Part shown: piece after piece, positions 1-61,265 of the stretch | How the letters are laid out: each line of letters starts with the position of its first letter | Position numbering within the stretch: position 1 is the first letter of the stretch | From: Pseudorhodobacter sp. | Lineage (GTDB): Bacteria > Pseudomonadota > Alphaproteobacteria > Rhodobacterales > Rhodobacteraceae | Assembly (NCBI GenBank): GCA_029254215.1 | Contig: JAQWYA010000033.1 | Coordinates: forward strand, 1 to 61,265 | Direction of reading: 5' to 3' | DNA: 61,265 bases | Made by a program: the position numbers and the translations under genes | Notes under the pieces: model-generated | What the model was told of the DNA's origin: nothing | What the model saw: the letters and a program-made list of their open reading frames with translations, nothing else | Databases searched by the model: none

Positions 1-2
1 CG

Positions 3-200
3 CTTGGTGATGTTGAGGTTGGGGGCTGTTTCTGTGGTTAGGAGGATGGCGTCTATCTGTAGATTGCGCTCAGCTTTTTCGTTAATTTCCCGTTCTTTTT
101 CTGCGAGTTCTTTTGCTGTTTCAATATCATTGCAATCATCGCAAATTATATATGGGCTGCCCCAACGCAGTTTCTTCCCACACTCCTTACAAGCCGCCAT
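3..200 (-). CDS. Zinc-ribbon protein, probably with a C-terminal YbjQ/heavy-metal-binding-like domain; truncated by the left window edge
   Basis: Reverse strand reads MAACKECGKKLRWGSPYIICDDCNDIETAKELAEKEREINEKAERNLQIDAILLTTETAPNLNITK with no stop to the edge; CxxC...CxxC motif; the ILLTTETAPNLNITK segment resembles the start of YbjQ domains. Confidence 0.5.
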   Translation of the reverse strand, partial: MAACKECGKKLRWGSPYIICDDCNDIETAKELAEKEREINEKAERNLQIDAILLTTETAPNLNITK

Positions 201-210
201 TAAAGCCTCC

Positions 211-444
211 CTAAACCGACATTCCCCAAGTGGCCTGCCGTTTGACGTGAGGATCGCCTGATTGCGCCAGTTGATCAAGCGTTTTGCGCCCCGAGCGGCG
301 TCTGCGGTCGCGCCACAGGCCACCGTTGTCGCTTATTGCTGCACTGGGCAGCCAAAGCCTGAGATCGGCCTCACCGTGCCTTACAGAGGCTCTACGGACG
401 CGCTGGGCGGCATCAGGGTTCGCCCCTAGCTGATCAGCAACCAC
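211..444 (-). CDS. Hypothetical short ORF inside the putative integrated element
   Basis: 77 aa open frame only; no recognised domain. Confidence 0.2.
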   Translation of the reverse strand: MVADQLGANPDAAQRVRRASVRHGEADLRLWLPSAAISDNGGLWRDRRRRSGRKTLDQLAQSGDPHVKRQATWGMSV

Positions 445-689
445 GACAAAGGGTGGCAGTAGCAGCCCTCAAGCTGATTGTTGTCGTGCATCCACAAAGC
501 ACCCAACTAGGGCGGTCAAGGGCGATTGGTCGGTGTCGCTCCCCTGCTAACAAAACAATCGGACCGACAAGAAATTCGATCACACATCTGTTCACACATT
601 GGCACTTTTGGTATAGATTTGCGCGAGTATAGACGTTGTGTAGCTGAGCCGACCTGTCGGCGGAGAGCCTTTTAAGCCATTGAAAATGG

Positions 690-763
690 TGAATAAAGGT
701 GCAATGGTAGAGCAGCAGCTTCCCAAGCTGAATACGAGGGTTCGATTCCCTTCACCCGCTCCA
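690..763 (+). tRNA. tRNA-Gly(CCC) 3' portion (caatggtagagc...cacccgctcca); 5' acceptor strand does not pair, so probably an att-site remnant rather than a complete gene
   Basis: D-loop, TTCCCAA anticodon loop, GAGGG-TTCGATT-CCCTT T-arm and CACCCGCTCCA end are present; the expected 5' GCGGGTG is replaced by TGAATAA. Confidence 0.6.
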
Positions 764-851
764 ACCTCCCCTCAATTTGGATGATTTCCCCTTTCCTTGG
801 ACGCGCCGCCCGCTTAGCACTTGGCGCATCTTGCATGTAAAGGAGCATCCC

Positions 852-1202
852 ATGGCAGAGATCATCCGCAACGGCGTCGGCAAACGCATGAGCGAGGCCG
901 TCATCCACAATGGTACAATCTATGTCGCCGGTCAGGTCGGCAATCCGGACGACAACGTGACCGAGCAGACCAAAACCTGTCTGGCGCATGTGGACCGCAT
1001 TCTGGCCGAGGCCGGGTCGGACAAGACGCGGATCCTGTCGACCCAGATCTGGCTGGCCGATATGGCGGATTTCGCTGCGATGAACGCGGTTTGGGATGCT
1101 TGGGTGCCGCAGGGGCATACGCCTGCGCGGGCCACGGGCGAATCTGCGCTGGCGGCCCCCGCCTACCGGGTTGAGGTCATCGTGGTCGCGGCACAGGCCT
1201 GA
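852..1202 (+). CDS. RidA family protein
   Basis: MAEIIRNGVGKRMSEAVIHNGTIYVAGQVG...PARATGESALAAPAYRVEVIVVAAQA, RidA/YjgF pattern. Confidence 0.88.
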   Translation: MAEIIRNGVGKRMSEAVIHNGTIYVAGQVGNPDDNVTEQTKTCLAHVDRILAEAGSDKTRILSTQIWLADMADFAAMNAVWDAWVPQGHTPARATGESALAAPAYRVEVIVVAAQA

Positions 1203-1243
1203 TCGCGAAAGGCATGGCCCGGATCGCGGGCCATGCCGGGTTT

Positions 1244-2851
1244 TCAGGTGTTATCCGTCAGATAGGCAACAAGCTGACGGGTTGAGCCATCCTTTTGATC
1301 GGCTGGCTCGCGGCCCTCAAGGATCGGCTGCAGCGCCACGGCAAGCTCTTTGCCCAGCTCCACCCCCCATTGATCGAAGGAATTGATCCCAAGGATCACG
1401 CCTTCGACAAAGACGCGGTGTTCATAAAGCGCCACGATCTGCCCCAGCACAAAAGGCGTCAGCTGGTCAAATGCCAGTACGGTCGAGGGCCGGTTCCCCG
1501 GAAAGACGCGGTGGCGCGCCTGACGGTCCAATTCTGCGCCGGTCAGACCTTTGGCGGCCATAATCGCGCGGGCTTCCTCAAGGCTGCGGCCCCGCATCAG
1601 CGCCTCTGCCTGCGCCAAACAATTGGCGACCAAAAGCAGGTGCTGATGCGCCAGATCAGGCTCATGCCCCTTTCGCATCACCATGAATTCGCAAGGCACA
1701 ACGCGGGTGCCCTGGTGGATCAACTGATAAAAGGCATGCTGGCCGTTTGTCCCCGGCTCCCCCCAGACAACGGGGCCGGAATGGATTTCAAGCTCGGCCC
1801 CATCCATAGAGACGCGCTTGCCGTTGCTTTCCATCTCCAGCTGCTGGAGATAGGCCGGAAGACGGCTAAGCCGTTGTTCATACGGCAAAACAGCGCGGGT
1901 GGTATAGCCACAAACCTGATTGTGCCAGATCCCGATCAACGCCAGCAGGATCGGCAGGTTCTGCGCGGGCGCGGCGGTGCGGAAATGCGCATCCATATCC
2001 GCAGCCCCCGCCAGAAAATCCGCGAATCCGTCTGGCCCGATGGCAAGCATCAAGGACAGGCCGATCGGACCCCACATCGAATAGCGCCCGCCGACCCAGT
2101 CTTCAAAGCCGAACACCCGCTCCGGCGCGATCCCGAAGGCCGCTGTTTTCTCGGCCGAGGTGGACAGCGCCACGAATTGCGCCGCAGGCTCCGCCACAAC
2201 CCGGCCCATCCAGTCTTTCGCGGTCTGGGCATTGGTCATCGTCTCGATCGTCGTGAAGGTTTTGGAGGCAACGATTACCAAGGTCGTCTCGGGGTTCAGC
2301 CCACGCAGACAATCGGCAATATGCGCCCCATCGACATTCGAGACGAAATGACAGCGCGGCCCATCCGCAAAGGGCGACAGCGCGATATAGGCCATATAGG
2401 GCCCCAGATCAGAGCCGCCGATCCCGATGTTCACGACATCGGTGATCTTGCCGCCCTGCCCCTTGATGCACCCTGCGCGCAGATCCGTCGCGAAGGCCTG
2501 CATCCGGGCATAGGTTGCACGGACGTCCGGCAGAACATCGCGGCCCCCGACCGTCAGGCTGCCGTCCATGTTGCGCAAGGCGGTGTGCAAAACGGCGCGG
2601 CCTTCGGTCTCATTGATGGCAGCGCCGGAAAACATCGCCTCGCGCTTTTCCGAAACACCCGCCGCCTCCGCCAGATCCAGTAAAAGCGAAAGTCCTTCGG
2701 CATCCAGATTGGTTTTGGAGAAATCAAACAGGGCCGCGCCATGACGAACCGAGAAGTCTGCCGCGCGGCCCGCATCCCCGAAGAGGCCGAGAATAGAGCG
2801 TGACTTTACGGAGTCATAATGTTTTTCAAGGGACTGCCAGATGTTCTTCAT
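1244..2851 (-). CDS. pgi: Glucose-6-phosphate isomerase
   Basis: Motifs [39 protein letters not shown] can extend to 2866. Confidence 0.97.
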
Positions 2852-2853
2852 GT

Positions 2854-3525
2854 TCATTCCGCCCAATGTACGGTTGCTTCCTCAAGGACCACGCGCACCG
2901 GAGCCTTTGCGATGGGCAAGGTCTCGGCCTGTTCAATGGCCTGGCGCTTTGCCGCCCCGGTGATCAGGATATGGGTGCGCAATGCGCCCCGCAATACGGG
3001 TGCGCTCAGTGTGATGCGCGGCTCTCCGGCGGCATCGGCCCGCATCGGCAGCAGGATCGGGGCCTTGTCGGACAAAGCCTCCTCCAGCCGGTCGGCGCCG
3101 GGAAACAGAGAGGCCGTGTGCATATCTGCCCCCATGCCCAGCAGCAGAACCGAGATCGGAAGATGCGGGCGCAGGCCGTCAGCCAGCGCCTCCATCGCGT
3201 CTTCGGGCTGCGGCGTATCAGCGTAAAGCGGCACGATCTGCGCCGCTGCCGCCTTGCCCTGCAACAAGCGCTGTTTCAGCAGGCGCGTGTTGGAACGCGG
3301 GCTGCTTTCATCCACCCAACGTTCGTCATTCAGAAAGACCGAGACATTCGCCCAATCCAGATCGACCGCCGACAAAAGGTCAAACACTGGCCCCGGCGTG
3401 GAGCCACCCGGTACGCAAAGCGATGCCCGGCCTTCCTGGCGCAGGGTTTCGCCCAATTCACCTGCGATCTGATTGGCCAGCGCCAGCATCATCAGATCCT
3501 GATCGTTGTAAGACTTGAACTTCAT
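2854..3525 (-). CDS. pgl: 6-phosphogluconolactonase
   Basis: [44 protein letters not shown]; sits between zwf and pgi. Confidence 0.95.
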
Positions 3526-4976
3526 TCCCGGATCTCCCGCCAGCGGCGCCCGTCGCGGTGCATCAACATCAAGGCATCCTCGGGCCCCGACGATCCTGCA
3601 TCATAATTGCGCGGTTTGTCACCTCGGGCTTCCCAGCCATTGATGATCGGGTCGGTCCAGGCCCAGGCGGCCTCGACCTCATCCCCGCGCATGAACAAGG
3701 TCTGATTGCCCCGGATCACATCCATAATCAGCCGTTCATAGGCGTCCGGAATGTCGGCCCCGTCCGCGCCCAAAGCCTCGGCGAAGGACATATCCAGCGG
3801 TACCTGCGTCAGGCGCATCCCGCCCGGCCCCGGCTCTTTGATCATCATCATCAGGTTCATGCCCTCATTGGGCTGCAACCGGATCACCAGCACGTTTTCG
3901 CGCCAGCCCTCGGCATCGTCAAAGATGGAATGCGGCGGCTCGCGGAAGGTGATCGCGATTTCCGAGGTCCGCGCCCGCAGACGCTTGCCCGTGCGCAGAT
4001 AGAACGGTGTGCCCTTCCACCGCCAGTTCGAGATATTGGCCTTTAGCGCGATATAGCTTTCGGTCTTGGAGGACGCATCTTCGCAATGCTCCAAATACCC
4101 CGCCTGCCCGTTTCCGGCCATATATTGCCCGCGCACGATGTCTTCGGGACGGACCGGGTCCAGCGCCCGGATCACCTTCAGTTTTTCATCGCGTACCGCG
4201 TCCGGGTCAAAGTGATAGGGTGGCTCCATCGCGATCAGGCACAAGAGTTGCATCATGTGGTTTTGCACCATATCGCGCATCGCGCCGGATTTGTCGTAAT
4301 AGGCCCCGCGCCCCTCGACGCTGACGGTTTCGGCCACGGTGATCTGCACATGGTCGATATATTCGGATTTCCACAGCGGCTCGAACAGGATGTTGGCAAA
4401 GCGGACCGCCATCAGGTTCTGCACGGTTTCCTTGCCCAGATAATGGTCGATGCGATAAATCTGCGCTTCGTTGAAATGCTGCGCCAGACCCGCGTTCAGC
4501 GCCTTGGCAGAGGCAAGATCCCGCCCGAAGGGTTTTTCAACGACGATCCGGCTGTCCTTGGTAGCAATGCCATGCTTGTGCAGACGTTCCGCAATATCGC
4601 CGAACAGCGACGGGGCAACCGAGAAGTAGAACGCTTGCACCACATCCTTACGCACCCGCTTTTTCAGCGCGGCCCAGCCTGCGGTCCCCTTGGCATCAAT
4701 CGTTTCATAGCCGATGCAGGCGACGAAAGCGTCAATAATCGCCGGGTCTTGTTTGTCTTTGGCCACGAATTCCGCGATCGCCGAACGGGCATTTGTGCGG
4801 AACTCATCCTCGGTCATGTCAGAGCGCGCAGCCCCGATGATCGCACTTCCCTCCGGAATCTGGCCCGCCCAGAAACGCCGATAGAGGCCCGGAATGATCT
4901 TTCTGCGCGCCAGATCGCCGGTGCCGCCAAAGATAACGAGATCGAAGGGTTCTACTGGGATGACGCGCGAAACCAT
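3522..4976 (-). CDS. zwf: Glucose-6-phosphate 1-dehydrogenase
   Basis: VIFGGTGDLARRKIIPGLY, RIDHYLGKETVQNLMAVRFAN. Confidence 0.97.
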   Translation of the reverse strand: MVSRVIPVEPFDLVIFGGTGDLARRKIIPGLYRRFWAGQIPEGSAIIGAARSDMTEDEFRTNARSAIAEFVAKDKQDPAIIDAFVACIGYETIDAKGTAGWAALKKRVRKDVVQAFYFSVAPSLFGDIAERLHKHGIATKDSRIVVEKPFGRDLASAKALNAGLAQHFNEAQIYRIDHYLGKETVQNLMAVRFANILFEPLWKSEYIDHVQITVAETVSVEGRGAYYDKSGAMRDMVQNHMMQLLCLIAMEPPYHFDPDAVRDEKLKVIRALDPVRPEDIVRGQYMAGNGQAGYLEHCEDASSKTESYIALKANISNWRWKGTPFYLRTGKRLRARTSEIAITFREPPHSIFDDAEGWRENVLVIRLQPNEGMNLMMMIKEPGPGGMRLTQVPLDMSFAEALGADGADIPDAYERLIMDVIRGNQTLFMRGDEVEAAWAWTDPIINGWEARGDKPRNYDAGSSGPEDALMLMHRDGRRWREIRE

Positions 4977-5024
4977 GGCTTTCCTCGAATTGACGGTGCG
5001 TATACTCAGGCGATAACGGAAACT

Positions 5025-5052
5025 GTTAGCGCTAACTATCGCGTTCTAACGC
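5025..5052. promoter_or_regulatory. Palindromic operator-like pair upstream of zwf (GTTAGCGCTAAC and GCGTTCTAACGC)
   Basis: Perfect 12-bp palindrome at 5025-5036 and a 5-2-5 inverted repeat at 5041-5052, 49-76 nt upstream of the zwf start. Confidence 0.55.
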
Positions 5053-5241
5053 TCTGTGATGCAAAAGTCCAGCACCGCCGCCGCCCATGGTTCTTGCCCG
5101 GAATGGCTTAGAAGACTGGCGCTTTGATCTGCTGCTCACATCCGCGTGATGCGGCAAAGCTGCCCGCCCTTCAAGCGCGAATGCACAGTCCTTGGGCAAG
5201 CTAAAGACGGACCCGGAGGTCAGAGGCAGGCTGCGCCGTCA

Positions 5242-5826
5242 TCAGGCGTCCAGCTCGGCATCCCAATAGAGGTAATCCAGCCAGCTTTCATGCAGGAAAT
5301 TCGGCGGGAAGCGGCGGCCATGGGCCTGCATTTCCTCAGCCGTTGGGGTTTTGGGTTTGCGCGCAAGGGCAAGACCGGAGTGTTTGAGCAACCGCGACCC
5401 CTTGCGCAGATTGCACGGAGAGCAGGCGGCCACGACGTTTTCCCAACTCGTGATTCCCCCCCGCGCGCGCGGCAAGACATGGTCAAAGGTCAGCTCACCC
5501 TTTGCGCCGCAGTATTGGCAGCAAAAACCATCCCTCAGAAAAAGATTAAAGCGCGTGAAGGCCACGCGCTTTTGAGGTTTTACGAAGTCTTTAAGTACAA
5601 CAACCGAGGGGATCCGTATCTCGGCCCGCTGGCTTCGGACGATGTGATCGTATTCGGCCACAATCGTCACCCTGTCGAGGTAGGCGGCCTTCACGGCATC
5701 CTGCCAGGGCCAAAGCGACAAAGGATAGTAGGACAGAGGCCGATAATCGGCGTTCAGCACCAAGGCCGGATATTGCTTCAGCGCTGCAGGCTCTCGCACA
5801 AAAGCTGTTCGGAAATCACCATCCAT
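5242..5826 (-). CDS. HNH endonuclease family protein
   Basis: FCCQYCGAKGELTFDHVLPRARGGITSWENVVAACSPCNLRKGSRL, HNH/zinc motif; start set at MDGDFRTAF. Confidence 0.9.
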   Translation of the reverse strand: MDGDFRTAFVREPAALKQYPALVLNADYRPLSYYPLSLWPWQDAVKAAYLDRVTIVAEYDHIVRSQRAEIRIPSVVVLKDFVKPQKRVAFTRFNLFLRDGFCCQYCGAKGELTFDHVLPRARGGITSWENVVAACSPCNLRKGSRLLKHSGLALARKPKTPTAEEMQAHGRRFPPNFLHESWLDYLYWDAELDA

Positions 5827-6000
5827 CGTCAAAAACGCCCCTCGTGCCTTGCTTGCCACCGGCACCAAGGCGGGGAGACCCGCCCCGATACCACCGACTA
5901 TATATCGCGTTTGCGCCGTGGCAAGCCCCTCGATTTGCGCAAAACGGGATGCCACAGGGGTAGACGAAGCAAGTAACGCGGGCGTGACAGAAGCGCTGAT

Positions 6001-6663
6001 CTAACCGATCAATCGCTGATGCAGAAAGGATAGCGCCGCTGACAAGCCATCCGGGGCAATCCCGTGCCCGGTGCCCTTCATCACATGGCCGTAGGTTTCA
6101 AACCCGGCAGCCACCAGCGCATTGCCCGCAAGACCCATATCCTCGAAGGGAACAACCGGGTCCTGATCGCCATGGATCAACAAGACCGGCGGTTTGACAA
6201 GGGCCTCGGTTACTAGTGCTGCCGGGTGCAGCAACCGCCCCGAGATCGCGACAACCCCGGCCACCGGAAGCGTCCGGCGTGGGGCGACATGCAGGCTCAT
6301 CATCGCACCTTGCGAAAACCCGACGAGAACGAGCGCGGCGGGCGTCAGACCTTCTTCGGCCAGACGCGCATCCAGAAAGGCGTTCAGATCCTGCGCGGCC
6401 TGCGTCAGACCGGCTTCGGCGGCAGCCTCGCTCGACCCGTCAATCCAGGGAATCGGGAACCATTGCAGCCCAAAGCCGCCACCCTGACAGGGTTCCGGCG
6501 CATCGGGCGACAGAAAAACCGCCTCAGGGAGATGCGGGGCCAAAGGGTCGGCAAGACCCAAAAGATCGGCCCCATCCGCGCCATAGCCATGCAGGAACAC
6601 AACCATCTGTTTGGCTTGGCCCAAGGGCGCGCCGGCCCGACCGAATTTCAGCTCTCGCGTCAT
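6001..6663 (-). CDS. Phospholipase/carboxylesterase-type alpha/beta hydrolase
   Basis: VVFLHGYGADGADLLGLADPLAPHLP...LVGFSQGAMMSLH...LIHGDQDPVVPF. Confidence 0.9.
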   Translation of the reverse strand: MTRELKFGRAGAPLGQAKQMVVFLHGYGADGADLLGLADPLAPHLPEAVFLSPDAPEPCQGGGFGLQWFPIPWIDGSSEAAAEAGLTQAAQDLNAFLDARLAEEGLTPAALVLVGFSQGAMMSLHVAPRRTLPVAGVVAISGRLLHPAALVTEALVKPPVLLIHGDQDPVVPFEDMGLAGNALVAAGFETYGHVMKGTGHGIAPDGLSAALSFLHQRLIG

Positions 6664-7289
6664 GATATCCCTTCTCGTGCTGTCGATACCCGGTAATAAG
6701 CCCATAAGATACGCGCGGCAACCGATCGCCAAGGGGCCCAAGCCTCTGCCATCTGGCGAAACGGCTTTTCCTTGGGCCGTTCGGGAAGATCGAAAAGCCG
6801 GGCGGCTGCCTCTTGCAGGGCGAGATCACCGGGGGCAAACACATCCGCCCGCCCGAGCGAGAACATCGCATAAATCTCGGCCGTCCAACTGCCGATGCCG
6901 GGCAAGGCCACAAGCGTTGCCAGAACCTCCTCAGTGGGAAGCGAGCGCAGGCCCGCATAGTCAAGCTCCGCCCGCGCCAGCGCCAGCGTATAGCGGATCT
7001 TTTGCCGCGACAGACCGCAAGCGCGCAGCGCCTCCTCATCAGACCCTGAGACGGCCTGCGCCCCGGTTAGATCCGCAGCCTCCAGCCGCGCCATGATCGC
7101 ACGCGCAGAGGCCACGCTGACCTGCTGCCCGATGATCGCCTCCAGCAAAGCGCCAAACCCGTCGGGGCGCAGACGCAAAGGGATCGGCCCGATAACCGAC
7201 AGCGCCTGGGCAAAGCGAGGCTCCGCGGCGGCAAGCGCTGCGGCCCCCTCTGCGATGCAGCCATCGCCCTGAATGATCCGGCCAACCAT
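6660..7289 (-). CDS. DNA-3-methyladenine glycosylase II (AlkA-like, HhH-GPD)
   Basis: GFGALLEAIIGQQVSVASARAIMARL...LPGIGSWTAEIYAMFSLGRADVFAPGDLALQ; start set at MVGRIIQGDG. Confidence 0.9.
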   Translation of the reverse strand: MVGRIIQGDGCIAEGAAALAAAEPRFAQALSVIGPIPLRLRPDGFGALLEAIIGQQVSVASARAIMARLEAADLTGAQAVSGSDEEALRACGLSRQKIRYTLALARAELDYAGLRSLPTEEVLATLVALPGIGSWTAEIYAMFSLGRADVFAPGDLALQEAAARLFDLPERPKEKPFRQMAEAWAPWRSVAARILWAYYRVSTAREGIS

Positions 7290-7493
7290 TTCGCCCCCTT
7301 CCAGCCTCAAAGCGACCCTAGGCGGTTTGCCTGCAGGCGAAAACCCTGATCCCGACCAGAAGTGGTGTGTGTTTTGCCCGCCCCAAAAGACGCCCCGCAT
7401 CCCTGCCCCGCCACAGATCCCGTCCGGGCTATTTGTATGGATGACAATTTGGCCCCTTGCCCAAGGGCCAAAACAGCGCCTAAGCCTTAGGCC

Positions 7494-8723
7494 ATGGAAA
7501 ATACCGCAGACTCCCCCCTGTCCGAAGCCCGCGCCCGGCGCAATGTCTGGGTGCTCGTCGCAGCTCAAGCCCTTCTGGGCGCACAAATGCCGATGATCTT
7601 CACGATCGCCGGGCTTGCGGGCCAAAGTCTGGCCAGCAACAAATGCTGGGCGACCTTGTCGATCACCATAATGGTCATCGGCTCGATGCTGTCCGCCACG
7701 CCGCTTTCGGCCATCATGCAGCGCTATGGGCGGCGGGTTGGCTTTTGGATCGGCACGCTTGCAGGGGCACTCGGCGCGGGGATCGGCGCTTACGGCCTGA
7801 TGATCGCCTCTTTCGAGGTTTTCCTCATCGGTGCCCTGTTTTCCGGAACCTATATGTCGGCGCAGGGGTTCTATCGCTTTGCCGCCGCCGACACCAGTTC
7901 AGACGCCTTCCGCCCCAAGGCGATTTCCTGGGTCATGGCAGGCGGGCTTTTGTCGGCGGTGATCGGCCCGCAATTGGTCAAGGTCACGGTCGAGGGCATG
8001 GTCGTGCCCTTCGTCGGCACCTATCTGGCCGTGATCGTGCTCAATCTGGTCGGCTCGTTTCTGTTCCTGTTTCTCGACATCCCCAAGCCCGAAGCCCCCA
8101 AGCCCGGTGATGCCCGTGGCCGCACCCGGTGGGAGCTGATCCGAACCCCCCGCATCGCGGTAGCGGTCATCTGCGCCACGGTCTCCTATGCTCTCATGAA
8201 CCTCGTGATGACCTCGTCGCCCCTGGCGGTCGTCGGCTGCGGTTTCAGCAAATCCAACGCCGCCGATGTGGTGACGGCGCATGTGCTGGCGATGTATGTG
8301 CCCTCTTTCTTCACCGGCCATCTGATCGTCCGCTTCGGGGTTGAAAAGATCATCGCCCTCGGGCTCGTCATCCTCGCCGCCGCCGGGGCCATGGCCCTGA
8401 CCGGGGTTGAGTTGGAAAACCTCTTCATCGCCCTCATCCTGCTGGGCATCGGCTGGAACTTCGGCTTTATCGGCGGCACGACGATGCTCGCCTCCGCGCA
8501 TAGCCCCGCTGAAAGGGGCCGCATGCAGGGCCTCAACGACCTGATCGTCTTCGGAGGCGTCACGCTCGCCTCGCTCAGTTCCGGCGGGCTGATGAATTGC
8601 TCCGGCGGTTCGGTGGAGGAAGGCTGGCAAGCGGTCAATATCGCGATGCTCCCCTTCCTAATCCTCGCGGGTGCAGCCCTGATCTGGCTGGCCCTGCGCC
8701 CCAAAGAGCACCGCGAAGCCTGA
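7494..8723 (+). CDS. MFS transporter
   Basis: 409 aa, about 12 hydrophobic segments, MQRYGRRVGFWIG loop motif. Confidence 0.9.
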   Translation: MENTADSPLSEARARRNVWVLVAAQALLGAQMPMIFTIAGLAGQSLASNKCWATLSITIMVIGSMLSATPLSAIMQRYGRRVGFWIGTLAGALGAGIGAYGLMIASFEVFLIGALFSGTYMSAQGFYRFAAADTSSDAFRPKAISWVMAGGLLSAVIGPQLVKVTVEGMVVPFVGTYLAVIVLNLVGSFLFLFLDIPKPEAPKPGDARGRTRWELIRTPRIAVAVICATVSYALMNLVMTSSPLAVVGCGFSKSNAADVVTAHVLAMYVPSFFTGHLIVRFGVEKIIALGLVILAAAGAMALTGVELENLFIALILLGIGWNFGFIGGTTMLASAHSPAERGRMQGLNDLIVFGGVTLASLSSGGLMNCSGGSVEEGWQAVNIAMLPFLILAGAALIWLALRPKEHREA

Positions 8724-8759
8724 TCCCAAACCACGCACGCCCAAAAAAGCCCCCCGCCG

Positions 8760-8862
8760 CCCTTTCATCTGTTCAAAAATATCCTCGGGGGGGTCCGGGG
8801 GGGCAGACAGCCCCCCCGGTTTATAGGCAAAAATCCGGGGGAGGCAGACAACCCCCCCGTTC
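8760..8862. repeat. Rhodobacterales-type intergenic hairpin repeat (tttcatctgttcaaaaatatcctcgggggg...cagacag...), with a second GGCAGACA module
   Basis: Near-identical to 32934-32994 and inverted at 48263-48314; G-tract/CAGACAG/C-tract stem. Confidence 0.8.
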
Positions 8863-8900
8863 GCCCGCAAGCGCTCAGCCTCGCGCAAAGACCAAACTTC

Positions 8901-10145
8901 TCAGCGCAAGGCCGCCAGCAATTCCAGCCCCGGCTCTCCCGTAACCACCATCCCACGGCTGCGCTGGAAGTCGGAAATCGCGGCGCGGGTCCGCGGGCCA
9001 ATCACCCCGTCGGTCCCCTCCGTATCAAAGCCAGCTCGGGTCAACCCTGCCTGCAGGTGCTGACGATCCTCTTTCGTCATTCCATTGGCATCCGGCGGAA
9101 AAACCCCCAGGATCGGCGAGCGCCCCAGCAGCCTGTCCGACAAATGCCCGACCCCGATCACATAGCTTTCCGAATTATTGTAGCGCGTGATGACGGTGAA
9201 GTTGCGAAACACCATAAAGGCAGGCCCGGCCGGACCGGAGGGAAGCAGAATGCTCGCCGCGCCATGATTGGGCACCGTACCACCCCGCATATCACGGATG
9301 CCCATTGCCGCCCAATCGACGGGGCTGCGGGTGGTCTTGCGCCCGGCAAGTGTTGCGTTGAACCCGGCGGGCAGGCGCACCTCTACCCCCCATGGCTGTC
9401 CCTTGGTCCATCCCGACTTCGCCAGATAGGCCGCGGTCGAGGCCAGCGCATCGGTGGGATCCTCCGACCAGATATCGCGGCGGCCATCTCCGGTGAAATC
9501 CACCGCAAACAGCTCATAGGACGTTGGGATGAATTGCGTATGCCCCATCGCCCCGGCCCAGCTTCCGGTCATCCGCTCGGGCGTGATGTCGCCGTTTTGC
9601 AGGATTTTCAACGCAGCAACCAATTGGCTTTCAAAAAACGCTCCGCGACGCCCCTCAAAGGCCAAAGTCGCCAGCGCCGACAGCACCGGAATATCGCCGC
9701 ACCGCTCTCCATAGAAACTCTCCAGCCCCCAGACGGCGGTGACAACATGCGCCTCCACCCCATAGCGCGCCTCGATCCGCGCCAGCGAGGCCCCCTCGCG
9801 CGCCAATGCCGCCCGCCCCTTGGCGATCCGCTCCTCCGAGGCCGCAATCGACAGGTAATCCTCCAGACTGCGCTTGAATTCGGTCTGGTTGCGATCCCGC
9901 TCGATCACCTCCGGCAGAAACCCGATGGAGCGTTTGGCCGAGGCTAAAACCGCCTCTGACACGCCCTTGGCCCTTGCGCGCCCCTGAAAACCCGCAAGCC
10001 AGGCGTCAAAAGATTCGTTCGGCACAGGCCGCATGGAAGATTGTGCCGCCACCGAAGGCCGGGCGGCAAAGCGCGCGGCAGGGCTACAGCCTGCAAGGGT
10101 CATTGAGCCCAGACCAAGGGCAAAAGCCCTGCGGGAAATCCACAT
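8901..10145 (-). CDS. Lytic murein transglycosylase (MltB-type) with C-terminal peptidoglycan-binding domain; lipoprotein-like signal
   Basis: VTAVWGLESFYGERCGDIPVLSALATLAFEGRR, GAMGHTQFIPTSY; C-terminal GFDTEGTDGVIGPRTRAAISDFQRSRG; N-terminus MWISRRAFALGLGSMTLAGC. Confidence 0.92.
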   Translation of the reverse strand: MWISRRAFALGLGSMTLAGCSPAARFAARPSVAAQSSMRPVPNESFDAWLAGFQGRARAKGVSEAVLASAKRSIGFLPEVIERDRNQTEFKRSLEDYLSIAASEERIAKGRAALAREGASLARIEARYGVEAHVVTAVWGLESFYGERCGDIPVLSALATLAFEGRRGAFFESQLVAALKILQNGDITPERMTGSWAGAMGHTQFIPTSYELFAVDFTGDGRRDIWSEDPTDALASTAAYLAKSGWTKGQPWGVEVRLPAGFNATLAGRKTTRSPVDWAAMGIRDMRGGTVPNHGAASILLPSGPAGPAFMVFRNFTVITRYNNSESYVIGVGHLSDRLLGRSPILGVFPPDANGMTKEDRQHLQAGLTRAGFDTEGTDGVIGPRTRAAISDFQRSRGMVVTGEPGLELLAALR

Positions 10146-10216
10146 ATCATGCCTCAAATCGTTTCTTGTGATTTGCGGCCAGCCTAGCCGATTGCCCCGC
10201 TTTGGGAAAGCGCTGC

Positions 10217-10981
10217 TTAAAAACGGCCCGAGAGCGCCTGCCAGACCAATAGCCCCCGGCTTTTGAACTCCGACAGATGCAGGGCACCGGCGGCGACGCG
10301 CTGCGGCTCTGCCCTGGCAAGGCGCAACAGGGCCTCCGCCTGCCATCCGGCCAGCATCGCGGGGGCAGATGCGGCATGACGCGCGGCCTTTCGGGCCTCG
10401 GCGAGACGGTCAAGCCCGCGCTGCGCAAGCCGGGCGACAGCCTCTGGCCGGCCATCAATCAGCGGAACACGCCCGCGCGCCTCCAATTCCGGCACCGCCT
10501 GAAGATAGCTTGCCAGCCCCGCCGCCCAGCCCATTGCCCGACAGGCAAGCTCGGCCTGCGGCGGGGCCTTCAACGCCTTGGCGCAAAGCCACATCAGCGC
10601 AGCGGAACTGTCTTCGATATACGCGTCGAAGGCCGTCTCATCCTCAAAAGCCTGCTTATAGATATCCCAGCGCCGCGCCTCGATCAGCCGGTCCATTACC
10701 GCCACGGGTAAGTCAGCACCGGAGATCAGATCGGCCAGAGGGGACATCACCTCATGCGCGCGCACCACGCCACGAGAGGCATCCTCCACCGCATCGCGCC
10801 ACCATTGCAGCCGCATCTCGGCGATCATCGGCTCGGTTGTCAGCCATGGTGCGCGGGCGACTTCCAGATTGAAGGCGTAAAGCACCAAAAGCGGGGCGCG
10901 CGCAACCAAAGGTGCCGCCAAAGCAGCCTGAAACCGCCGCGGATCGCTGCGTTCGACAAGCCGCGCACAGGCCTCGCTCAT
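10217..10981 (-). CDS. Squalene/phytoene synthase family protein (NDUFAF6-like)
   Basis: YAFNLEVARAPWLTTEPMIAEMRLQWWRDAVEDA. Confidence 0.8.
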   Translation of the reverse strand: MSEACARLVERSDPRRFQAALAAPLVARAPLLVLYAFNLEVARAPWLTTEPMIAEMRLQWWRDAVEDASRGVVRAHEVMSPLADLISGADLPVAVMDRLIEARRWDIYKQAFEDETAFDAYIEDSSAALMWLCAKALKAPPQAELACRAMGWAAGLASYLQAVPELEARGRVPLIDGRPEAVARLAQRGLDRLAEARKAARHAASAPAMLAGWQAEALLRLARAEPQRVAAGALHLSEFKSRGLLVWQALSGRF

Positions 10982-12591
10982 GTCGCGCCGTCGCGGATCA
11001 GCTTCCAGATGATCGAATCCAGCAAAGCCTCGAAGCTCGCATCCACGATATTGGCAGACACCCCGACCGTGGACCAGCGCAGCCCCTTGCTGTCTTCGCT
11101 GTCGATGATCACGCGGGTCACGGCCTCTGTCCCGCCTTGGGTGATGCGGACCTTGAAATCCACCAGCTTGAGGTCATCAATATGCGCCTGATAGGGCCCC
11201 AGATCCTTGGCCAAGGCCTTTGCCAAGGCATTGACCGGGCCGCGATCCGTGCCGGTCTCATCCATGCTTTCACTGACCGACAACATCTTCTGATCGCCGA
11301 TCTTCACAACAACAACCGCCTCAGAAAGGCTCACCATCCGGTCGCGCTTGTTCTTGCGCCGCTCCACCGTGACGCGATAGCGCTTCACCTCAAAGAACGT
11401 CGGGCACAAACCAAGAGCCCGGCGGGCCAGCAACTCAAAGCTCGCCTGCGCCCCGTCATAGGCATAGCCCTCATCCTCGCGCATCTTGATCTCGTCCAGA
11501 ATCGTTGCAAGCCGCGGGTCCTTCGCCGCCACCTCGATCCCCGCCGAGGCAAGCCGCGCCCGCAAATTCGACTGCCCCGCCTGATTGGACATCGGGATCA
11601 CCCGCGCATTGCCGACGATCTGCGGCTCGATATGCTCGTAGGTGCTGGGGTCTTTCAGGATCGCACTGGCATGAAGCCCCGCCTTATGCGCAAAGGCAGA
11701 AGCCCCGACATAGGGCGACGCCCGGTTGGGCACACGGTTCAGAATGTCATCAAGCATCCGACTGGTGCGCAATATCCCCGCCAGCGCCTCAGCGCTGACC
11801 CCCGTCTGAAAACGGCTGGCGTAAGGCTCCTTAAGCAGCAAGGTCGGGATCAGCGTGATCAAGTTGGCATTGCCGCAGCGCTCCCCCAAACCGTTCAGCG
11901 TGCCTTGCACTTGCCGCGCACCCGCATCAATGGCCGCAAGCGAGCAGGCAACCGCATTGCCCGTATCATCATGGCAATGGATCCCAAGCCGGTCGCCCGG
12001 AATACCGGCGGCAATCACCTCCGCCGTGATGCGCCCCACATCTGCGGGCAGGCTGCCCCCATTGGTGTCGCAGAGTACGATCCAGCGCGCGCCTGCCTCC
12101 AAGGCCGCGCGCAAACACGACAGCGCATAGGCCGGGTCCGCCCGGTATCCATCAAAGAAATGCTCGGCATCAAACAAGGCCTCGCGGCCCTTCTGGACGA
12201 TATGCGCGAAAGACGCCCGGATCGCCTCAAGGTTCTCCTCCAGCGTCACATTCAGTGCCGTGGTGACATGGAACGGATGGGTCTTGCCCACAAGACAAAC
12301 CGCCGGAGTGCCCGCATCCAGCACGGCCGCAAGCACATCGTCATTCTCGGCAGAGCGCCCAACCCGCTTGGTCATGCCAAAGGCCGTCATTGTGGCACGG
12401 GTGCGCGGCGCGTCGCCGAAAAACTCACTGTCGGTCGGGTTGGCCCCCGGCCACCCCCCTTCAATATGATCCACGCCCAAAGCATCCAGCGCCAGCGCAA
12501 TCTGCCGCTTCTCCACTGCCGAGAATTGAACCCCCTGCGTTTGCTGCCCATCCCGCAAGGTCGTGTCAAAAAGATAAAGCCGCTCTTTCAT
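10978..12591 (-). CDS. cimA: (R)-citramalate synthase
   Basis: LFDTTLRDGQQTQGVQFS...HIEGGWPGANPTD...GIHCHDDTGNAVACSLAAIDAGARQVQGTLNGLGERCGNANL. Confidence 0.93.
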   Translation of the reverse strand: MKERLYLFDTTLRDGQQTQGVQFSAVEKRQIALALDALGVDHIEGGWPGANPTDSEFFGDAPRTRATMTAFGMTKRVGRSAENDDVLAAVLDAGTPAVCLVGKTHPFHVTTALNVTLEENLEAIRASFAHIVQKGREALFDAEHFFDGYRADPAYALSCLRAALEAGARWIVLCDTNGGSLPADVGRITAEVIAAGIPGDRLGIHCHDDTGNAVACSLAAIDAGARQVQGTLNGLGERCGNANLITLIPTLLLKEPYASRFQTGVSAEALAGILRTSRMLDDILNRVPNRASPYVGASAFAHKAGLHASAILKDPSTYEHIEPQIVGNARVIPMSNQAGQSNLRARLASAGIEVAAKDPRLATILDEIKMREDEGYAYDGAQASFELLARRALGLCPTFFEVKRYRVTVERRKNKRDRMVSLSEAVVVVKIGDQKMLSVSESMDETGTDRGPVNALAKALAKDLGPYQAHIDDLKLVDFKVRITQGGTEAVTRVIIDSEDSKGLRWSTVGVSANIVDASFEALLDSIIWKLIRDGAT

Positions 12592-12607
12592 ACCAACCCC
12601 CCAAAGC

Positions 12608-12707
12608 CAAACCCCGCACCCCTCTTCTTGGAGAAATACCTTCGGGGGCGCGGGGGCAGACAGCCCCCGCTTTTCTGAGCAATCTCGTGGCGCAGACAGC
12701 CACCGCT
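12608..12707. repeat. Intergenic hairpin repeat, diverged copy with two GCAGACAGC modules
   Basis: cttcttggagaaataccttcgggggcgcgggggcagacagcccccgc ... gtggcgcagacagccaccgc. Confidence 0.7.
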
Positions 12708-12739
12708 TCCCGCCCCCAACACCACATTCCGCCCCCGCC

Positions 12740-14113
12740 TCACGTCAACCGCTCCAAAGCGGCCGCGTCAAACCCCGGCCCCGGCAGCAACTCCACCCCG
12801 GCCTTGCTCATCCGAACCTCAACCCCGGCCGCCATCAGCGCCGTTTTCATCGCATCCACCGCCGCGAAATCCTTGCTCTGCATCGCGGCTTCTCGCAGCG
12901 CCTCAAGCCGTGCGGCAAACCCGCTCAGATCCACCGCAGGCCCTTCGGCCCATGCGCCCATCCCCGGCTCCAGCAGCCCCAAAAGCCGGGCGGAGGCCAA
13001 AAGCCCCGCGCCATCCCCCTGTGCCGCCGCCAGATGCAACTCCGCCAAGGCGCCCGCCGTGTTCACATCTTCACACAGCGCACCGATGACCGAGGGCAAC
13101 GGGCTTGGGGCGGGTTCGATGCCCGCCACGAGCCCTCTCCATTTGCGCAAGGTTGCTGCCGCCTGCTCCGCCTTTTCCGCCGTCCAATCCATCGTCTTGC
13201 GATAATGGGTCTGGAGGAACACAAAGCGGATCACCTCCCCCGGCACGCCCTGATCCAGCAAATTGCGAACGGTAAAGAAATTCCCAAGCGATTTTGACAT
13301 CTTGCGCCCTTCGACCAGCAGCATTTCATTATGCAGCCAGATCTGCGCAAAGCTGGCCTCCGGATTGGCGCAGCAGCTTTGGGCAAGCTCATTCTCGTGA
13401 TGCGGAAAGGCCAGATCGGTGCCGCCGCCATGAATGTCGAAACTCGGCCCCAGCAGCGCCTCGCTCATGGCAGAGCATTCGATATGCCAGCCGGGCCGTC
13501 CCCGGCCCCAGGGGCTGTCCCATCCGGGCGTCTCGGCATCCGACGGCTTCCACAGGACAAAATCCATCGGATCGCGCTTATAGGGCGCAACCTCGACCCG
13601 CGCGCCCGCGATCATGTCATCCACCGAGCGGCCCGAAAGTCGCCCATAATTCGGGTAGGAGCGGACATCAAACAACACATGACCCTCGGCGGCATAGGCG
13701 TGGCCCTTGTCGATCAGGTCTTGGGTCATCGCGATCATTTCGCCGATGTAATCGGTCGCGCGCGGCTCATGATCCGGGCGCAGATTGCCAAGCGCGTCCA
13801 TATCCGCGTGATACCAGCCGATTGTCTCATCCGTGATCTCGCGGATCGAGCGCCCGGTTTGCGCCGCCCGCGCATTGATCTTGTCATCGACATCGGTGAA
13901 ATTGCGCACATAAACAACGTGATCCGCGCCATAGACCTGCCGCAGAAGCCGCGTCAGCACGTCAAACAGGATCACATTGCGCGCATTGCCGATATGGGCC
14001 CGGTCATAGACGGTCGGTCCGCACAGATACACCCGCACGCAAGCCGCATCGAGCGGCGTGAACAGCTGCTTTGCCCGGCTCAGGGCGTTGTGCAAACGGA
14101 TCTCGGTCATCAT
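12740..14113 (-). CDS. cysS: Cysteine--tRNA ligase
   Basis: [55 protein letters not shown]. Confidence 0.97.
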
Positions 14114-14392
14114 GTCCTACCCTTCAGCGGGCCGCAGATGCGGCTGTCCCGGCGCGGGCTTATCAACTTCGTTCGAGGAAGGAAACGAAAAGAAGGGCAG
14201 CCCGCGTGACGGATGTCAGCCGGTAATGCAGCAAATGCTTTTGAAGCCCTTGGTTTTCATGCATTGCTGGTACCACGCGGCAATGGGTCTGCCAAGCCTC
14301 TATCCCTGCGGGCACAGCGCTTGGGGGCTTGCCTTTGGCCAGTGGCTGGCTTCAACTTGGGGGCCTCCGCCCTGCAGGAAAGGAACCCGAGC

Positions 14393-15259
14393 ATGATCCG
14401 CCTTCTGGTCTTTTTGCTGTGCTGGCCGCTGGCCCTTGCCGCCCAGACGATTCCCGCCCCCCTGTCGGACGGGATCAGCGATTATGTCGGTGCGCTGGAG
14501 CCTGAGACCGAAGCGCGGCTGAATGAAACCTTGCAGGCCGCCCGCGATGAAACCGGCATCCATATCGCGGTCGCGGTGATCGACACCGCCGCCGCCTATG
14601 ACTGGACGGGCCGCTTTGCAGATCTGGGAACGCGCTGGTTCAACACTTGGGGCCTTGGCGATGCGACCCGCAATGACGGTATCCTGATGCTGATCGCCAC
14701 GGGAGATCGCGAAATGCGCATCACCTTGGGGGCAGGCTATGACGTGATCTGGGATGGCCGGGCGCAGCGCGTGATCGACACCGCCATGCTGCCCGCGTTT
14801 CGCAATGAAGATTACCCCGCCGGGATCGAGGCCGGGGTCGCCTCAGCGATCGAGAATCTTGCCCGACCCTTCGCAGCGGGTGAGGCCGTGACCGAGGATA
14901 GCGGCTTTCCCGCCGAGGAAGGCGATTCCAAACTGGTTTTCGCACTTTTCGCGCTGGTCTTTGGCGGGTTCTTCGTCTGGGACTGGTTCGGAACGGCGCT
15001 TACGCGCGGCATCACCCGGTTTCGGCGTTGCCCGACCTGCGGCACGCGCCACTTGCACTTCGAACGGACCATCCTGAACCAACCGGAAGAGACCGTTTCG
15101 GGCAGTGGCATCCGGGGCGTGACCTGCAGCCAATGCGGCTATGAAGACCGCCAAAGCTTCACCCTGCCCTCCAAATCCGAGCAGCGCAGCAAGCGTTCCT
15201 CTTCCTCTGGGTCCGGCGGGGGGCGGTCTTCGGGTGGCGGCGCCTCGGGCAAGTGGTAG
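14393..15259 (+). CDS. TPM domain-containing (YgcG-like) secreted/membrane protein
   Basis: Signal peptide, ISDYVGALEPETEARLNETLQAARDETGIHIAVAVIDT; C-terminal SSSGSGGGRSSGGGASGKW. Confidence 0.85.
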   Translation: MIRLLVFLLCWPLALAAQTIPAPLSDGISDYVGALEPETEARLNETLQAARDETGIHIAVAVIDTAAAYDWTGRFADLGTRWFNTWGLGDATRNDGILMLIATGDREMRITLGAGYDVIWDGRAQRVIDTAMLPAFRNEDYPAGIEAGVASAIENLARPFAAGEAVTEDSGFPAEEGDSKLVFALFALVFGGFFVWDWFGTALTRGITRFRRCPTCGTRHLHFERTILNQPEETVSGSGIRGVTCSQCGYEDRQSFTLPSKSEQRSKRSSSSGSGGGRSSGGGASGKW

Positions 15260-15265
15260 GGTGGC

Positions 15266-17077
15266 TCAGGCTTCTGCCTTTTCGGCAAGGGCCAGCCATT
15301 CTTCCTCGGCTTCGGCCAGCGCTTTTTGCTTTTCCGCGACTTTCAGCGTCGTTGTGTGAAACTTCTCGGGGTTTGCGGTAAAGAGATTGGGCGCATCAAG
15401 GATCTTGGTCAGCGCCGCGATCTCTCCCTCCAGTGCCGTCATGACGCCGGGCAGGGATTCGAGCCGCTTACGCTCAGTAAAGCTAAGCCCGTCCGCCTTG
15501 CGCGCGGCGGGTTTTGCAGCCGGAGCCGGCGCGGACTTCGGCTTGAACGTGGCCTCGGGCGCCCATTCCGTATCGCGCTGCGAAATGTAATCGGACCAAC
15601 CGCCGGGAAAGACGCCAACCCTGCCCTGCCCTTCCAAAGCGACGGTCGAGGTCGCCACCCGGTCGATGAAATCGCGATCATGGCTGACCAAAAGCACGGT
15701 CCCGTCGTAGTCGCCCAAGATATCCTGCAACAGATCCAGCGTTTCAACATCCAGATCATTGGTAGGTTCGTCGAGGATCAGAAGGTTCGAATTGCGCGCC
15801 ATGATCCGCGCCAGCAAAAGCCGCGCCTTCTCTCCGCCCGACAAAGACCGGACGGGGGCACGGGCCTGCGCCTCGGAAAACAGGAAATCCTTGAGGTAAC
15901 CCACGACATGCTTGGGCGTGCCGCGCACCATCACCTGATCGGAATTGCCCGAAACAGCCATGGTCGGATCGCCCGTCAGGTTTTCCCACAGCGTCGCATT
16001 GGCATCCAACTGCGCACGGGTCTGATCGAAAACCGCCACATCAAGGTTCGTGCCCAGCGTGATCGAGCCACTGTCCGGCGCAATCTCTCCGGTCAGCATT
16101 TTTAGCAGGGTTGTTTTGCCGATCCCATTGGGGCCGACAAAAGCAATCCTGTCCCCGCGCAGAACGCGCAAATCCAGATCCTGAACGATCACCGTATCGC
16201 CAAAAGACTTGGAGATCCCCTTGGCCTCCACCACGCGCTTGCCCGAGGTTGGCCCCGCCTCAAACGCCATAGACGCCGTGCCCTGACGGCGGATTTGCGA
16301 GGCCCGTTCCTGCCGCAGTTCCGCCAAGGCCCGCACCCGGCCCTGATTACGCTTGCGCCGGGCGGAAATGCCTTCGACGGCCCAGCGGGCCTCGGCCTTG
16401 ATCTTGCGGTCGAGCTTGTGGCGGGCGTCATCTTCTTCGGCCCAGACGGTTTCGCGCCATTCCTCGAACCCGTCGAAACCGGACTCACGGCGGCGCACCA
16501 CGCCTCGGTCAATCCAAAGCGTTGCGCGGGTCAGGGACCGCAGAAACGCCCGGTCGTGCGAAATCAGCACAAAGGCGGTCCGGGTGGATTTCAACTCTTC
16601 CTCAAGCCATTGAATGGCTTGGATATCCAGATGGTTCGTCGGTTCGTCCAGCAGCATCAGTTCAGGCGCTTCGGCCATAAGACGGGCAAGCGCGGCGCGA
16701 CGACGCTCCCCCCCCGAAGCAGAAGAGACCGGCGTTTCGGGGTTGAACTTCAACCCTTCGGCCACCATCGCGACTTTGTATTCCTCCCCCTCCGGCAAAC
16801 GCGCGGCCGCATAGGCCCCCAGCGTTTCATAGGCGGACAGATCGGGGTCTTGTTCCATATAGCCGACGGTGACGCCCGGCGGCACCACGCGCGATCCGGA
16901 ATCGGCCTGCACCAAACCCGCCATAACCTTCATCAAAGTCGATTTTCCCGACCCGTTGCGCCCGACAAGCGCCACCCGGTCGCCGGGATGCACGACCAGA
17001 TCCAGCCCGTCAAAAACCGGATCGCCCCCAAAGGTCAGCGAAATGCCAGAGAGTTGCAACAAAGGGGCGCGGGCCAT
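15266..17077 (-). CDS. ABC-F family ATP-binding protein (Uup-like)
   Basis: Two Walker A (GRNGSGKST, GPNGIGKTT) and two signature motifs, C-terminal coiled coil. Confidence 0.92.
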   Translation of the reverse strand: MARAPLLQLSGISLTFGGDPVFDGLDLVVHPGDRVALVGRNGSGKSTLMKVMAGLVQADSGSRVVPPGVTVGYMEQDPDLSAYETLGAYAAARLPEGEEYKVAMVAEGLKFNPETPVSSASGGERRRAALARLMAEAPELMLLDEPTNHLDIQAIQWLEEELKSTRTAFVLISHDRAFLRSLTRATLWIDRGVVRRRESGFDGFEEWRETVWAEEDDARHKLDRKIKAEARWAVEGISARRKRNQGRVRALAELRQERASQIRRQGTASMAFEAGPTSGKRVVEAKGISKSFGDTVIVQDLDLRVLRGDRIAFVGPNGIGKTTLLKMLTGEIAPDSGSITLGTNLDVAVFDQTRAQLDANATLWENLTGDPTMAVSGNSDQVMVRGTPKHVVGYLKDFLFSEAQARAPVRSLSGGEKARLLLARIMARNSNLLILDEPTNDLDVETLDLLQDILGDYDGTVLLVSHDRDFIDRVATSTVALEGQGRVGVFPGGWSDYISQRDTEWAPEATFKPKSAPAPAAKPAARKADGLSFTERKRLESLPGVMTALEGEIAALTKILDAPNLFTANPEKFHTTTLKVAEKQKALAEAEEEWLALAEKAEA

Positions 17078-17103
17078 GTCAGATCCTCAACAAACGGTGC
17101 AGA

Positions 17104-17128
17104 AAAGCCGCCCCGGTCAGGGCGGCTT
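17104..17128 (-). terminator. Hairpin terminator downstream of ndk
   Basis: aagccgccc-cggtcag-ggcggctt stem; T-run on the minus strand. Confidence 0.6.
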
Positions 17129-17178
17129 CGAATTTTCGACGAAAATTCTGTTTCAAGCAGAAAAATCGCGGGCTTAGG

Positions 17179-17601
17179 TCAGCCGACCAGTTCAAGACCC
17201 GAGAAGTAGAACGCGATTTCACGTGCTGCCGATTCCGGGCTGTCAGAGCCGTGAACCGAGTTTTCGCCAACAGACAAAGCGAATTCCTTGCGGATCGTGC
17301 CGTCATCAGCATTGGCCGGGTTGGTAGCGCCCATCACGGCGCGGTTTTTCAGAATGGCGCCTTCGCCTTCCAGAACCTGCACAACGATCGGAGCCGAAGA
17401 CATGAATTCGCACAGTTCACCATAGAAGGGACGCTCTGCATGCTCGGCATAAAACGCGCCAGCCTGAGCGGGCGACAGGTGAATACGCTTCTGGGCGACG
17501 ATGCGCAGACCGGCTTCTTCAAACTTGGCGTTGATCTTGCCAGTCAGGTTGCGGTTGGTCGCGTCGGGCTTGATCATCGAAAGGGTACGTTCAACGGCCA
17601 T
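17179..17601 (-). CDS. ndk: Nucleoside diphosphate kinase
   Basis: [23 protein letters not shown]...[20 protein letters not shown]. Confidence 0.97.
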
Positions 17602-17738
17602 GATAACTCTCATTTCAAAGGGAGGCCGGGCAACGCCCCGCCAGATTGTTTGCGCCGCCCTGCTAGCATGGGGGCGGCAGCTTGAAAAGCCCTTGGGAGG
17701 CGTTGACGCCGCGCATCACTTCGGGCAAGGCGTGGGGC

Positions 17739-19589
17739 ATGTTACGCATATCCGATATCAGCTACTCCGTCGAAGGCCGCCCGCTGCTTGTGGGCGCTTC
17801 CGCTACCATTCCCACGGGCCACAAGGTCGGCCTTGTCGGGCGCAACGGCGCGGGCAAGACCACGCTTTTCCGCCTGATCCGGGGCGAATTGGCGCTGGAG
17901 GGCGGCGAGATTTCGATGCCCGCGCGGTCGCGCATCGGCGGCGTGGCGCAAGAGGTTCCCTCCTCCTCAACCAGCCTGCTCCAGACCGTGCTGCAAGCCG
18001 ATACCGAGCGGGAAGCCCTGCTGGCCGAATCTGAAACCGCCACCGATCCACACCGCATTGCAGAAGTGCAGGCGCGATTGACCGATATTGACGCCTGGTC
18101 CGCCGAGGGTCGCGCCGCGGCCATCCTCAAAGGGCTTGGCTTTGACGCCGAGGCACAGTTGCGCCCCTGTTCCGATTTCTCGGGCGGTTGGCGGATGCGC
18201 GTGGCACTGGCGGGGGTGCTGTTCGCCCAGCCTGATTTCCTGCTGCTGGACGAACCGACCAACTATCTGGACCTTGAAGGCGCGCTTTGGCTGGAAAGCT
18301 ATCTGGCGAAATATCCCCATACCGTGCTGATCATCAGCCATGACCGGGGCCTGTTGAACCGCGCGGTGCAGGGTATCCTGCATCTTGACAGCAAGAAGCT
18401 CACCTATTGGACCGGGCCTTACGATCAATTCGCCCGCCAGATGGCCGAACGCCGCGCCGTGCTGCAAGCCGAGGCGAAAAAGCAAGAAGCCCGCCGCGCC
18501 CATCTGCAATCATTCGTCGATCGCTTCAAGGCCAAGGCCAGCAAGGCGGTTCAGGCCCAGTCCCGCGTCAAGATGCTGGAGAAGATGGAAACGATCACGC
18601 CCCCCGAAGAGGCGCGCAAACAGGTTTTCACCTTTCCCGAACCCGAAGAGCTGTCGCCCCCGATCATCAACATGGATGGCGTCGCGGTCGGCTATGACGG
18701 CCCGCCGGTGTTGCGTAACCTGTCCTTGCGCATCGATCAAGATGACAGGATCGCCCTTCTGGGTCGCAATGGTGAAGGAAAGTCTACGCTTTCCAAGCTG
18801 TTGGCAGGTAAACTTAAAGCGGCCAACGGCAAGATGACGCAAAGCAGCAAGCTGCGCATCGGCTATTTCGCGCAGCATCAGGTGGATGAGCTGCATATCG
18901 ACGAAACGCCGCTTCAGCACATCCAGCGGATGCGCCCGACGGAAGGCCAGCCTCGCCTGCGCGCGCGGCTTGCGGGCTTTGGCCTGCTGGCGGATCAGGC
19001 GGAAACCGTTGTCGGGCGGCTTTCGGGGGGGCAAAAGGCGCGGCTTTCGCTGCTTATGGCCACACTGGACGCGCCGCATCTACTGATCCTCGACGAGCCG
19101 ACCAACCACCTCGATATGGAAAGCCGGGAGGCGCTGGTCGAAGCGCTGACCACCTATTCCGGCGCGGTCGTGCTTGTCAGCCATGACATGCATCTTCTGG
19201 GGCTCGTGGCGGACCGGCTTTGGCTGGTCAAGGGTGGCGCAGTCATGCCCTATACCGAGGATCTGGAGGCGTATCGGAAGCAATTGCTGGCCGGTGATGA
19301 CGAGGCAAAGCCGGCAAAACCCGTCGAAAAGCCGAAGAAAGCCAGCCGCGAAGATATTCTGGCCCTGCGCGCCGAGGCCCGCAAATGCGAAGAGCGTCTC
19401 GACAAGCTGAACGACATGCGCGACCGGCTGGCCAAAAAGCTGGCAGACCCCGCCCTTTATGAGCCGGAACGGCTGGGCGAGATGGAAACCTGGCAAAAGA
19501 AATATGCCGAGGTGATGGAAGGGCTGGACCGCGCCGAGGCACTTTGGCTCAAGGCGCAAGAAAAGCTGGAAGCGGCCGGCGCAAGCTGA
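17739..19589 (+). CDS. ABC-F family ATP-binding protein (YheS/Uup-like)
   Basis: GRNGAGKTTLFRLI, LLDEPTNYLDLEGALWLESYL, GRNGEGKSTLSKLL. Confidence 0.93.
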   Translation: MLRISDISYSVEGRPLLVGASATIPTGHKVGLVGRNGAGKTTLFRLIRGELALEGGEISMPARSRIGGVAQEVPSSSTSLLQTVLQADTEREALLAESETATDPHRIAEVQARLTDIDAWSAEGRAAAILKGLGFDAEAQLRPCSDFSGGWRMRVALAGVLFAQPDFLLLDEPTNYLDLEGALWLESYLAKYPHTVLIISHDRGLLNRAVQGILHLDSKKLTYWTGPYDQFARQMAERRAVLQAEAKKQEARRAHLQSFVDRFKAKASKAVQAQSRVKMLEKMETITPPEEARKQVFTFPEPEELSPPIINMDGVAVGYDGPPVLRNLSLRIDQDDRIALLGRNGEGKSTLSKLLAGKLKAANGKMTQSSKLRIGYFAQHQVDELHIDETPLQHIQRMRPTEGQPRLRARLAGFGLLADQAETVVGRLSGGQKARLSLLMATLDAPHLLILDEPTNHLDMESREALVEALTTYSGAVVLVSHDMHLLGLVADRLWLVKGGAVMPYTEDLEAYRKQLLAGDDEAKPAKPVEKPKKASREDILALRAEARKCEERLDKLNDMRDRLAKKLADPALYEPERLGEMETWQKKYAEVMEGLDRAEALWLKAQEKLEAAGAS

Positions 19590-19673
19590 GGCTGCGCGAT
19601 TTAAGGCGCAATCTGCGCGCGCCCGCGCTAGGCTGAGGCTAAGCTCGGTGCATGGCGACGAACAGGATTGGCG

Positions 19674-20294
19674 ATGGAACTCGAAACGGCGTTCTTGATC
19701 ACGGCATTTGCCACGCTTTTCGTGGTGATCGACCCTCCGGGGCTGATCCCGCTGTTCATCGCGCTGACACCGGGCATGACCGCAGAACACCGCCGTGCAA
19801 TCGGGCTTCGGGCCTCGATCGTGGCCATTTTCATCCTGACGCTGTTTGGCTTGACCGGTGAAGCCGTGCTGAATTTCATCGGGATTTCGATGTCGGCCTT
19901 TCGGATTGCGGGCGGAATCCTGCTGTTTCTGACCGCGCTCGACATGCTGTTCGAAAGGCGCACCCAACGCCGCGAGGGCCAGAAAACCGTTGCAGATCAC
20001 GACCCGTCGGTTTTTCCCATCGCCATTCCGCTCATCGCCGGTCCGGGTGCCATCGCCACGATGATTCTTCTGGTCGGAGAGGCCGGAAGCTGGCAGGGCA
20101 TTGTCGCCGTGCATCTTGTGATGATCTTCGTGATCCTGCTGGCGCTGGCGCTGTTCATGGTCGCAGGCCCGTTGGAGCGTGCGCTTGGCCGCACCGGAAC
20201 CATCGTGATCACCCGGCTTCTGGGGATGCTCCTTGCCGCGCTCTCGGTCCAATTCGTCATCGACGGGATCATCCAGACCGGGCTTCTGGGCTGA
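19674..20294 (+). CDS. MarC family membrane protein
   Basis: FLITAFATLFVVIDPPGLIPLFIALTPGM, about 6 TM segments. Confidence 0.92.
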   Translation: MELETAFLITAFATLFVVIDPPGLIPLFIALTPGMTAEHRRAIGLRASIVAIFILTLFGLTGEAVLNFIGISMSAFRIAGGILLFLTALDMLFERRTQRREGQKTVADHDPSVFPIAIPLIAGPGAIATMILLVGEAGSWQGIVAVHLVMIFVILLALALFMVAGPLERALGRTGTIVITRLLGMLLAALSVQFVIDGIIQTGLLG

Positions 20295-20345
20295 CGCCTT
20301 GCCCCCGCACGCCGCGCACCCCATATCTGGGGAAAGGAGCCTGTG

Positions 20346-20921
20346 ATGGATGGTGAAACTCTGGCCCGGCTGGCCTATCTTGGCGTTCTGATCGTCGCGG
20401 TTGGCGGCTATCTTCTGGTGGAGTATCGCGGCAGGCTTGGGCAGGCCGCGCGCGGGTTCATGGCTTGGGGGTTGATCTTTGTCGGCGTCGCGGCGGGCTA
20501 CGGCCTCTGGACGGACCTGCGCACCCAGCTGAACCCTAGGCAGGCGGTGATGCAATCCGGCGCGATTGAGTTGCCGCGCGCTGCTGACGGGCATTACTAC
20601 CTTACCTTAGAAATCAACGGCAAGCCCTTGGAATTCCTGGTGGATACCGGGGCAACGAATATCGTTTTGTCGCATGGGGATGCCGAAGATCTGGGTCTGG
20701 ATCTCAACAATTTGGTCTATCTTGGCTCGGCGCAGACGGCGAATGGGATTGTACGCACCGCACGCGTGACGCTGGAAGATGTAGCCCTTGGCCCCATTCG
20801 CGACGCGGCGCTGACGGCCTTTGTGACCGATGGCGATATGGACGAGTCTCTTTTGGGGATGGATTACCTTGGCCGCTTCCGGATCGAGATTGACGGCGAC
20901 CGGATGATCCTGAGCCGCTGA
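20346..20921 (+). CDS. Membrane-anchored retropepsin-like aspartic protease family protein (TIGR02281 type)
   Basis: N-terminal TM segments; HYYLTLEINGKPLEFLVDTGATNIVLS motif, DESLLGMDYL. Confidence 0.9.
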   Translation: MDGETLARLAYLGVLIVAVGGYLLVEYRGRLGQAARGFMAWGLIFVGVAAGYGLWTDLRTQLNPRQAVMQSGAIELPRAADGHYYLTLEINGKPLEFLVDTGATNIVLSHGDAEDLGLDLNNLVYLGSAQTANGIVRTARVTLEDVALGPIRDAALTAFVTDGDMDESLLGMDYLGRFRIEIDGDRMILSR

Positions 20922-20967
20922 AACGCAGCCCGCCCAACATGCAACGTCTAACTCATCTGAGAGGTGT

Positions 20968-21044
20968 TGGCGCACCCAGCACGATTCGAACGTGCGACCT
21001 CTGCCTTCGGAGGGCAGCGCTCTATCCAGCTGAGCTATGGGTGC
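20968..21044 (-). tRNA. tRNA-Arg(CCG)
   Basis: Minus strand GCACCCATAGCTCAGCTGGATAGAGCGCTGCCCTCCGAAGGCAGAGGTCGCACGTTCGAATCGTGCTGGGTGCGCCA; full cloverleaf, CCG anticodon. Confidence 0.96.
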
Positions 21045-21094
21045 CTGCCAATGGGATTACCCAATGCGGCGGGCGGTTGCAACGGCTTTATCGC

Positions 21095-22315
21095 TCAACC
21101 GAAAAGCTCGTGACAGAATTCGAGGGCATCGACCAGTTTGTCGACCTCCTCCAACGTATTGTACATCCCGAAAGAAGCACGGCAGGTCGCCCCAACGCCC
21201 ATATGTTCCATCAGCGGCATCGCGCAATGAGTCCCCGCCCGCACCGCAATGCCGCGCTTGTCGAGAATGGTCGAAATGTCATGCGCATGGGCCGCCCCTT
21301 GCAGCGTAAAGCTGAAGATCGCGCCCTTGGTGTCGGAATTGCCCTGCACTGTCAGCCAGTTAAGACCCGCAAGCTTGGCGCGCGCGTGATCGCGGAGGCT
21401 TTGCTCATGAGCGGCGATCTTATCCATCCCGATGCCCATCAGGTAATTAAGCGCCACGCCCATGCCGATTTGCTGAACGATGCCGGGGGTGCCGGCCTCG
21501 AACTTCATCGGCGCGTCGTTATAGCTGACAAAGTCGCGCCCGACTTCGCGGATCATATCGCCGCCGCCAAGGAAGGGGCGCATTTCGGCCATCCGCTCCT
21601 TGGCGATAAACATCGCCCCCGACCCGGACGGGCCGTAAAGCTTGTGGCCCGTGATGGCATAGAAATCGCAGCCCATGGCCGAAACATCCACCGGCATGTG
21701 AACCGCGCCCTGAGAACCGTCCACCAGCACAGGCACGCCCTTTTCGCGCGCAGCGGCACAGATCCGGGCCACATCCACCACCGTGCCGGTGACATTCGAC
21801 ATCTGGGTGATCGCCACCAGCTTTGTTCGGGGGCCAATCGCGTCGATCACCGCTTGCGGGTCCAGATCGCCCTTGGCGTCCACCTCAACCCATTTCAGCA
21901 CCACCCCTTGGCGTTCGCGCAGAAAATGCCAGGGCACGATATTGGCATGATGCTCCATCACCGAGAGAACAATCTCATCCCCCGGCTGCAAGCGGGGCGC
22001 GGCCCAGGCGTAAGAGATAAGGTTGATCCCCTCCGTCGTGCCGGAGGTAAAGACGATCTCATCCTCGGAAGGCGCGTTCAGAAAGCGCGCGACAATGCCC
22101 CGCACGGCCTCATATTTTTCCGTCGCGAGGTTGGAAAGCGTATGCAAGCCCCTGTGAACATTGGCATATTCATGGCTGTAGGCCGTGGTGATCGCATCGA
22201 TCACGACCTTTGGCTTTTGCGCCGAGGCGCCATTGTCCAGATAAACAAGCGGGCGGTTGTTCACCTGCCGCGACAGAATCGGAAAATCGGCCCGTACCGC
22301 GTTCACATCATACAT
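21095..22315 (-). CDS. sufS: Cysteine desulfurase SufS
   Basis: [49 protein letters not shown]. Confidence 0.95.
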
Positions 22316-22318
22316 GGA

Positions 22319-22912
22319 TCACATCCCCGCCGTTGGATCGCCGTAAAAAATAGAAAAGACAAAGACCATGACCATCGAGGCCAGGATCATCACAAAAACC
22401 ACCGAGGCAAAGACCGCCCCCAAGGATTTGAAGCCGTGAATCTCGGCCACGAAATTGGTCAGAAGCCAGAAGAACAACCCCAGCCCTGCAAGGCCAAGCA
22501 GCTGTGCGAAGGGGGGCAGGATGACCTGAACGACAAGCTGCAAGGCCTGCAAAGCAAGCAGCACGAATTGCAGCCAAGCGACCAGCACGACCGACTCCGC
22601 CAATGTCCCCGCGCCGCCGCGCATCCGCCCCAGTCGGTGAACGGCATGGACCGTCACAAACATCACCACCCATTGCAGGATCGCAGTATTGACCGGGCTG
22701 CCCATCGCACCGCCCCAATAGGCCACAGCCTCGGGCGACATCATCACCATCGTCAGATGCGTGAGGATGGCCGAACCAACCGCCATCAAGGCCAGCGCCA
22801 GCCAGCCGACACGCGCGGCAAGCCCCAGATCAAGGATCATCCGCGCCCCTTTGCGCGGCGAGATCAGGGTTTCGCGCAGCAAAGGCATCAGATCGCTGAC
22901 AGTAAGGCTCAT
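22319..22912 (-). CDS. YIP1 family membrane protein
   Basis: Multi-TM Yip1-like domain; within the suf gene run. Confidence 0.75.
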   Translation of the reverse strand: MSLTVSDLMPLLRETLISPRKGARMILDLGLAARVGWLALALMAVGSAILTHLTMVMMSPEAVAYWGGAMGSPVNTAILQWVVMFVTVHAVHRLGRMRGGAGTLAESVVLVAWLQFVLLALQALQLVVQVILPPFAQLLGLAGLGLFFWLLTNFVAEIHGFKSLGAVFASVVFVMILASMVMVFVFSIFYGDPTAGM

Positions 22913-22915
22913 AAC

Positions 22916-23395
22916 TTAACGCTCCGCTTCGGCAAGCATGTTGCCCCAGATATAGAGGAAGACCAGCGCCACGCCACCGCCCAGCAGCGATAATCCGGTG
23001 GAGGGGCCGATAAACCCCGCCACAAGCCCGTGCAGCAGCATCAAGGGTGTCGTTGCCAGCAAAGACCAGAACAGCGCCAGCCGTGAGGCCGCCCCGCTCC
23101 CTTTACCGCCCAGCACCCGCGCGACCAGCCGGGTCAGGCCCGCCAGCGCATAAGCGATGAGCGGTACCAGAAACAGCACCGCCATCAGCGCCCCCGCCAT
23201 GCGCGCATCCAGCGGCACCGAAGGGTCAAAATGCGCCTCGCGCGCAAGCCGCGGGGTCAGGCTGACAAAAATCAGCAGACATGCCCCCATCAGCGTGGCC
23301 AGAAGCCGCGCCTCGACCAGCCCCTCCGCGCGTTTGCGCTGGAACACCGCCCGAGGGCGGCGCCAGCTTTGGACGATATCGGTTGTGACGGCCAT
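22916..23395 (-). CDS. YIP1-like / uncharacterised membrane protein in the suf run
   Basis: About 4 hydrophobic helices, 159 aa, near-abutting neighbours. Confidence 0.7.
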   Translation of the reverse strand: MAVTTDIVQSWRRPRAVFQRKRAEGLVEARLLATLMGACLLIFVSLTPRLAREAHFDPSVPLDARMAGALMAVLFLVPLIAYALAGLTRLVARVLGGKGSGAASRLALFWSLLATTPLMLLHGLVAGFIGPSTGLSLLGGGVALVFLYIWGNMLAEAER

Positions 23396-23402
23396 GGCAG
23401 CG

Positions 23403-24689
23403 TTACGCGCCCTTATGCCGGTTCAGCCAGCCTTCCATGCGCGAGCGGATATCATCGGCAAGCGCTTCATCCTCGATCTCTCTGATCGCCTCGGCGAGGA
23501 AAGCCAGAACCAGCAAGGCCTGGGCTTCCCGCATCGGAACGCCTCTGGAGCGAAGATAGAACAGGGCCGTCTCGTCGATCGCGCCCGAAGTGGAGCCGTG
23601 GCTGCACTGAACGTCATCGGCATAGATCTCCAGCTCTGGCTTGGCAAGGAACTGGCTGTCGTCATCCAGCAAAAGCGATTGGCTGATCTGATAGCCATCG
23701 GTCTTTTGCGCGCCCGGCTTCACAAGGATCTTTCCCTGAAACACCCCGACGGCCCCATTCTTGAGCACTTTCTTGAAGACCTGACGGCTTTCGCAACGCT
23801 CCCCCTGATGGGTGATGAACACCGTGTCATCATGGAGGAAATCGCCATCGCCAACAGCCGCACCCGCAACATGGGCCACGGCATCATCGCCCAACAACTC
23901 CAGCACTGCCTCATTGCGGGTCAAGCGCCCGTTTGCGGTCAGCGTAAAGCTTTTGAACAGCGACTCTGCCGCCAGCCGCGCAAAGATATGGGTCACAGCG
24001 CGGCGGTCATGGTCGCGCCCTTGGGTGCGGATATGGTGAAAGCGTCCGCCCTCGGCCACATCCACTTCCATCACCTTATTAAAGCGCGCCGCAGCAGGAC
24101 CACTTTCCAGAACGGTCAGTTCTGCGCCCGCATCCACCTTGATGCAATGATGCAGGATCGCATCAGAAGTATCTGATTTATGGACATAAACCAAAGACAC
24201 AGGCTTTGCCGCCTTCGCCGTCGCGCGGATCAAGATACCGTCCGAGGCAAAGGCCGTATTCAGCGCCGAAAGGGGACGCTGCACAGGCGATTGCCCCCGC
24301 GCTTCCAAAACCCCGTAAAGATCGCGCGCCCAATGGATGTCCGGGCCGGCCTCAGCCAGACGCGAGATTTCAACCCCCGCCAAAGCCGGATCATCCGAGG
24401 CGGCGGCATCAAACACACCATCGACGAAAACCAAGGTCAGCCGGTCGATCCCGTCAAAAGCCGGGGCCTCATCCGCTGCCTCCAAGGGTGCAGCCGCTTT
24501 CGGGCTGACGGCCGTCAAGCTGCTCGGGTCGGTGTAGCGCCAGTATTCATCGCGCTTTGCAGGCATACCCATGCCCGACAACCGTGCCAGAGCTTCCTTG
24601 CGAGCCGGCACAGACCACCCCGCCGCCGGAAGCGACAGACCTGCGATGCGCGCCTCAAGCGCGTCCGTTTTTGCTTGCGGAAGGGCCAT
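23403..24689 (-). CDS. sufD: Fe-S cluster assembly protein SufD
   Basis: KPELEIYADDVQCSHGSTSGAIDETALFYLRSRGVP. Confidence 0.96.
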   Translation of the reverse strand: MALPQAKTDALEARIAGLSLPAAGWSVPARKEALARLSGMGMPAKRDEYWRYTDPSSLTAVSPKAAAPLEAADEAPAFDGIDRLTLVFVDGVFDAAASDDPALAGVEISRLAEAGPDIHWARDLYGVLEARGQSPVQRPLSALNTAFASDGILIRATAKAAKPVSLVYVHKSDTSDAILHHCIKVDAGAELTVLESGPAAARFNKVMEVDVAEGGRFHHIRTQGRDHDRRAVTHIFARLAAESLFKSFTLTANGRLTRNEAVLELLGDDAVAHVAGAAVGDGDFLHDDTVFITHQGERCESRQVFKKVLKNGAVGVFQGKILVKPGAQKTDGYQISQSLLLDDDSQFLAKPELEIYADDVQCSHGSTSGAIDETALFYLRSRGVPMREAQALLVLAFLAEAIREIEDEALADDIRSRMEGWLNRHKGA

Positions 24690-25444
24690 TACGCCACCTC
24701 GGCCAGAATACCGGCGTAACCGTTCTGCTCAACTTCCAGGGCCAGCTCCGGCCCGCCGGTTTTTACGATCCGACCATCCGCCATGATATGCACGACATCC
24801 GGTTTGATATGGTCCAGAAGCCGTTGATAATGCGTGATAACCAGAAATCCCCGGCCCGCGTCGCGCAGCGCGTTCACGCCTTCGGACACCAGTTTCATCG
24901 CGTCCACGTCAAGGCCGCTGTCGGTTTCATCCAGAATGCACATCCGAGGCTCCAGCATCGCCATCTGAAGGATCTCGTTGCGCTTCTTTTCACCGCCCGA
25001 AAAGCCCACATTAACCGGACGCTTCATCATGTCAGCGTCGATCTTCAGCGCCTTCGCCTTCTCCCGCACCAGCTTGAGGAAATCGCCTGCCGAAAGCTCA
25101 TCCTCACCGCGCGCCTTGCGTTGCGCATTCAGCGCCGTGCGCAGGAAGGTCATGTTGCCCACGCCCGGAATTTCCACCGGGTATTGGAACGCAAGGAAAA
25201 GCCCCGCCGCAGCACGCTCTTCGGGCTCCATCTCCAGCAGTTCCGCGCCTTCCAGCGTGGCAGAGCCATCTGTTACCTCATAGCCCGCGCGTCCCGACAG
25301 AACATAAGACAGCGTCGATTTGCCCGACCCGTTCGGCCCCATGATCGCATGGACCTTTCCGGCCTCAACCGTCAGGTTCACACCCTTGAGGATAACCTTA
25401 TCCTCTTCTTCAAGTTTGACGTGCAGGTTTTTGATTTCCAGCAT
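24689..25444 (-). CDS. sufC: Fe-S cluster assembly ATPase SufC
   Basis: MLEIKNLHVKLEEEDKVILKGVNL, GPNGSGKSTLSYVLSG, GFSGGEKKRNEILQM. Confidence 0.97.
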   Translation of the reverse strand: MLEIKNLHVKLEEEDKVILKGVNLTVEAGKVHAIMGPNGSGKSTLSYVLSGRAGYEVTDGSATLEGAELLEMEPEERAAAGLFLAFQYPVEIPGVGNMTFLRTALNAQRKARGEDELSAGDFLKLVREKAKALKIDADMMKRPVNVGFSGGEKKRNEILQMAMLEPRMCILDETDSGLDVDAMKLVSEGVNALRDAGRGFLVITHYQRLLDHIKPDVVHIMADGRIVKTGGPELALEVEQNGYAGILAEVA

Positions 25445-25487
25445 TTTTCTTCCTCATTCGTCTTTGGCCGAAAGGCCCTTTTTCGTG

Positions 25488-26069
25488 TTACAAAGGCCGT
25501 TGCATCAGCCCGGCCCAGCGGCCAAATTCTTGCGGCCCCGGCATACGCGGGGCCACGTTGAATCGCGCCATCCGGCCTGCAAAGCCGGTCGGCGCAAAAA
25601 ACTCTTCAACGATATGGTAGGCTTTGCGGCCCACATAATCGTCGAACAAGACAACAACCGGGCGCGTGATGCGCATCAGTGTCGCCAGAAAACAACCAAC
25701 GCGAAACCGTCCATCCACCAGCACCACATCGGGATGCTGAAAATCAGGACGATCCCAGATCGTCAGGGGGTAGTTCAGGAACTTGCGCCAATGCGCCTGA
25801 TCCACGGGGCGACCCCAATCTGTGGTTGGGCCGATATTGCCATGATGCAGCGTGACAGAAGACATCGGTGGATTTGCATCAAACCACCGCTGCATCTTCT
25901 TCAGCCAAGCGTGATCACTTTCGACCGTAAACACCTGTTTTCCCACCATTTCACCCGCCAGCACCGTAGAGCCACCCGAGCCGAATTCCAAAATCACCGA
26001 AGCCCGCGCATACTCGGCCCTCAGCAGGGTTTCTGCCTCCTTGGGCAAAGTCAGCTTGGGCCGTTCCAT
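25488..26069 (-). CDS. Uncharacterised methyltransferase-like (SAM Rossmann-like) protein within the suf operon
   Basis: VILEFGSGGSTVLAGEMVGKQVFTVESDHAWLKKM resembles motif I/II; PDVVLVDGRFRVGCF. Confidence 0.65.
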   Translation of the reverse strand: MERPKLTLPKEAETLLRAEYARASVILEFGSGGSTVLAGEMVGKQVFTVESDHAWLKKMQRWFDANPPMSSVTLHHGNIGPTTDWGRPVDQAHWRKFLNYPLTIWDRPDFQHPDVVLVDGRFRVGCFLATLMRITRPVVVLFDDYVGRKAYHIVEEFFAPTGFAGRMARFNVAPRMPGPQEFGRWAGLMQRPL

Positions 26070-26110
26070 CCACTCGTTCTTTCTGTCAAGCGCCGCAGCC
26101 CGGCGGTTCC

Positions 26111-26716
26111 CTAAGGTTTTATCGCCGCCGAGTGCAGCCCCGGAAAGGTCAGGCCGATTCGCGCCAAAGCCGCTTCAAACTGATTGGCGAAAGGCACCCA
26201 AAGTAAAAGACCAATCACCACGCCCCCCATCAACCGGCTAGCCCGGACCGAGCGCATCAGTAGTCGCAGGCAAAACGAACAGAACGCCATGGCTGAGAGC
26301 GCAAGAACCACCACAAGGAATGTGTTGAACCCTTCCATCATATCAAAGGCTTGCCCGACGAACTTCGGACCTGACGTCAAGATATCCACCACCCCCGGAA
26401 AGGAGAGAACAAGCGCCCCCAGAACCAACCCTGACACCAGCCCCATAAACGTGTCGAACCACGCCCGGCCGGATTTTCCGTCCTCCTCGTGCCAATCGGG
26501 GCTGGCGGCTTTGGCGGCGGCCGTCTCGGCGCGCCGGGCCTGCCAATGCGGCACCATCCACAACAGCACAAACAGCCCGATCAGCGGAACTTTCACCTCT
26601 GCCCGGTCAAGTAAGGCCGGATCATAGGCCAACGCGACACCCGCCCCCGTCAGAAGCGTCAGCACGGCAGCAAAACGCAACGCCTTGGCAGACCGGGGCC
26701 GCGTTGGGGCAGACAT
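26111..26716 (-). CDS. Uncharacterised membrane protein within the suf operon
   Basis: Several hydrophobic helices; stop overlaps the start of the adjacent sufB frame region. Confidence 0.7.
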   Translation of the reverse strand: MSAPTRPRSAKALRFAAVLTLLTGAGVALAYDPALLDRAEVKVPLIGLFVLLWMVPHWQARRAETAAAKAASPDWHEEDGKSGRAWFDTFMGLVSGLVLGALVLSFPGVVDILTSGPKFVGQAFDMMEGFNTFLVVVLALSAMAFCSFCLRLLMRSVRASRLMGGVVIGLLLWVPFANQFEAALARIGLTFPGLHSAAIKP

Positions 26717-28233
26717 CAGCCGACCGAGCCTTCCAGTGAAATGGCCACCAGCGCCTGTGCTTCCATGGCGAACTCCATCGGAAGGGCTTGCAGCACTTCC
26801 TTGCAGAATCCATTCACCACCAAGGCCACAGCCTCTTCTTCATCCATCCCGCGAGAGCGGCAGTAGAACAGCTGGTCATCATCCACCTTGGAGGTCGTGG
26901 CCTCATGCTCCACCCGGCTGGAGTTGTTCTTGACCTCGATATAAGGCACCGTGTGCGCGCCGCATTTATCGCCGATCAGCAAGCTGTCGCATTGAGTATA
27001 ATTCCGCGATTCCTTGGCCTTAGGGTGCATTGTTACCAAACCACGGTAAGTGTTCTGCGCCCGCCCGGCCGAGATCCCCTTAGAGACGATCCGGCTTTTT
27101 GTCCGCTTGCCAAGATGGATCATCTTGGTCCCCGTATCGGCCTGCTGCGCGTTATTGGCGATCGCGATGGAGTAGAACTCCCCCTGACTGTCATCGCCGC
27201 GCAGGATGCAAGACGGGTATTTCCAGGTGATGGCAGAGCCGGTTTCGACCTGCGTCCACATCACTTTTGACCGATCGCCCCGGCAATCGGCGCGCTTGGT
27301 CACGAAGTTGTAAATACCGCCTTTGCCATTCTCATCGCCCGGATACCAGTTCTGGACGGTGGAATATTTAACCTCGGCATCGTCAAGGATCACGATTTCA
27401 ACCACTGCCGCGTGCAACTGGTTGGTGTCGCGCTTCGGCGCGGTGCAGCCTTCAAGATAGCTGACGTAAGAGCCTTTTTCGGCCACGATCAGGGTGCGTT
27501 CAAACTGGCCTGTGTTTTCGGCATTGATGCGGAAATAGGTCGAAAGCTCCATCGGGCAGCGCACGCCTTCGGGGATATACACGAAGGAACCATCTGAAAA
27601 CACAGCGGAATTCAGCGTCGCAAAGAAGTTGTCCGACGGCGGCACAACCGAGCCGAGATAGCGCTTCACCAGCCCAGGATGCTCGCGCACCGCCTCCGAG
27701 ATGGAACAAAAGATTACGCCGGCCTTGGCAAGTTCTGCCTGAAAGGTGGTGCCCACAGAGACAGAGTCAAAGACCGCATCCACAGCGACCTTGCGCGGTT
27801 CATCCGCACCTTCGACCCCCGCCAAAAGCATCTGCTCTTTCAGCGGAATGCCCAGCTTTTCATAGGTTGCAAGCAGCTTCGGGTCCACCTCATCCAAGGA
27901 TTTCGGCTTTGTTTCCATGCTCTTGGGTTTGGCGTAGTAGTAGATGTCCTGATAGTCGATCTGCGGATAGTCGATCATCGCCCAATCGGGTTCGCGCATT
28001 TCGAGCCAGCGCCGATAGGCCGCCAGACGCCATTCCAGCATCCATTCCGGTTCGTCATTCTTGGCCGAGATCAGGCGCACGATGTCTTCGTTCAGCCCTT
28101 TGGGGGCGAAATCCATCTCGATTTCGGTTTCCCAGCCGTATTTGTACTTTCCCGCCATCGCCTGAACGGTTTCGATGGTTTCGCGATCAACGCCGTCGCG
28201 CACTTCGATTTCAAGCTGAGGCATGGCCGTCAT
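26716..28233 (-). CDS. sufB: Fe-S cluster assembly protein SufB
   Basis: [60 protein letters not shown]. Confidence 0.97.
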
Positions 28234-28278
28234 TTCTTCTCTCCTGCTCCGGCGAGGCCGGTTGTGTTCTCAATTTCG

Positions 28279-29322
28279 TCAGGCGGCGCGTTCTTTGTGC
28301 CGCCGGTACAACGCGCCCCATTTATCGGCAAAGCGCAGCACCTGATCTGTCGTCGTCTCTGGCCCCAACGAGATCCGGATCGCAGAGGCGGCCAGCGCCT
28401 CGTCATATCCCATGGCCCGCAAGACCTGACTGGCGCGCACTTTGCCCGAAGAACAGGCCGACCCCGCCGAGATGGCGAACCCGGCAAGGTCCATCTGCAT
28501 CACCTGCGTCTCCCCTTTCCAGCCGGGGGCGATCAGGCAAAGCGTGTTCGGAAGGCGCGCCTCGCCTTTCCCGACAAAAATAGTCTCAATTGCCGCGCTC
28601 GACAATGCCTTTTCTAGAATATTTCTAAGTTGGGCCACTTCTTCCCAGACACCATTGGCCAGATCACGGGCGGCGGCCTGTGCTGCGGCGGCAAATCCGG
28701 CGATCCCGATCAGGTTCTCGGTCCCGGCGCGGCGACCCATTTCCTGCCCGCCGCCCTTGATTTGTGCCGCGATATCCACGCCGCGCCGCAAGATCACCGC
28801 CCCCGCCCCCTTGGGCCCGCCCAGCTTATGGGCGGAAACGAGGCCCGCATCACAGCCCAGCCAGTTGAAGGCCAGTGGCACCTTGCCGAAAGCCTGCGTG
28901 AGATCGCTGACGGCCAGCCCCTGTTGCAAGTCCTGCAAGATCCCGGTTTCGGAATTGGCCAGTTGCAGCGCCGATTGCGCAGGGTTTGGGGCCGAGACTT
29001 CACCCGCCTCGGACACGGCAAGATCCACCGTACAATAAGCCTTCACCGCGTCATGTTCGACCATGGCGCAATGCAGCCCCCGGCCAGCGCAAGCAAAGGC
29101 CGCACTTTCCGTCGCAGAGCCGGTAAAGACGATGTCAGCCCCATCCGCCCCCACTGCTTCGGCCAGCTGGCCGCGCGCCCGTTCCAAAAGCGCTTTCGCC
29201 GCCCGCCCTTCGGCATGAACCGAAGACGGATTGCCCACAACATCCATCGCCGCGATCATGGCGGCGCGGGCCTCGGGGCGCAGCGGGGTCGTGGCGTTCC
29301 AATCCAGATAGGCACGGGTCAT
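28279..29322 (-). CDS. Cysteine desulfurase, NifS/IscS-like
   Basis: MTRAYLDWNATTPLRPEARAAM; SAHKLGGPKGAGAVI; SAGSACSSGKV. Confidence 0.92.
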   Translation of the reverse strand: MTRAYLDWNATTPLRPEARAAMIAAMDVVGNPSSVHAEGRAAKALLERARGQLAEAVGADGADIVFTGSATESAAFACAGRGLHCAMVEHDAVKAYCTVDLAVSEAGEVSAPNPAQSALQLANSETGILQDLQQGLAVSDLTQAFGKVPLAFNWLGCDAGLVSAHKLGGPKGAGAVILRRGVDIAAQIKGGGQEMGRRAGTENLIGIAGFAAAAQAAARDLANGVWEEVAQLRNILEKALSSAAIETIFVGKGEARLPNTLCLIAPGWKGETQVMQMDLAGFAISAGSACSSGKVRASQVLRAMGYDEALAASAIRISLGPETTTDQVLRFADKWGALYRRHKERAA

Positions 29323-29422
29323 GCGGCGGCCTTTTTGGCAAAGGCGGCAAAAACCGTCATCCGTCCGGCGCATGGCCGCTTGGGCATGCTGGATCCGGCG
29401 ATTGAAAGGCTCAGATCAGGGC

Positions 29423-29884
29423 TCATTCTTCATCCACCACCCGAAACAGCGCCGGGACGGCGGGGCACGGCGTCATCTCATTGCGAATCACGTCTGACAG
29501 GCGGGTCTGGTGCAGGAACACATAGACATGCGCCGAAAGCCCCTCCCACACGCGGTTCGACAGGCTTTGCGCCCGACTGCCAGACACTCCGCCCGAGGCC
29601 CCTGCCCCGGAATGCAGCGCGCTTACCGTTTCCTCCACCGCCTGCATGATCTCCGAGATCCGCACCTCTTCGGGGCGGCGCGACAACCGATAACCGCCGC
29701 CCGGCCCACGCACAGCCTCCACCAGACCGGCGCGGCGCAGTTTCACGAACAACTGCTCCAGATAAGGAAGCGAGATATCCTGCCGCTTGGAGATTTCCGC
29801 CAGCGACACAAGATTATCGGGGGCCGCAAGCGCCAGATCGGTCAAGGCAACCATCGCATAGCGCCCCTTGGTCGACAGTTTCAT
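29423..29884 (-). CDS. iscR: Rrf2/IscR family transcriptional regulator lacking the canonical Cys triad
   Basis: MKLSTKGRYAMVALTDLALAAPDNLVSLAEISKRQDISLPYLEQLFVKLRRAGLVEAVRGPGGGYRLSR; head of the suf run. Confidence 0.92.
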   Translation of the reverse strand: MKLSTKGRYAMVALTDLALAAPDNLVSLAEISKRQDISLPYLEQLFVKLRRAGLVEAVRGPGGGYRLSRRPEEVRISEIMQAVEETVSALHSGAGASGGVSGSRAQSLSNRVWEGLSAHVYVFLHQTRLSDVIRNEMTPCPAVPALFRVVDEE

Positions 29885-29973
29885 GCCATTCCCCCTTGTT
29901 TCCGCTGCAAACTCATTGACCTGACGCATCGGGCCGCTTAACTCAACGCTGACCACAGGGCCTTTGGCGCCTG

Positions 29974-29990
29974 TTTTGAACGGTTCTAAT
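29974..29990. promoter_or_regulatory. Candidate Irr (ICE-like) site in the iscR/hydrolase divergent promoter
   Basis: ttttgaa-cgg-ttctaat, close to TTAGAA-N3-TTCTAA. Confidence 0.4.
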
Positions 29991-30048
29991 TATGCGCAGG
30001 GGCTTTGTCCACCAAACCCGCAGCGCAGGAAAGCGACAGGTTACCAAG

Positions 30049-30708
30049 ATGCCCGAAGTCATCTTTGCCGGCCCAGAAGGCCGCCTCGAAGGCCGCTACC
30101 ACCCGCAAAAAGAGCGGGACGCCCCGATCGCCATCGTCTTGCACCCGCATCCGCAGTTCGGCGGCACGATGAACAACAAGGTTGTCTACAACCTGCATTA
30201 TGCTTTTTACAACCTGGGCTTCACGGTTCTGCGCTTCAACTTCCGGGGTGTAGGTCGCAGCCAAGGCGAGTATGATCAGGGAATTGGCGAATTGTCCGAT
30301 GCGGCAAGTGCGCTGGATTACCTGCAATCGATGAACCCCAATGCCAAGCATTGCTGGGTCGCGGGCTTTTCCTTCGGGGCTTGGATCGGCATGCAGCTCT
30401 TGATGCGCCGCCCAGAGATCACGGGCTTCATCTCGGTCGCGCCGCCTGCGAACATGTACGACTTCTCCTTCCTTGCGCCCTGCCCCTCGTCGGGCCTGAT
30501 CATCAACGGCTCTGCCGATAAGGTCGCGCCGCCCAAGGACACGGTGAACCTTGTCAACAAGCTGCATGAGCAGAAGGGCATCACCATCACCCATACGCTG
30601 GTCGACGGTGCGGATCACTTCTTCAAAGATGAAGAACGTCACATGAAGCCGATGATCGACACGGTCTCTGGCTATGTAAAGCGCCGCATCGGTGAGGCAT
30701 CGCGGTAA
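30049..30708 (+). CDS. Alpha/beta hydrolase
   Basis: MPEVIFAGPEGRLEGRYHPQKERDAPIAIVLHPHPQFGGTMNNKVV...GFSFGAWIGM. Confidence 0.92.
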   Translation: MPEVIFAGPEGRLEGRYHPQKERDAPIAIVLHPHPQFGGTMNNKVVYNLHYAFYNLGFTVLRFNFRGVGRSQGEYDQGIGELSDAASALDYLQSMNPNAKHCWVAGFSFGAWIGMQLLMRRPEITGFISVAPPANMYDFSFLAPCPSSGLIINGSADKVAPPKDTVNLVNKLHEQKGITITHTLVDGADHFFKDEERHMKPMIDTVSGYVKRRIGEASR

Positions 30709-30711
30709 ATC

Positions 30712-30978
30712 ATGGCAGTCGTCGATCAACTTGCCGATGAGCTTGCCAAAACCGTGCTGGAGGCAATGGACCGGCTCGACGACGACCGCTTTTTCGAGAA
30801 AGTCTCGCGCGTGGTGGGATCCACCTCTCCGACCTTGGAGGAGGCGTTTCTGACCTCGATCCGCATCCGCCTTGCCGACAAGCGCGCCCGTGCCTTTGTC
30901 GCCAAGGCGCTTGAGGCCGCAAAAACCGGGGGCGAGGCCCCCAAAGCCCCCAGCGCGCCCCCGACGGACAGCCATTGA
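30712..30978 (+). CDS. Conserved-looking small protein of unknown function
   Basis: 88 aa, tightly placed between the hydrolase and the HD protein; RBS-proximal ATG. Confidence 0.65.
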   Translation: MAVVDQLADELAKTVLEAMDRLDDDRFFEKVSRVVGSTSPTLEEAFLTSIRIRLADKRARAFVAKALEAAKTGGEAPKAPSAPPTDSH

Positions 30979-31559
30979 CCGCCCGTCTGGATCAGCAATT
31001 CGCCTTTCTCAACGAGGCAGACCGCCTGAAGTCGGTGCTGCGCGCCACGACGCTTTGCGACGCCTCGCGGCGTGAAAATTCGGGGGAACACAGTTGGCAT
31101 CTGGCCCTTTATGCGCTGGTGCTGGCCGATCAGGCGGAACCGGGGGTCGATATCAACCGGGTGCTGCGGATGCTGATCCTGCATGATCTGGTCGAAATCG
31201 ACGTGGGCGATGTGCCGATCCACAGCCAAAACGGGGCCGCGCATGGCGCGCCCGAGGTCCTCGAGGCCGAAGCGCGGGCGGCCGAACGGATTTTCGGTCT
31301 GCTTCCCGCTGATCTGCGCGCCCCCTTTCTGGCGCTCTGGCAAGAATTCGAGGCCGCCGAGACCCCCGACGCCCGCTTTGCAAAATCGCTCGACCGGGTG
31401 CAGCCCCTGATGCAGAACATCGCTTGCGGCGGCGGCACCTGGACGGAATATAACGTCACCCTGCCCCAGCTCGAGGCCCGCGTCGGCACCAAAGTCGCCA
31501 AGGGCGCGCCGCGCTTGTGGGATTGGATCCGCGCCAAGGCGCTGCCCTTTTTCTCCTGA
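30975..31559 (+). CDS. HD domain-containing hydrolase (YfbR-like)
   Basis: SGEHSWHLALYALVLADQ...LILHDLVEIDVGDVPIH; TTG start overlapping the upstream stop. Confidence 0.88.
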   Translation: MTARLDQQFAFLNEADRLKSVLRATTLCDASRRENSGEHSWHLALYALVLADQAEPGVDINRVLRMLILHDLVEIDVGDVPIHSQNGAAHGAPEVLEAEARAAERIFGLLPADLRAPFLALWQEFEAAETPDARFAKSLDRVQPLMQNIACGGGTWTEYNVTLPQLEARVGTKVAKGAPRLWDWIRAKALPFFS

Positions 31560-31616
31560 TCCTGCCCGATTTTGCAGCACAAAGGTGCCGAAATCGCGGC
31601 TTAATGCCTCACCGTT

Positions 31617-31637
31617 TGGTATACCATTGCATACCAT
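31617..31637. promoter_or_regulatory. Operator-like site upstream of icd (TGGTATACCA + ATACCAT)
   Basis: Perfect 10-bp palindrome 31617-31626 plus repeated half-site ATACCAT at 31631-31637 (10-bp period). Confidence 0.45.
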
Positions 31638-31704
31638 CTAGCCAAAATGGGTCCTTCTGACCTAAGTAAGCGCAACCGAATCCCTCAATCCGAAAGTGAT
31701 CCTC

Positions 31705-32919
31705 ATGACCAAAATCAAAGTTGAAAACCCCGTTGTTGAACTGGATGGCGATGAGATGACGCGGATCATCTGGGATTTCATCAAGCAAAAGCTGATCCTC
31801 CCCTATCTCGATATCGATCTGAAATATTACGATCTGAGCATGGAAGAGCGGGACCGCACCGACGATCAGATCACCATCGACAGCGCCGAGGCGATCAAGA
31901 CCTATGGGGTTGGCGTCAAATGCGCGACCATCACCCCTGACGAGGGCCGGGTGGAGGAATTCGGCCTCAAGAAGATGTGGCGCAGCCCGAACGGGACGAT
32001 CCGCAACATCCTTGGCGGCGTCATCTTCCGCGAACCGATCATCTGCAAGAATGTCCCCCGCCTCGTGCCCGGCTGGACAAAACCGATCGTCGTAGGCCGC
32101 CACGCTTACGGCGATCAATACCGCGCCACGGATTTCCGCTTTCCCGGCAAGGGCAAGCTTTCGATCAAATTCGTAGGCGAGGATGGCGAGGTGATTGAAC
32201 GCGAGGTCTTCGACGCCCCCAGCGCGGGCGTGACGATGGCCATGTATAACCTCGACCAGTCGATCCTCGACTTCGCCCGCGCCTCGATGAACTACGGCCT
32301 TGTCAAAGGTTGGCCGGTCTATCTTTCCACCAAGAACACGATCCTCAAAGCCTATGACGGGCGTTTCAAGGATCTGTTCCAGCAGGTCTATGACGAAGAA
32401 TTCGCTGAAAAATTCAAGGCCGCGGGCATCACCTACGAACACCGCCTGATCGACGATATGGTCGCAGCCGCCATGAAATGGTCGGGCGGCTATGTCTGGG
32501 CCTGCAAGAATTACGATGGCGATGTGCAATCGGATACGGTGGCGCAAGGCTTTGGCTCTCTGGGCCTGATGACATCCGTCCTGATGACCCCCGATGGCAA
32601 AACCGTTGAGGCCGAAGCCGCCCATGGCACCGTCACCCGCCATTACCGTCAACATCAGGCCGGCAAGGAAACTTCGACAAATTCCATCGCCTCGATCTTC
32701 GCCTGGACGGGCGGGCTGAAGCACCGCGCCAAGCTTGATGACAACGCCCAACTGCTGCGCTTTGCCCAAACACTGGAAAAAGTCACCGTCGATTGCGTCG
32801 AAGACGGTCATATGACCAAAGACCTCGCCCTCCTTGTCGGGCCAGATCAGAAATGGCTCACCACCATGGGCTATCTGGAAAAGGTTGACGACTATCTGAA
32901 CCGAGCCCTCAAAGGCTAA
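31705..32919 (+). CDS. icd: NADP-dependent isocitrate dehydrogenase
   Basis: [75 protein letters not shown]. Confidence 0.97.
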
Positions 32920-32933
32920 AGCTCTTTTTCGTC

Positions 32934-32994
32934 TTTTCATCTGTTCAAAAATATCCTCGGGTGGGGTCCGGGGAGGGCAGACAGCCCTCCCCGG
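32934..32994. repeat. Intergenic hairpin repeat (same family as 8760)
   Basis: cttttcatctgttcaaaaatatcctcgggtggggtccggggagggcagacagccctccccgg. Confidence 0.85.
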
Positions 32995-33134
32995 CGCTCT
33001 CGGCCTCGCCTCCGCAGCCCCCATTTGGGCCACAGTAAGCCTCGCATTTTGCTCACGCAGCATTGCCTCTGGCCAATCGCTGCCAAAACGGCTATGGCAG
33101 CGCCAACTTCAGACAAACCGAAAGTGACTCTCCG

Positions 33135-34952
33135 ATGGAGCTCCGCAACATCGCCATCATCGCGCATGTCGACCATGGCAAAACCACCCTCGTCGACGAA
33201 TTGCTAAAGCAATCCGGCACCTATCGCGACAATCAGGCCACCACCGAACGCGCGATGGACAGCAATGACATCGAACGCGAACGTGGGATCACCATTCTGG
33301 CGAAATGTACCTCCGTCGAACATGACGGCGTGCGCATCAATATCGTCGACACCCCCGGCCACGCCGATTTCGGCGGCGAGGTGGAGCGCATCCTGAATAT
33401 GGTGGATGGTGTGGTCCTGCTGGTGGATGCCGCCGAAGGCCCGATGCCGCAAACCAAATTCGTGACCTCCAAGGCGCTCGCGCTGGGTCTGCGCCCGATT
33501 GTCGTTCTCAACAAGGTCGACAAGCATGATGCCGAACCCGACCGCGCCCTGAATGAAGTCTTCGATCTTTTTGCCAATCTCGGCGCCGATGACGCGCAGC
33601 TTGATTTCCCGCATCTCTACGCGTCGGGCCGTGCTGGCTGGGCCGATGAGGCACTGGACGGGCCGCGTGAAAACCTCACAGCACTTTTTGATCTGATCGT
33701 CCGCCATGTTCCGGCCCCGCGTCAGGTGAGCCTGGCCGACCAACCCTTCAAGATGCTCGCCACCACGCTGTCGGCAGATCCGTTCATCGGCCGCGTCCTC
33801 ACGGGCCGGGTCGAGGCTGGCACGCTGAAAGTGGGCGCGCAGGTCAAGGCGCTGTCGCGCAAGGGCGACCGGATCGAACAATTCCGCTGCACCAAGATCC
33901 TCGCGTTCCGGGGCCTGAGCCAGCAATCCATCGAGGAAGCTGTTGCGGGCGATATCGTGACCATCGCGGGCATGACCAAAGCGACGGTGGCCGATACGCT
34001 GTGCGATCCGGCTGTCGAAGAGGCGATCGAGGCTCAGCCCATCGATCCGCCGACCATCACGGTCACCTTCGGCATCAATGACAGCCCGCTTGCCGGCAAA
34101 GACGGCTCCAAGGTTCAGTCGCGGGTGATCCGCAAGCGTCTGATGGACGAAGCTGAAACCAATGTCGCCATCAAGATCGCCGACACCCCCGGCGGTGAGG
34201 CTTTCGAAGTCTCGGGCCGTGGCGAACTTCAGATGGGCGTCTTGATTGAAAACATGCGGCGCGAAGGGTTCGAGCTGTCGATCAGCCGCCCCCGCGTCAT
34301 CTTCCGCGAGGAAGACGGCGTCCGCATGGAACCGGTCGAAGAAGTCACCATTGACGTCGATGATGAATATTCCGGCGCGGTGATCGAAAAGCTGACCGGA
34401 GAGCGCAAGGGCGATCTGGTTGAGATGAAGCCCGCAGGTGTTGGCAAGACCCGCATCGTGGCGCATGTGCCGTCGCGGGGCCTGATCGGCTATCACGGCC
34501 AGTTCCTGACCGACACGCGCGGCACCGGGGTTCTGAACCGTCTGTTCCATTCCTGGACAGCGCATAAGGGCCCGATTCAGGGCCGTCGTCAGGGCGTTCT
34601 CATCTCAATGGAAAACGGCGTCTCGGTGGCTTATGCTTTGTGGAAGCTGGAAGATCGCGGCAAGTTCTTCATCGGCGCACAGGAAGCGGTCTATCAGGGC
34701 ATGATCCTGGGCGAACACAGCCGCGACAATGATCTGGAGATCAACCCCCTCAAGGGCAAGCAGCTGACCAACGTGCGCGCGAGCGGCACGGATGAAGCCG
34801 TGCGCCTGACGACCCCGGTCCGCATGTCGCTGGAAGAATCCATCGCCTATATCGCAGATGATGAACTGGTCGAAGTGACGCCCAAGAACATCCGCCTGCG
34901 CAAGCGCTACCTTGACCCGCATGAGCGTAAGCGCCAGTCGCGCGCAAGCTAA
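33135..34952 (+). CDS. typA: Translational GTPase TypA/BipA
   Basis: [47 protein letters not shown]; full-length. Confidence 0.97.
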
Positions 34953-34977
34953 GCGCGCCGGATCAAAACGAAATGCA

Positions 34978-35010
34978 AAGGGGCGTGCCAGCTTGGCGCG
35001 CCCTTTTTCA
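34978..35010 (+). terminator. Rho-independent terminator-like hairpin after typA
   Basis: aaaggggcgtgcca-gct-tggcgcgcccttttt. Confidence 0.65.
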
Positions 35011-35155
35011 ATGGTAAACCCCTGCGGCAGATCAGGGCGCTTGGCCGCCCCGCCCCCAGAAATCCTTGGCTTTGAAGCGCCGCAGCCGATAGCCTTGCCC
35101 CCGCAGGCTCCCGACAAAACCGGGTTTTCCTGTGAAAACCGGGGGAAGACGTCTC

Positions 35156-36748
35156 ATGCGCTACATTCCATTCTACATCGCCATCGCAATGATCCCGCTG
35201 GGGATTGCCCTGTTCTGGGCCTTCCCGCTTTTGGGTGCGGTCATTGCGCTGATCGGGGCGGGGCTGACGGCGGTCGGGGTCCATGACATTCGCCAAACCC
35301 GCCATGCCGTGACCCGCAATTACCCCATAACCGCTTGGATCCGCTTCCTTTTAGAGATGTTTCGCCCCGAAATCCGCCAGTACTTTCTGGAAAGCGAACA
35401 AGAAGAGACACCCTTTTCCCGCGAACAGCGCGCGCTCGTCTATCGCCGCTCTAAAGGGATAGAGGGGTTGCGCCCCTTTGGCACCCTGCGCGATGTGGAG
35501 GCGGTGGGGCATGAATGGATCAATCACTCCATGACCCCTCGCCATGTGGAAGACCGGAATTTTCGGGTGCAGATCGGCGGGAAAGACTGCACGCGGCCCT
35601 ATTCGGCCTCTGTGCTGAATATTTCGGGCATGTCTTACGGCGCGCTGTCGCCCACGGCGATCGAGGCGTTGAACCGCGGCGCCAAGCTGGGCGGGTTTGC
35701 CCATACCACGGGCGAAGGCTCGATCTCGCGGTTTCATCGGCGGGGGGGCGGCGATCTGGTCTGGCAGATCGGCAGCGGCTATTTCGGCTGCCGCGATGCA
35801 GAGGGCCGCTTCAGCGAAGACCGCTTTGCCGAAGCGGCGGCAGATGATCAGGTCAAGATGATCGAGATCAAGCTGAGCCAAGGCGCAAAGCCGGGCCATG
35901 GCGGCATCCTACCGGGGGCAAAGGTGACCGAGGCGATTGCCGAAGCGCGCGGCGTGAAGGTGGGGCAGGATTGCATCAGCCCCTCGTCGCATAGTGCCTT
36001 TTCAACCCCGTTGGAGCTGTGCAGCTTCATCGCCCGGCTGCGCGAGTTGTCGGGCGGCAAGCCTGTGGGGATCAAGCTTTGCATCGGCCACCCTTGGGAA
36101 TGGTTTGCCGTGGCCAAGGCGATGCAGGAATCAGGTCATCTGCCGGATTTCATCACCATTGACGGGGCCGAGGGCGGCACAGGCGCTGCCCCTGCCGAAT
36201 TCGCAGACCATTACGGCGCGCCGTTGCGCGAGGGTTTGATGCTGGTGCAGAACACTCTGGTCGGGCTGGGCCTGCGCAAGGACATCCGGCTGATCGTGTC
36301 GGGCAAGCTGATCTCGGCTTTCGACATTTGCCGGATGTTTGCCTTGGGGGCCGATGGCTGCAACATGGCGCGGGGCTTCATGTTCTCGATCGGCTGCATT
36401 CAGGCGACCGTCTGCCATTCGGGCAAATGCCCCACGGGGGTGACCACGCAGGATCCGGGGCGCTACAAGGCATTGGTTGTGGAAGACAAGGACAAGCGGG
36501 TCGCGCAATTTCATGCCAATACGATGCAGACCCTGAAAGAGGCGGTCGAAGCTTCGGGCCTGACGCATCCGCGTGATCTGCGGCCCGATCACCTGATGAT
36601 CCGCGTGAACAGCCGCGAAGTCCGGTCGGCGGCCAGCCAATACCCATGGCTGGCAACCGGGGCCTTGATGGGGGGCGAAGTGAACCACCCGGCCTTCGCG
36701 AAATACTGGGCCGGGGCGCAGGCTAGGGATTTTGCCTTCGCCGTTTAA
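35156..36748 (+). CDS. FMN-binding glutamate synthase family protein with N-terminal TM segments
   Basis: SVLNISGMSYGALSPTAIEALNRGAKLGGFAHTTGEGSIS; KPGHGGILPGAKVT; IDGAEGGTGAAP. Confidence 0.9.
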   Translation: MRYIPFYIAIAMIPLGIALFWAFPLLGAVIALIGAGLTAVGVHDIRQTRHAVTRNYPITAWIRFLLEMFRPEIRQYFLESEQEETPFSREQRALVYRRSKGIEGLRPFGTLRDVEAVGHEWINHSMTPRHVEDRNFRVQIGGKDCTRPYSASVLNISGMSYGALSPTAIEALNRGAKLGGFAHTTGEGSISRFHRRGGGDLVWQIGSGYFGCRDAEGRFSEDRFAEAAADDQVKMIEIKLSQGAKPGHGGILPGAKVTEAIAEARGVKVGQDCISPSSHSAFSTPLELCSFIARLRELSGGKPVGIKLCIGHPWEWFAVAKAMQESGHLPDFITIDGAEGGTGAAPAEFADHYGAPLREGLMLVQNTLVGLGLRKDIRLIVSGKLISAFDICRMFALGADGCNMARGFMFSIGCIQATVCHSGKCPTGVTTQDPGRYKALVVEDKDKRVAQFHANTMQTLKEAVEASGLTHPRDLRPDHLMIRVNSREVRSAASQYPWLATGALMGGEVNHPAFAKYWAGAQARDFAFAV

Positions 36749-36795
36749 CCCCCATAGGCGGTGGAGGCGCGGTGGCCCTTAAGGCCTCCCAAAAG

Positions 36796-36825
36796 AAAAA
36801 GGCCCTGCAATCGCAGGGCCTTTTT
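36796..36825. terminator. Bidirectional terminator between convergent genes
   Basis: aaaaaggccctgc-aatc-gcagggccttttt perfect stem. Confidence 0.9.
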
Positions 36826-36851
36826 GGGTTTCAGAATTTGCGTTTTGACGC

Positions 36852-39209
36852 TTAGCCAGCCAGCAGACGCGGGACGATCGTAACCACGCTGGGGAAGAGG
36901 TACAGCAGCAGCAGCGCCCCAACCTGGATCAGCACGAAGGGGATCACCCCGCGGTAAATATGGGCCGTTGTCACCTCTTTGGGCGCAACACCGCGCAGAT
37001 AGAACAGCGCAAAGCCGAAGGGCGGTGTAAGGAACGAGGTTTGCAGGTTCACCGTGATCATGATGGTTACCCAGCTTGGATCGAACGTGCCCCCATAGAT
37101 CACCGGGCCCACAATCGGCACCACGATGTAGATGATCTCCAGGAAGTCCAGCACGAAGCCTAGGATGAACAGAACCGCCATCACGATCAGGAAGACCGTC
37201 AGCTCATTGTCAAAGCTGCGCAGGAAGCTTTGGATGTAATGCTCCCCCCCGAAGGAAATCAGCACAAGGTTCAGGATCTGGCTGCCGATCAGGATCGAGA
37301 AGACCATCGACGTCACCTTGGTCGTCTCGCGCACCACCGGGGTCAGAACTTTGGCCCGGAACAGCACCCAGCAGGCATAAAGCAGGCCAAGCATAGCGAA
37401 GGAGTAGGTCGCTTGCGCAACGCCCCAGGCGATCCACTGTTCCGTGGTGGTGATCCCAACGCCAACCCGAAGGTCGAAGTTAATGCCGATCAGGATCATG
37501 ATGACGATGGAGAACGCCGACATCAGAATAATCCGGCCCGAGCGTTGCTCATCCCCAAGGCGGCGGTAAGCGGCCAGCAAGATCGCCCCACCAGCCCCAA
37601 GCCCTGCGGCAGGCGTCGGGTTGGTGATCCCGCCCAGAATGGAGCCAAGCACCGCAATGATCAGCACCAGCGGCGGGAATACCACGCGGATCAGTTCATT
37701 CCGGGCCAGCATCCCTGCCCCGTAATAGCAGCCGTAAATCGCCATCGCGAAGGGAATGGCCAGATAGACAAGCGTCGTTCCCGGAGAGGCATTCGGGGCG
37801 ATCAGCGCGATATCCACCAAAAGCCCAAGACCCACACCTGCCAGCCCGATCCAGATCGGACGGAAATCAGCCGAAGGCGCCACACCGCGCGCGGTGGTCA
37901 GGGTCAGGGCCAGCAGCAGCATGATCGTGGCAACGCCGGTTCCGATCGGCGCGCGCGAAGCGAGCTTTTCGGCGCGGGCCGCAACCAGTTCCTCTTCCGT
38001 CAGCGCGACCGAAGCTTCTACCCCGCCTGCCGCCGAAATCGCTTCTTGCTGGGCAACCGCACGATCCCATTTCTCTTGGCCGTGCAGTTCGATCATCGAG
38101 GCTTTGCACTGGTCGGAAACACGGGTCCGCAATTCTGCCGTCTGGCCCGCGTCCGAGAAACTATCGACCGTCAGATCCTGATTGCCGACCAGATTGACCT
38201 GCATCGCAAGGAACAGACCGCCGATCAGAGCCACCGGAATGCCGAGGAACCACAGGGTCGCCTCACGGCTGGTGATCACCTCGCCGCGCTTGCCGCCGTC
38301 AATCACCACAGCGGGTGCTTTGGACGGGTTGAACATCGCGAAACCGAACGCATAAGAGGCGTAAAGGACTGCCAGCATGATGCCCGGCAGGATCGCCGCC
38401 TGAAACAGCGTGCCAACCGACACCACGGCGGCCGAACCCAGATAGGTCAGCGCATCCGAACAGCCCGCAGCCTGCGCCCGGACTTCCTGACCAGCGGCGT
38501 AAAGATCGCCCGCCATGGTGCCCAACAAAACGATCACGATCGACGGCGGAATGATCTGCCCCAGCGTCCCCGAGGCCGCAATGACCCCAGTGGCAAGCTG
38601 CGGCGAATAGCCAGCACGCAGCATCGTCGGCAGGGACAAAAGCCCCATGGTTACAACCGTCGCCCCGACGATCCCGGTGGAGGCTGCCAGAAACGCGCCC
38701 ACAACCACAACCGCCACAGCCAGACCGCCCGGCAGCGGGCCAAACACCCGCGCCATCGTGGTCAAAAGATCATTCGCAATCCGCGACCGCTCCAGCGTGA
38801 TGCCCATCATGACGAACATCAGAACCGCCAGAAGCGTCTCGATGCTGGCCCCGGCGATCACCCGCTCGTTCATGCGGTTGACGATGAAGGACAGGTTGCG
38901 ATCCATCGCCACTTCCCAGCCCTGCGGGAACAGTGCTTGTGACACAAGCGGCAAGTCCGGATATCGGAAATGGGTGATTTCGATCTGCGACACACCCGCC
39001 GCAACAAGGGATCGGTACGCCTCGGAAGAGGTATCGACCGCCTGATGGATCAGGATGCCGGAACTGTCGAGTGCGGCGATAATGGCAAAGGCGATGATCC
39101 CCGCCCCGCCGATTGCGAAGGCCACGGGAAAGCCCGAGATGATGCCCCCGAAGAGGCACAGAAATACGATGATGAGGCCGACCTCAATCCCGTCAAGTCC
39201 AAACAACAT
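36852..39209 (-). CDS. TRAP transporter large permease subunit (extended, 785 aa)
   Basis: DctM-like N- and C-terminal parts separated by a long insert with extra TM segments. Confidence 0.9.
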   Translation of the reverse strand: MLFGLDGIEVGLIIVFLCLFGGIISGFPVAFAIGGAGIIAFAIIAALDSSGILIHQAVDTSSEAYRSLVAAGVSQIEITHFRYPDLPLVSQALFPQGWEVAMDRNLSFIVNRMNERVIAGASIETLLAVLMFVMMGITLERSRIANDLLTTMARVFGPLPGGLAVAVVVVGAFLAASTGIVGATVVTMGLLSLPTMLRAGYSPQLATGVIAASGTLGQIIPPSIVIVLLGTMAGDLYAAGQEVRAQAAGCSDALTYLGSAAVVSVGTLFQAAILPGIMLAVLYASYAFGFAMFNPSKAPAVVIDGGKRGEVITSREATLWFLGIPVALIGGLFLAMQVNLVGNQDLTVDSFSDAGQTAELRTRVSDQCKASMIELHGQEKWDRAVAQQEAISAAGGVEASVALTEEELVAARAEKLASRAPIGTGVATIMLLLALTLTTARGVAPSADFRPIWIGLAGVGLGLLVDIALIAPNASPGTTLVYLAIPFAMAIYGCYYGAGMLARNELIRVVFPPLVLIIAVLGSILGGITNPTPAAGLGAGGAILLAAYRRLGDEQRSGRIILMSAFSIVIMILIGINFDLRVGVGITTTEQWIAWGVAQATYSFAMLGLLYACWVLFRAKVLTPVVRETTKVTSMVFSILIGSQILNLVLISFGGEHYIQSFLRSFDNELTVFLIVMAVLFILGFVLDFLEIIYIVVPIVGPVIYGGTFDPSWVTIMITVNLQTSFLTPPFGFALFYLRGVAPKEVTTAHIYRGVIPFVLIQVGALLLLYLFPSVVTIVPRLLAG

Positions 39210-39224
39210 GGTGCTTTCCGTTCT

Positions 39225-40172
39225 TTAATGTGTGCCGGTGGCGGAACTGTCCGTCAGCGTATCAAGGTCAAGATGCTTGCCCTCACTCTCTGGCCCCTCG
39301 ATGAATTCGAGGTAAGAGCGGTAGAAGAAGGCAACGGCATGGATGAACACCAGCGCAGTGAAGGCCAGCATGAGGAACTTGAACAGGTAATAGGCGTCAA
39401 ACCCGTTGGGCGAAAAGCCGATCGTCTCGACGTTCCATTTCATCACGTTGGATTTGCGCAAGATCATCTCAAGGCTGTCCGAGGCCGAAACTTTCGGCGT
39501 CACAAGGCTGCGCCACATGAAGTACCAGGCGAAAAGCCAGGTCAGAACAGCACCGGGGATCATGAAGATCAGCGCGCCGATCATATCGACCATCCGCTTC
39601 GCGCGATGCCCGATATTGGCGTAGATCAGGTCTACCCGCACATGGCCGCCCTGCACGAAAGTGTAGCTGACACAGAGGCAGACGATCATCGCGTTGTAGA
39701 GTTTCAACTCTTCCGACCACCAGCTCAGGTCATGGCTGACAAAGCTGAACCCTTCGGCGAACTTGTAGCCAAAGGGCGCGAAGGGGCCGAAATCAATGCT
39801 GGAAACGCGGAAGATCCGCTGCAAGAAGATGATGGCGATCTGTTGCAGCACCATCAAAAGCCCGATCCAGGCGACCGTGCGACCCAGCGTGTTGGCGAAC
39901 CATTCAAGCCCGCGGACAACGGCCCAGAGGATGCTGTTTCGCCAGATGCCAAAGGCGGTCAGGATCAACAACATCGCGAAGATGGCAAAGAAAAACTCGG
40001 ATGAGCCGCCGTAATAGATGAAGCGCCCAAGCGCCTGTTTTGCCTCCGGAGAGGAAAGCCCGCCCAACTCTCCGAGCCAAGCCAACCAAGAGCCGGGATG
40101 AAAGAGCGCGTAGAAGAAATCTACGAAGCCAAGACCGATATTCGTGAACAATGTGGCAATGCCGCTGAGCAT
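39225..40172 (-). CDS. TRAP transporter small permease subunit
   Basis: DctQ-like TM protein immediately upstream of the large permease. Confidence 0.88.
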   Translation of the reverse strand: MLSGIATLFTNIGLGFVDFFYALFHPGSWLAWLGELGGLSSPEAKQALGRFIYYGGSSEFFFAIFAMLLILTAFGIWRNSILWAVVRGLEWFANTLGRTVAWIGLLMVLQQIAIIFLQRIFRVSSIDFGPFAPFGYKFAEGFSFVSHDLSWWSEELKLYNAMIVCLCVSYTFVQGGHVRVDLIYANIGHRAKRMVDMIGALIFMIPGAVLTWLFAWYFMWRSLVTPKVSASDSLEMILRKSNVMKWNVETIGFSPNGFDAYYLFKFLMLAFTALVFIHAVAFFYRSYLEFIEGPESEGKHLDLDTLTDSSATGTH

Positions 40173-40216
40173 CCCGTCCCCCCAAAAGATTTACTCCGCC
40201 GCACGGATGCGCGGAG

Positions 40217-40247
40217 GCACCCCCCCGGCGATAAACCGGGAGGGTGC
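40217..40247 (-). other. Intergenic hairpin between TRAP binding-protein gene and small-permease gene
   Basis: gcaccccccccgg-loop-ccgggagggtgc, 11 of 12 pairs. Confidence 0.55.
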
Positions 40248-40265
40248 AGTGACAGATCTTGCGGA

Positions 40266-41354
40266 TTACATGCCCTGCGTACGGGTACGCTGACGGGTAT
40301 AAGCGCCGTCCGACTTGTCGATCCAGGAGGCCGAGGACTTCATCGAAGCCGTGTAGCTGTCATAGACGCGCTTATACAGCTCGTCGCCCATGTTCTCGTC
40401 ATGGACTTCCTGGCTGGCTTTCGCGAAGGCATCCCAGACGCTGTCCGGGAATTCCAGCGTTTTCACGCCAGCGGCCTGCAGGCGGGTCAAGGCTGCCGAG
40501 TTGTTCGACAGGAACTGCGACAGGTTGTACTGGTGGTTCTCGCCAGCGCAGGTCTCAACGATCTTCTGCTGTGCGGGGGTCAGCGATTCAAACACTTCGC
40601 GGTTCATCGCCAAGGACAGACCTGCACCCGGCTCATGGAAGCCAGCGGTGTAGTAGAACTTGGTGATTTCCTGGAAGCCGGCCTTTTCATCCGCCCAGGG
40701 GCCGATCCACTCAGTGCCGTCGATCGCGCCGGAAGCCAGCGCCTGATACACTTCGCCGCCCGGCAGGTTCTGCACGGAAGCGCCCAGCTTGCCGAGCGCC
40801 TTGCCGCCGAGGCCGGGCATACGGAACTTCAGACCGTTGAAGTCGTCAGCCGAGGTGATTTCCTTGCGGAACCAGCCACCAGCCTGTGCGCCGGTGTTGC
40901 CGCCGAGGAAGGACTTCAGACCAAAGATCTGACCCAGCTCGTCATGGAAAGCCGCGCCGCCGTCATGGTAGTACCAGTTCACCAGTTCCTGAGCCGTCAT
41001 GCCCATCGGAACGCAGGTAAAGAAAGCGTAGGACGGGTGCTGACCCACGAAGTAATAATCAGCGCCGTGATACATGTCAGCCTGACCCGAGGTCACGGCG
41101 TCAAAGACTTCGAACGCGCCGACGAGTTCGCCTGCAGCTTTCAGATCAACGGTCAGCTGACCATCGGTCATCGCGGTGATCATGTCTGCGTTGCGCTGAG
41201 CGGCGTCATGCACACCGGCCAGACCACGGCCCCAGGTCGTGACCAGCGTCAGGGTGCGGTTGCCCTGCGCATACATCGGTGCTGCCAGCGTTGACGCTGC
41301 GGCAGCAGTTGCACCACCAACGGCGGCTTTCGTCAAAAAGGAACGACGATCCAT
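40266..41354 (-). CDS. TRAP transporter substrate-binding protein (TakP/lactate-type DctP), Tat signal
   Basis: MDRRSFLTKAAVGGATAAAASTLAAPMYAQG; LKFRMPGLGGKALGKLGASVQNLPGGEVYQALASGAIDGTEWIGPWADEKAGF. Confidence 0.93.
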   Translation of the reverse strand: MDRRSFLTKAAVGGATAAAASTLAAPMYAQGNRTLTLVTTWGRGLAGVHDAAQRNADMITAMTDGQLTVDLKAAGELVGAFEVFDAVTSGQADMYHGADYYFVGQHPSYAFFTCVPMGMTAQELVNWYYHDGGAAFHDELGQIFGLKSFLGGNTGAQAGGWFRKEITSADDFNGLKFRMPGLGGKALGKLGASVQNLPGGEVYQALASGAIDGTEWIGPWADEKAGFQEITKFYYTAGFHEPGAGLSLAMNREVFESLTPAQQKIVETCAGENHQYNLSQFLSNNSAALTRLQAAGVKTLEFPDSVWDAFAKASQEVHDENMGDELYKRVYDSYTASMKSSASWIDKSDGAYTRQRTRTQGM

Positions 41355-41433
41355 TTAGTTTCCTCCCAATGAGCCAGCCTTTGTGGCTGACGTTATCGTG
41401 ATCGGACCATAACGCGAGGCGCCTGTCTGTAAA

Positions 41434-41459
41434 TACCTAGTACTGCGTAGACCTCGTAG
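41434..41459. promoter_or_regulatory. Repeated CGTAG/AGTA half-sites between TRAP operon and two-component genes
   Basis: tacctagtactgcgtagacctcgtag: TACctaGTA inverted repeat and two CGTAG direct repeats. Confidence 0.35.
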
Positions 41460-41588
41460 TTTTGCAGAACCGGTTTTGGGATTTTGGGAAGGCAGGGTTG
41501 AATTTTACGGTGTTTATTGGCGCATGTCGCGGGTGATTGACGCAAAGCGCCCCGCACCGCATTCTGCGATTCGAACCGGGGGAGGCCC

Positions 41589-43004
41589 ATGACAAGCCAA
41601 CAGGTCCAGCCGCCACGCTGGAAACTCAGCTACGGGCAAAAGGTGTTTTTGCTGGCGACAGTGCCTTTGGTGCTGGCGATGCTGACGCTTGGGATCCTTG
41701 TCGGACGCGAGGCGCGCGAGATGTCGGAACGGGAGATCGCCGGGCTGGAAAGCCAGATGATCGCCGCCAAAAAAGCCGAATTGCGCAACTACCTCTCGAT
41801 TGCCCGCACCGCCTTTGGCCCGATCTATGGCAATGCCCTGCCCGATGACGAAGAGGCAAAGACCGAAGTGTTGCAGATCCTCGCGGCCATGACCTATGGC
41901 AATGAAGGGTTTTTCTTCGTCTATGACTATGAGGGCACGAACCTTGTCTCTCCGCGCCAGACATGGCTGATTGAACGCAACTGGAAAGGCTTGAAGGATG
42001 CCGAGGGCACGCCCGTCGTTGGCAAGCTGATCGAACTGGCCCGGCAAGGGGCGGGGTATCACAGCTATATCTGGCCCAAACCCAGCACGGGCGAAGAGGC
42101 CACGATGGTGTCTTATGTCGTCGGCCTGCAGGATTGGCGCTGGGCGATTGGTACCGGGATTTTCATTGACGATGTGCTGGAATCGGTCGCCGCCGCGCGG
42201 GCCGAGACAGAGGCGCGGGTTCGGCGTACCTTCCTTTATATTGGCGGCATCACCTTTGCCTCGGTTCTGGCGGTGTTTTTGTCGGGGATCGTCTTGAACC
42301 TGCGTGAGCGCAGATTGGCGGAAGACAAACTGAAACGCCTCACACAGCGGGTTTTCGACACACAGGAAGAAGAGCGCGGCCGCGTGGCGCGCGAATTGCA
42401 TGACAGTATCAGCCAGATCCTTGTGGGCGTGCGCTATACGCTGGAACTGGCGCGCAGACGGCAGGCCACGGGCGATTTGCGGGCGGGCGACAGCCTCAAT
42501 TCCGGGATCGACCATTTGAACGGGGCCATTCAAGAGGTCCGGCGGATTAGCCGTGATTTGCGCCCCGGCGTGCTGGACGATCTGGGCCTTGGCCCTGCCC
42601 TGCAATCGCTGGCCGAAGAATTCGGAAAGCGGACCGGCATCGAAGTGGAGTTTGAAACCGTGGTGTTCCGCAATCGGCTTGATCAGGACGCCAAGATCGC
42701 CCTCTACCGGATCGCTCAGGAAGCGCTGACCAATATCGAACGCCATTCAGAGGCCTCCAAGGTCACGCTTCTGGTGCGCGGAACCAAATCGGGGGCGATC
42801 CTGCGCATTCAGGACAACGGGCGCGGAATGCAGGCCGGCCCGCGTGAAACCCCCGGCCTTGGATTGCGCAACATGGCCGAGCGGATGGAGCGGCTTGACG
42901 GCACTCTGCGGATCCTGTCTTCCAAGACCGGCACTGTGATCGAGGCGCAGGTGCCCCTGTCGCATATGCTCCCCCCCGCCGGGCGCAGCAAGGAGACCGC
43001 ATGA
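41589..43004 (+). CDS. Cache-domain sensor histidine kinase (NarX/HPK7-type)
   Basis: N-terminal TM and periplasmic Cache-like region, RVARELHDSISQILVGVRYTLELA H-box, GLGLRNMAERMERLDGTL. Confidence 0.93.
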   Translation: MTSQQVQPPRWKLSYGQKVFLLATVPLVLAMLTLGILVGREAREMSEREIAGLESQMIAAKKAELRNYLSIARTAFGPIYGNALPDDEEAKTEVLQILAAMTYGNEGFFFVYDYEGTNLVSPRQTWLIERNWKGLKDAEGTPVVGKLIELARQGAGYHSYIWPKPSTGEEATMVSYVVGLQDWRWAIGTGIFIDDVLESVAAARAETEARVRRTFLYIGGITFASVLAVFLSGIVLNLRERRLAEDKLKRLTQRVFDTQEEERGRVARELHDSISQILVGVRYTLELARRRQATGDLRAGDSLNSGIDHLNGAIQEVRRISRDLRPGVLDDLGLGPALQSLAEEFGKRTGIEVEFETVVFRNRLDQDAKIALYRIAQEALTNIERHSEASKVTLLVRGTKSGAILRIQDNGRGMQAGPRETPGLGLRNMAERMERLDGTLRILSSKTGTVIEAQVPLSHMLPPAGRSKETA

Positions 43005-43669
43005 CCCTTTCCCCTCCGACCCAACAGGCGCCAGAGGCGCGCATCCGGGTGCTGATCGTCGACGATCACCCGATGGTCGCCCAAGGGATCAGTGCCATTC
43101 TGGAAACCTATGACGATATTCAGGTTGTGGGCTGTCTTTCCAACGGGCGCGAGGCGATTGACCGCGTGGCCGAATTCGACCCGGATGTGCTGCTGCTGGA
43201 TCTGAACATGCCGCAGGTCAACGGGCTGGCCGCGACCGAGATCATTCTGGAAAAGCGCCCCGATACGCGCATTCTGATCCTGTCGATGCATGACAGTCCC
43301 GAATATATCAACACGGCCCTGAACCATGGCGCGATGGGCTATCTGCTCAAGGACGTTCCCACCGAAGAGATCAAGCTGGCCATCGACAAGGTGATGCAGG
43401 GCGCACAATATCTTTGCGCGGGCGCGGTCGGAGCGTTGCGCCCGGCGGGAGGCAATGCCCGCGAATCCCTCACCAGCCGCGAACAGACGATCCTTTTGGA
43501 ACTCGCGCAGGGCAAGTCGAACAAGGACGTGGCGCTGGCGCTGGATATCTCGGTGCGCACGGTGGAAACCCACCGCAAGAACATCAAGCGCAAGCTGGGC
43601 ATCAGCTCCACCGCCGGGCTGACGCGCTATGCGCTGGAACATGGCGTCTTGCAGGGCACCGGCAACTGA
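43001..43669 (+). CDS. LuxR/NarL-family response regulator
   Basis: VLIVDDHPMVAQGISAILE, DVLLLDLNMPQVNGL, LTSREQTILLELAQGKSNKDVALALDISVRTVETHRKNI. Confidence 0.96.
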   Translation: MTLSPPTQQAPEARIRVLIVDDHPMVAQGISAILETYDDIQVVGCLSNGREAIDRVAEFDPDVLLLDLNMPQVNGLAATEIILEKRPDTRILILSMHDSPEYINTALNHGAMGYLLKDVPTEEIKLAIDKVMQGAQYLCAGAVGALRPAGGNARESLTSREQTILLELAQGKSNKDVALALDISVRTVETHRKNIKRKLGISSTAGLTRYALEHGVLQGTGN

Positions 43670-43684
43670 CGAAAGGGGACCCGA

Positions 43685-44071
43685 GTGTTCAGCTATATCT
43701 GTGTCGGCAGCAATGACCTGCCCCGCTCAGTTGCCTTTTACGATGCGGTCATGGCGGTGCTTGGCCATCCGCGGATCGACTATACCGAAGGCGAAAGCGC
43801 GACCTGGGGTAAGGACGAACCCGGCCCGCATTTATGGGTCTGCCTGCCTTTTGACAACAGGCCCGCGACGGCGGGAAATGGGTCGATGTTCACGCTGTCA
43901 GCCGCAACCCGAGCCGAGGTCGCGGCGGTTCATGCCGCAGCCCTTGCACAGGGGGGAAGCTGCGAAGGCCCACCCGGCCTGCGCCCGCAATACGGCCCGC
44001 ATTTCTACACCGCTTATATGCGGGACCCGGATGGCAACAAGTTCAATGCGGTCTGTTACGCCCCCGCCTGA
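43685..44071 (+). CDS. VOC/glyoxalase family protein
   Basis: YICVGSNDLPRSVAFYDAVMAVLGH...YTAYMRDPDGNKFNAVCY. Confidence 0.93.
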   Translation: MFSYICVGSNDLPRSVAFYDAVMAVLGHPRIDYTEGESATWGKDEPGPHLWVCLPFDNRPATAGNGSMFTLSAATRAEVAAVHAAALAQGGSCEGPPGLRPQYGPHFYTAYMRDPDGNKFNAVCYAPA

Positions 44072-44106
44072 GTTCTGGAACACCTGAACTACAAAGCCCA
44101 AACGCA

Positions 44107-44133
44107 AAAGGCCCCCGGATGATCGGGGGCCTT
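44107..44133. terminator. Terminator hairpin between convergent genes
   Basis: aaaggcccccg-gatgat-cgggggccttt. Confidence 0.85.
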
Positions 44134-44152
44134 TCGTCAGCCTATCGTGCCC

Positions 44153-46054
44153 TTAGCCGATGATCGCATTGTCATCGCGCTTGATCGCGACGATGGCAGA
44201 GCGGGCAAGCTTGCCTTCCCCATCCGGGAAGGGCGCCGCCGGGTGCTGGATGCCCACAAACATCGTCCGCTTGTCGGCCGACCATGTGATCCCGGTGACT
44301 TCAGAGCCGACCGGCGCGGTCAGGAACCGTTCAATCCGTCCGGTTACGGGGTCGCCTGCCAGCATCTGGTTGTTGCCCATCCCGGCAAAATCGCCCTCGT
44401 TGCTGTCTTCACCATCGGTCTGGATCCAGACGAGGCCCGTGCTGTCGAACATCATCCCGTCGGGCGAGTTGAACATGTTGCCTTCGTTGATATTGCCCGA
44501 TCCGGCATAGGCATCTTTATGGACCACCGGGTTGCCAGCCATCACATACAGATCCCAGTCGAAATCGACGGCGGCATGGTCGTCATTCTCGGGATACCAG
44601 CGCACGATCTGGCCATAGTTGTTCTCGGCGCGCGGGTTCGGGCCGCCAACCGGGGTCTCATCCCCCCCGGCATTCGGCTTGACGCCGCGACGCGAGTTGT
44701 TGGTCAGGCAGCAATAGCCCTCAACCGCAACCGGGTTCACGGCCACCCATTCCGGGCGGTCCATCGTTGTCGCCCCGACCTTGGAGGCCGCAATCCGGGT
44801 GTGAATGCAGATTTCCGCCTGTGTCATCCCCGTCAACTCTGGCGTCAGGGCCAGCCATTCGCCTTTGCCATCCTCAGTGAAGCGGGCAACGAACAGGTTG
44901 CCATCATCCAGCAGGGTCGAGGTATCGCCACCCGGCACATAAATCCCGTTGGAGACATATTTGTACAGGAACTCGCCCCGCTCATCATCGCCCATGTAAA
45001 CGACGACACGACCATCGCGGGCGATGACACAGGCGGCGTTCTCATGCTTGATGCGGCCAAGGGCGGTGCGCTTGACCGGGGTGGCGCTGGCGTCCGAGGG
45101 GTCGATCTCCACGACATAGCCCGCGCGGTTCGGCTCATTCGGGTTTTGCGAGAAATCAAAGCGCGCGTCGAACTTCTCATAGGCATAGCGGGTTTCCGCG
45201 CCGATGCCGTAGCGCTTGAATTCGGGGCTGATCTCGATCTCGGCATTGGTGGAGCCGAAATAGCCGTTAAAATTCTCTTCGCAGGTCAGGTAGGTGCCCC
45301 AGGGGGTCTTGCCCGCACCGCAGTTGTTGAAGGTGCCAAGGCTTTCGGTCCCGGCCGGGTCGGCGGCGGTTTTCAGAAGGTCATGACCCGCAGCCGGGCC
45401 CGAGATTTTCATCGGGGTCAGATGGGTGATCCGGCGGTTAAAGGGGCTGTCAACGACAGGTGCCCAGCCATCCGGGCCTTCGGCCACTTCGAATACCGCA
45501 ACGCCCTGAAGGTTTTGCAGCTTGCGCACGTCTTCAAGCGAGGCCGGAACGCCGTCAGCGGTATGGGGCAGGTTGATTTCGGGGTTCACATATTCATGGT
45601 TGACCGCGATCACCTGATGGCTGCCGATGGTAAACATCTCCATCCCGTCGGTGTTTTCACCGAATACCCGGTCAGCGCTGGCCGCATCGCCGCCCGTGGC
45701 ATGATCAAACGCGACCGCATCCGAAAACAGCTTGTCGCCCCAGCGCACCAGAATGTCCCAGGAATAGCCTTCGGGCACATGGACCGTGGCATCCGTTGCG
45801 ATTCCGATCGGCTTGAAGGCAAAGCGGGTGGCGGCAGCCTGCGCCTGTGCAGAAGTGGAGGAAAGCATCGTGCCCATCCCCATCGCGGCCGCGCCCGACC
45901 CAAAGGCCAGAAGGCCCGACAGGAAGCCCCGGCGCGAGATCGCAGCCTCGACCACCTGATCGAAGCCTTGGGTCGCAGGGCGCGGGTCGCGCAATTCATC
46001 AAATTCGTCGAACGAAAGGTGACGCGTGTCGATATCTTTCATCATCTTCTCCAT
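44153..46054 (-). CDS. PhoX-family alkaline phosphatase (DUF839), Tat signal
   Basis: ISRRGFLSGLLAFGSGAAAMGMG; NNCGAGKTPWGTYLTCEENFNGYF; MVFVGIQHPAAPFPDGEG. Confidence 0.92.
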   Translation of the reverse strand: MEKMMKDIDTRHLSFDEFDELRDPRPATQGFDQVVEAAISRRGFLSGLLAFGSGAAAMGMGTMLSSTSAQAQAAATRFAFKPIGIATDATVHVPEGYSWDILVRWGDKLFSDAVAFDHATGGDAASADRVFGENTDGMEMFTIGSHQVIAVNHEYVNPEINLPHTADGVPASLEDVRKLQNLQGVAVFEVAEGPDGWAPVVDSPFNRRITHLTPMKISGPAAGHDLLKTAADPAGTESLGTFNNCGAGKTPWGTYLTCEENFNGYFGSTNAEIEISPEFKRYGIGAETRYAYEKFDARFDFSQNPNEPNRAGYVVEIDPSDASATPVKRTALGRIKHENAACVIARDGRVVVYMGDDERGEFLYKYVSNGIYVPGGDTSTLLDDGNLFVARFTEDGKGEWLALTPELTGMTQAEICIHTRIAASKVGATTMDRPEWVAVNPVAVEGYCCLTNNSRRGVKPNAGGDETPVGGPNPRAENNYGQIVRWYPENDDHAAVDFDWDLYVMAGNPVVHKDAYAGSGNINEGNMFNSPDGMMFDSTGLVWIQTDGEDSNEGDFAGMGNNQMLAGDPVTGRIERFLTAPVGSEVTGITWSADKRTMFVGIQHPAAPFPDGEGKLARSAIVAIKRDDNAIIG

Positions 46055-46322
46055 ACCAGCGGATTGCGTGGCCCGGACAGGTTTGCCCCCGGCCTTGACG
46101 CCGTTTACCGCCGTTGGGTGACAGTTCGACAAAGGGTTTATAGGAGTTTCGTAACAACCCGCCGCCCCTGCAAGGCTCAAATTTCGCGGTTCTTTCGGAT
46201 AAATCGCACCAGTCGCAACTTTCGGAAAGGTTTTTTTCACCCTGCGACACTTTATTCCGCCTTTTGGCGGTTGACGCGGGTTTTCACCCGCCATAAGGTC
46301 GCCCGGCTTCTAGGGGAAAATC

Positions 46323-46370
46323 ATGACCGATCTCGTCGTCATTGTGGAAAGAAGGCGCAGGGGCCGGTAA
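46323..46370 (+). CDS. Candidate leader peptide MTDLVVIVERRRRGR upstream of ilvI
   Basis: ATG...TAA 16 codons with Leu-Val-Val-Ile-Val run, followed by a terminator-like hairpin and then ilvI. Confidence 0.65.
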   Translation: MTDLVVIVERRRRGR

Positions 46371-46395
46371 CGGAAATCCAGACGGATACCCTTGC

Positions 46396-46424
46396 GCCCC
46401 CGATTAACCCCCGGGGGCTTTTTG
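46396..46424 (+). terminator. Attenuator-type terminator hairpin in the ilvI leader
   Basis: gcccccg-attaacccc-cgggggc-ttttt. Confidence 0.65.
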
Positions 46425-46487
46425 TTGCGAAAACGGCCGTCTCTGCGGCACCAATGCCGAAGGTTCGGCGCTTGAGGATGAAAGACG

Positions 46488-48242
46488 ATGACCAGATCAA
46501 TGACCGGAGCCAGAATGGTGGTTGAAGCCTTGCGCGAACAGGGCGTTGACGTTGTTTTCGGATATCCGGGCGGGGCCGTCCTGCCGATTTACGATGAAAT
46601 CTTCCAACAGAACGATATCCGCCACATTCTGGTGCGGCACGAACAGGGTGCAGTGCATATGGCCGAGGGCTATGCGCGCTCGACCGGTAAGCCGGGCGTT
46701 GTGCTGGTGACTTCTGGCCCTGGCGCGACCAATGCAGTAACCGGACTGACCGATGCGCTGATGGACAGCATTCCGCTGGTGGTTCTGACCGGGCAGGTGC
46801 CGACCTTCATGATCGGGACAGACGGGTTCCAAGAAGCCGATACCGTTGGCATCACCCGCCCCTGCACCAAGCATAACTGGCTGGTCAAGGATACCGACAA
46901 ACTGTCCGAGGTGATCCATCAGGCGTTTCATGTCGCCACCAAGGGCCGCCCCGGCCCGGTGCTGATCGACATTCCGAAGGATGTGCAATTCGCAACCGGC
47001 GAATACACCCCCATGCCGAAAGCCAAGGTGACCCATTACCAGCCGCGCGTGAAGGGCGATATGGAAGCCATCACCCGCATGGTTGAGATGATGGAAACCG
47101 CCGAGCGGCCGCTGTTTTACACCGGCGGCGGGGTCATCAACTCTGGCCCGGCGGCAAGCCAGTTGTTGCGCGAATTCGTGGCGGCGACCGGGTTCCCGAT
47201 CACCTCGACCCTGATGGGTCTGGGCGCTTACCCTGCCAGCGGAGAGAACTGGCTTGGCATGCTGGGGATGCACGGGCTTTACGAGGCGAACCTTGCCATG
47301 CATGGCTGCGACCTGATGCTGAACATCGGGGCGCGGTTTGACGACCGGATCACTGGGCGGATTGCCGATTTCAGCCCGAACAGCCGCAAAGTGCATGTCG
47401 ATATCGACGCCTCCAGCCTGAACAAGGTGATCCGGGCGGATGTGCCGATCCTGGGCGACGTGGGCCATGTGCTGGAAGATGCGCTGCGCCTGTGGAAAGC
47501 GCGTGGGCGCAAGTTGAACAAGGCCGGGTTGGCGAAATGGTGGAAGCAGATCAATGAATGGCGGGCCGTGAAATGCCTGACCTACAAGAACTCTGCCACC
47601 GTCATCAAACCGCAATATGCGCTGGAGCGGCTGGAAGCCCTGACCAAGGGGATGGACCGCTATATCACCACCGAAGTCGGCCAGCATCAGATGTGGGCGG
47701 CGCAATTCCTGGGCTTCGAGGACCCGAACCGCTGGATGACAAGCGGTGGTCTGGGGACGATGGGCTATGGGCTTCCGGCCTCGATCGGGGTGCAGGTGGC
47801 GCATCCCGAGGCGCTGGTGATAAACGTGGCGGGAGAGGCCTCTTGGCTGATGAACATGCAGGAAATGGGCACGGCGATGCAGTTCCGCGCACCGGTCAAG
47901 CAGTTCATCCTCAACAATGAGCGGTTGGGCATGGTGCGCCAGTGGCAAGAATTGCTGCATGGCGAGCGCTATTCGCAAAGCTGGTCGGAAAGCCTGCCCG
48001 ATTTCGTGAAACTGGCGGAGGCTTTTGGTTGCAAGGGTATCCAGTGTAAGGACCCGAAGGATCTGGACGATGCGATCATGGAGATGATCAAATATGATGG
48101 TCCGGTGATTTTTGACTGCCTCGTGGAAAAGCACGAAAACTGCTTCCCGATGATCCCGAGCGGCAAGCCGCATAACGAGATGCTTCTGGGAGAAGCGGAT
48201 ACGAAAGGGGCGATCGGATCCAAGGGAGCCGTTCTGGTCTGA
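46488..48242 (+). CDS. ilvI: Acetolactate synthase large subunit
   Basis: MTRSMTGARMVVEALREQGVDVVFGYPGGAVLPIYDEIF; ThDP motif region near VINVAGEASWLMNMQEM. Confidence 0.96.
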   Translation: MTRSMTGARMVVEALREQGVDVVFGYPGGAVLPIYDEIFQQNDIRHILVRHEQGAVHMAEGYARSTGKPGVVLVTSGPGATNAVTGLTDALMDSIPLVVLTGQVPTFMIGTDGFQEADTVGITRPCTKHNWLVKDTDKLSEVIHQAFHVATKGRPGPVLIDIPKDVQFATGEYTPMPKAKVTHYQPRVKGDMEAITRMVEMMETAERPLFYTGGGVINSGPAASQLLREFVAATGFPITSTLMGLGAYPASGENWLGMLGMHGLYEANLAMHGCDLMLNIGARFDDRITGRIADFSPNSRKVHVDIDASSLNKVIRADVPILGDVGHVLEDALRLWKARGRKLNKAGLAKWWKQINEWRAVKCLTYKNSATVIKPQYALERLEALTKGMDRYITTEVGQHQMWAAQFLGFEDPNRWMTSGGLGTMGYGLPASIGVQVAHPEALVINVAGEASWLMNMQEMGTAMQFRAPVKQFILNNERLGMVRQWQELLHGERYSQSWSESLPDFVKLAEAFGCKGIQCKDPKDLDDAIMEMIKYDGPVIFDCLVEKHENCFPMIPSGKPHNEMLLGEADTKGAIGSKGAVLV

Positions 48243-48262
48243 CCGTTTTTTTGCCGAGAGCG

Positions 48263-48314
48263 CCGGGGGTTTCACACCCCCGGACCCCCGTGGGATATTT
48301 TCAAACAGATGAAA
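48263..48314. repeat. Intergenic hairpin repeat, inverted copy, between ilvI and ilvN
   Basis: ccgggggtttcacacccccggacccccgtgggatattttcaaacagatgaaag; reverse complement matches the 8760/32934 copies. Confidence 0.8.
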
Positions 48315-48324
48315 GGGCGCAGTC

Positions 48325-48885
48325 ATGTCGCCGCTCAATATACAATCCGGCTCGACGAGCCATTCTGCCTATGATCTTCGCGACCCCCATGCCGAGGTGA
48401 TCGAACAGCATACGCTGGCGGTCGTGGTCGATAACGAAAGCGGCGTGCTGGCGCGGGTGATCGGGCTTTTCTCGGGTCGGGGCTATAATATCGAAAGCCT
48501 TACTGTCGCTGAGGTTGATCATGAGGGGCATCGCAGCCGCATCACGATCGTGACGCGGGGCACGCCCCAGGTGATCGTGCAGATCAAGGCGCAGTTGTTC
48601 CGGATGGTTCCGGTGCATGAGGTTCATGACCTGACCGTAGACGGGCCTTCGGTGCAGCGCGAGCTTGCCTTGTTCAAGGTGGCCGGCAAGGGTGACCATC
48701 GGATCGAGGCTTTGCGGCTGGCGGAGATCTTTCGGGCGAATGTGGTCGACAGTACGTTGGAGAGCTTTGTCTTCGAGATGACCGGAACGCCGGAAAAGAT
48801 TGATGCTTTTGCCGAACTCATGCGGCCTTTGGGGCTGCGCGAGATTGCGCGGACCGGGGTTGCGGCGCTGTCACGCGGGGCGTGA
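48325..48885 (+). CDS. ilvN: Acetolactate synthase small subunit
   Basis: HTLAVVVDNESGVLARVIGLFSGRGYNIESLTVAEVDHEGHRSRITIVTRG. Confidence 0.96.
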   Translation: MSPLNIQSGSTSHSAYDLRDPHAEVIEQHTLAVVVDNESGVLARVIGLFSGRGYNIESLTVAEVDHEGHRSRITIVTRGTPQVIVQIKAQLFRMVPVHEVHDLTVDGPSVQRELALFKVAGKGDHRIEALRLAEIFRANVVDSTLESFVFEMTGTPEKIDAFAELMRPLGLREIARTGVAALSRGA

Positions 48886-48913
48886 CGGACGTTTAACCGC
48901 AAGTTGAGATATG

Positions 48914-48942
48914 AAAAAGCCGGGCGGAGCGCCCGGCTTTTT
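48914..48942. terminator. Bidirectional terminator between ilvN and the enoyl-CoA hydratase gene
   Basis: aaaaagccgggcg-gag-cgcccggcttttt. Confidence 0.9.
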
Positions 48943-48962
48943 GCCATATTGGGGGCTTTGCC

Positions 48963-49739
48963 TTAGCGGCCTTCAAACTTCGCGGGGCGTTTTTCGAGAA
49001 AGGCAATAACGCCTTCCTTGAAGTCATAGGTCTGGCCGCAGGCGCCTTGCAAGCGGGCCTCCAGCGCCAGTTGCTGTTCAAGATCGTTGGAGAAGCTGGC
49101 GCGGATCGCGGTTTTGACGCCCCGGTAGGCCGCAGTCGGGCCTTGGGCGAGATGGCTGGCACGGGCTTGCCAATGGGCCGCAAACTCTGCCTCGGGGACG
49201 GCTTCATAGATCATGCCCCAATCGACGGCCTGACGCGCGGAGATCTTGTCGGCAAAGAGCGCCGCGCCCATCGCACGGGCCGCCCCGATCTGGCGTGGCA
49301 GCCAATAGGTGCCGCCCGCATCTGGTATAAGGCCGATCCGCGTGAAGGCCTGAATGAAGCTTGCCGTTTCGCTGGCGATAACGACATCGGCAGCTAAGGC
49401 GAGGTTGGCCCCTGCCCCGGCCGCAGCCCCGTTCACCGCCGAAATAGTCGGCACAGGGCAATCATAGATCGCGCGCAGCAAGGGTTCGTATTCGTCGCGC
49501 AGCGTCCGTTCCAGATCAATGCTGGCGATGCGCGGGCGATCCCCCAGATCCTGCCCCGAACAAAACGCACGCCCTGCCCCGGTCATGACCAGAACGCGCG
49601 CCGACTTCCCGGCCTGCCGCACCGCATGCAGCAGTTCCGCCCGCATCTGGCTGGAAAGCGCGTTCATCACTTCGGGACGGCTGAGGGTAATCACCCCGAC
49701 ATTATTCGTCTCGGCATAGGTGATCGTTTCATAGATCAT
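48963..49739 (-). CDS. Enoyl-CoA hydratase/isomerase (PaaG-like)
   Basis: VITLSRPEVMNALSSQMRAELLHAV; GAGRAFCSGQDLGDR; GLIPDAGGTYWLPRQIG. Confidence 0.92.
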   Translation of the reverse strand: MIYETITYAETNNVGVITLSRPEVMNALSSQMRAELLHAVRQAGKSARVLVMTGAGRAFCSGQDLGDRPRIASIDLERTLRDEYEPLLRAIYDCPVPTISAVNGAAAGAGANLALAADVVIASETASFIQAFTRIGLIPDAGGTYWLPRQIGAARAMGAALFADKISARQAVDWGMIYEAVPEAEFAAHWQARASHLAQGPTAAYRGVKTAIRASFSNDLEQQLALEARLQGACGQTYDFKEGVIAFLEKRPAKFEGR

Positions 49740-49808
49740 GGCTGGCTTCCCATCTGTTACGCGACTGGCTTAACCGCTTGGCACCGCAAGAGGAAGCGGG
49801 ACGGCGCG

Positions 49809-50267
49809 TCACTCTTTCAGGATTTCCGCTAGGCGCTGTTCCTCGGCCTCTGACAGGGCGTCTGCGGAGGCCGGCTTGGCGGTTTGCCTGCGGCGCAGGT
49901 AGAACCCCGCCACCCCGCCGCCCAACAGCAGCATCAGCGGCCCTGCGATCCATAGGACCAGATTTGCGCCATCGGTGGTCGGGTTGAGCAGAACATACTC
50001 GCCATAGCGATCAACGATAAAGGCAATCGCCTCTTCATCGCTGTCGCCCGCCACCAGCCGTTCGCGGACCAAAAGCCGCAGATCGCGGGCCAGTTCGGCA
50101 TTGCTGTCGTCGATATTCTCGTTGCGGCAGACAAGGCAGCGAAGGTCTTTGGACAGGACACGCGCGCGCGCCTCCAGCGCCGGATCAGACAGCACCTCAT
50201 CAGGTTGCACCGCATGCAGCGGGGTCGCCACCAGAAAAGCCATCAGCAAGAGTGCGGCGCGGGTCAT
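49809..50267 (-). CDS. ccmH: Cytochrome c-type biogenesis protein CcmH
   Basis: DLRCLVCRNENIDDSNAELARDLRLLVRERL. Confidence 0.95.
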   Translation of the reverse strand: MTRAALLLMAFLVATPLHAVQPDEVLSDPALEARARVLSKDLRCLVCRNENIDDSNAELARDLRLLVRERLVAGDSDEEAIAFIVDRYGEYVLLNPTTDGANLVLWIAGPLMLLLGGGVAGFYLRRRQTAKPASADALSEAEEQRLAEILKE

Positions 50268-52237
50268 TCTGCAGGCACCGCGTTGACGGGTTTACGCTTG
50301 GCCCCGGCGGCAATCCGGTAGCGGCGGTCTGCGAGGCTGATCATGCCGCCAAGCGCCATCAGCATCGCCCCGCCCCAGATCCAGTTGGCGAAGGGTTTGA
50401 AATAACTGCGCACCGCCCAGCCGCCAGTCTCTTGCTGATCGCCGATCACAAGATAAATGTCGCGCAAGAAGCCGTAGTCGATCCCGGCTTCGGTCGTGGG
50501 CATCGCAGCCACCGGATAGACCCGCTTTTCGGGATAGACGGTGGCAACCTCTGCCCCGTTTCGGGTGATGTCCATCTTTGCCATGGTGGTGAAATAGTTC
50601 GGGCCCCGCGCATCCTCGACACTGGCAAGGGTGACGGTGTAGCCGCGCAGATCAAAGCTTTCGCCGACATTCATCACGCGGATATCTTCGACCTGCCAGG
50701 CATTCATCGCGGCACAGGCAAAGACCGTGACCCCAAGACCGGCATGAGAGGTCGCCTTCCCCCAATCAGCGCGCGGCAGCCGGGCCAGACGCCCGATCCG
50801 GCCAAAGACAGCGCCGCGCCCGGTGCGCAGCCAGAGTTCCGTCATCGCGCCGAACACGACCCATGCGCCAAGCGCCAAGCCAACCGGCCCCAGCGCCGAG
50901 CGCCCGGTCTGCACCGCAAAGGCCAGCGCCAGCAGCGACAGCGCCAAAATCCCCGCCGGGATCAGTGCGCGCAGCGTGCGCCCCGGTTGCGCCCGTTTCC
51001 ACGCCAGCATGGAGCCAAGCGGCAGCAGCAGCGACAAGACCACCATGAAGGGCGAAAAGGCGGCGTTGAAGAAGGGCTCTCCGACGCTCAACTTACGGTC
51101 CCACAGAAGTTCAGCGACCAAGGGCCAGATCGTGCCGATGAACACCACAAAACAAGACACCGCCAGCAAGAGGTTATTGGCCACAAGCGCTGCCTCACGG
51201 CTGACAGGCGCGAAGATGCCCTTCGCCTCCATCGCGCTGGCCCGGACGGCGTAAAGCGTCAGCGCCCCGCCGGTAAAGAAGGCCAGAATCGCCAGAATGA
51301 AGACCCCTCGCTCCGGGTCATTGGCAAAGGCATGGACCGAGGTGATGACGCCCGAGCGGACGATGAACGTCCCAATCAAGGAGAAGCCGAACGCGAGGAT
51401 GGCCAGAAGGATTGTCCAGGCTTTCAACGCCTCCCGCTTTTCCACCACGATGGCCGAATGCAGCAGGGCCGCCGCCAAAAGCCAAGGCATGAAGCTTGCG
51501 TTTTCAACCGGATCCCAGAACCAGAACCCGCCCCAGCCAAGCTCGTAATAGGCCCACCAAGACCCGAGCGCGATCCCGATGGTCAGAAAAACCCAAGCCG
51601 CCAAGGTCCATGGGCGAACCCAACGGCCCCATGCGGCATCAACACGCCCCTCGATCAGGGCGGCAACCGCAAAGGAAAACGCCACCGACAGGCCCACATA
51701 GCCCAGATAGAGGAAGGGCGGATGGAAGGCGAGGCCGGGGTCTTGCAACAAGGGGTTCAGATCTTCGCCGTCAAAGGGCGGGAATTCCATCCGCAGGAAG
51801 GGGTTGGAGGTCAGCAGCATGAACAGCAAAAACGCCACCCCGATGGAGCCCTGCACCGCAATCACCCGTGCCTTGAGCGTCGGCGGCAGGTTGCTGCCAA
51901 ACCACGCAACACAGGCCCCGAACAGCGCAAGGATCAGCACCCAAAGCAGCAGCGAGCCTTCATGGTTACCCCAAACGCCCGAGACCTTGTAGATCATCGG
52001 CTTGTAGGTGTGGGAGTTCAGCACGACGAGCCGCACCGAGAAATCCGACACCACGAAAGCATAGGTCAACGCCGCAAAACTGGCGCAGAGCAGCACAAAC
52101 TGCGCCACCGCCGCCGGTTCGGCAATCGCCATCCAATGCGCCCAACGGCGCTGCGCCCCGATCAACGGGATCACCGTTTGAACAAGCGCCACACATAGCG
52201 CGAGGATAAGGGCAAAATGGCCAAGCTCGACGATCAT
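50264..52237 (-). CDS. ccmF: Heme lyase CcmF/NrfE family
   Basis: VSGVWGNHEGSLLLWVLIL; WAYYELGWGGFWFWDPVENASFMPWL. Confidence 0.96.
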   Translation of the reverse strand: MIVELGHFALILALCVALVQTVIPLIGAQRRWAHWMAIAEPAAVAQFVLLCASFAALTYAFVVSDFSVRLVVLNSHTYKPMIYKVSGVWGNHEGSLLLWVLILALFGACVAWFGSNLPPTLKARVIAVQGSIGVAFLLFMLLTSNPFLRMEFPPFDGEDLNPLLQDPGLAFHPPFLYLGYVGLSVAFSFAVAALIEGRVDAAWGRWVRPWTLAAWVFLTIGIALGSWWAYYELGWGGFWFWDPVENASFMPWLLAAALLHSAIVVEKREALKAWTILLAILAFGFSLIGTFIVRSGVITSVHAFANDPERGVFILAILAFFTGGALTLYAVRASAMEAKGIFAPVSREAALVANNLLLAVSCFVVFIGTIWPLVAELLWDRKLSVGEPFFNAAFSPFMVVLSLLLPLGSMLAWKRAQPGRTLRALIPAGILALSLLALAFAVQTGRSALGPVGLALGAWVVFGAMTELWLRTGRGAVFGRIGRLARLPRADWGKATSHAGLGVTVFACAAMNAWQVEDIRVMNVGESFDLRGYTVTLASVEDARGPNYFTTMAKMDITRNGAEVATVYPEKRVYPVAAMPTTEAGIDYGFLRDIYLVIGDQQETGGWAVRSYFKPFANWIWGGAMLMALGGMISLADRRYRIAAGAKRKPVNAVPAE

Positions 52238-52388
52238 AGGGGGCCTCTCCGGGTTCGGACGGTCATTTTACAGAAATGTCAGTTTGCGTCTCTTGCGGCA
52301 ACTTACGAGGTATTCCCAAGGGTTCCAATGGGGATGCGCTTGCCTGTCGCACCTGTGATCCGCCAGTCAGGCCCCCGTGGGACCCCAG

Positions 52389-52829
52389 TCAGCCGCCAAT
52401 CCGGCGTCCGGCCCGCCGCGTTGACATCAAAAGATTGGTTTCCGAGGTCATCACACCCTCTAGATTGCGGATGCGAAACACCACCTCGTCAAGGTCGGGC
52501 AAGGTCTGGGTGCCGATCTCGGCGATCAGATCCCATTTGCCAACGGTCGAATGCACCGCTTGCACCGCCGGATTGCCGCTCAGCCGCGCCATGATCTTTT
52601 CCGCGCCGCGCCCCTCGATCCCGATCATGACAAGCGCGCGGATCGGCAAGGCCGTGATGTCTGAGCGCGTCAGAACGGTGAACCCCGCAATCTCTCCGCT
52701 TTGAACAAGACGGTCCATACGGCTGCGGATCGTGGCCCGGCTTAACCCGATACGCGCCGCCAGATCCGAAAGCGAGGCCCGCGCATCGCGCCGCAACTCG
52801 GCCACCAAAAGCTGATCGGTTTCGTCCAT
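52389..52829 (-). CDS. Lrp/AsnC family transcriptional regulator
   Basis: MDETDQLLVAELRRDARASLSDLAARIGLSRATIRSRMDRLVQSGEIAGFTV. Confidence 0.93.
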   Translation of the reverse strand: MDETDQLLVAELRRDARASLSDLAARIGLSRATIRSRMDRLVQSGEIAGFTVLTRSDITALPIRALVMIGIEGRGAEKIMARLSGNPAVQAVHSTVGKWDLIAEIGTQTLPDLDEVVFRIRNLEGVMTSETNLLMSTRRAGRRIGG

Positions 52830-52842
52830 TCTGCCGATATCC

Positions 52843-52879
52843 TTGTGCATAATGCGCAAATTGCCATACAATATGGCAA
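52843..52879. promoter_or_regulatory. Two tandem Lrp-type inverted repeats
   Basis: TTGTGCA-TAA-TGCGCAA (52843-52859) and TTGCCATA-CAA-TATGGCAA (52861-52879). Confidence 0.65.
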
Positions 52880-52941
52880 ATATGCTGCTTTATTTTGACC
52901 GCAAAGAAAAGCCAAATCATCCCGTATCAAAGGAGAAGACC

Positions 52942-53868
52942 ATGCCCAAATCCTGTATCCTGATCGGCGCCCCCATTGACAGCGGCCAGCGGAGGCCGGG
53001 TTGCCTCATGGGCCCGGCGGCTTACCGTGTCGCGGGGCTTGTGCAGGCGCTGCGCGATCTGGGGCATGGGGTCGAAGACCGGGGCGATGTCACCATGACG
53101 CCCGAAACCGAGGCGGTTTGCGACAATCCGGCGGTGCATTCGCTGCCTGAAACGCTGGGCTGGACGAAAAGCCTGCGTGCGGCCACCAAACACGCGATGC
53201 AAGACGGGTTTCCGATCATTCTGGGGGGCGATCACTCGCTGGCACTGGGATCGGTTGCGGGGGCGGCGGAACATGCGGCCCAGGTCGGGCGGCCTCTGTT
53301 CCTGCTCTGGCTGGATGCGCATTCGGATTTCCATACGCCCCAGACCACCAGTTCCGGCAATCTGCATGGCACGCCCGTCGCCTATATCGCCGGGCGCGAA
53401 GGGTTTGAGATGTTCCCCACATTCCCTGCCCCTGTCCCGCCTGAGAATATCTGCCTGTTCGGCATCCGCTCTGTCGATACGGCGGAACATGCGGCGCTTT
53501 TGAACCATGACATCGAAATCAATGACATGCGGGTGCTGGATGAATATGGCATCGTCGCCCCGCTTCGGGCCTTCCTGAAAAAAGTAGAGGCGGCGAACGG
53601 GCTTTTGCATGTCAGCCTTGATGTCGATTTTCTGGATCCGTCCATCGCGCCGGCGGTTGGCACGACGGTTCCGGGCGGCACCACGATCCGCGAGGCACAT
53701 CTGGTGATGGAGGTGCTGCACGAATCCGGCCTTGCGACATCTCTCGATCTGGTGGAGCTGAACCCATTTTTGGACGAACGCGGGCGCACCGCGCGCCTGA
53801 TGGTCGATCTGGTCGCGAGCCTCATGGGTCGCAAGGTCTTTGACCGTCCCACCCGCAGCTTCGGCTGA
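52942..53868 (+). CDS. rocF: Arginase
   Basis: ILIGAPIDSGQRRPGCLMGPAAYR; ILGGDHSLALGSVAG; LWLDAHSDFHTP; SLDVDFLDPSIAPAVGTTVPGG. Confidence 0.95.
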   Translation: MPKSCILIGAPIDSGQRRPGCLMGPAAYRVAGLVQALRDLGHGVEDRGDVTMTPETEAVCDNPAVHSLPETLGWTKSLRAATKHAMQDGFPIILGGDHSLALGSVAGAAEHAAQVGRPLFLLWLDAHSDFHTPQTTSSGNLHGTPVAYIAGREGFEMFPTFPAPVPPENICLFGIRSVDTAEHAALLNHDIEINDMRVLDEYGIVAPLRAFLKKVEAANGLLHVSLDVDFLDPSIAPAVGTTVPGGTTIREAHLVMEVLHESGLATSLDLVELNPFLDERGRTARLMVDLVASLMGRKVFDRPTRSFG

Positions 53869-53906
53869 CCCTTCCCCCCCTTCCGCCTTTATCCGGAGTT
53901 TTGTTC

Positions 53907-54950
53907 ATGACTGCCCCGTCCCGTCAGGCCCTCGTGCCCTTTGTCAGCGTCGCCAATATGATGAAGCTGGTGCATCAGATCGGCATAGAGCGCGTTCTGG
54001 TCGATCTGGCGGCCGAGATCGAAGAGGATTTTCGCCGCTGGCCCAGCTTTGACAAGACGCCAAGGGTCGCCTCGCATTCCGATGTGGGGGTGATTGAACT
54101 GATGCCGACCTCGGACGGGGAAACCTATGGGTTCAAATATGTGAACGGCCACCCATCCAACATGAAGAAAGGCCTGCAAACCGTTACAGCGTTTGGGCTT
54201 TTAGCGGATGTCAAAACAGGATATCCGATTCTATTGTCAGAGATGACGATCCTCACCGCGCTGCGCACGGCGGCGACAAGTGCGCTGGCGGCAAAATGGC
54301 TGGCTCCCAAGGGCGCGCGGAGCATGGCGCTGATCGGCAATGGCGCGCAGGCGGAGTTTCAGGCCCTCGCCTTCAAGGCGGTCTGCGGCCTCTCGGAGAT
54401 CCGGCTTTATGACATCGACCCCGCCGCGACCCGCAAATGCCTGCGCAATCTGGAGGGGCACGGCATCAGGCTGGTGCCTTGCGCCAGTGCCGAAGAGGCG
54501 ATCGAGGGGGCAGAGATCATCACGACGGTCACCGCCGACAAACAATATGCGACGATCCTCAGCGACAACATGGCGGGCGCGGGCGTGCATCTGAACGCGG
54601 TGGGCGGCGATTGCCCCGGCAAGACCGAGTTGCATCGCGATATTCTGCTGCGGTCGGATATTTTCGTGGAATACCCCCCGCAAACCCGGATCGAGGGCGA
54701 AATTCAGGTCTTGCCGGAAGATCACCCCGTCACGGAACTGTGGGAGGTGATCAGCGGAGCGGCCACAGGGCGGCGTCATCCGGATCAGGTGACCCTTTTC
54801 GACAGCGTTGGCTTTGCGGTCGAGGATTTTGCGGCCCTGCGCTATGTGCATCGGCAGTTGGAGCGGTTTGCGTTTTGTGAACCGCTGGACATGATCGCGG
54901 ACCCGGATGATCCGCGAGACCTGTTCGGGATGCTGCTGCGGGCCGCGTGA
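53907..54950 (+). CDS. Ornithine cyclodeaminase
   Basis: YGFKYVNGHPSNMKKGLQTVTAFGLLADVKTGYPILLSEMTILTALRTAATSALAAKWLAPKGARSMALIGNGAQAEFQ. Confidence 0.95.
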   Translation: MTAPSRQALVPFVSVANMMKLVHQIGIERVLVDLAAEIEEDFRRWPSFDKTPRVASHSDVGVIELMPTSDGETYGFKYVNGHPSNMKKGLQTVTAFGLLADVKTGYPILLSEMTILTALRTAATSALAAKWLAPKGARSMALIGNGAQAEFQALAFKAVCGLSEIRLYDIDPAATRKCLRNLEGHGIRLVPCASAEEAIEGAEIITTVTADKQYATILSDNMAGAGVHLNAVGGDCPGKTELHRDILLRSDIFVEYPPQTRIEGEIQVLPEDHPVTELWEVISGAATGRRHPDQVTLFDSVGFAVEDFAALRYVHRQLERFAFCEPLDMIADPDDPRDLFGMLLRAA

Positions 54951-54966
54951 TCATTTGGCTTGCCGC

Positions 54967-55028
54967 CGCCGAAGGCCGGGGGCTTCGCCGCCCCCGGACC
55001 CCCGCAGGTATTTTGGCCAAGAAGAAGT
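54967..55028. repeat. Intergenic hairpin repeat, second subfamily (cttcttggccaaaatacctgcgggggtccgggggcggcgaagcccccggcc, inverted)
   Basis: Same architecture (A/T-rich tract, G-tract, GTCCGGGGG stem) as other copies. Confidence 0.75.
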
Positions 55029-55044
55029 TTGCAAACGGCTATGG

Positions 55045-55320
55045 TTAATGAAGGGTGAATTCGCCCACCACATTGCGCCATTCGCCGGGACCGATGAGCT
55101 TGCGGTGATTGAAGCGGACCGAATGCAAGGGGCCATCGAGCTTTTCCTGCCAGAACTCGATGAATTTGAAGAGCCTCGGGTAATCCGGGGCCAGATCATA
55201 ATCCTGCCAGATGTAGCTGTTGAGGACGTTCTTGTAATCGGGCATCCGGTAGTAGAATTCGGCTGTGGTCAGCCCATAGCCTTTGAGCATCAGCTGCGTT
55301 TCGGAGTTTTGCATCTTCAC
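55045..55320 (-). CDS. usg family protein
   Basis: LMLKGYGLTTAEFYYRMPDYKNVLNSYIWQDYDLAPDYPRLFKFIEFWQEKLDGPLHSVRFNHR. Confidence 0.9.
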   Translation of the reverse strand: MKMQNSETQLMLKGYGLTTAEFYYRMPDYKNVLNSYIWQDYDLAPDYPRLFKFIEFWQEKLDGPLHSVRFNHRKLIGPGEWRNVVGEFTLH

Positions 55321-55440
55321 CTCGTGTTCTGTCGACAGCTCAAGGATGCCATGGATTTATTTATTTTCCATAAAAACATAATGTTATCACTCATATCCGC
55401 TCGCTGCTGACGGACCGCTGGAAAGAGTGTGGCCTTGGCA

Positions 55441-55470
55441 TTGCACCCAAGATCGGGGATGGGCTATAGT
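55441..55470 (+). promoter_or_regulatory. Candidate gyrA promoter
   Basis: TTGCAC-N18-TATAGT upstream of the gyrA GTG start. Confidence 0.4.
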
Positions 55471-55526
55471 CTGCGCATCTAGATCTTGTGCCCGCTGGCG
55501 GGCCCCGGAAAGAAAGAGCGGCAAGC

Positions 55527-58250
55527 GTGACTGATCGTCCAGAAGACACTGAAAACAATGGCGAAACCCCTCAGCGTATGGCGCATGACGGGCCTGTGGT
55601 GTCGATCGTCGACGAGATGAAGACTGCCTATCTCGATTATGCGATGAGCGTGATCGTGAGCCGAGCCATTCCGGACCTGCGGGACGGGCTGAAGCCGGTG
55701 CATCGGCGGATTTTGTACGCCATGCATGAGACGAATAACGGCCACGATAAGCCTTACCGCAAATCGGCACGCCCCGTTGGCGATGTCATGGGGAAATACC
55801 ACCCGCATGGTGATTCCGCGATTTATGATGCGCTGGTGCGGATGGCGCAGCCTTTTTCGATGTCTTTGAAACTGTTGGACGGTCAGGGAAACTTTGGATC
55901 CATGGATGGGGATAACCCGGCCGCCATGCGCTATACGGAAGTGCGGATGGACAAGCCCGCTGCCTTCCTTCTTGCCGATATCGACAAGGAAACCGTTGAT
56001 TTTCAGGACAATTACGACGGCAAGGACCGGGAGCCAACGGTGCTTCCGGCGCGTTTTCCGAACATGCTCGTCAATGGCGCAGGCGGGATCGCGGTCGGGA
56101 TGGCCACCAATATTCCGCCGCATAATCTTGGCGAGGTGATCGACGGGACGTTGGCCTTGATCGCGCAGCCCGATCTGTCGATGGAAGCGCTGATGGAGAT
56201 CATTCCGGCGCCCGATTTTCCGACAGGTGCGCAGATTTTGGGCCGTTCGGGCGCACGCAAGGCCTATCTGGAAGGGCGTGGCAGCGTCATCATCCGCTCC
56301 AAAACGCGGGTGGAGGAGATCCGCAAGGACCGCTTTGCCATCGTGATCGACGAGATCCCCTATCAGGTGAATAAATCCTCGATGATCGAGAAGATCGCCG
56401 AAATGGTGCGCGAAAAGCGGATCGAAGGCATCGCACATGTGCAGGACGAATCCGACCGGATCGGTGTGCGCGTGGTGATTGAGTTGAAGCGGGACGCGAC
56501 GCCGGAAGTCGTGCTGAACCAGCTTTACCGTTTCACGCCGATGCAGACCTCGTTTGGGTGCAACATGCTGGCCCTGAACGGTGGCCGCCCCGAACAACTG
56601 ACGCTTCGGGATTTTCTGACCTATTTCATTGGCTTCCGCGAGGAAGTTGTGGCGCGCCGCACGGCTTACGAGCTGCGCAAAGCCCGCGAACGCAGCCATG
56701 TTCTGTGTGGTCTTGCCGTGGCGGTCTCCAACGTGGATGAGATCGTGGCGACGATCCGGTCTTCGGCCGATCCTTCCGAGGCGCGGGAACGGTTGATGAC
56801 GCGGCGCTGGCCCGCGCATGACATCATCCCCTATATCAAGCTGATCGATGACCCGAGCCATAAGGTCAACGAGGATGGCACCTATAACCTGTCGGAGATT
56901 CAGGCCCGTGCCATTCTGGAACTGCGGCTGCAACGTCTGACCGCGATGGGCGTGAAGGAAATCACCGACGAGTTGGAAGAGCTTGCGGGCAAGATCAAGG
57001 ATTACCTCGATATTCTGGGCAGCCGCGACCGGATCATGGCGATCATCTCGGACGAGTTGCGCGAAGTGAAGGCGCAATTCGCCGTGCCGCGCCGGACCGA
57101 GATCGTCGACTGGTCGGGCGATATGGAAGATGAGGACCTGATCGAGCGCGAAGACATGGTCGTCACGATCACCTCGGGCGGCTATATCAAGCGGACACCT
57201 TTGGCTGAATTCCGGGCGCAGCGGCGGGGGGGCAAGGGTCTTGCCTCGATGACGACGAAGGAAGACGATGTGGTGACCACGCTGTTCGTGGCCAATACTC
57301 ATACGCAGCTTTTGTTCTTCAGCACCGACGGCATGGCTTACAAGCTCAAGACATGGCGGCTGCCGCTGGCCGGGCGCAATGCCAAGGGCAAGGCCATCGT
57401 CAACATTCTGCCCATCGCGCAGGGGGTCTCGATTGCCGCGATCCTGCCTGTGGACCGGGATGAGGCCGACTGGGCCGATTTGCAGATCGTCTTTGCCACC
57501 TCGGCGGGGACGGTGCGGCGCAACCAGTTGTCAGACTTCACCAATGTCATGCGCAACGGCAAGATTGCGATGAAATTTGAAGATGACACTGCCGATTACA
57601 AGCTGATCAACGCGCGCATCTGTTCGGAAGACGATGACGTGATGCTGGTCACTAGCTCTGGCCGGGCAATCCGATTCCCCACGACGGAAGTGCGGGTGTT
57701 CAACTCTCGTGCCTCTGTCGGGGTGCGGGGGATCAAGCTTGCCGGGCAGGACAGCGTTGTGTCGATGTCGGTGATCCGGCACTTTGAGGCAACGCCAGCG
57801 GAACGGGCGGCCTACCTCAAGATGCGCCGCGCACAGGAAGGCGTGCTGGAGGAGCCGGAGGCCGATGACGATGAAACCGCCGTCGCCGCTGGCGAATTGC
57901 CGCTGGAGCGTTTTGCCGAAATGTCGGCGGCCGAAGACCTGATCCTGACGATCACGGCGGGGGGTTCGGGCAAACTGTCCTCCAGCCATGATTACCCGGT
58001 TCGGGGTCGTGGCGGCCAGGGCGTCAAGGCCATGGCGGGGCGCAATGGCGCGCTGATCGCCTGTTTCCCGGTGGAGCGGAGCGATCAGGTCATGCTCGCA
58101 ACCTCGACAGGCCAGTCGATCCGCTGCCCGGTAGAGGGGATCTCCTTCCGGTCACGGGCTGCGGGTGGGGTCAAGGTGTTTGACACCGGCGCAGGCGAAG
58201 AGGTCGTCTCGGTTGCCCGCGTTGCGGATCAGGGCGACGAAGAGGCATGA
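55527..58250 (+). CDS. gyrA: DNA gyrase subunit A
   Basis: [54 protein letters not shown] start. Confidence 0.97.
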
Positions 58251-58576
58251 GCCTGCCGGGCCTCGCTGAGGCCTTGGCGGCACAGGCCCGCGCGGGGCGG
58301 ACGATAAGCTATGGGGATTTGGCCCGGCAACTGGCCATCCCCGGCCCCGGCGCGATTGCCAAGCTGACGGCGGCGCTGGAAGCCTTGATGGCCGAGGATG
58401 CGGCCGCCAACCAGCCCTTGCGCGCGGCCCTTTGCCATTCGCGTTTGGGCAATGGCCAGCCCGCCCCCGGTTTTTTCGATATGGCCCGCCATTTGGGGCG
58501 GTTTGACGGCACGGATCCCGCGGGTTTTGTCGCGGCAGAGCGGGCCTCCCTTTTCAAAGCCGCCGCAACGGCCTAG
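58247..58576 (+). CDS. Uncharacterised protein with weak resemblance to the MGMT/alkyltransferase-like C-terminal fold
   Basis: [74 protein letters not shown] overlap with gyrA. Confidence 0.6.
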
Positions 58577-58614
58577 ATGAGGCCCAAGGTCGCGTTGCGG
58601 CCAGTGGGTACTGG

Positions 58615-59964
58615 ATGCAGGGGCAACGGGTTTTGAACGAACAGGTCTTGAATATCATCGGCGGCGGCATGGCAGGCTCCGAGGCGGCATGGCAGGCAGC
58701 CAATATGGGCGTGCGCGTCGTGATCCATGAGATGCGGCCCAAAGTCGGTACTTTTGCGCATCGGACCGGAAATCTGGCCGAGATGGTCTGCTCCAACTCC
58801 TTCCGCTCGGATGACGATGAACGCAATGCCGTGGGCCTTTTGCATTGGGAGATGGGCGCGGCGGATGGCATTATCATGCAGACCGCGCGGGCGCATCGGC
58901 TTCCGGCGGGGGGCGCGCTGGCCGTTGACCGCGATCCCTTTGCCGAGGCGGTCACTGCCAAGCTAATGGCGCATCCTCTGATTTCCGTATCTTATGAAGA
59001 GATTACGGAGCTTCCTTCAAGTGGTAACTGGATCGTGGCGACGGGGCCGCTGACCTCTGGCCCGCTGGCGGAAAGCATTCGCGCGGCGAATGGGGCCGAG
59101 GCGCTGGCCTTTTTCGATGCGATTGCCCCGATCGTCTATGCCGAAAGCGTAGACATGTCAGTGGCCTGGATGCAAAGCCGCTATGACAAGGGCGAGACCG
59201 AGGAAGAACAGACCGCCTATATGAACTGCCCGATGACCAAAGAGCAGTACGAGGCTTTCATCGACGCGCTTCTGGCGGCGGAAAAGACAGAGTTCCACGA
59301 GGGTGAGACCGCCGGTTATTTTGACGGCTGCCTGCCGATTGAAGTCATGGCCGAACGCGGGCGCGAAACGCTGCGCTTCGGGCCGATGAAGCCGGTCGGG
59401 CTGACCAATCCGCATTGCGAGAAAAAGCCCTATGCGGTCGTGCAGTTGCGCCGCGACAACAAGCTGGGCACGCTTTACAACATCGTGGGCTTTCAGACAA
59501 AGATGAAGTATGGCGCGCAAACCTCTGTTTTCAAAATGATTCCCGGATTGCAGGAAGCAAGCTTTGCACGGCTGGGCGGCATCCATCGCAATACATTCAT
59601 CAACTCTCCGACGCTGCTGGATGACCAGATGCGGCTGCGGCTGCGGCCCAATATCCGCTTTGCCGGACAAATCACCGGGGTGGAAGGCTATGTCGAAAGC
59701 GCCGCGATGGGGCTTTTGGCCGGGCGCATGGCGGCGGCTGAAATGCTGGGCCGCACAGTCGAGGCGCCGCCCTCTGAGACCGCGATGGGCGCGCTGATCA
59801 CCCATATCACCGGCGGGGCGGAGGCGAAGACCTTCCAGCCGATGAACGTGAACTTCGGCCTCTTTCCCCCGATTGATGCCAAGGGCGGGCGGCGCGGGCG
59901 CAAGGATCGCTACAAGGCCTATACCGACCGCGCGAAAACCGCGTTTCAGGCATGGCTTTCGTAA
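58615..59964 (+). CDS. trmFO: Methylenetetrahydrofolate--tRNA-(uracil-5-)-methyltransferase TrmFO
   Basis: [56 protein letters not shown]. Confidence 0.97.
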
Positions 59965-60791
59965 CGCGCTTCGCCCCCTCGCCGACCGGGCCACTGCATC
60001 TGGGCCACGCCTATTCCGCGATCCTTGCGCATGACATGGCGCGCGCGGCAGGGGGCCGTTTCCTCCTTCGGATGGAGGATACGGACCTTCAGCGCTGCAA
60101 ACCCGAATGGGAACAGCAGATCGAAGCGGATCTTCGCTGGCTGGGGCTGGATTGGGACGGCCCAGTCTATCGCCAATCGCCCCAAATCGCGCAGTACAAT
60201 GCGCGGTTGGAGACACTGGTCGAAAGCGGGCTGCTCTATCCCTGTTCTTGCACCCGCTCGGACATTCGCGCGGCCCTTTCTGCCCCGCAAGAGGGCGTGG
60301 CCCATCCGGTTTATCCCGGCACCTGCCGCCACCGCCCCCTGTCAGACCGCCAACCCGGCGACGCCTTGCGCCTGAACCTCGTGCGGGCGTTCGAGGCGCT
60401 GGACCCGGCACTTCTGAACTTCGAGGAAACCGGCCCGCGCCACCATGGTCTGCACCGGCTTGGCCAAACCTTCGCCACCCAAACCATCGGCGATGTGGTT
60501 CTGTCCCGCAAGGGAGAGGACATCGTCGCCTATTTTCTGGCCTCAGCCTTTGACGATGCGGATCAAGGCATCACCCATGTCATCCGCGGCGAGGATCTGT
60601 TCGACTTCACACCTATACAGGTGATCCTGCATCGGCTTTTCGGGCATGACCTTCCGATCTATCACCATCACCGGCTGATCCGCGATGAAGAGGGCAAGCG
60701 TCTTGCCAAACGAGACGACGCCCGCGCCATCGCGACGTTTCGCGAGGATGGCGAAAGCCCCGCGGATATTCGTCGCAGGATAGGGCTGTAA
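59952..60791 (+). CDS. gluQRS: Glutamyl-Q tRNA(Asp) synthetase
   Basis: [49 protein letters not shown]; short GluRS paralog. Confidence 0.94.
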
Positions 60792-60812
60792 GACCCTGAT
60801 TTCAGACCGCTT

Positions 60813-61175
60813 TCAGGTAGTCATCGGCGCAGATGTTATCCGCTCCTCGCCGCCCTCGACCACGGTGTAAAAGCAGGATCTGCGATTCGTGTGGCAGGCG
60901 GGGCCGATCTGTTCCACCTTCAAAAGCAGGCAATCGCGGTCACAATCGACGCGCAATTCGCGCAGGCTTTGCACATGGCCCGAAGTCTCCCCCTTGGCCC
61001 AGAACGCCTGACGCGAGCGGGACCAATAGGTTACCTGCCCGGTTTGCAGCGTCCGCGCCAGCGAGTCGGCGTTCATCCAGGCCATCATCAGAACCTCGCC
61101 CGTCTGATGATCCTGCGCAATCGCCGGGATCAGGCCCTTGTCATCAAATTTCAGGCTTTGGGGATCGAAAGGCAT
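60813..61175 (-). CDS. hisI: Phosphoribosyl-AMP cyclohydrolase
   Basis: [55 protein letters not shown]. Confidence 0.97.
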
Positions 61176-61252
61176 GGGCGATACTCTTTTTGCGGGCTTT
61201 GCAAGCAGGGGAATGCGGCCTATCTAACCCCTAAGCAAGGCGGAGGAAAGCA

Positions 61253-61265
61253 ATGAGCGATACAG
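61253..61265 (+). CDS. Start of a CDS running off the right edge (MSDT...)
   Basis: gcaaggcggaggaaagcaATGAGCGATACAG: RBS-like aaggcggagg before the ATG. Confidence 0.35.

Follow-up and report, generated by a model that had tools for sequence, protein, structure and literature searches.

The acetolactate synthase locus and its leader

The window analysed here, a stretch of 61,265 nt from a Pseudorhodobacter sp. contig, carries on its forward strand the genes ilvI (46488..48242; NCBIfam NF006581, 1139 bits, above the cut-off) and ilvN (48325..48885; NCBIfam NF008864, 219 bits, above the cut-off), encoding the large and small subunits, respectively, of acetolactate synthase. Direct reading of the sequence between 46200 and 46500 revealed a short ORF on the same strand upstream of ilvI (46323..46370), with an ATG at 46323 and a stop codon at 46368-46370. 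It encodes the leader peptide MTDLVVIVERRRRGR and is preceded by a ribosome-binding site recognised by its sequence, AGGGGA (46312..46317, forward strand). Codons 4-8 (46332..46346, forward strand) are CTC GTC GTC ATT GTG and specify Leu, Val, Val, Ile and Val. The initial annotation had drawn attention to this 15-codon ORF with consecutive branched-chain amino acid (BCAA) codons, and its presence was borne out, with orthologues of 14-16 aa at 77 of 80 related loci. Chance rarely yields such an arrangement: among 1000 dinucleotide shuffles of the 300 nt preceding ilvI, 2 contained a short ORF with five out of five Ile, Leu or Val codons, as did 1 of 408 blocks of 300 nt from the window.

A probable sigma-70 type promoter (46271..46299, forward strand), consisting of TTGACG (46271-46276), a spacer of 17 nt and TAAGGT (46294-46299), lies further upstream. 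The element TTGAC occurs within a narrow range of distances upstream of the leader in all 78 aligned sequences, against an expectation of 0.10 per 120 nt of flanking DNA. This position places the probable transcription start before the leader ORF; from the promoter sequence it is expected near 46306. A strict sigma-70 consensus scan of the region did not list this promoter, as only 8 of its 12 positions match.

A mechanically called ORF of 792 aa (44147-46525, forward strand) runs antisense to a gene at 44153-46294 (reverse strand) and crosses the leader in another frame; we take it as an artefact. The reverse-strand gene itself bears a twin-arginine-like SRRGFL motif. At the gathering score, Rfam reported only tRNAs in the window, and at 698-752 on the forward strand a partial match to a tRNA only just exceeded its cut-off (30.2 bits, cut-off 29).

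RNA hairpins upstream of ilvI

The transcript between the control codons and ilvI has two main hairpins. The first, a candidate antiterminator, is formed by a left arm within leader codons 11-14 (GGCGCAGGGG, 46354..46363) and a right arm (CCCTTGCGCC, 46389..46398), both on the forward strand, which make 10 pairs; the 45-nt fold has an energy of -25.5 kcal/mol (z = -4.0), equalled by none of 200 shuffles. The pairing of these segments had been proposed before with a left segment ending at 46362, one base short of its actual extent. Two small hairpins on the same strand accompany this helix: CCG-GUAA-CGG (46364..46373), whose GNRA tetraloop holds the leader stop codon, and, in the antiterminator loop of the window fold, AUCC-agac-GGAU (46376..46387), which is not conserved in sequence and only weakly in shape.

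The second main hairpin is an intrinsic terminator (46396..46423, forward strand) with the arms GCCCCCG (46396-46402) and CGGGGGC (46412-46418), a loop of 9 nt and a TTTTT run (46419-46423). As described in the initial annotation, this hairpin with its five T ends 64 nt upstream of the ilvI ATG at 46488, and both sequence and fold (-15.5 kcal/mol, z = -2.6) confirmed it. A simple terminator pattern scan, limited to loops of 8 nt, passed over this hairpin on account of its longer loop.

The last three bases of the right arm are the first three of the terminator. The overlap between the right arm and the left arm of the terminator that had been noted earlier is thus real, but it comprises only the 3 nt GCC (46396-46398). 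Likewise, the proposal that the two structures are mutually exclusive goes too far in its strict form: according to folding, both hairpins can coexist once the outer three pairs of the upstream hairpin open, and in 76 of the 78 sequences the combination of terminator and shortened hairpin is more stable in equilibrium energy than the full hairpin with the residual terminator. The cost of the conflict can be read from the last three terminator pairs of the window, the closing of which gains -9.9 kcal/mol without the upstream hairpin and -1.5 kcal/mol with it. When the left arm was blocked in the fold computation, the terminator was the sole remaining structure. A protector (1:2) stem was not found when the left arm was paired with the 5′ part of the leader, since the pairing energy of -9.6 was close to that against shuffled sequence (-9.3); in the same comparison, the left arm paired with the right arm at -19.0 kcal/mol.

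Conservation in the Rhodobacteraceae

For the comparison among relatives we used 80 ilvI loci that were chosen by protein similarity alone, the leader not being considered. Upstream of ilvI, 77 of them have the ORF, both paired arms and the terminator at constant spacing, with a leader peptide of the pattern M-x-x-[ILV]5-x4-RMGR followed by the stop codon. At a further locus (L063) the copy is cut by the contig end, and both arms and the terminator are visible; the element is absent at the remaining two (L009 and L080). At these loci, from a Rhodobacter MAG and from Paracoccus marcusii, the attenuator has been lost, and the 5′ leader of ilvI is short and plain. One genome (G312) has two ilvI copies with a separate leader for each (L100, L140).

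A covariance model found the element in 130 of 150 Rhodobacteraceae genera but in just 10 of the 289 genomes drawn from the Alphaproteobacteria as a whole, counts of sequences that do not equal counts of independent events as the sampled genome collections include close relatives. The model R1, which contains the window sequence, gave the window copy as its only convincing match in that genome; it yielded no convincing further copy there, for instance before leuA or ilvC (next best E = 0.12). Judging from these alignments, the ORF, the upstream hairpin and the terminator are conserved as a unit before ilvI throughout the Rhodobacteraceae. In the alignment of ilvI leaders across this family, which the initial annotation had suggested as a check, the short BCAA ORF is conserved and both hairpins contain pairs changed on both sides.

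Selection on control codons and RNA pairing

At the five control positions, 363 of the 390 residues in the 78 sequences are Ile, Leu or Val, and Phe or Met occurs in only 2 of the 365 NTN codons there. The constraint is therefore on BCAA codons and not on hydrophobicity. Codon choice is also strongly biased: GTA makes up 58% of the leader Val codons compared with 3.7% in ilvI genes, and CTA 23% compared with 0.9%; these rare codons are strongly enriched at the control positions (leader codons -12 to -8 of alignment A1, L002-L081). The window leader is exceptional in having neither GTA nor CTA there. The last Ile, Leu or Val codon is separated from the left arm by 11 nt in 54 of the 78 sequences and by 14 nt in 11.

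Selection on the pairing is most evident at the third base of codon -5 (column 36), which is G in all 78 sequences despite ten different codons at this place. This G has the C of column 81 as its partner; the pair is in conflict with the terminator, and the invariance of the G across ten codons indicates selection on this very pair. The tail of the leader peptide is usually RMGR and nearly invariant. The window has RRGR instead because pair 41-76 changed on both sides, from U-A to G-U, for which it is the sole case in A1: the codon change ATG to AGG is matched by CAT to CTT, and a G-U pair is kept. In L146 the tail changed from RMGR to RMAP with a C-G pair kept. The idea that the pairing segment dictates the Arg-rich tail thus gained support, as tail and pairing change together in these two leaders and the codon -5 G is fixed; from the aligned leaders, the constraint on the tail is one that acts on the RNA and not on the peptide.

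In a wider alignment, 6 of 13 pairs changed on both sides. Such cells numbered 13, whereas shuffles gave 3.2 and slid controls 1 to 8; the alignment had been fitted to the structure, however, and is biased towards it. Covariation is thin in the core helix because this helix hardly varies. The terminator helix is paired in 100% of cells among the 78 sequences, with changes on both sides at three of its seven pairs, and the stop-codon hairpin in 96%, its first pair being changed on both sides in five sequences. The leader stops are TAA (53), TGA (23) and TAG (2); a UAG stop, found in only 2 of the 78 sequences, breaks the GNRA tetraloop of CCG-GUAA-CGG.

Related leaders in Rfam RF02502 and upstream of efflux pumps

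The window leader matches Rfam family RF02502 (Atu_C8) from end to end with 25.3 bits. This family comes from the Rhizobiales, is typed as sRNA and has a curated gathering score of 50 bits, below which the window and three further leaders (L056, L002 and L021, with 24-31 bits) remain. The RF02502 consensus, as we read it, encodes MIILVVGPRMGRAV followed by a stop codon, then a GCGCAUGGG...CCCAUGCGC hairpin and a terminator. It shares with the ilvI leader this hairpin, a terminator and the location of members before ilvI. It differs in having a longer stop-codon hairpin and, in the Rhizobiales, a terminator of another sequence that is set apart from the right arm. The Rhodobacteraceae leader and RF02502 have a common layout and are very likely homologous, even though the leader is not a member by Rfam's rule.

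Matches to RF02502 above the cut-off lie before ilvI in G584, in two copies encoding MKIATALIVVGKRMGRMV and MKIAMVLAVVIGRMGRMV, and in G631, and blastn detected relatives before acetolactate synthase genes on pSymB of Sinorhizobium meliloti (encoding MKNFAVILVVGRRMGRMV) and in Shinella. Further leaders of the RF02502 type precede a Bcr/CflA-type MFS transporter, in G107 and five relatives, Rhizobium gallicum, Phyllobacterium and R. etli; the R. etli record annotates the downstream gene as a Bcr/CflA drug-resistance protein, and we assigned the pump family by TIGR00710, above its cut-off. All Atu_C8 cases checked (L189-L194, L082, L134-L138, L195 and L196) are situated before either ilvI or a Bcr/CflA MFS gene. 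Leaders ahead of pump genes were also detected independently by R1, both in several further families and in a small number of Rhodobacteraceae (L128-L133, L141, L145, L150 and L153), with valine-dominated codons as in MNPKSVVVVVSRRCMVR and MITVVVVVMRERRVDR. In seven of these (L128-L131, L141, L150 and L153) the Val-dominated leader, the hairpin and the terminator lie 20-60 nt upstream of a Bcr/CflA-like transporter gene; the other three (L132, L133 and L145) are weaker and have few BCAA codons. In the window's genome, the Bcr/CflA-like MFS gene (L174, 44% identity) lacks a Val-rich leader, as do most of the other homologues in the Rhodobacteraceae; the pump version is therefore sporadic. A literature search for Atu_C8, sRNA C8 or CflA with leader peptides returned nothing relevant.

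From this layout we infer that Atu_C8 corresponds to an attenuator leader ended at its terminator. More broadly, we lean towards the view that a single ancient alphaproteobacterial leader family, characterized by BCAA codons, an RMG tail, the GCGCAUGGG hairpin and a terminator, controls genes of two unrelated kinds, acetolactate synthase and a Bcr/CflA-type pump whose leaders are dominated by valine codons, that a shortage of valyl-tRNA or slow ribosomes in the leader would induce the pump, that Atu_C8 would be the terminated transcript of the pump leader, and that the ilvI switch would operate via competition for just the closing pairs of its terminator. If so, inhibitors of BCAA synthesis or of translation, for instance, should induce the pump, which suggests a drug-efflux pump with an amino-acid or translation sensor in common with the ilvI leader. 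A re-annotation of the RF02502 "sRNA" family as a leader attenuator is also suggested.

Proposed mechanism and alternative explanations

We consider it highly probable that the element is a ribosome-mediated transcription attenuator of ilvI-ilvN, a reading already put forward in the initial annotation and supported by the conserved unit before ilvI. A short ORF with BCAA codons lies directly before a biosynthetic gene, with an intrinsic terminator between them; a protector (1:2) stem as in trp, which is not obligatory for all attenuators, is absent. The assignment is based on these parts, their conservation, the compensated pairs and the energies, and from them we infer the ribosome positions, the order of folding, termination and the response to starvation: the leader very probably turns ilvI-ilvN on when Leu, Val or Ile run short.

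RNA polymerase would start about 20 nt upstream of the leader ORF. With Leu-, Val- and Ile-tRNAs charged, the ribosome would reach the stop codon and cover 46354-46363 as well as the stop-codon hairpin; with the left arm covered, the upstream hairpin would not form, the terminator would close and transcription would end near 46423. If one of these tRNAs were short, the ribosome would stall in codons 4-8 and, with the leading edge of a ribosome about 12 nt past the first base of the A-site codon, leave the left arm mostly or wholly free. The 10-pair hairpin could then form before the terminator is made and would hold the GCC at 46396-46398 needed to close the terminator base, so that the polymerase would read into ilvI. 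Since coexistence of both hairpins is preferred at equilibrium, the switch must be kinetic and would be decided before equilibrium is reached, the hairpin competing for the closing pairs of the terminator. According to the general view, the transcript is dislodged as the base of the hairpin closes, and this competition may therefore be enough for switching. Given the lack of a protector stem, read-through would be expected, in contrast to trp, when the leader is not translated.

The same equilibrium energies also fit constitutive attenuation, in which the terminator fixes the expression level, the hairpin acts as a barrier or stabiliser and the ORF is a by-product. This would leave the conserved Ile, Leu and Val codons, the avoidance of Phe and Met, the spacing to the left arm and the invariant codon -5 G unexplained, and we regard it as improbable. 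Arrest of the ribosome by the nascent RMGR or Arg-rich tail would agree with the near invariance of RMGR, yet the tail varies where the pairing stays, as in the window (RRGR), L146 (RMAP) and the MFS leaders (RLDR, CMVR, CVVR), and the varying residues preserve the RNA arm and not the peptide; such an arrest is very improbable. Equally so is a metabolite-binding riboswitch, which a structured leader ahead of a biosynthetic gene might bring to mind, given that the window has no Rfam riboswitch match and no conserved unpaired pocket outside the coding part, and that conservation tracks the codons.

An action in trans deserves somewhat more weight, though it is still unlikely as the function of the short transcript. 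The end-to-end match to RF02502 points in this direction, the terminated leader would be stable and capped by a hairpin, and rnTrpL of Sinorhizobium meliloti provides a precedent for an RNA that acts in cis and in trans (PMC10117765). All checked RF02502 matches above the cut-off, however, directly precede either ilvI or one MFS gene and have the same orientation as that gene, as expected of a cis element. A role in trans would at best, and with low probability, be an addition to the attenuator acting in cis on ilvI-ilvN.

Comparison with known attenuators

The attenuators of trp and ilvGMEDA in E. coli consist of control codons, an antiterminator, a terminator and a protector 1:2 stem. The ilvI leader resembles them in the first three of these parts and differs in having no detectable protector stem. 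In the E. coli systems a whole segment is shared by antiterminator and terminator, compared with only 3 nt here, and this unusually small overlap would offer a clean test of whether closing the last terminator pairs decides termination. Closer in phylogeny and function, ilvBN of Caulobacter crescentus is described as controlled by attenuation through a leader with Ile and Val codons (PMC4117421, citing Tarleton, Malakooti and Ely 1994). As far as that description goes, this ilvBN/ilvIH attenuator has in common with the ilvI leader a leader ORF with tandem Ile/Val codons, a terminator, the target enzyme and the bacterial class. An alphaproteobacterial ilvB leader peptide is attributed to Vitreschak et al. 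2004 (cited in PMC1273637); it is, again by description, alike as a predicted BCAA attenuator before acetolactate synthase in Alphaproteobacteria. By these accounts, acetolactate synthase genes preceded by BCAA attenuators have been described in this class before, and the leader presented here represents a family-wide, sequence-defined candidate of this type for the Rhodobacteraceae, which current RNA libraries miss at their cut-offs.
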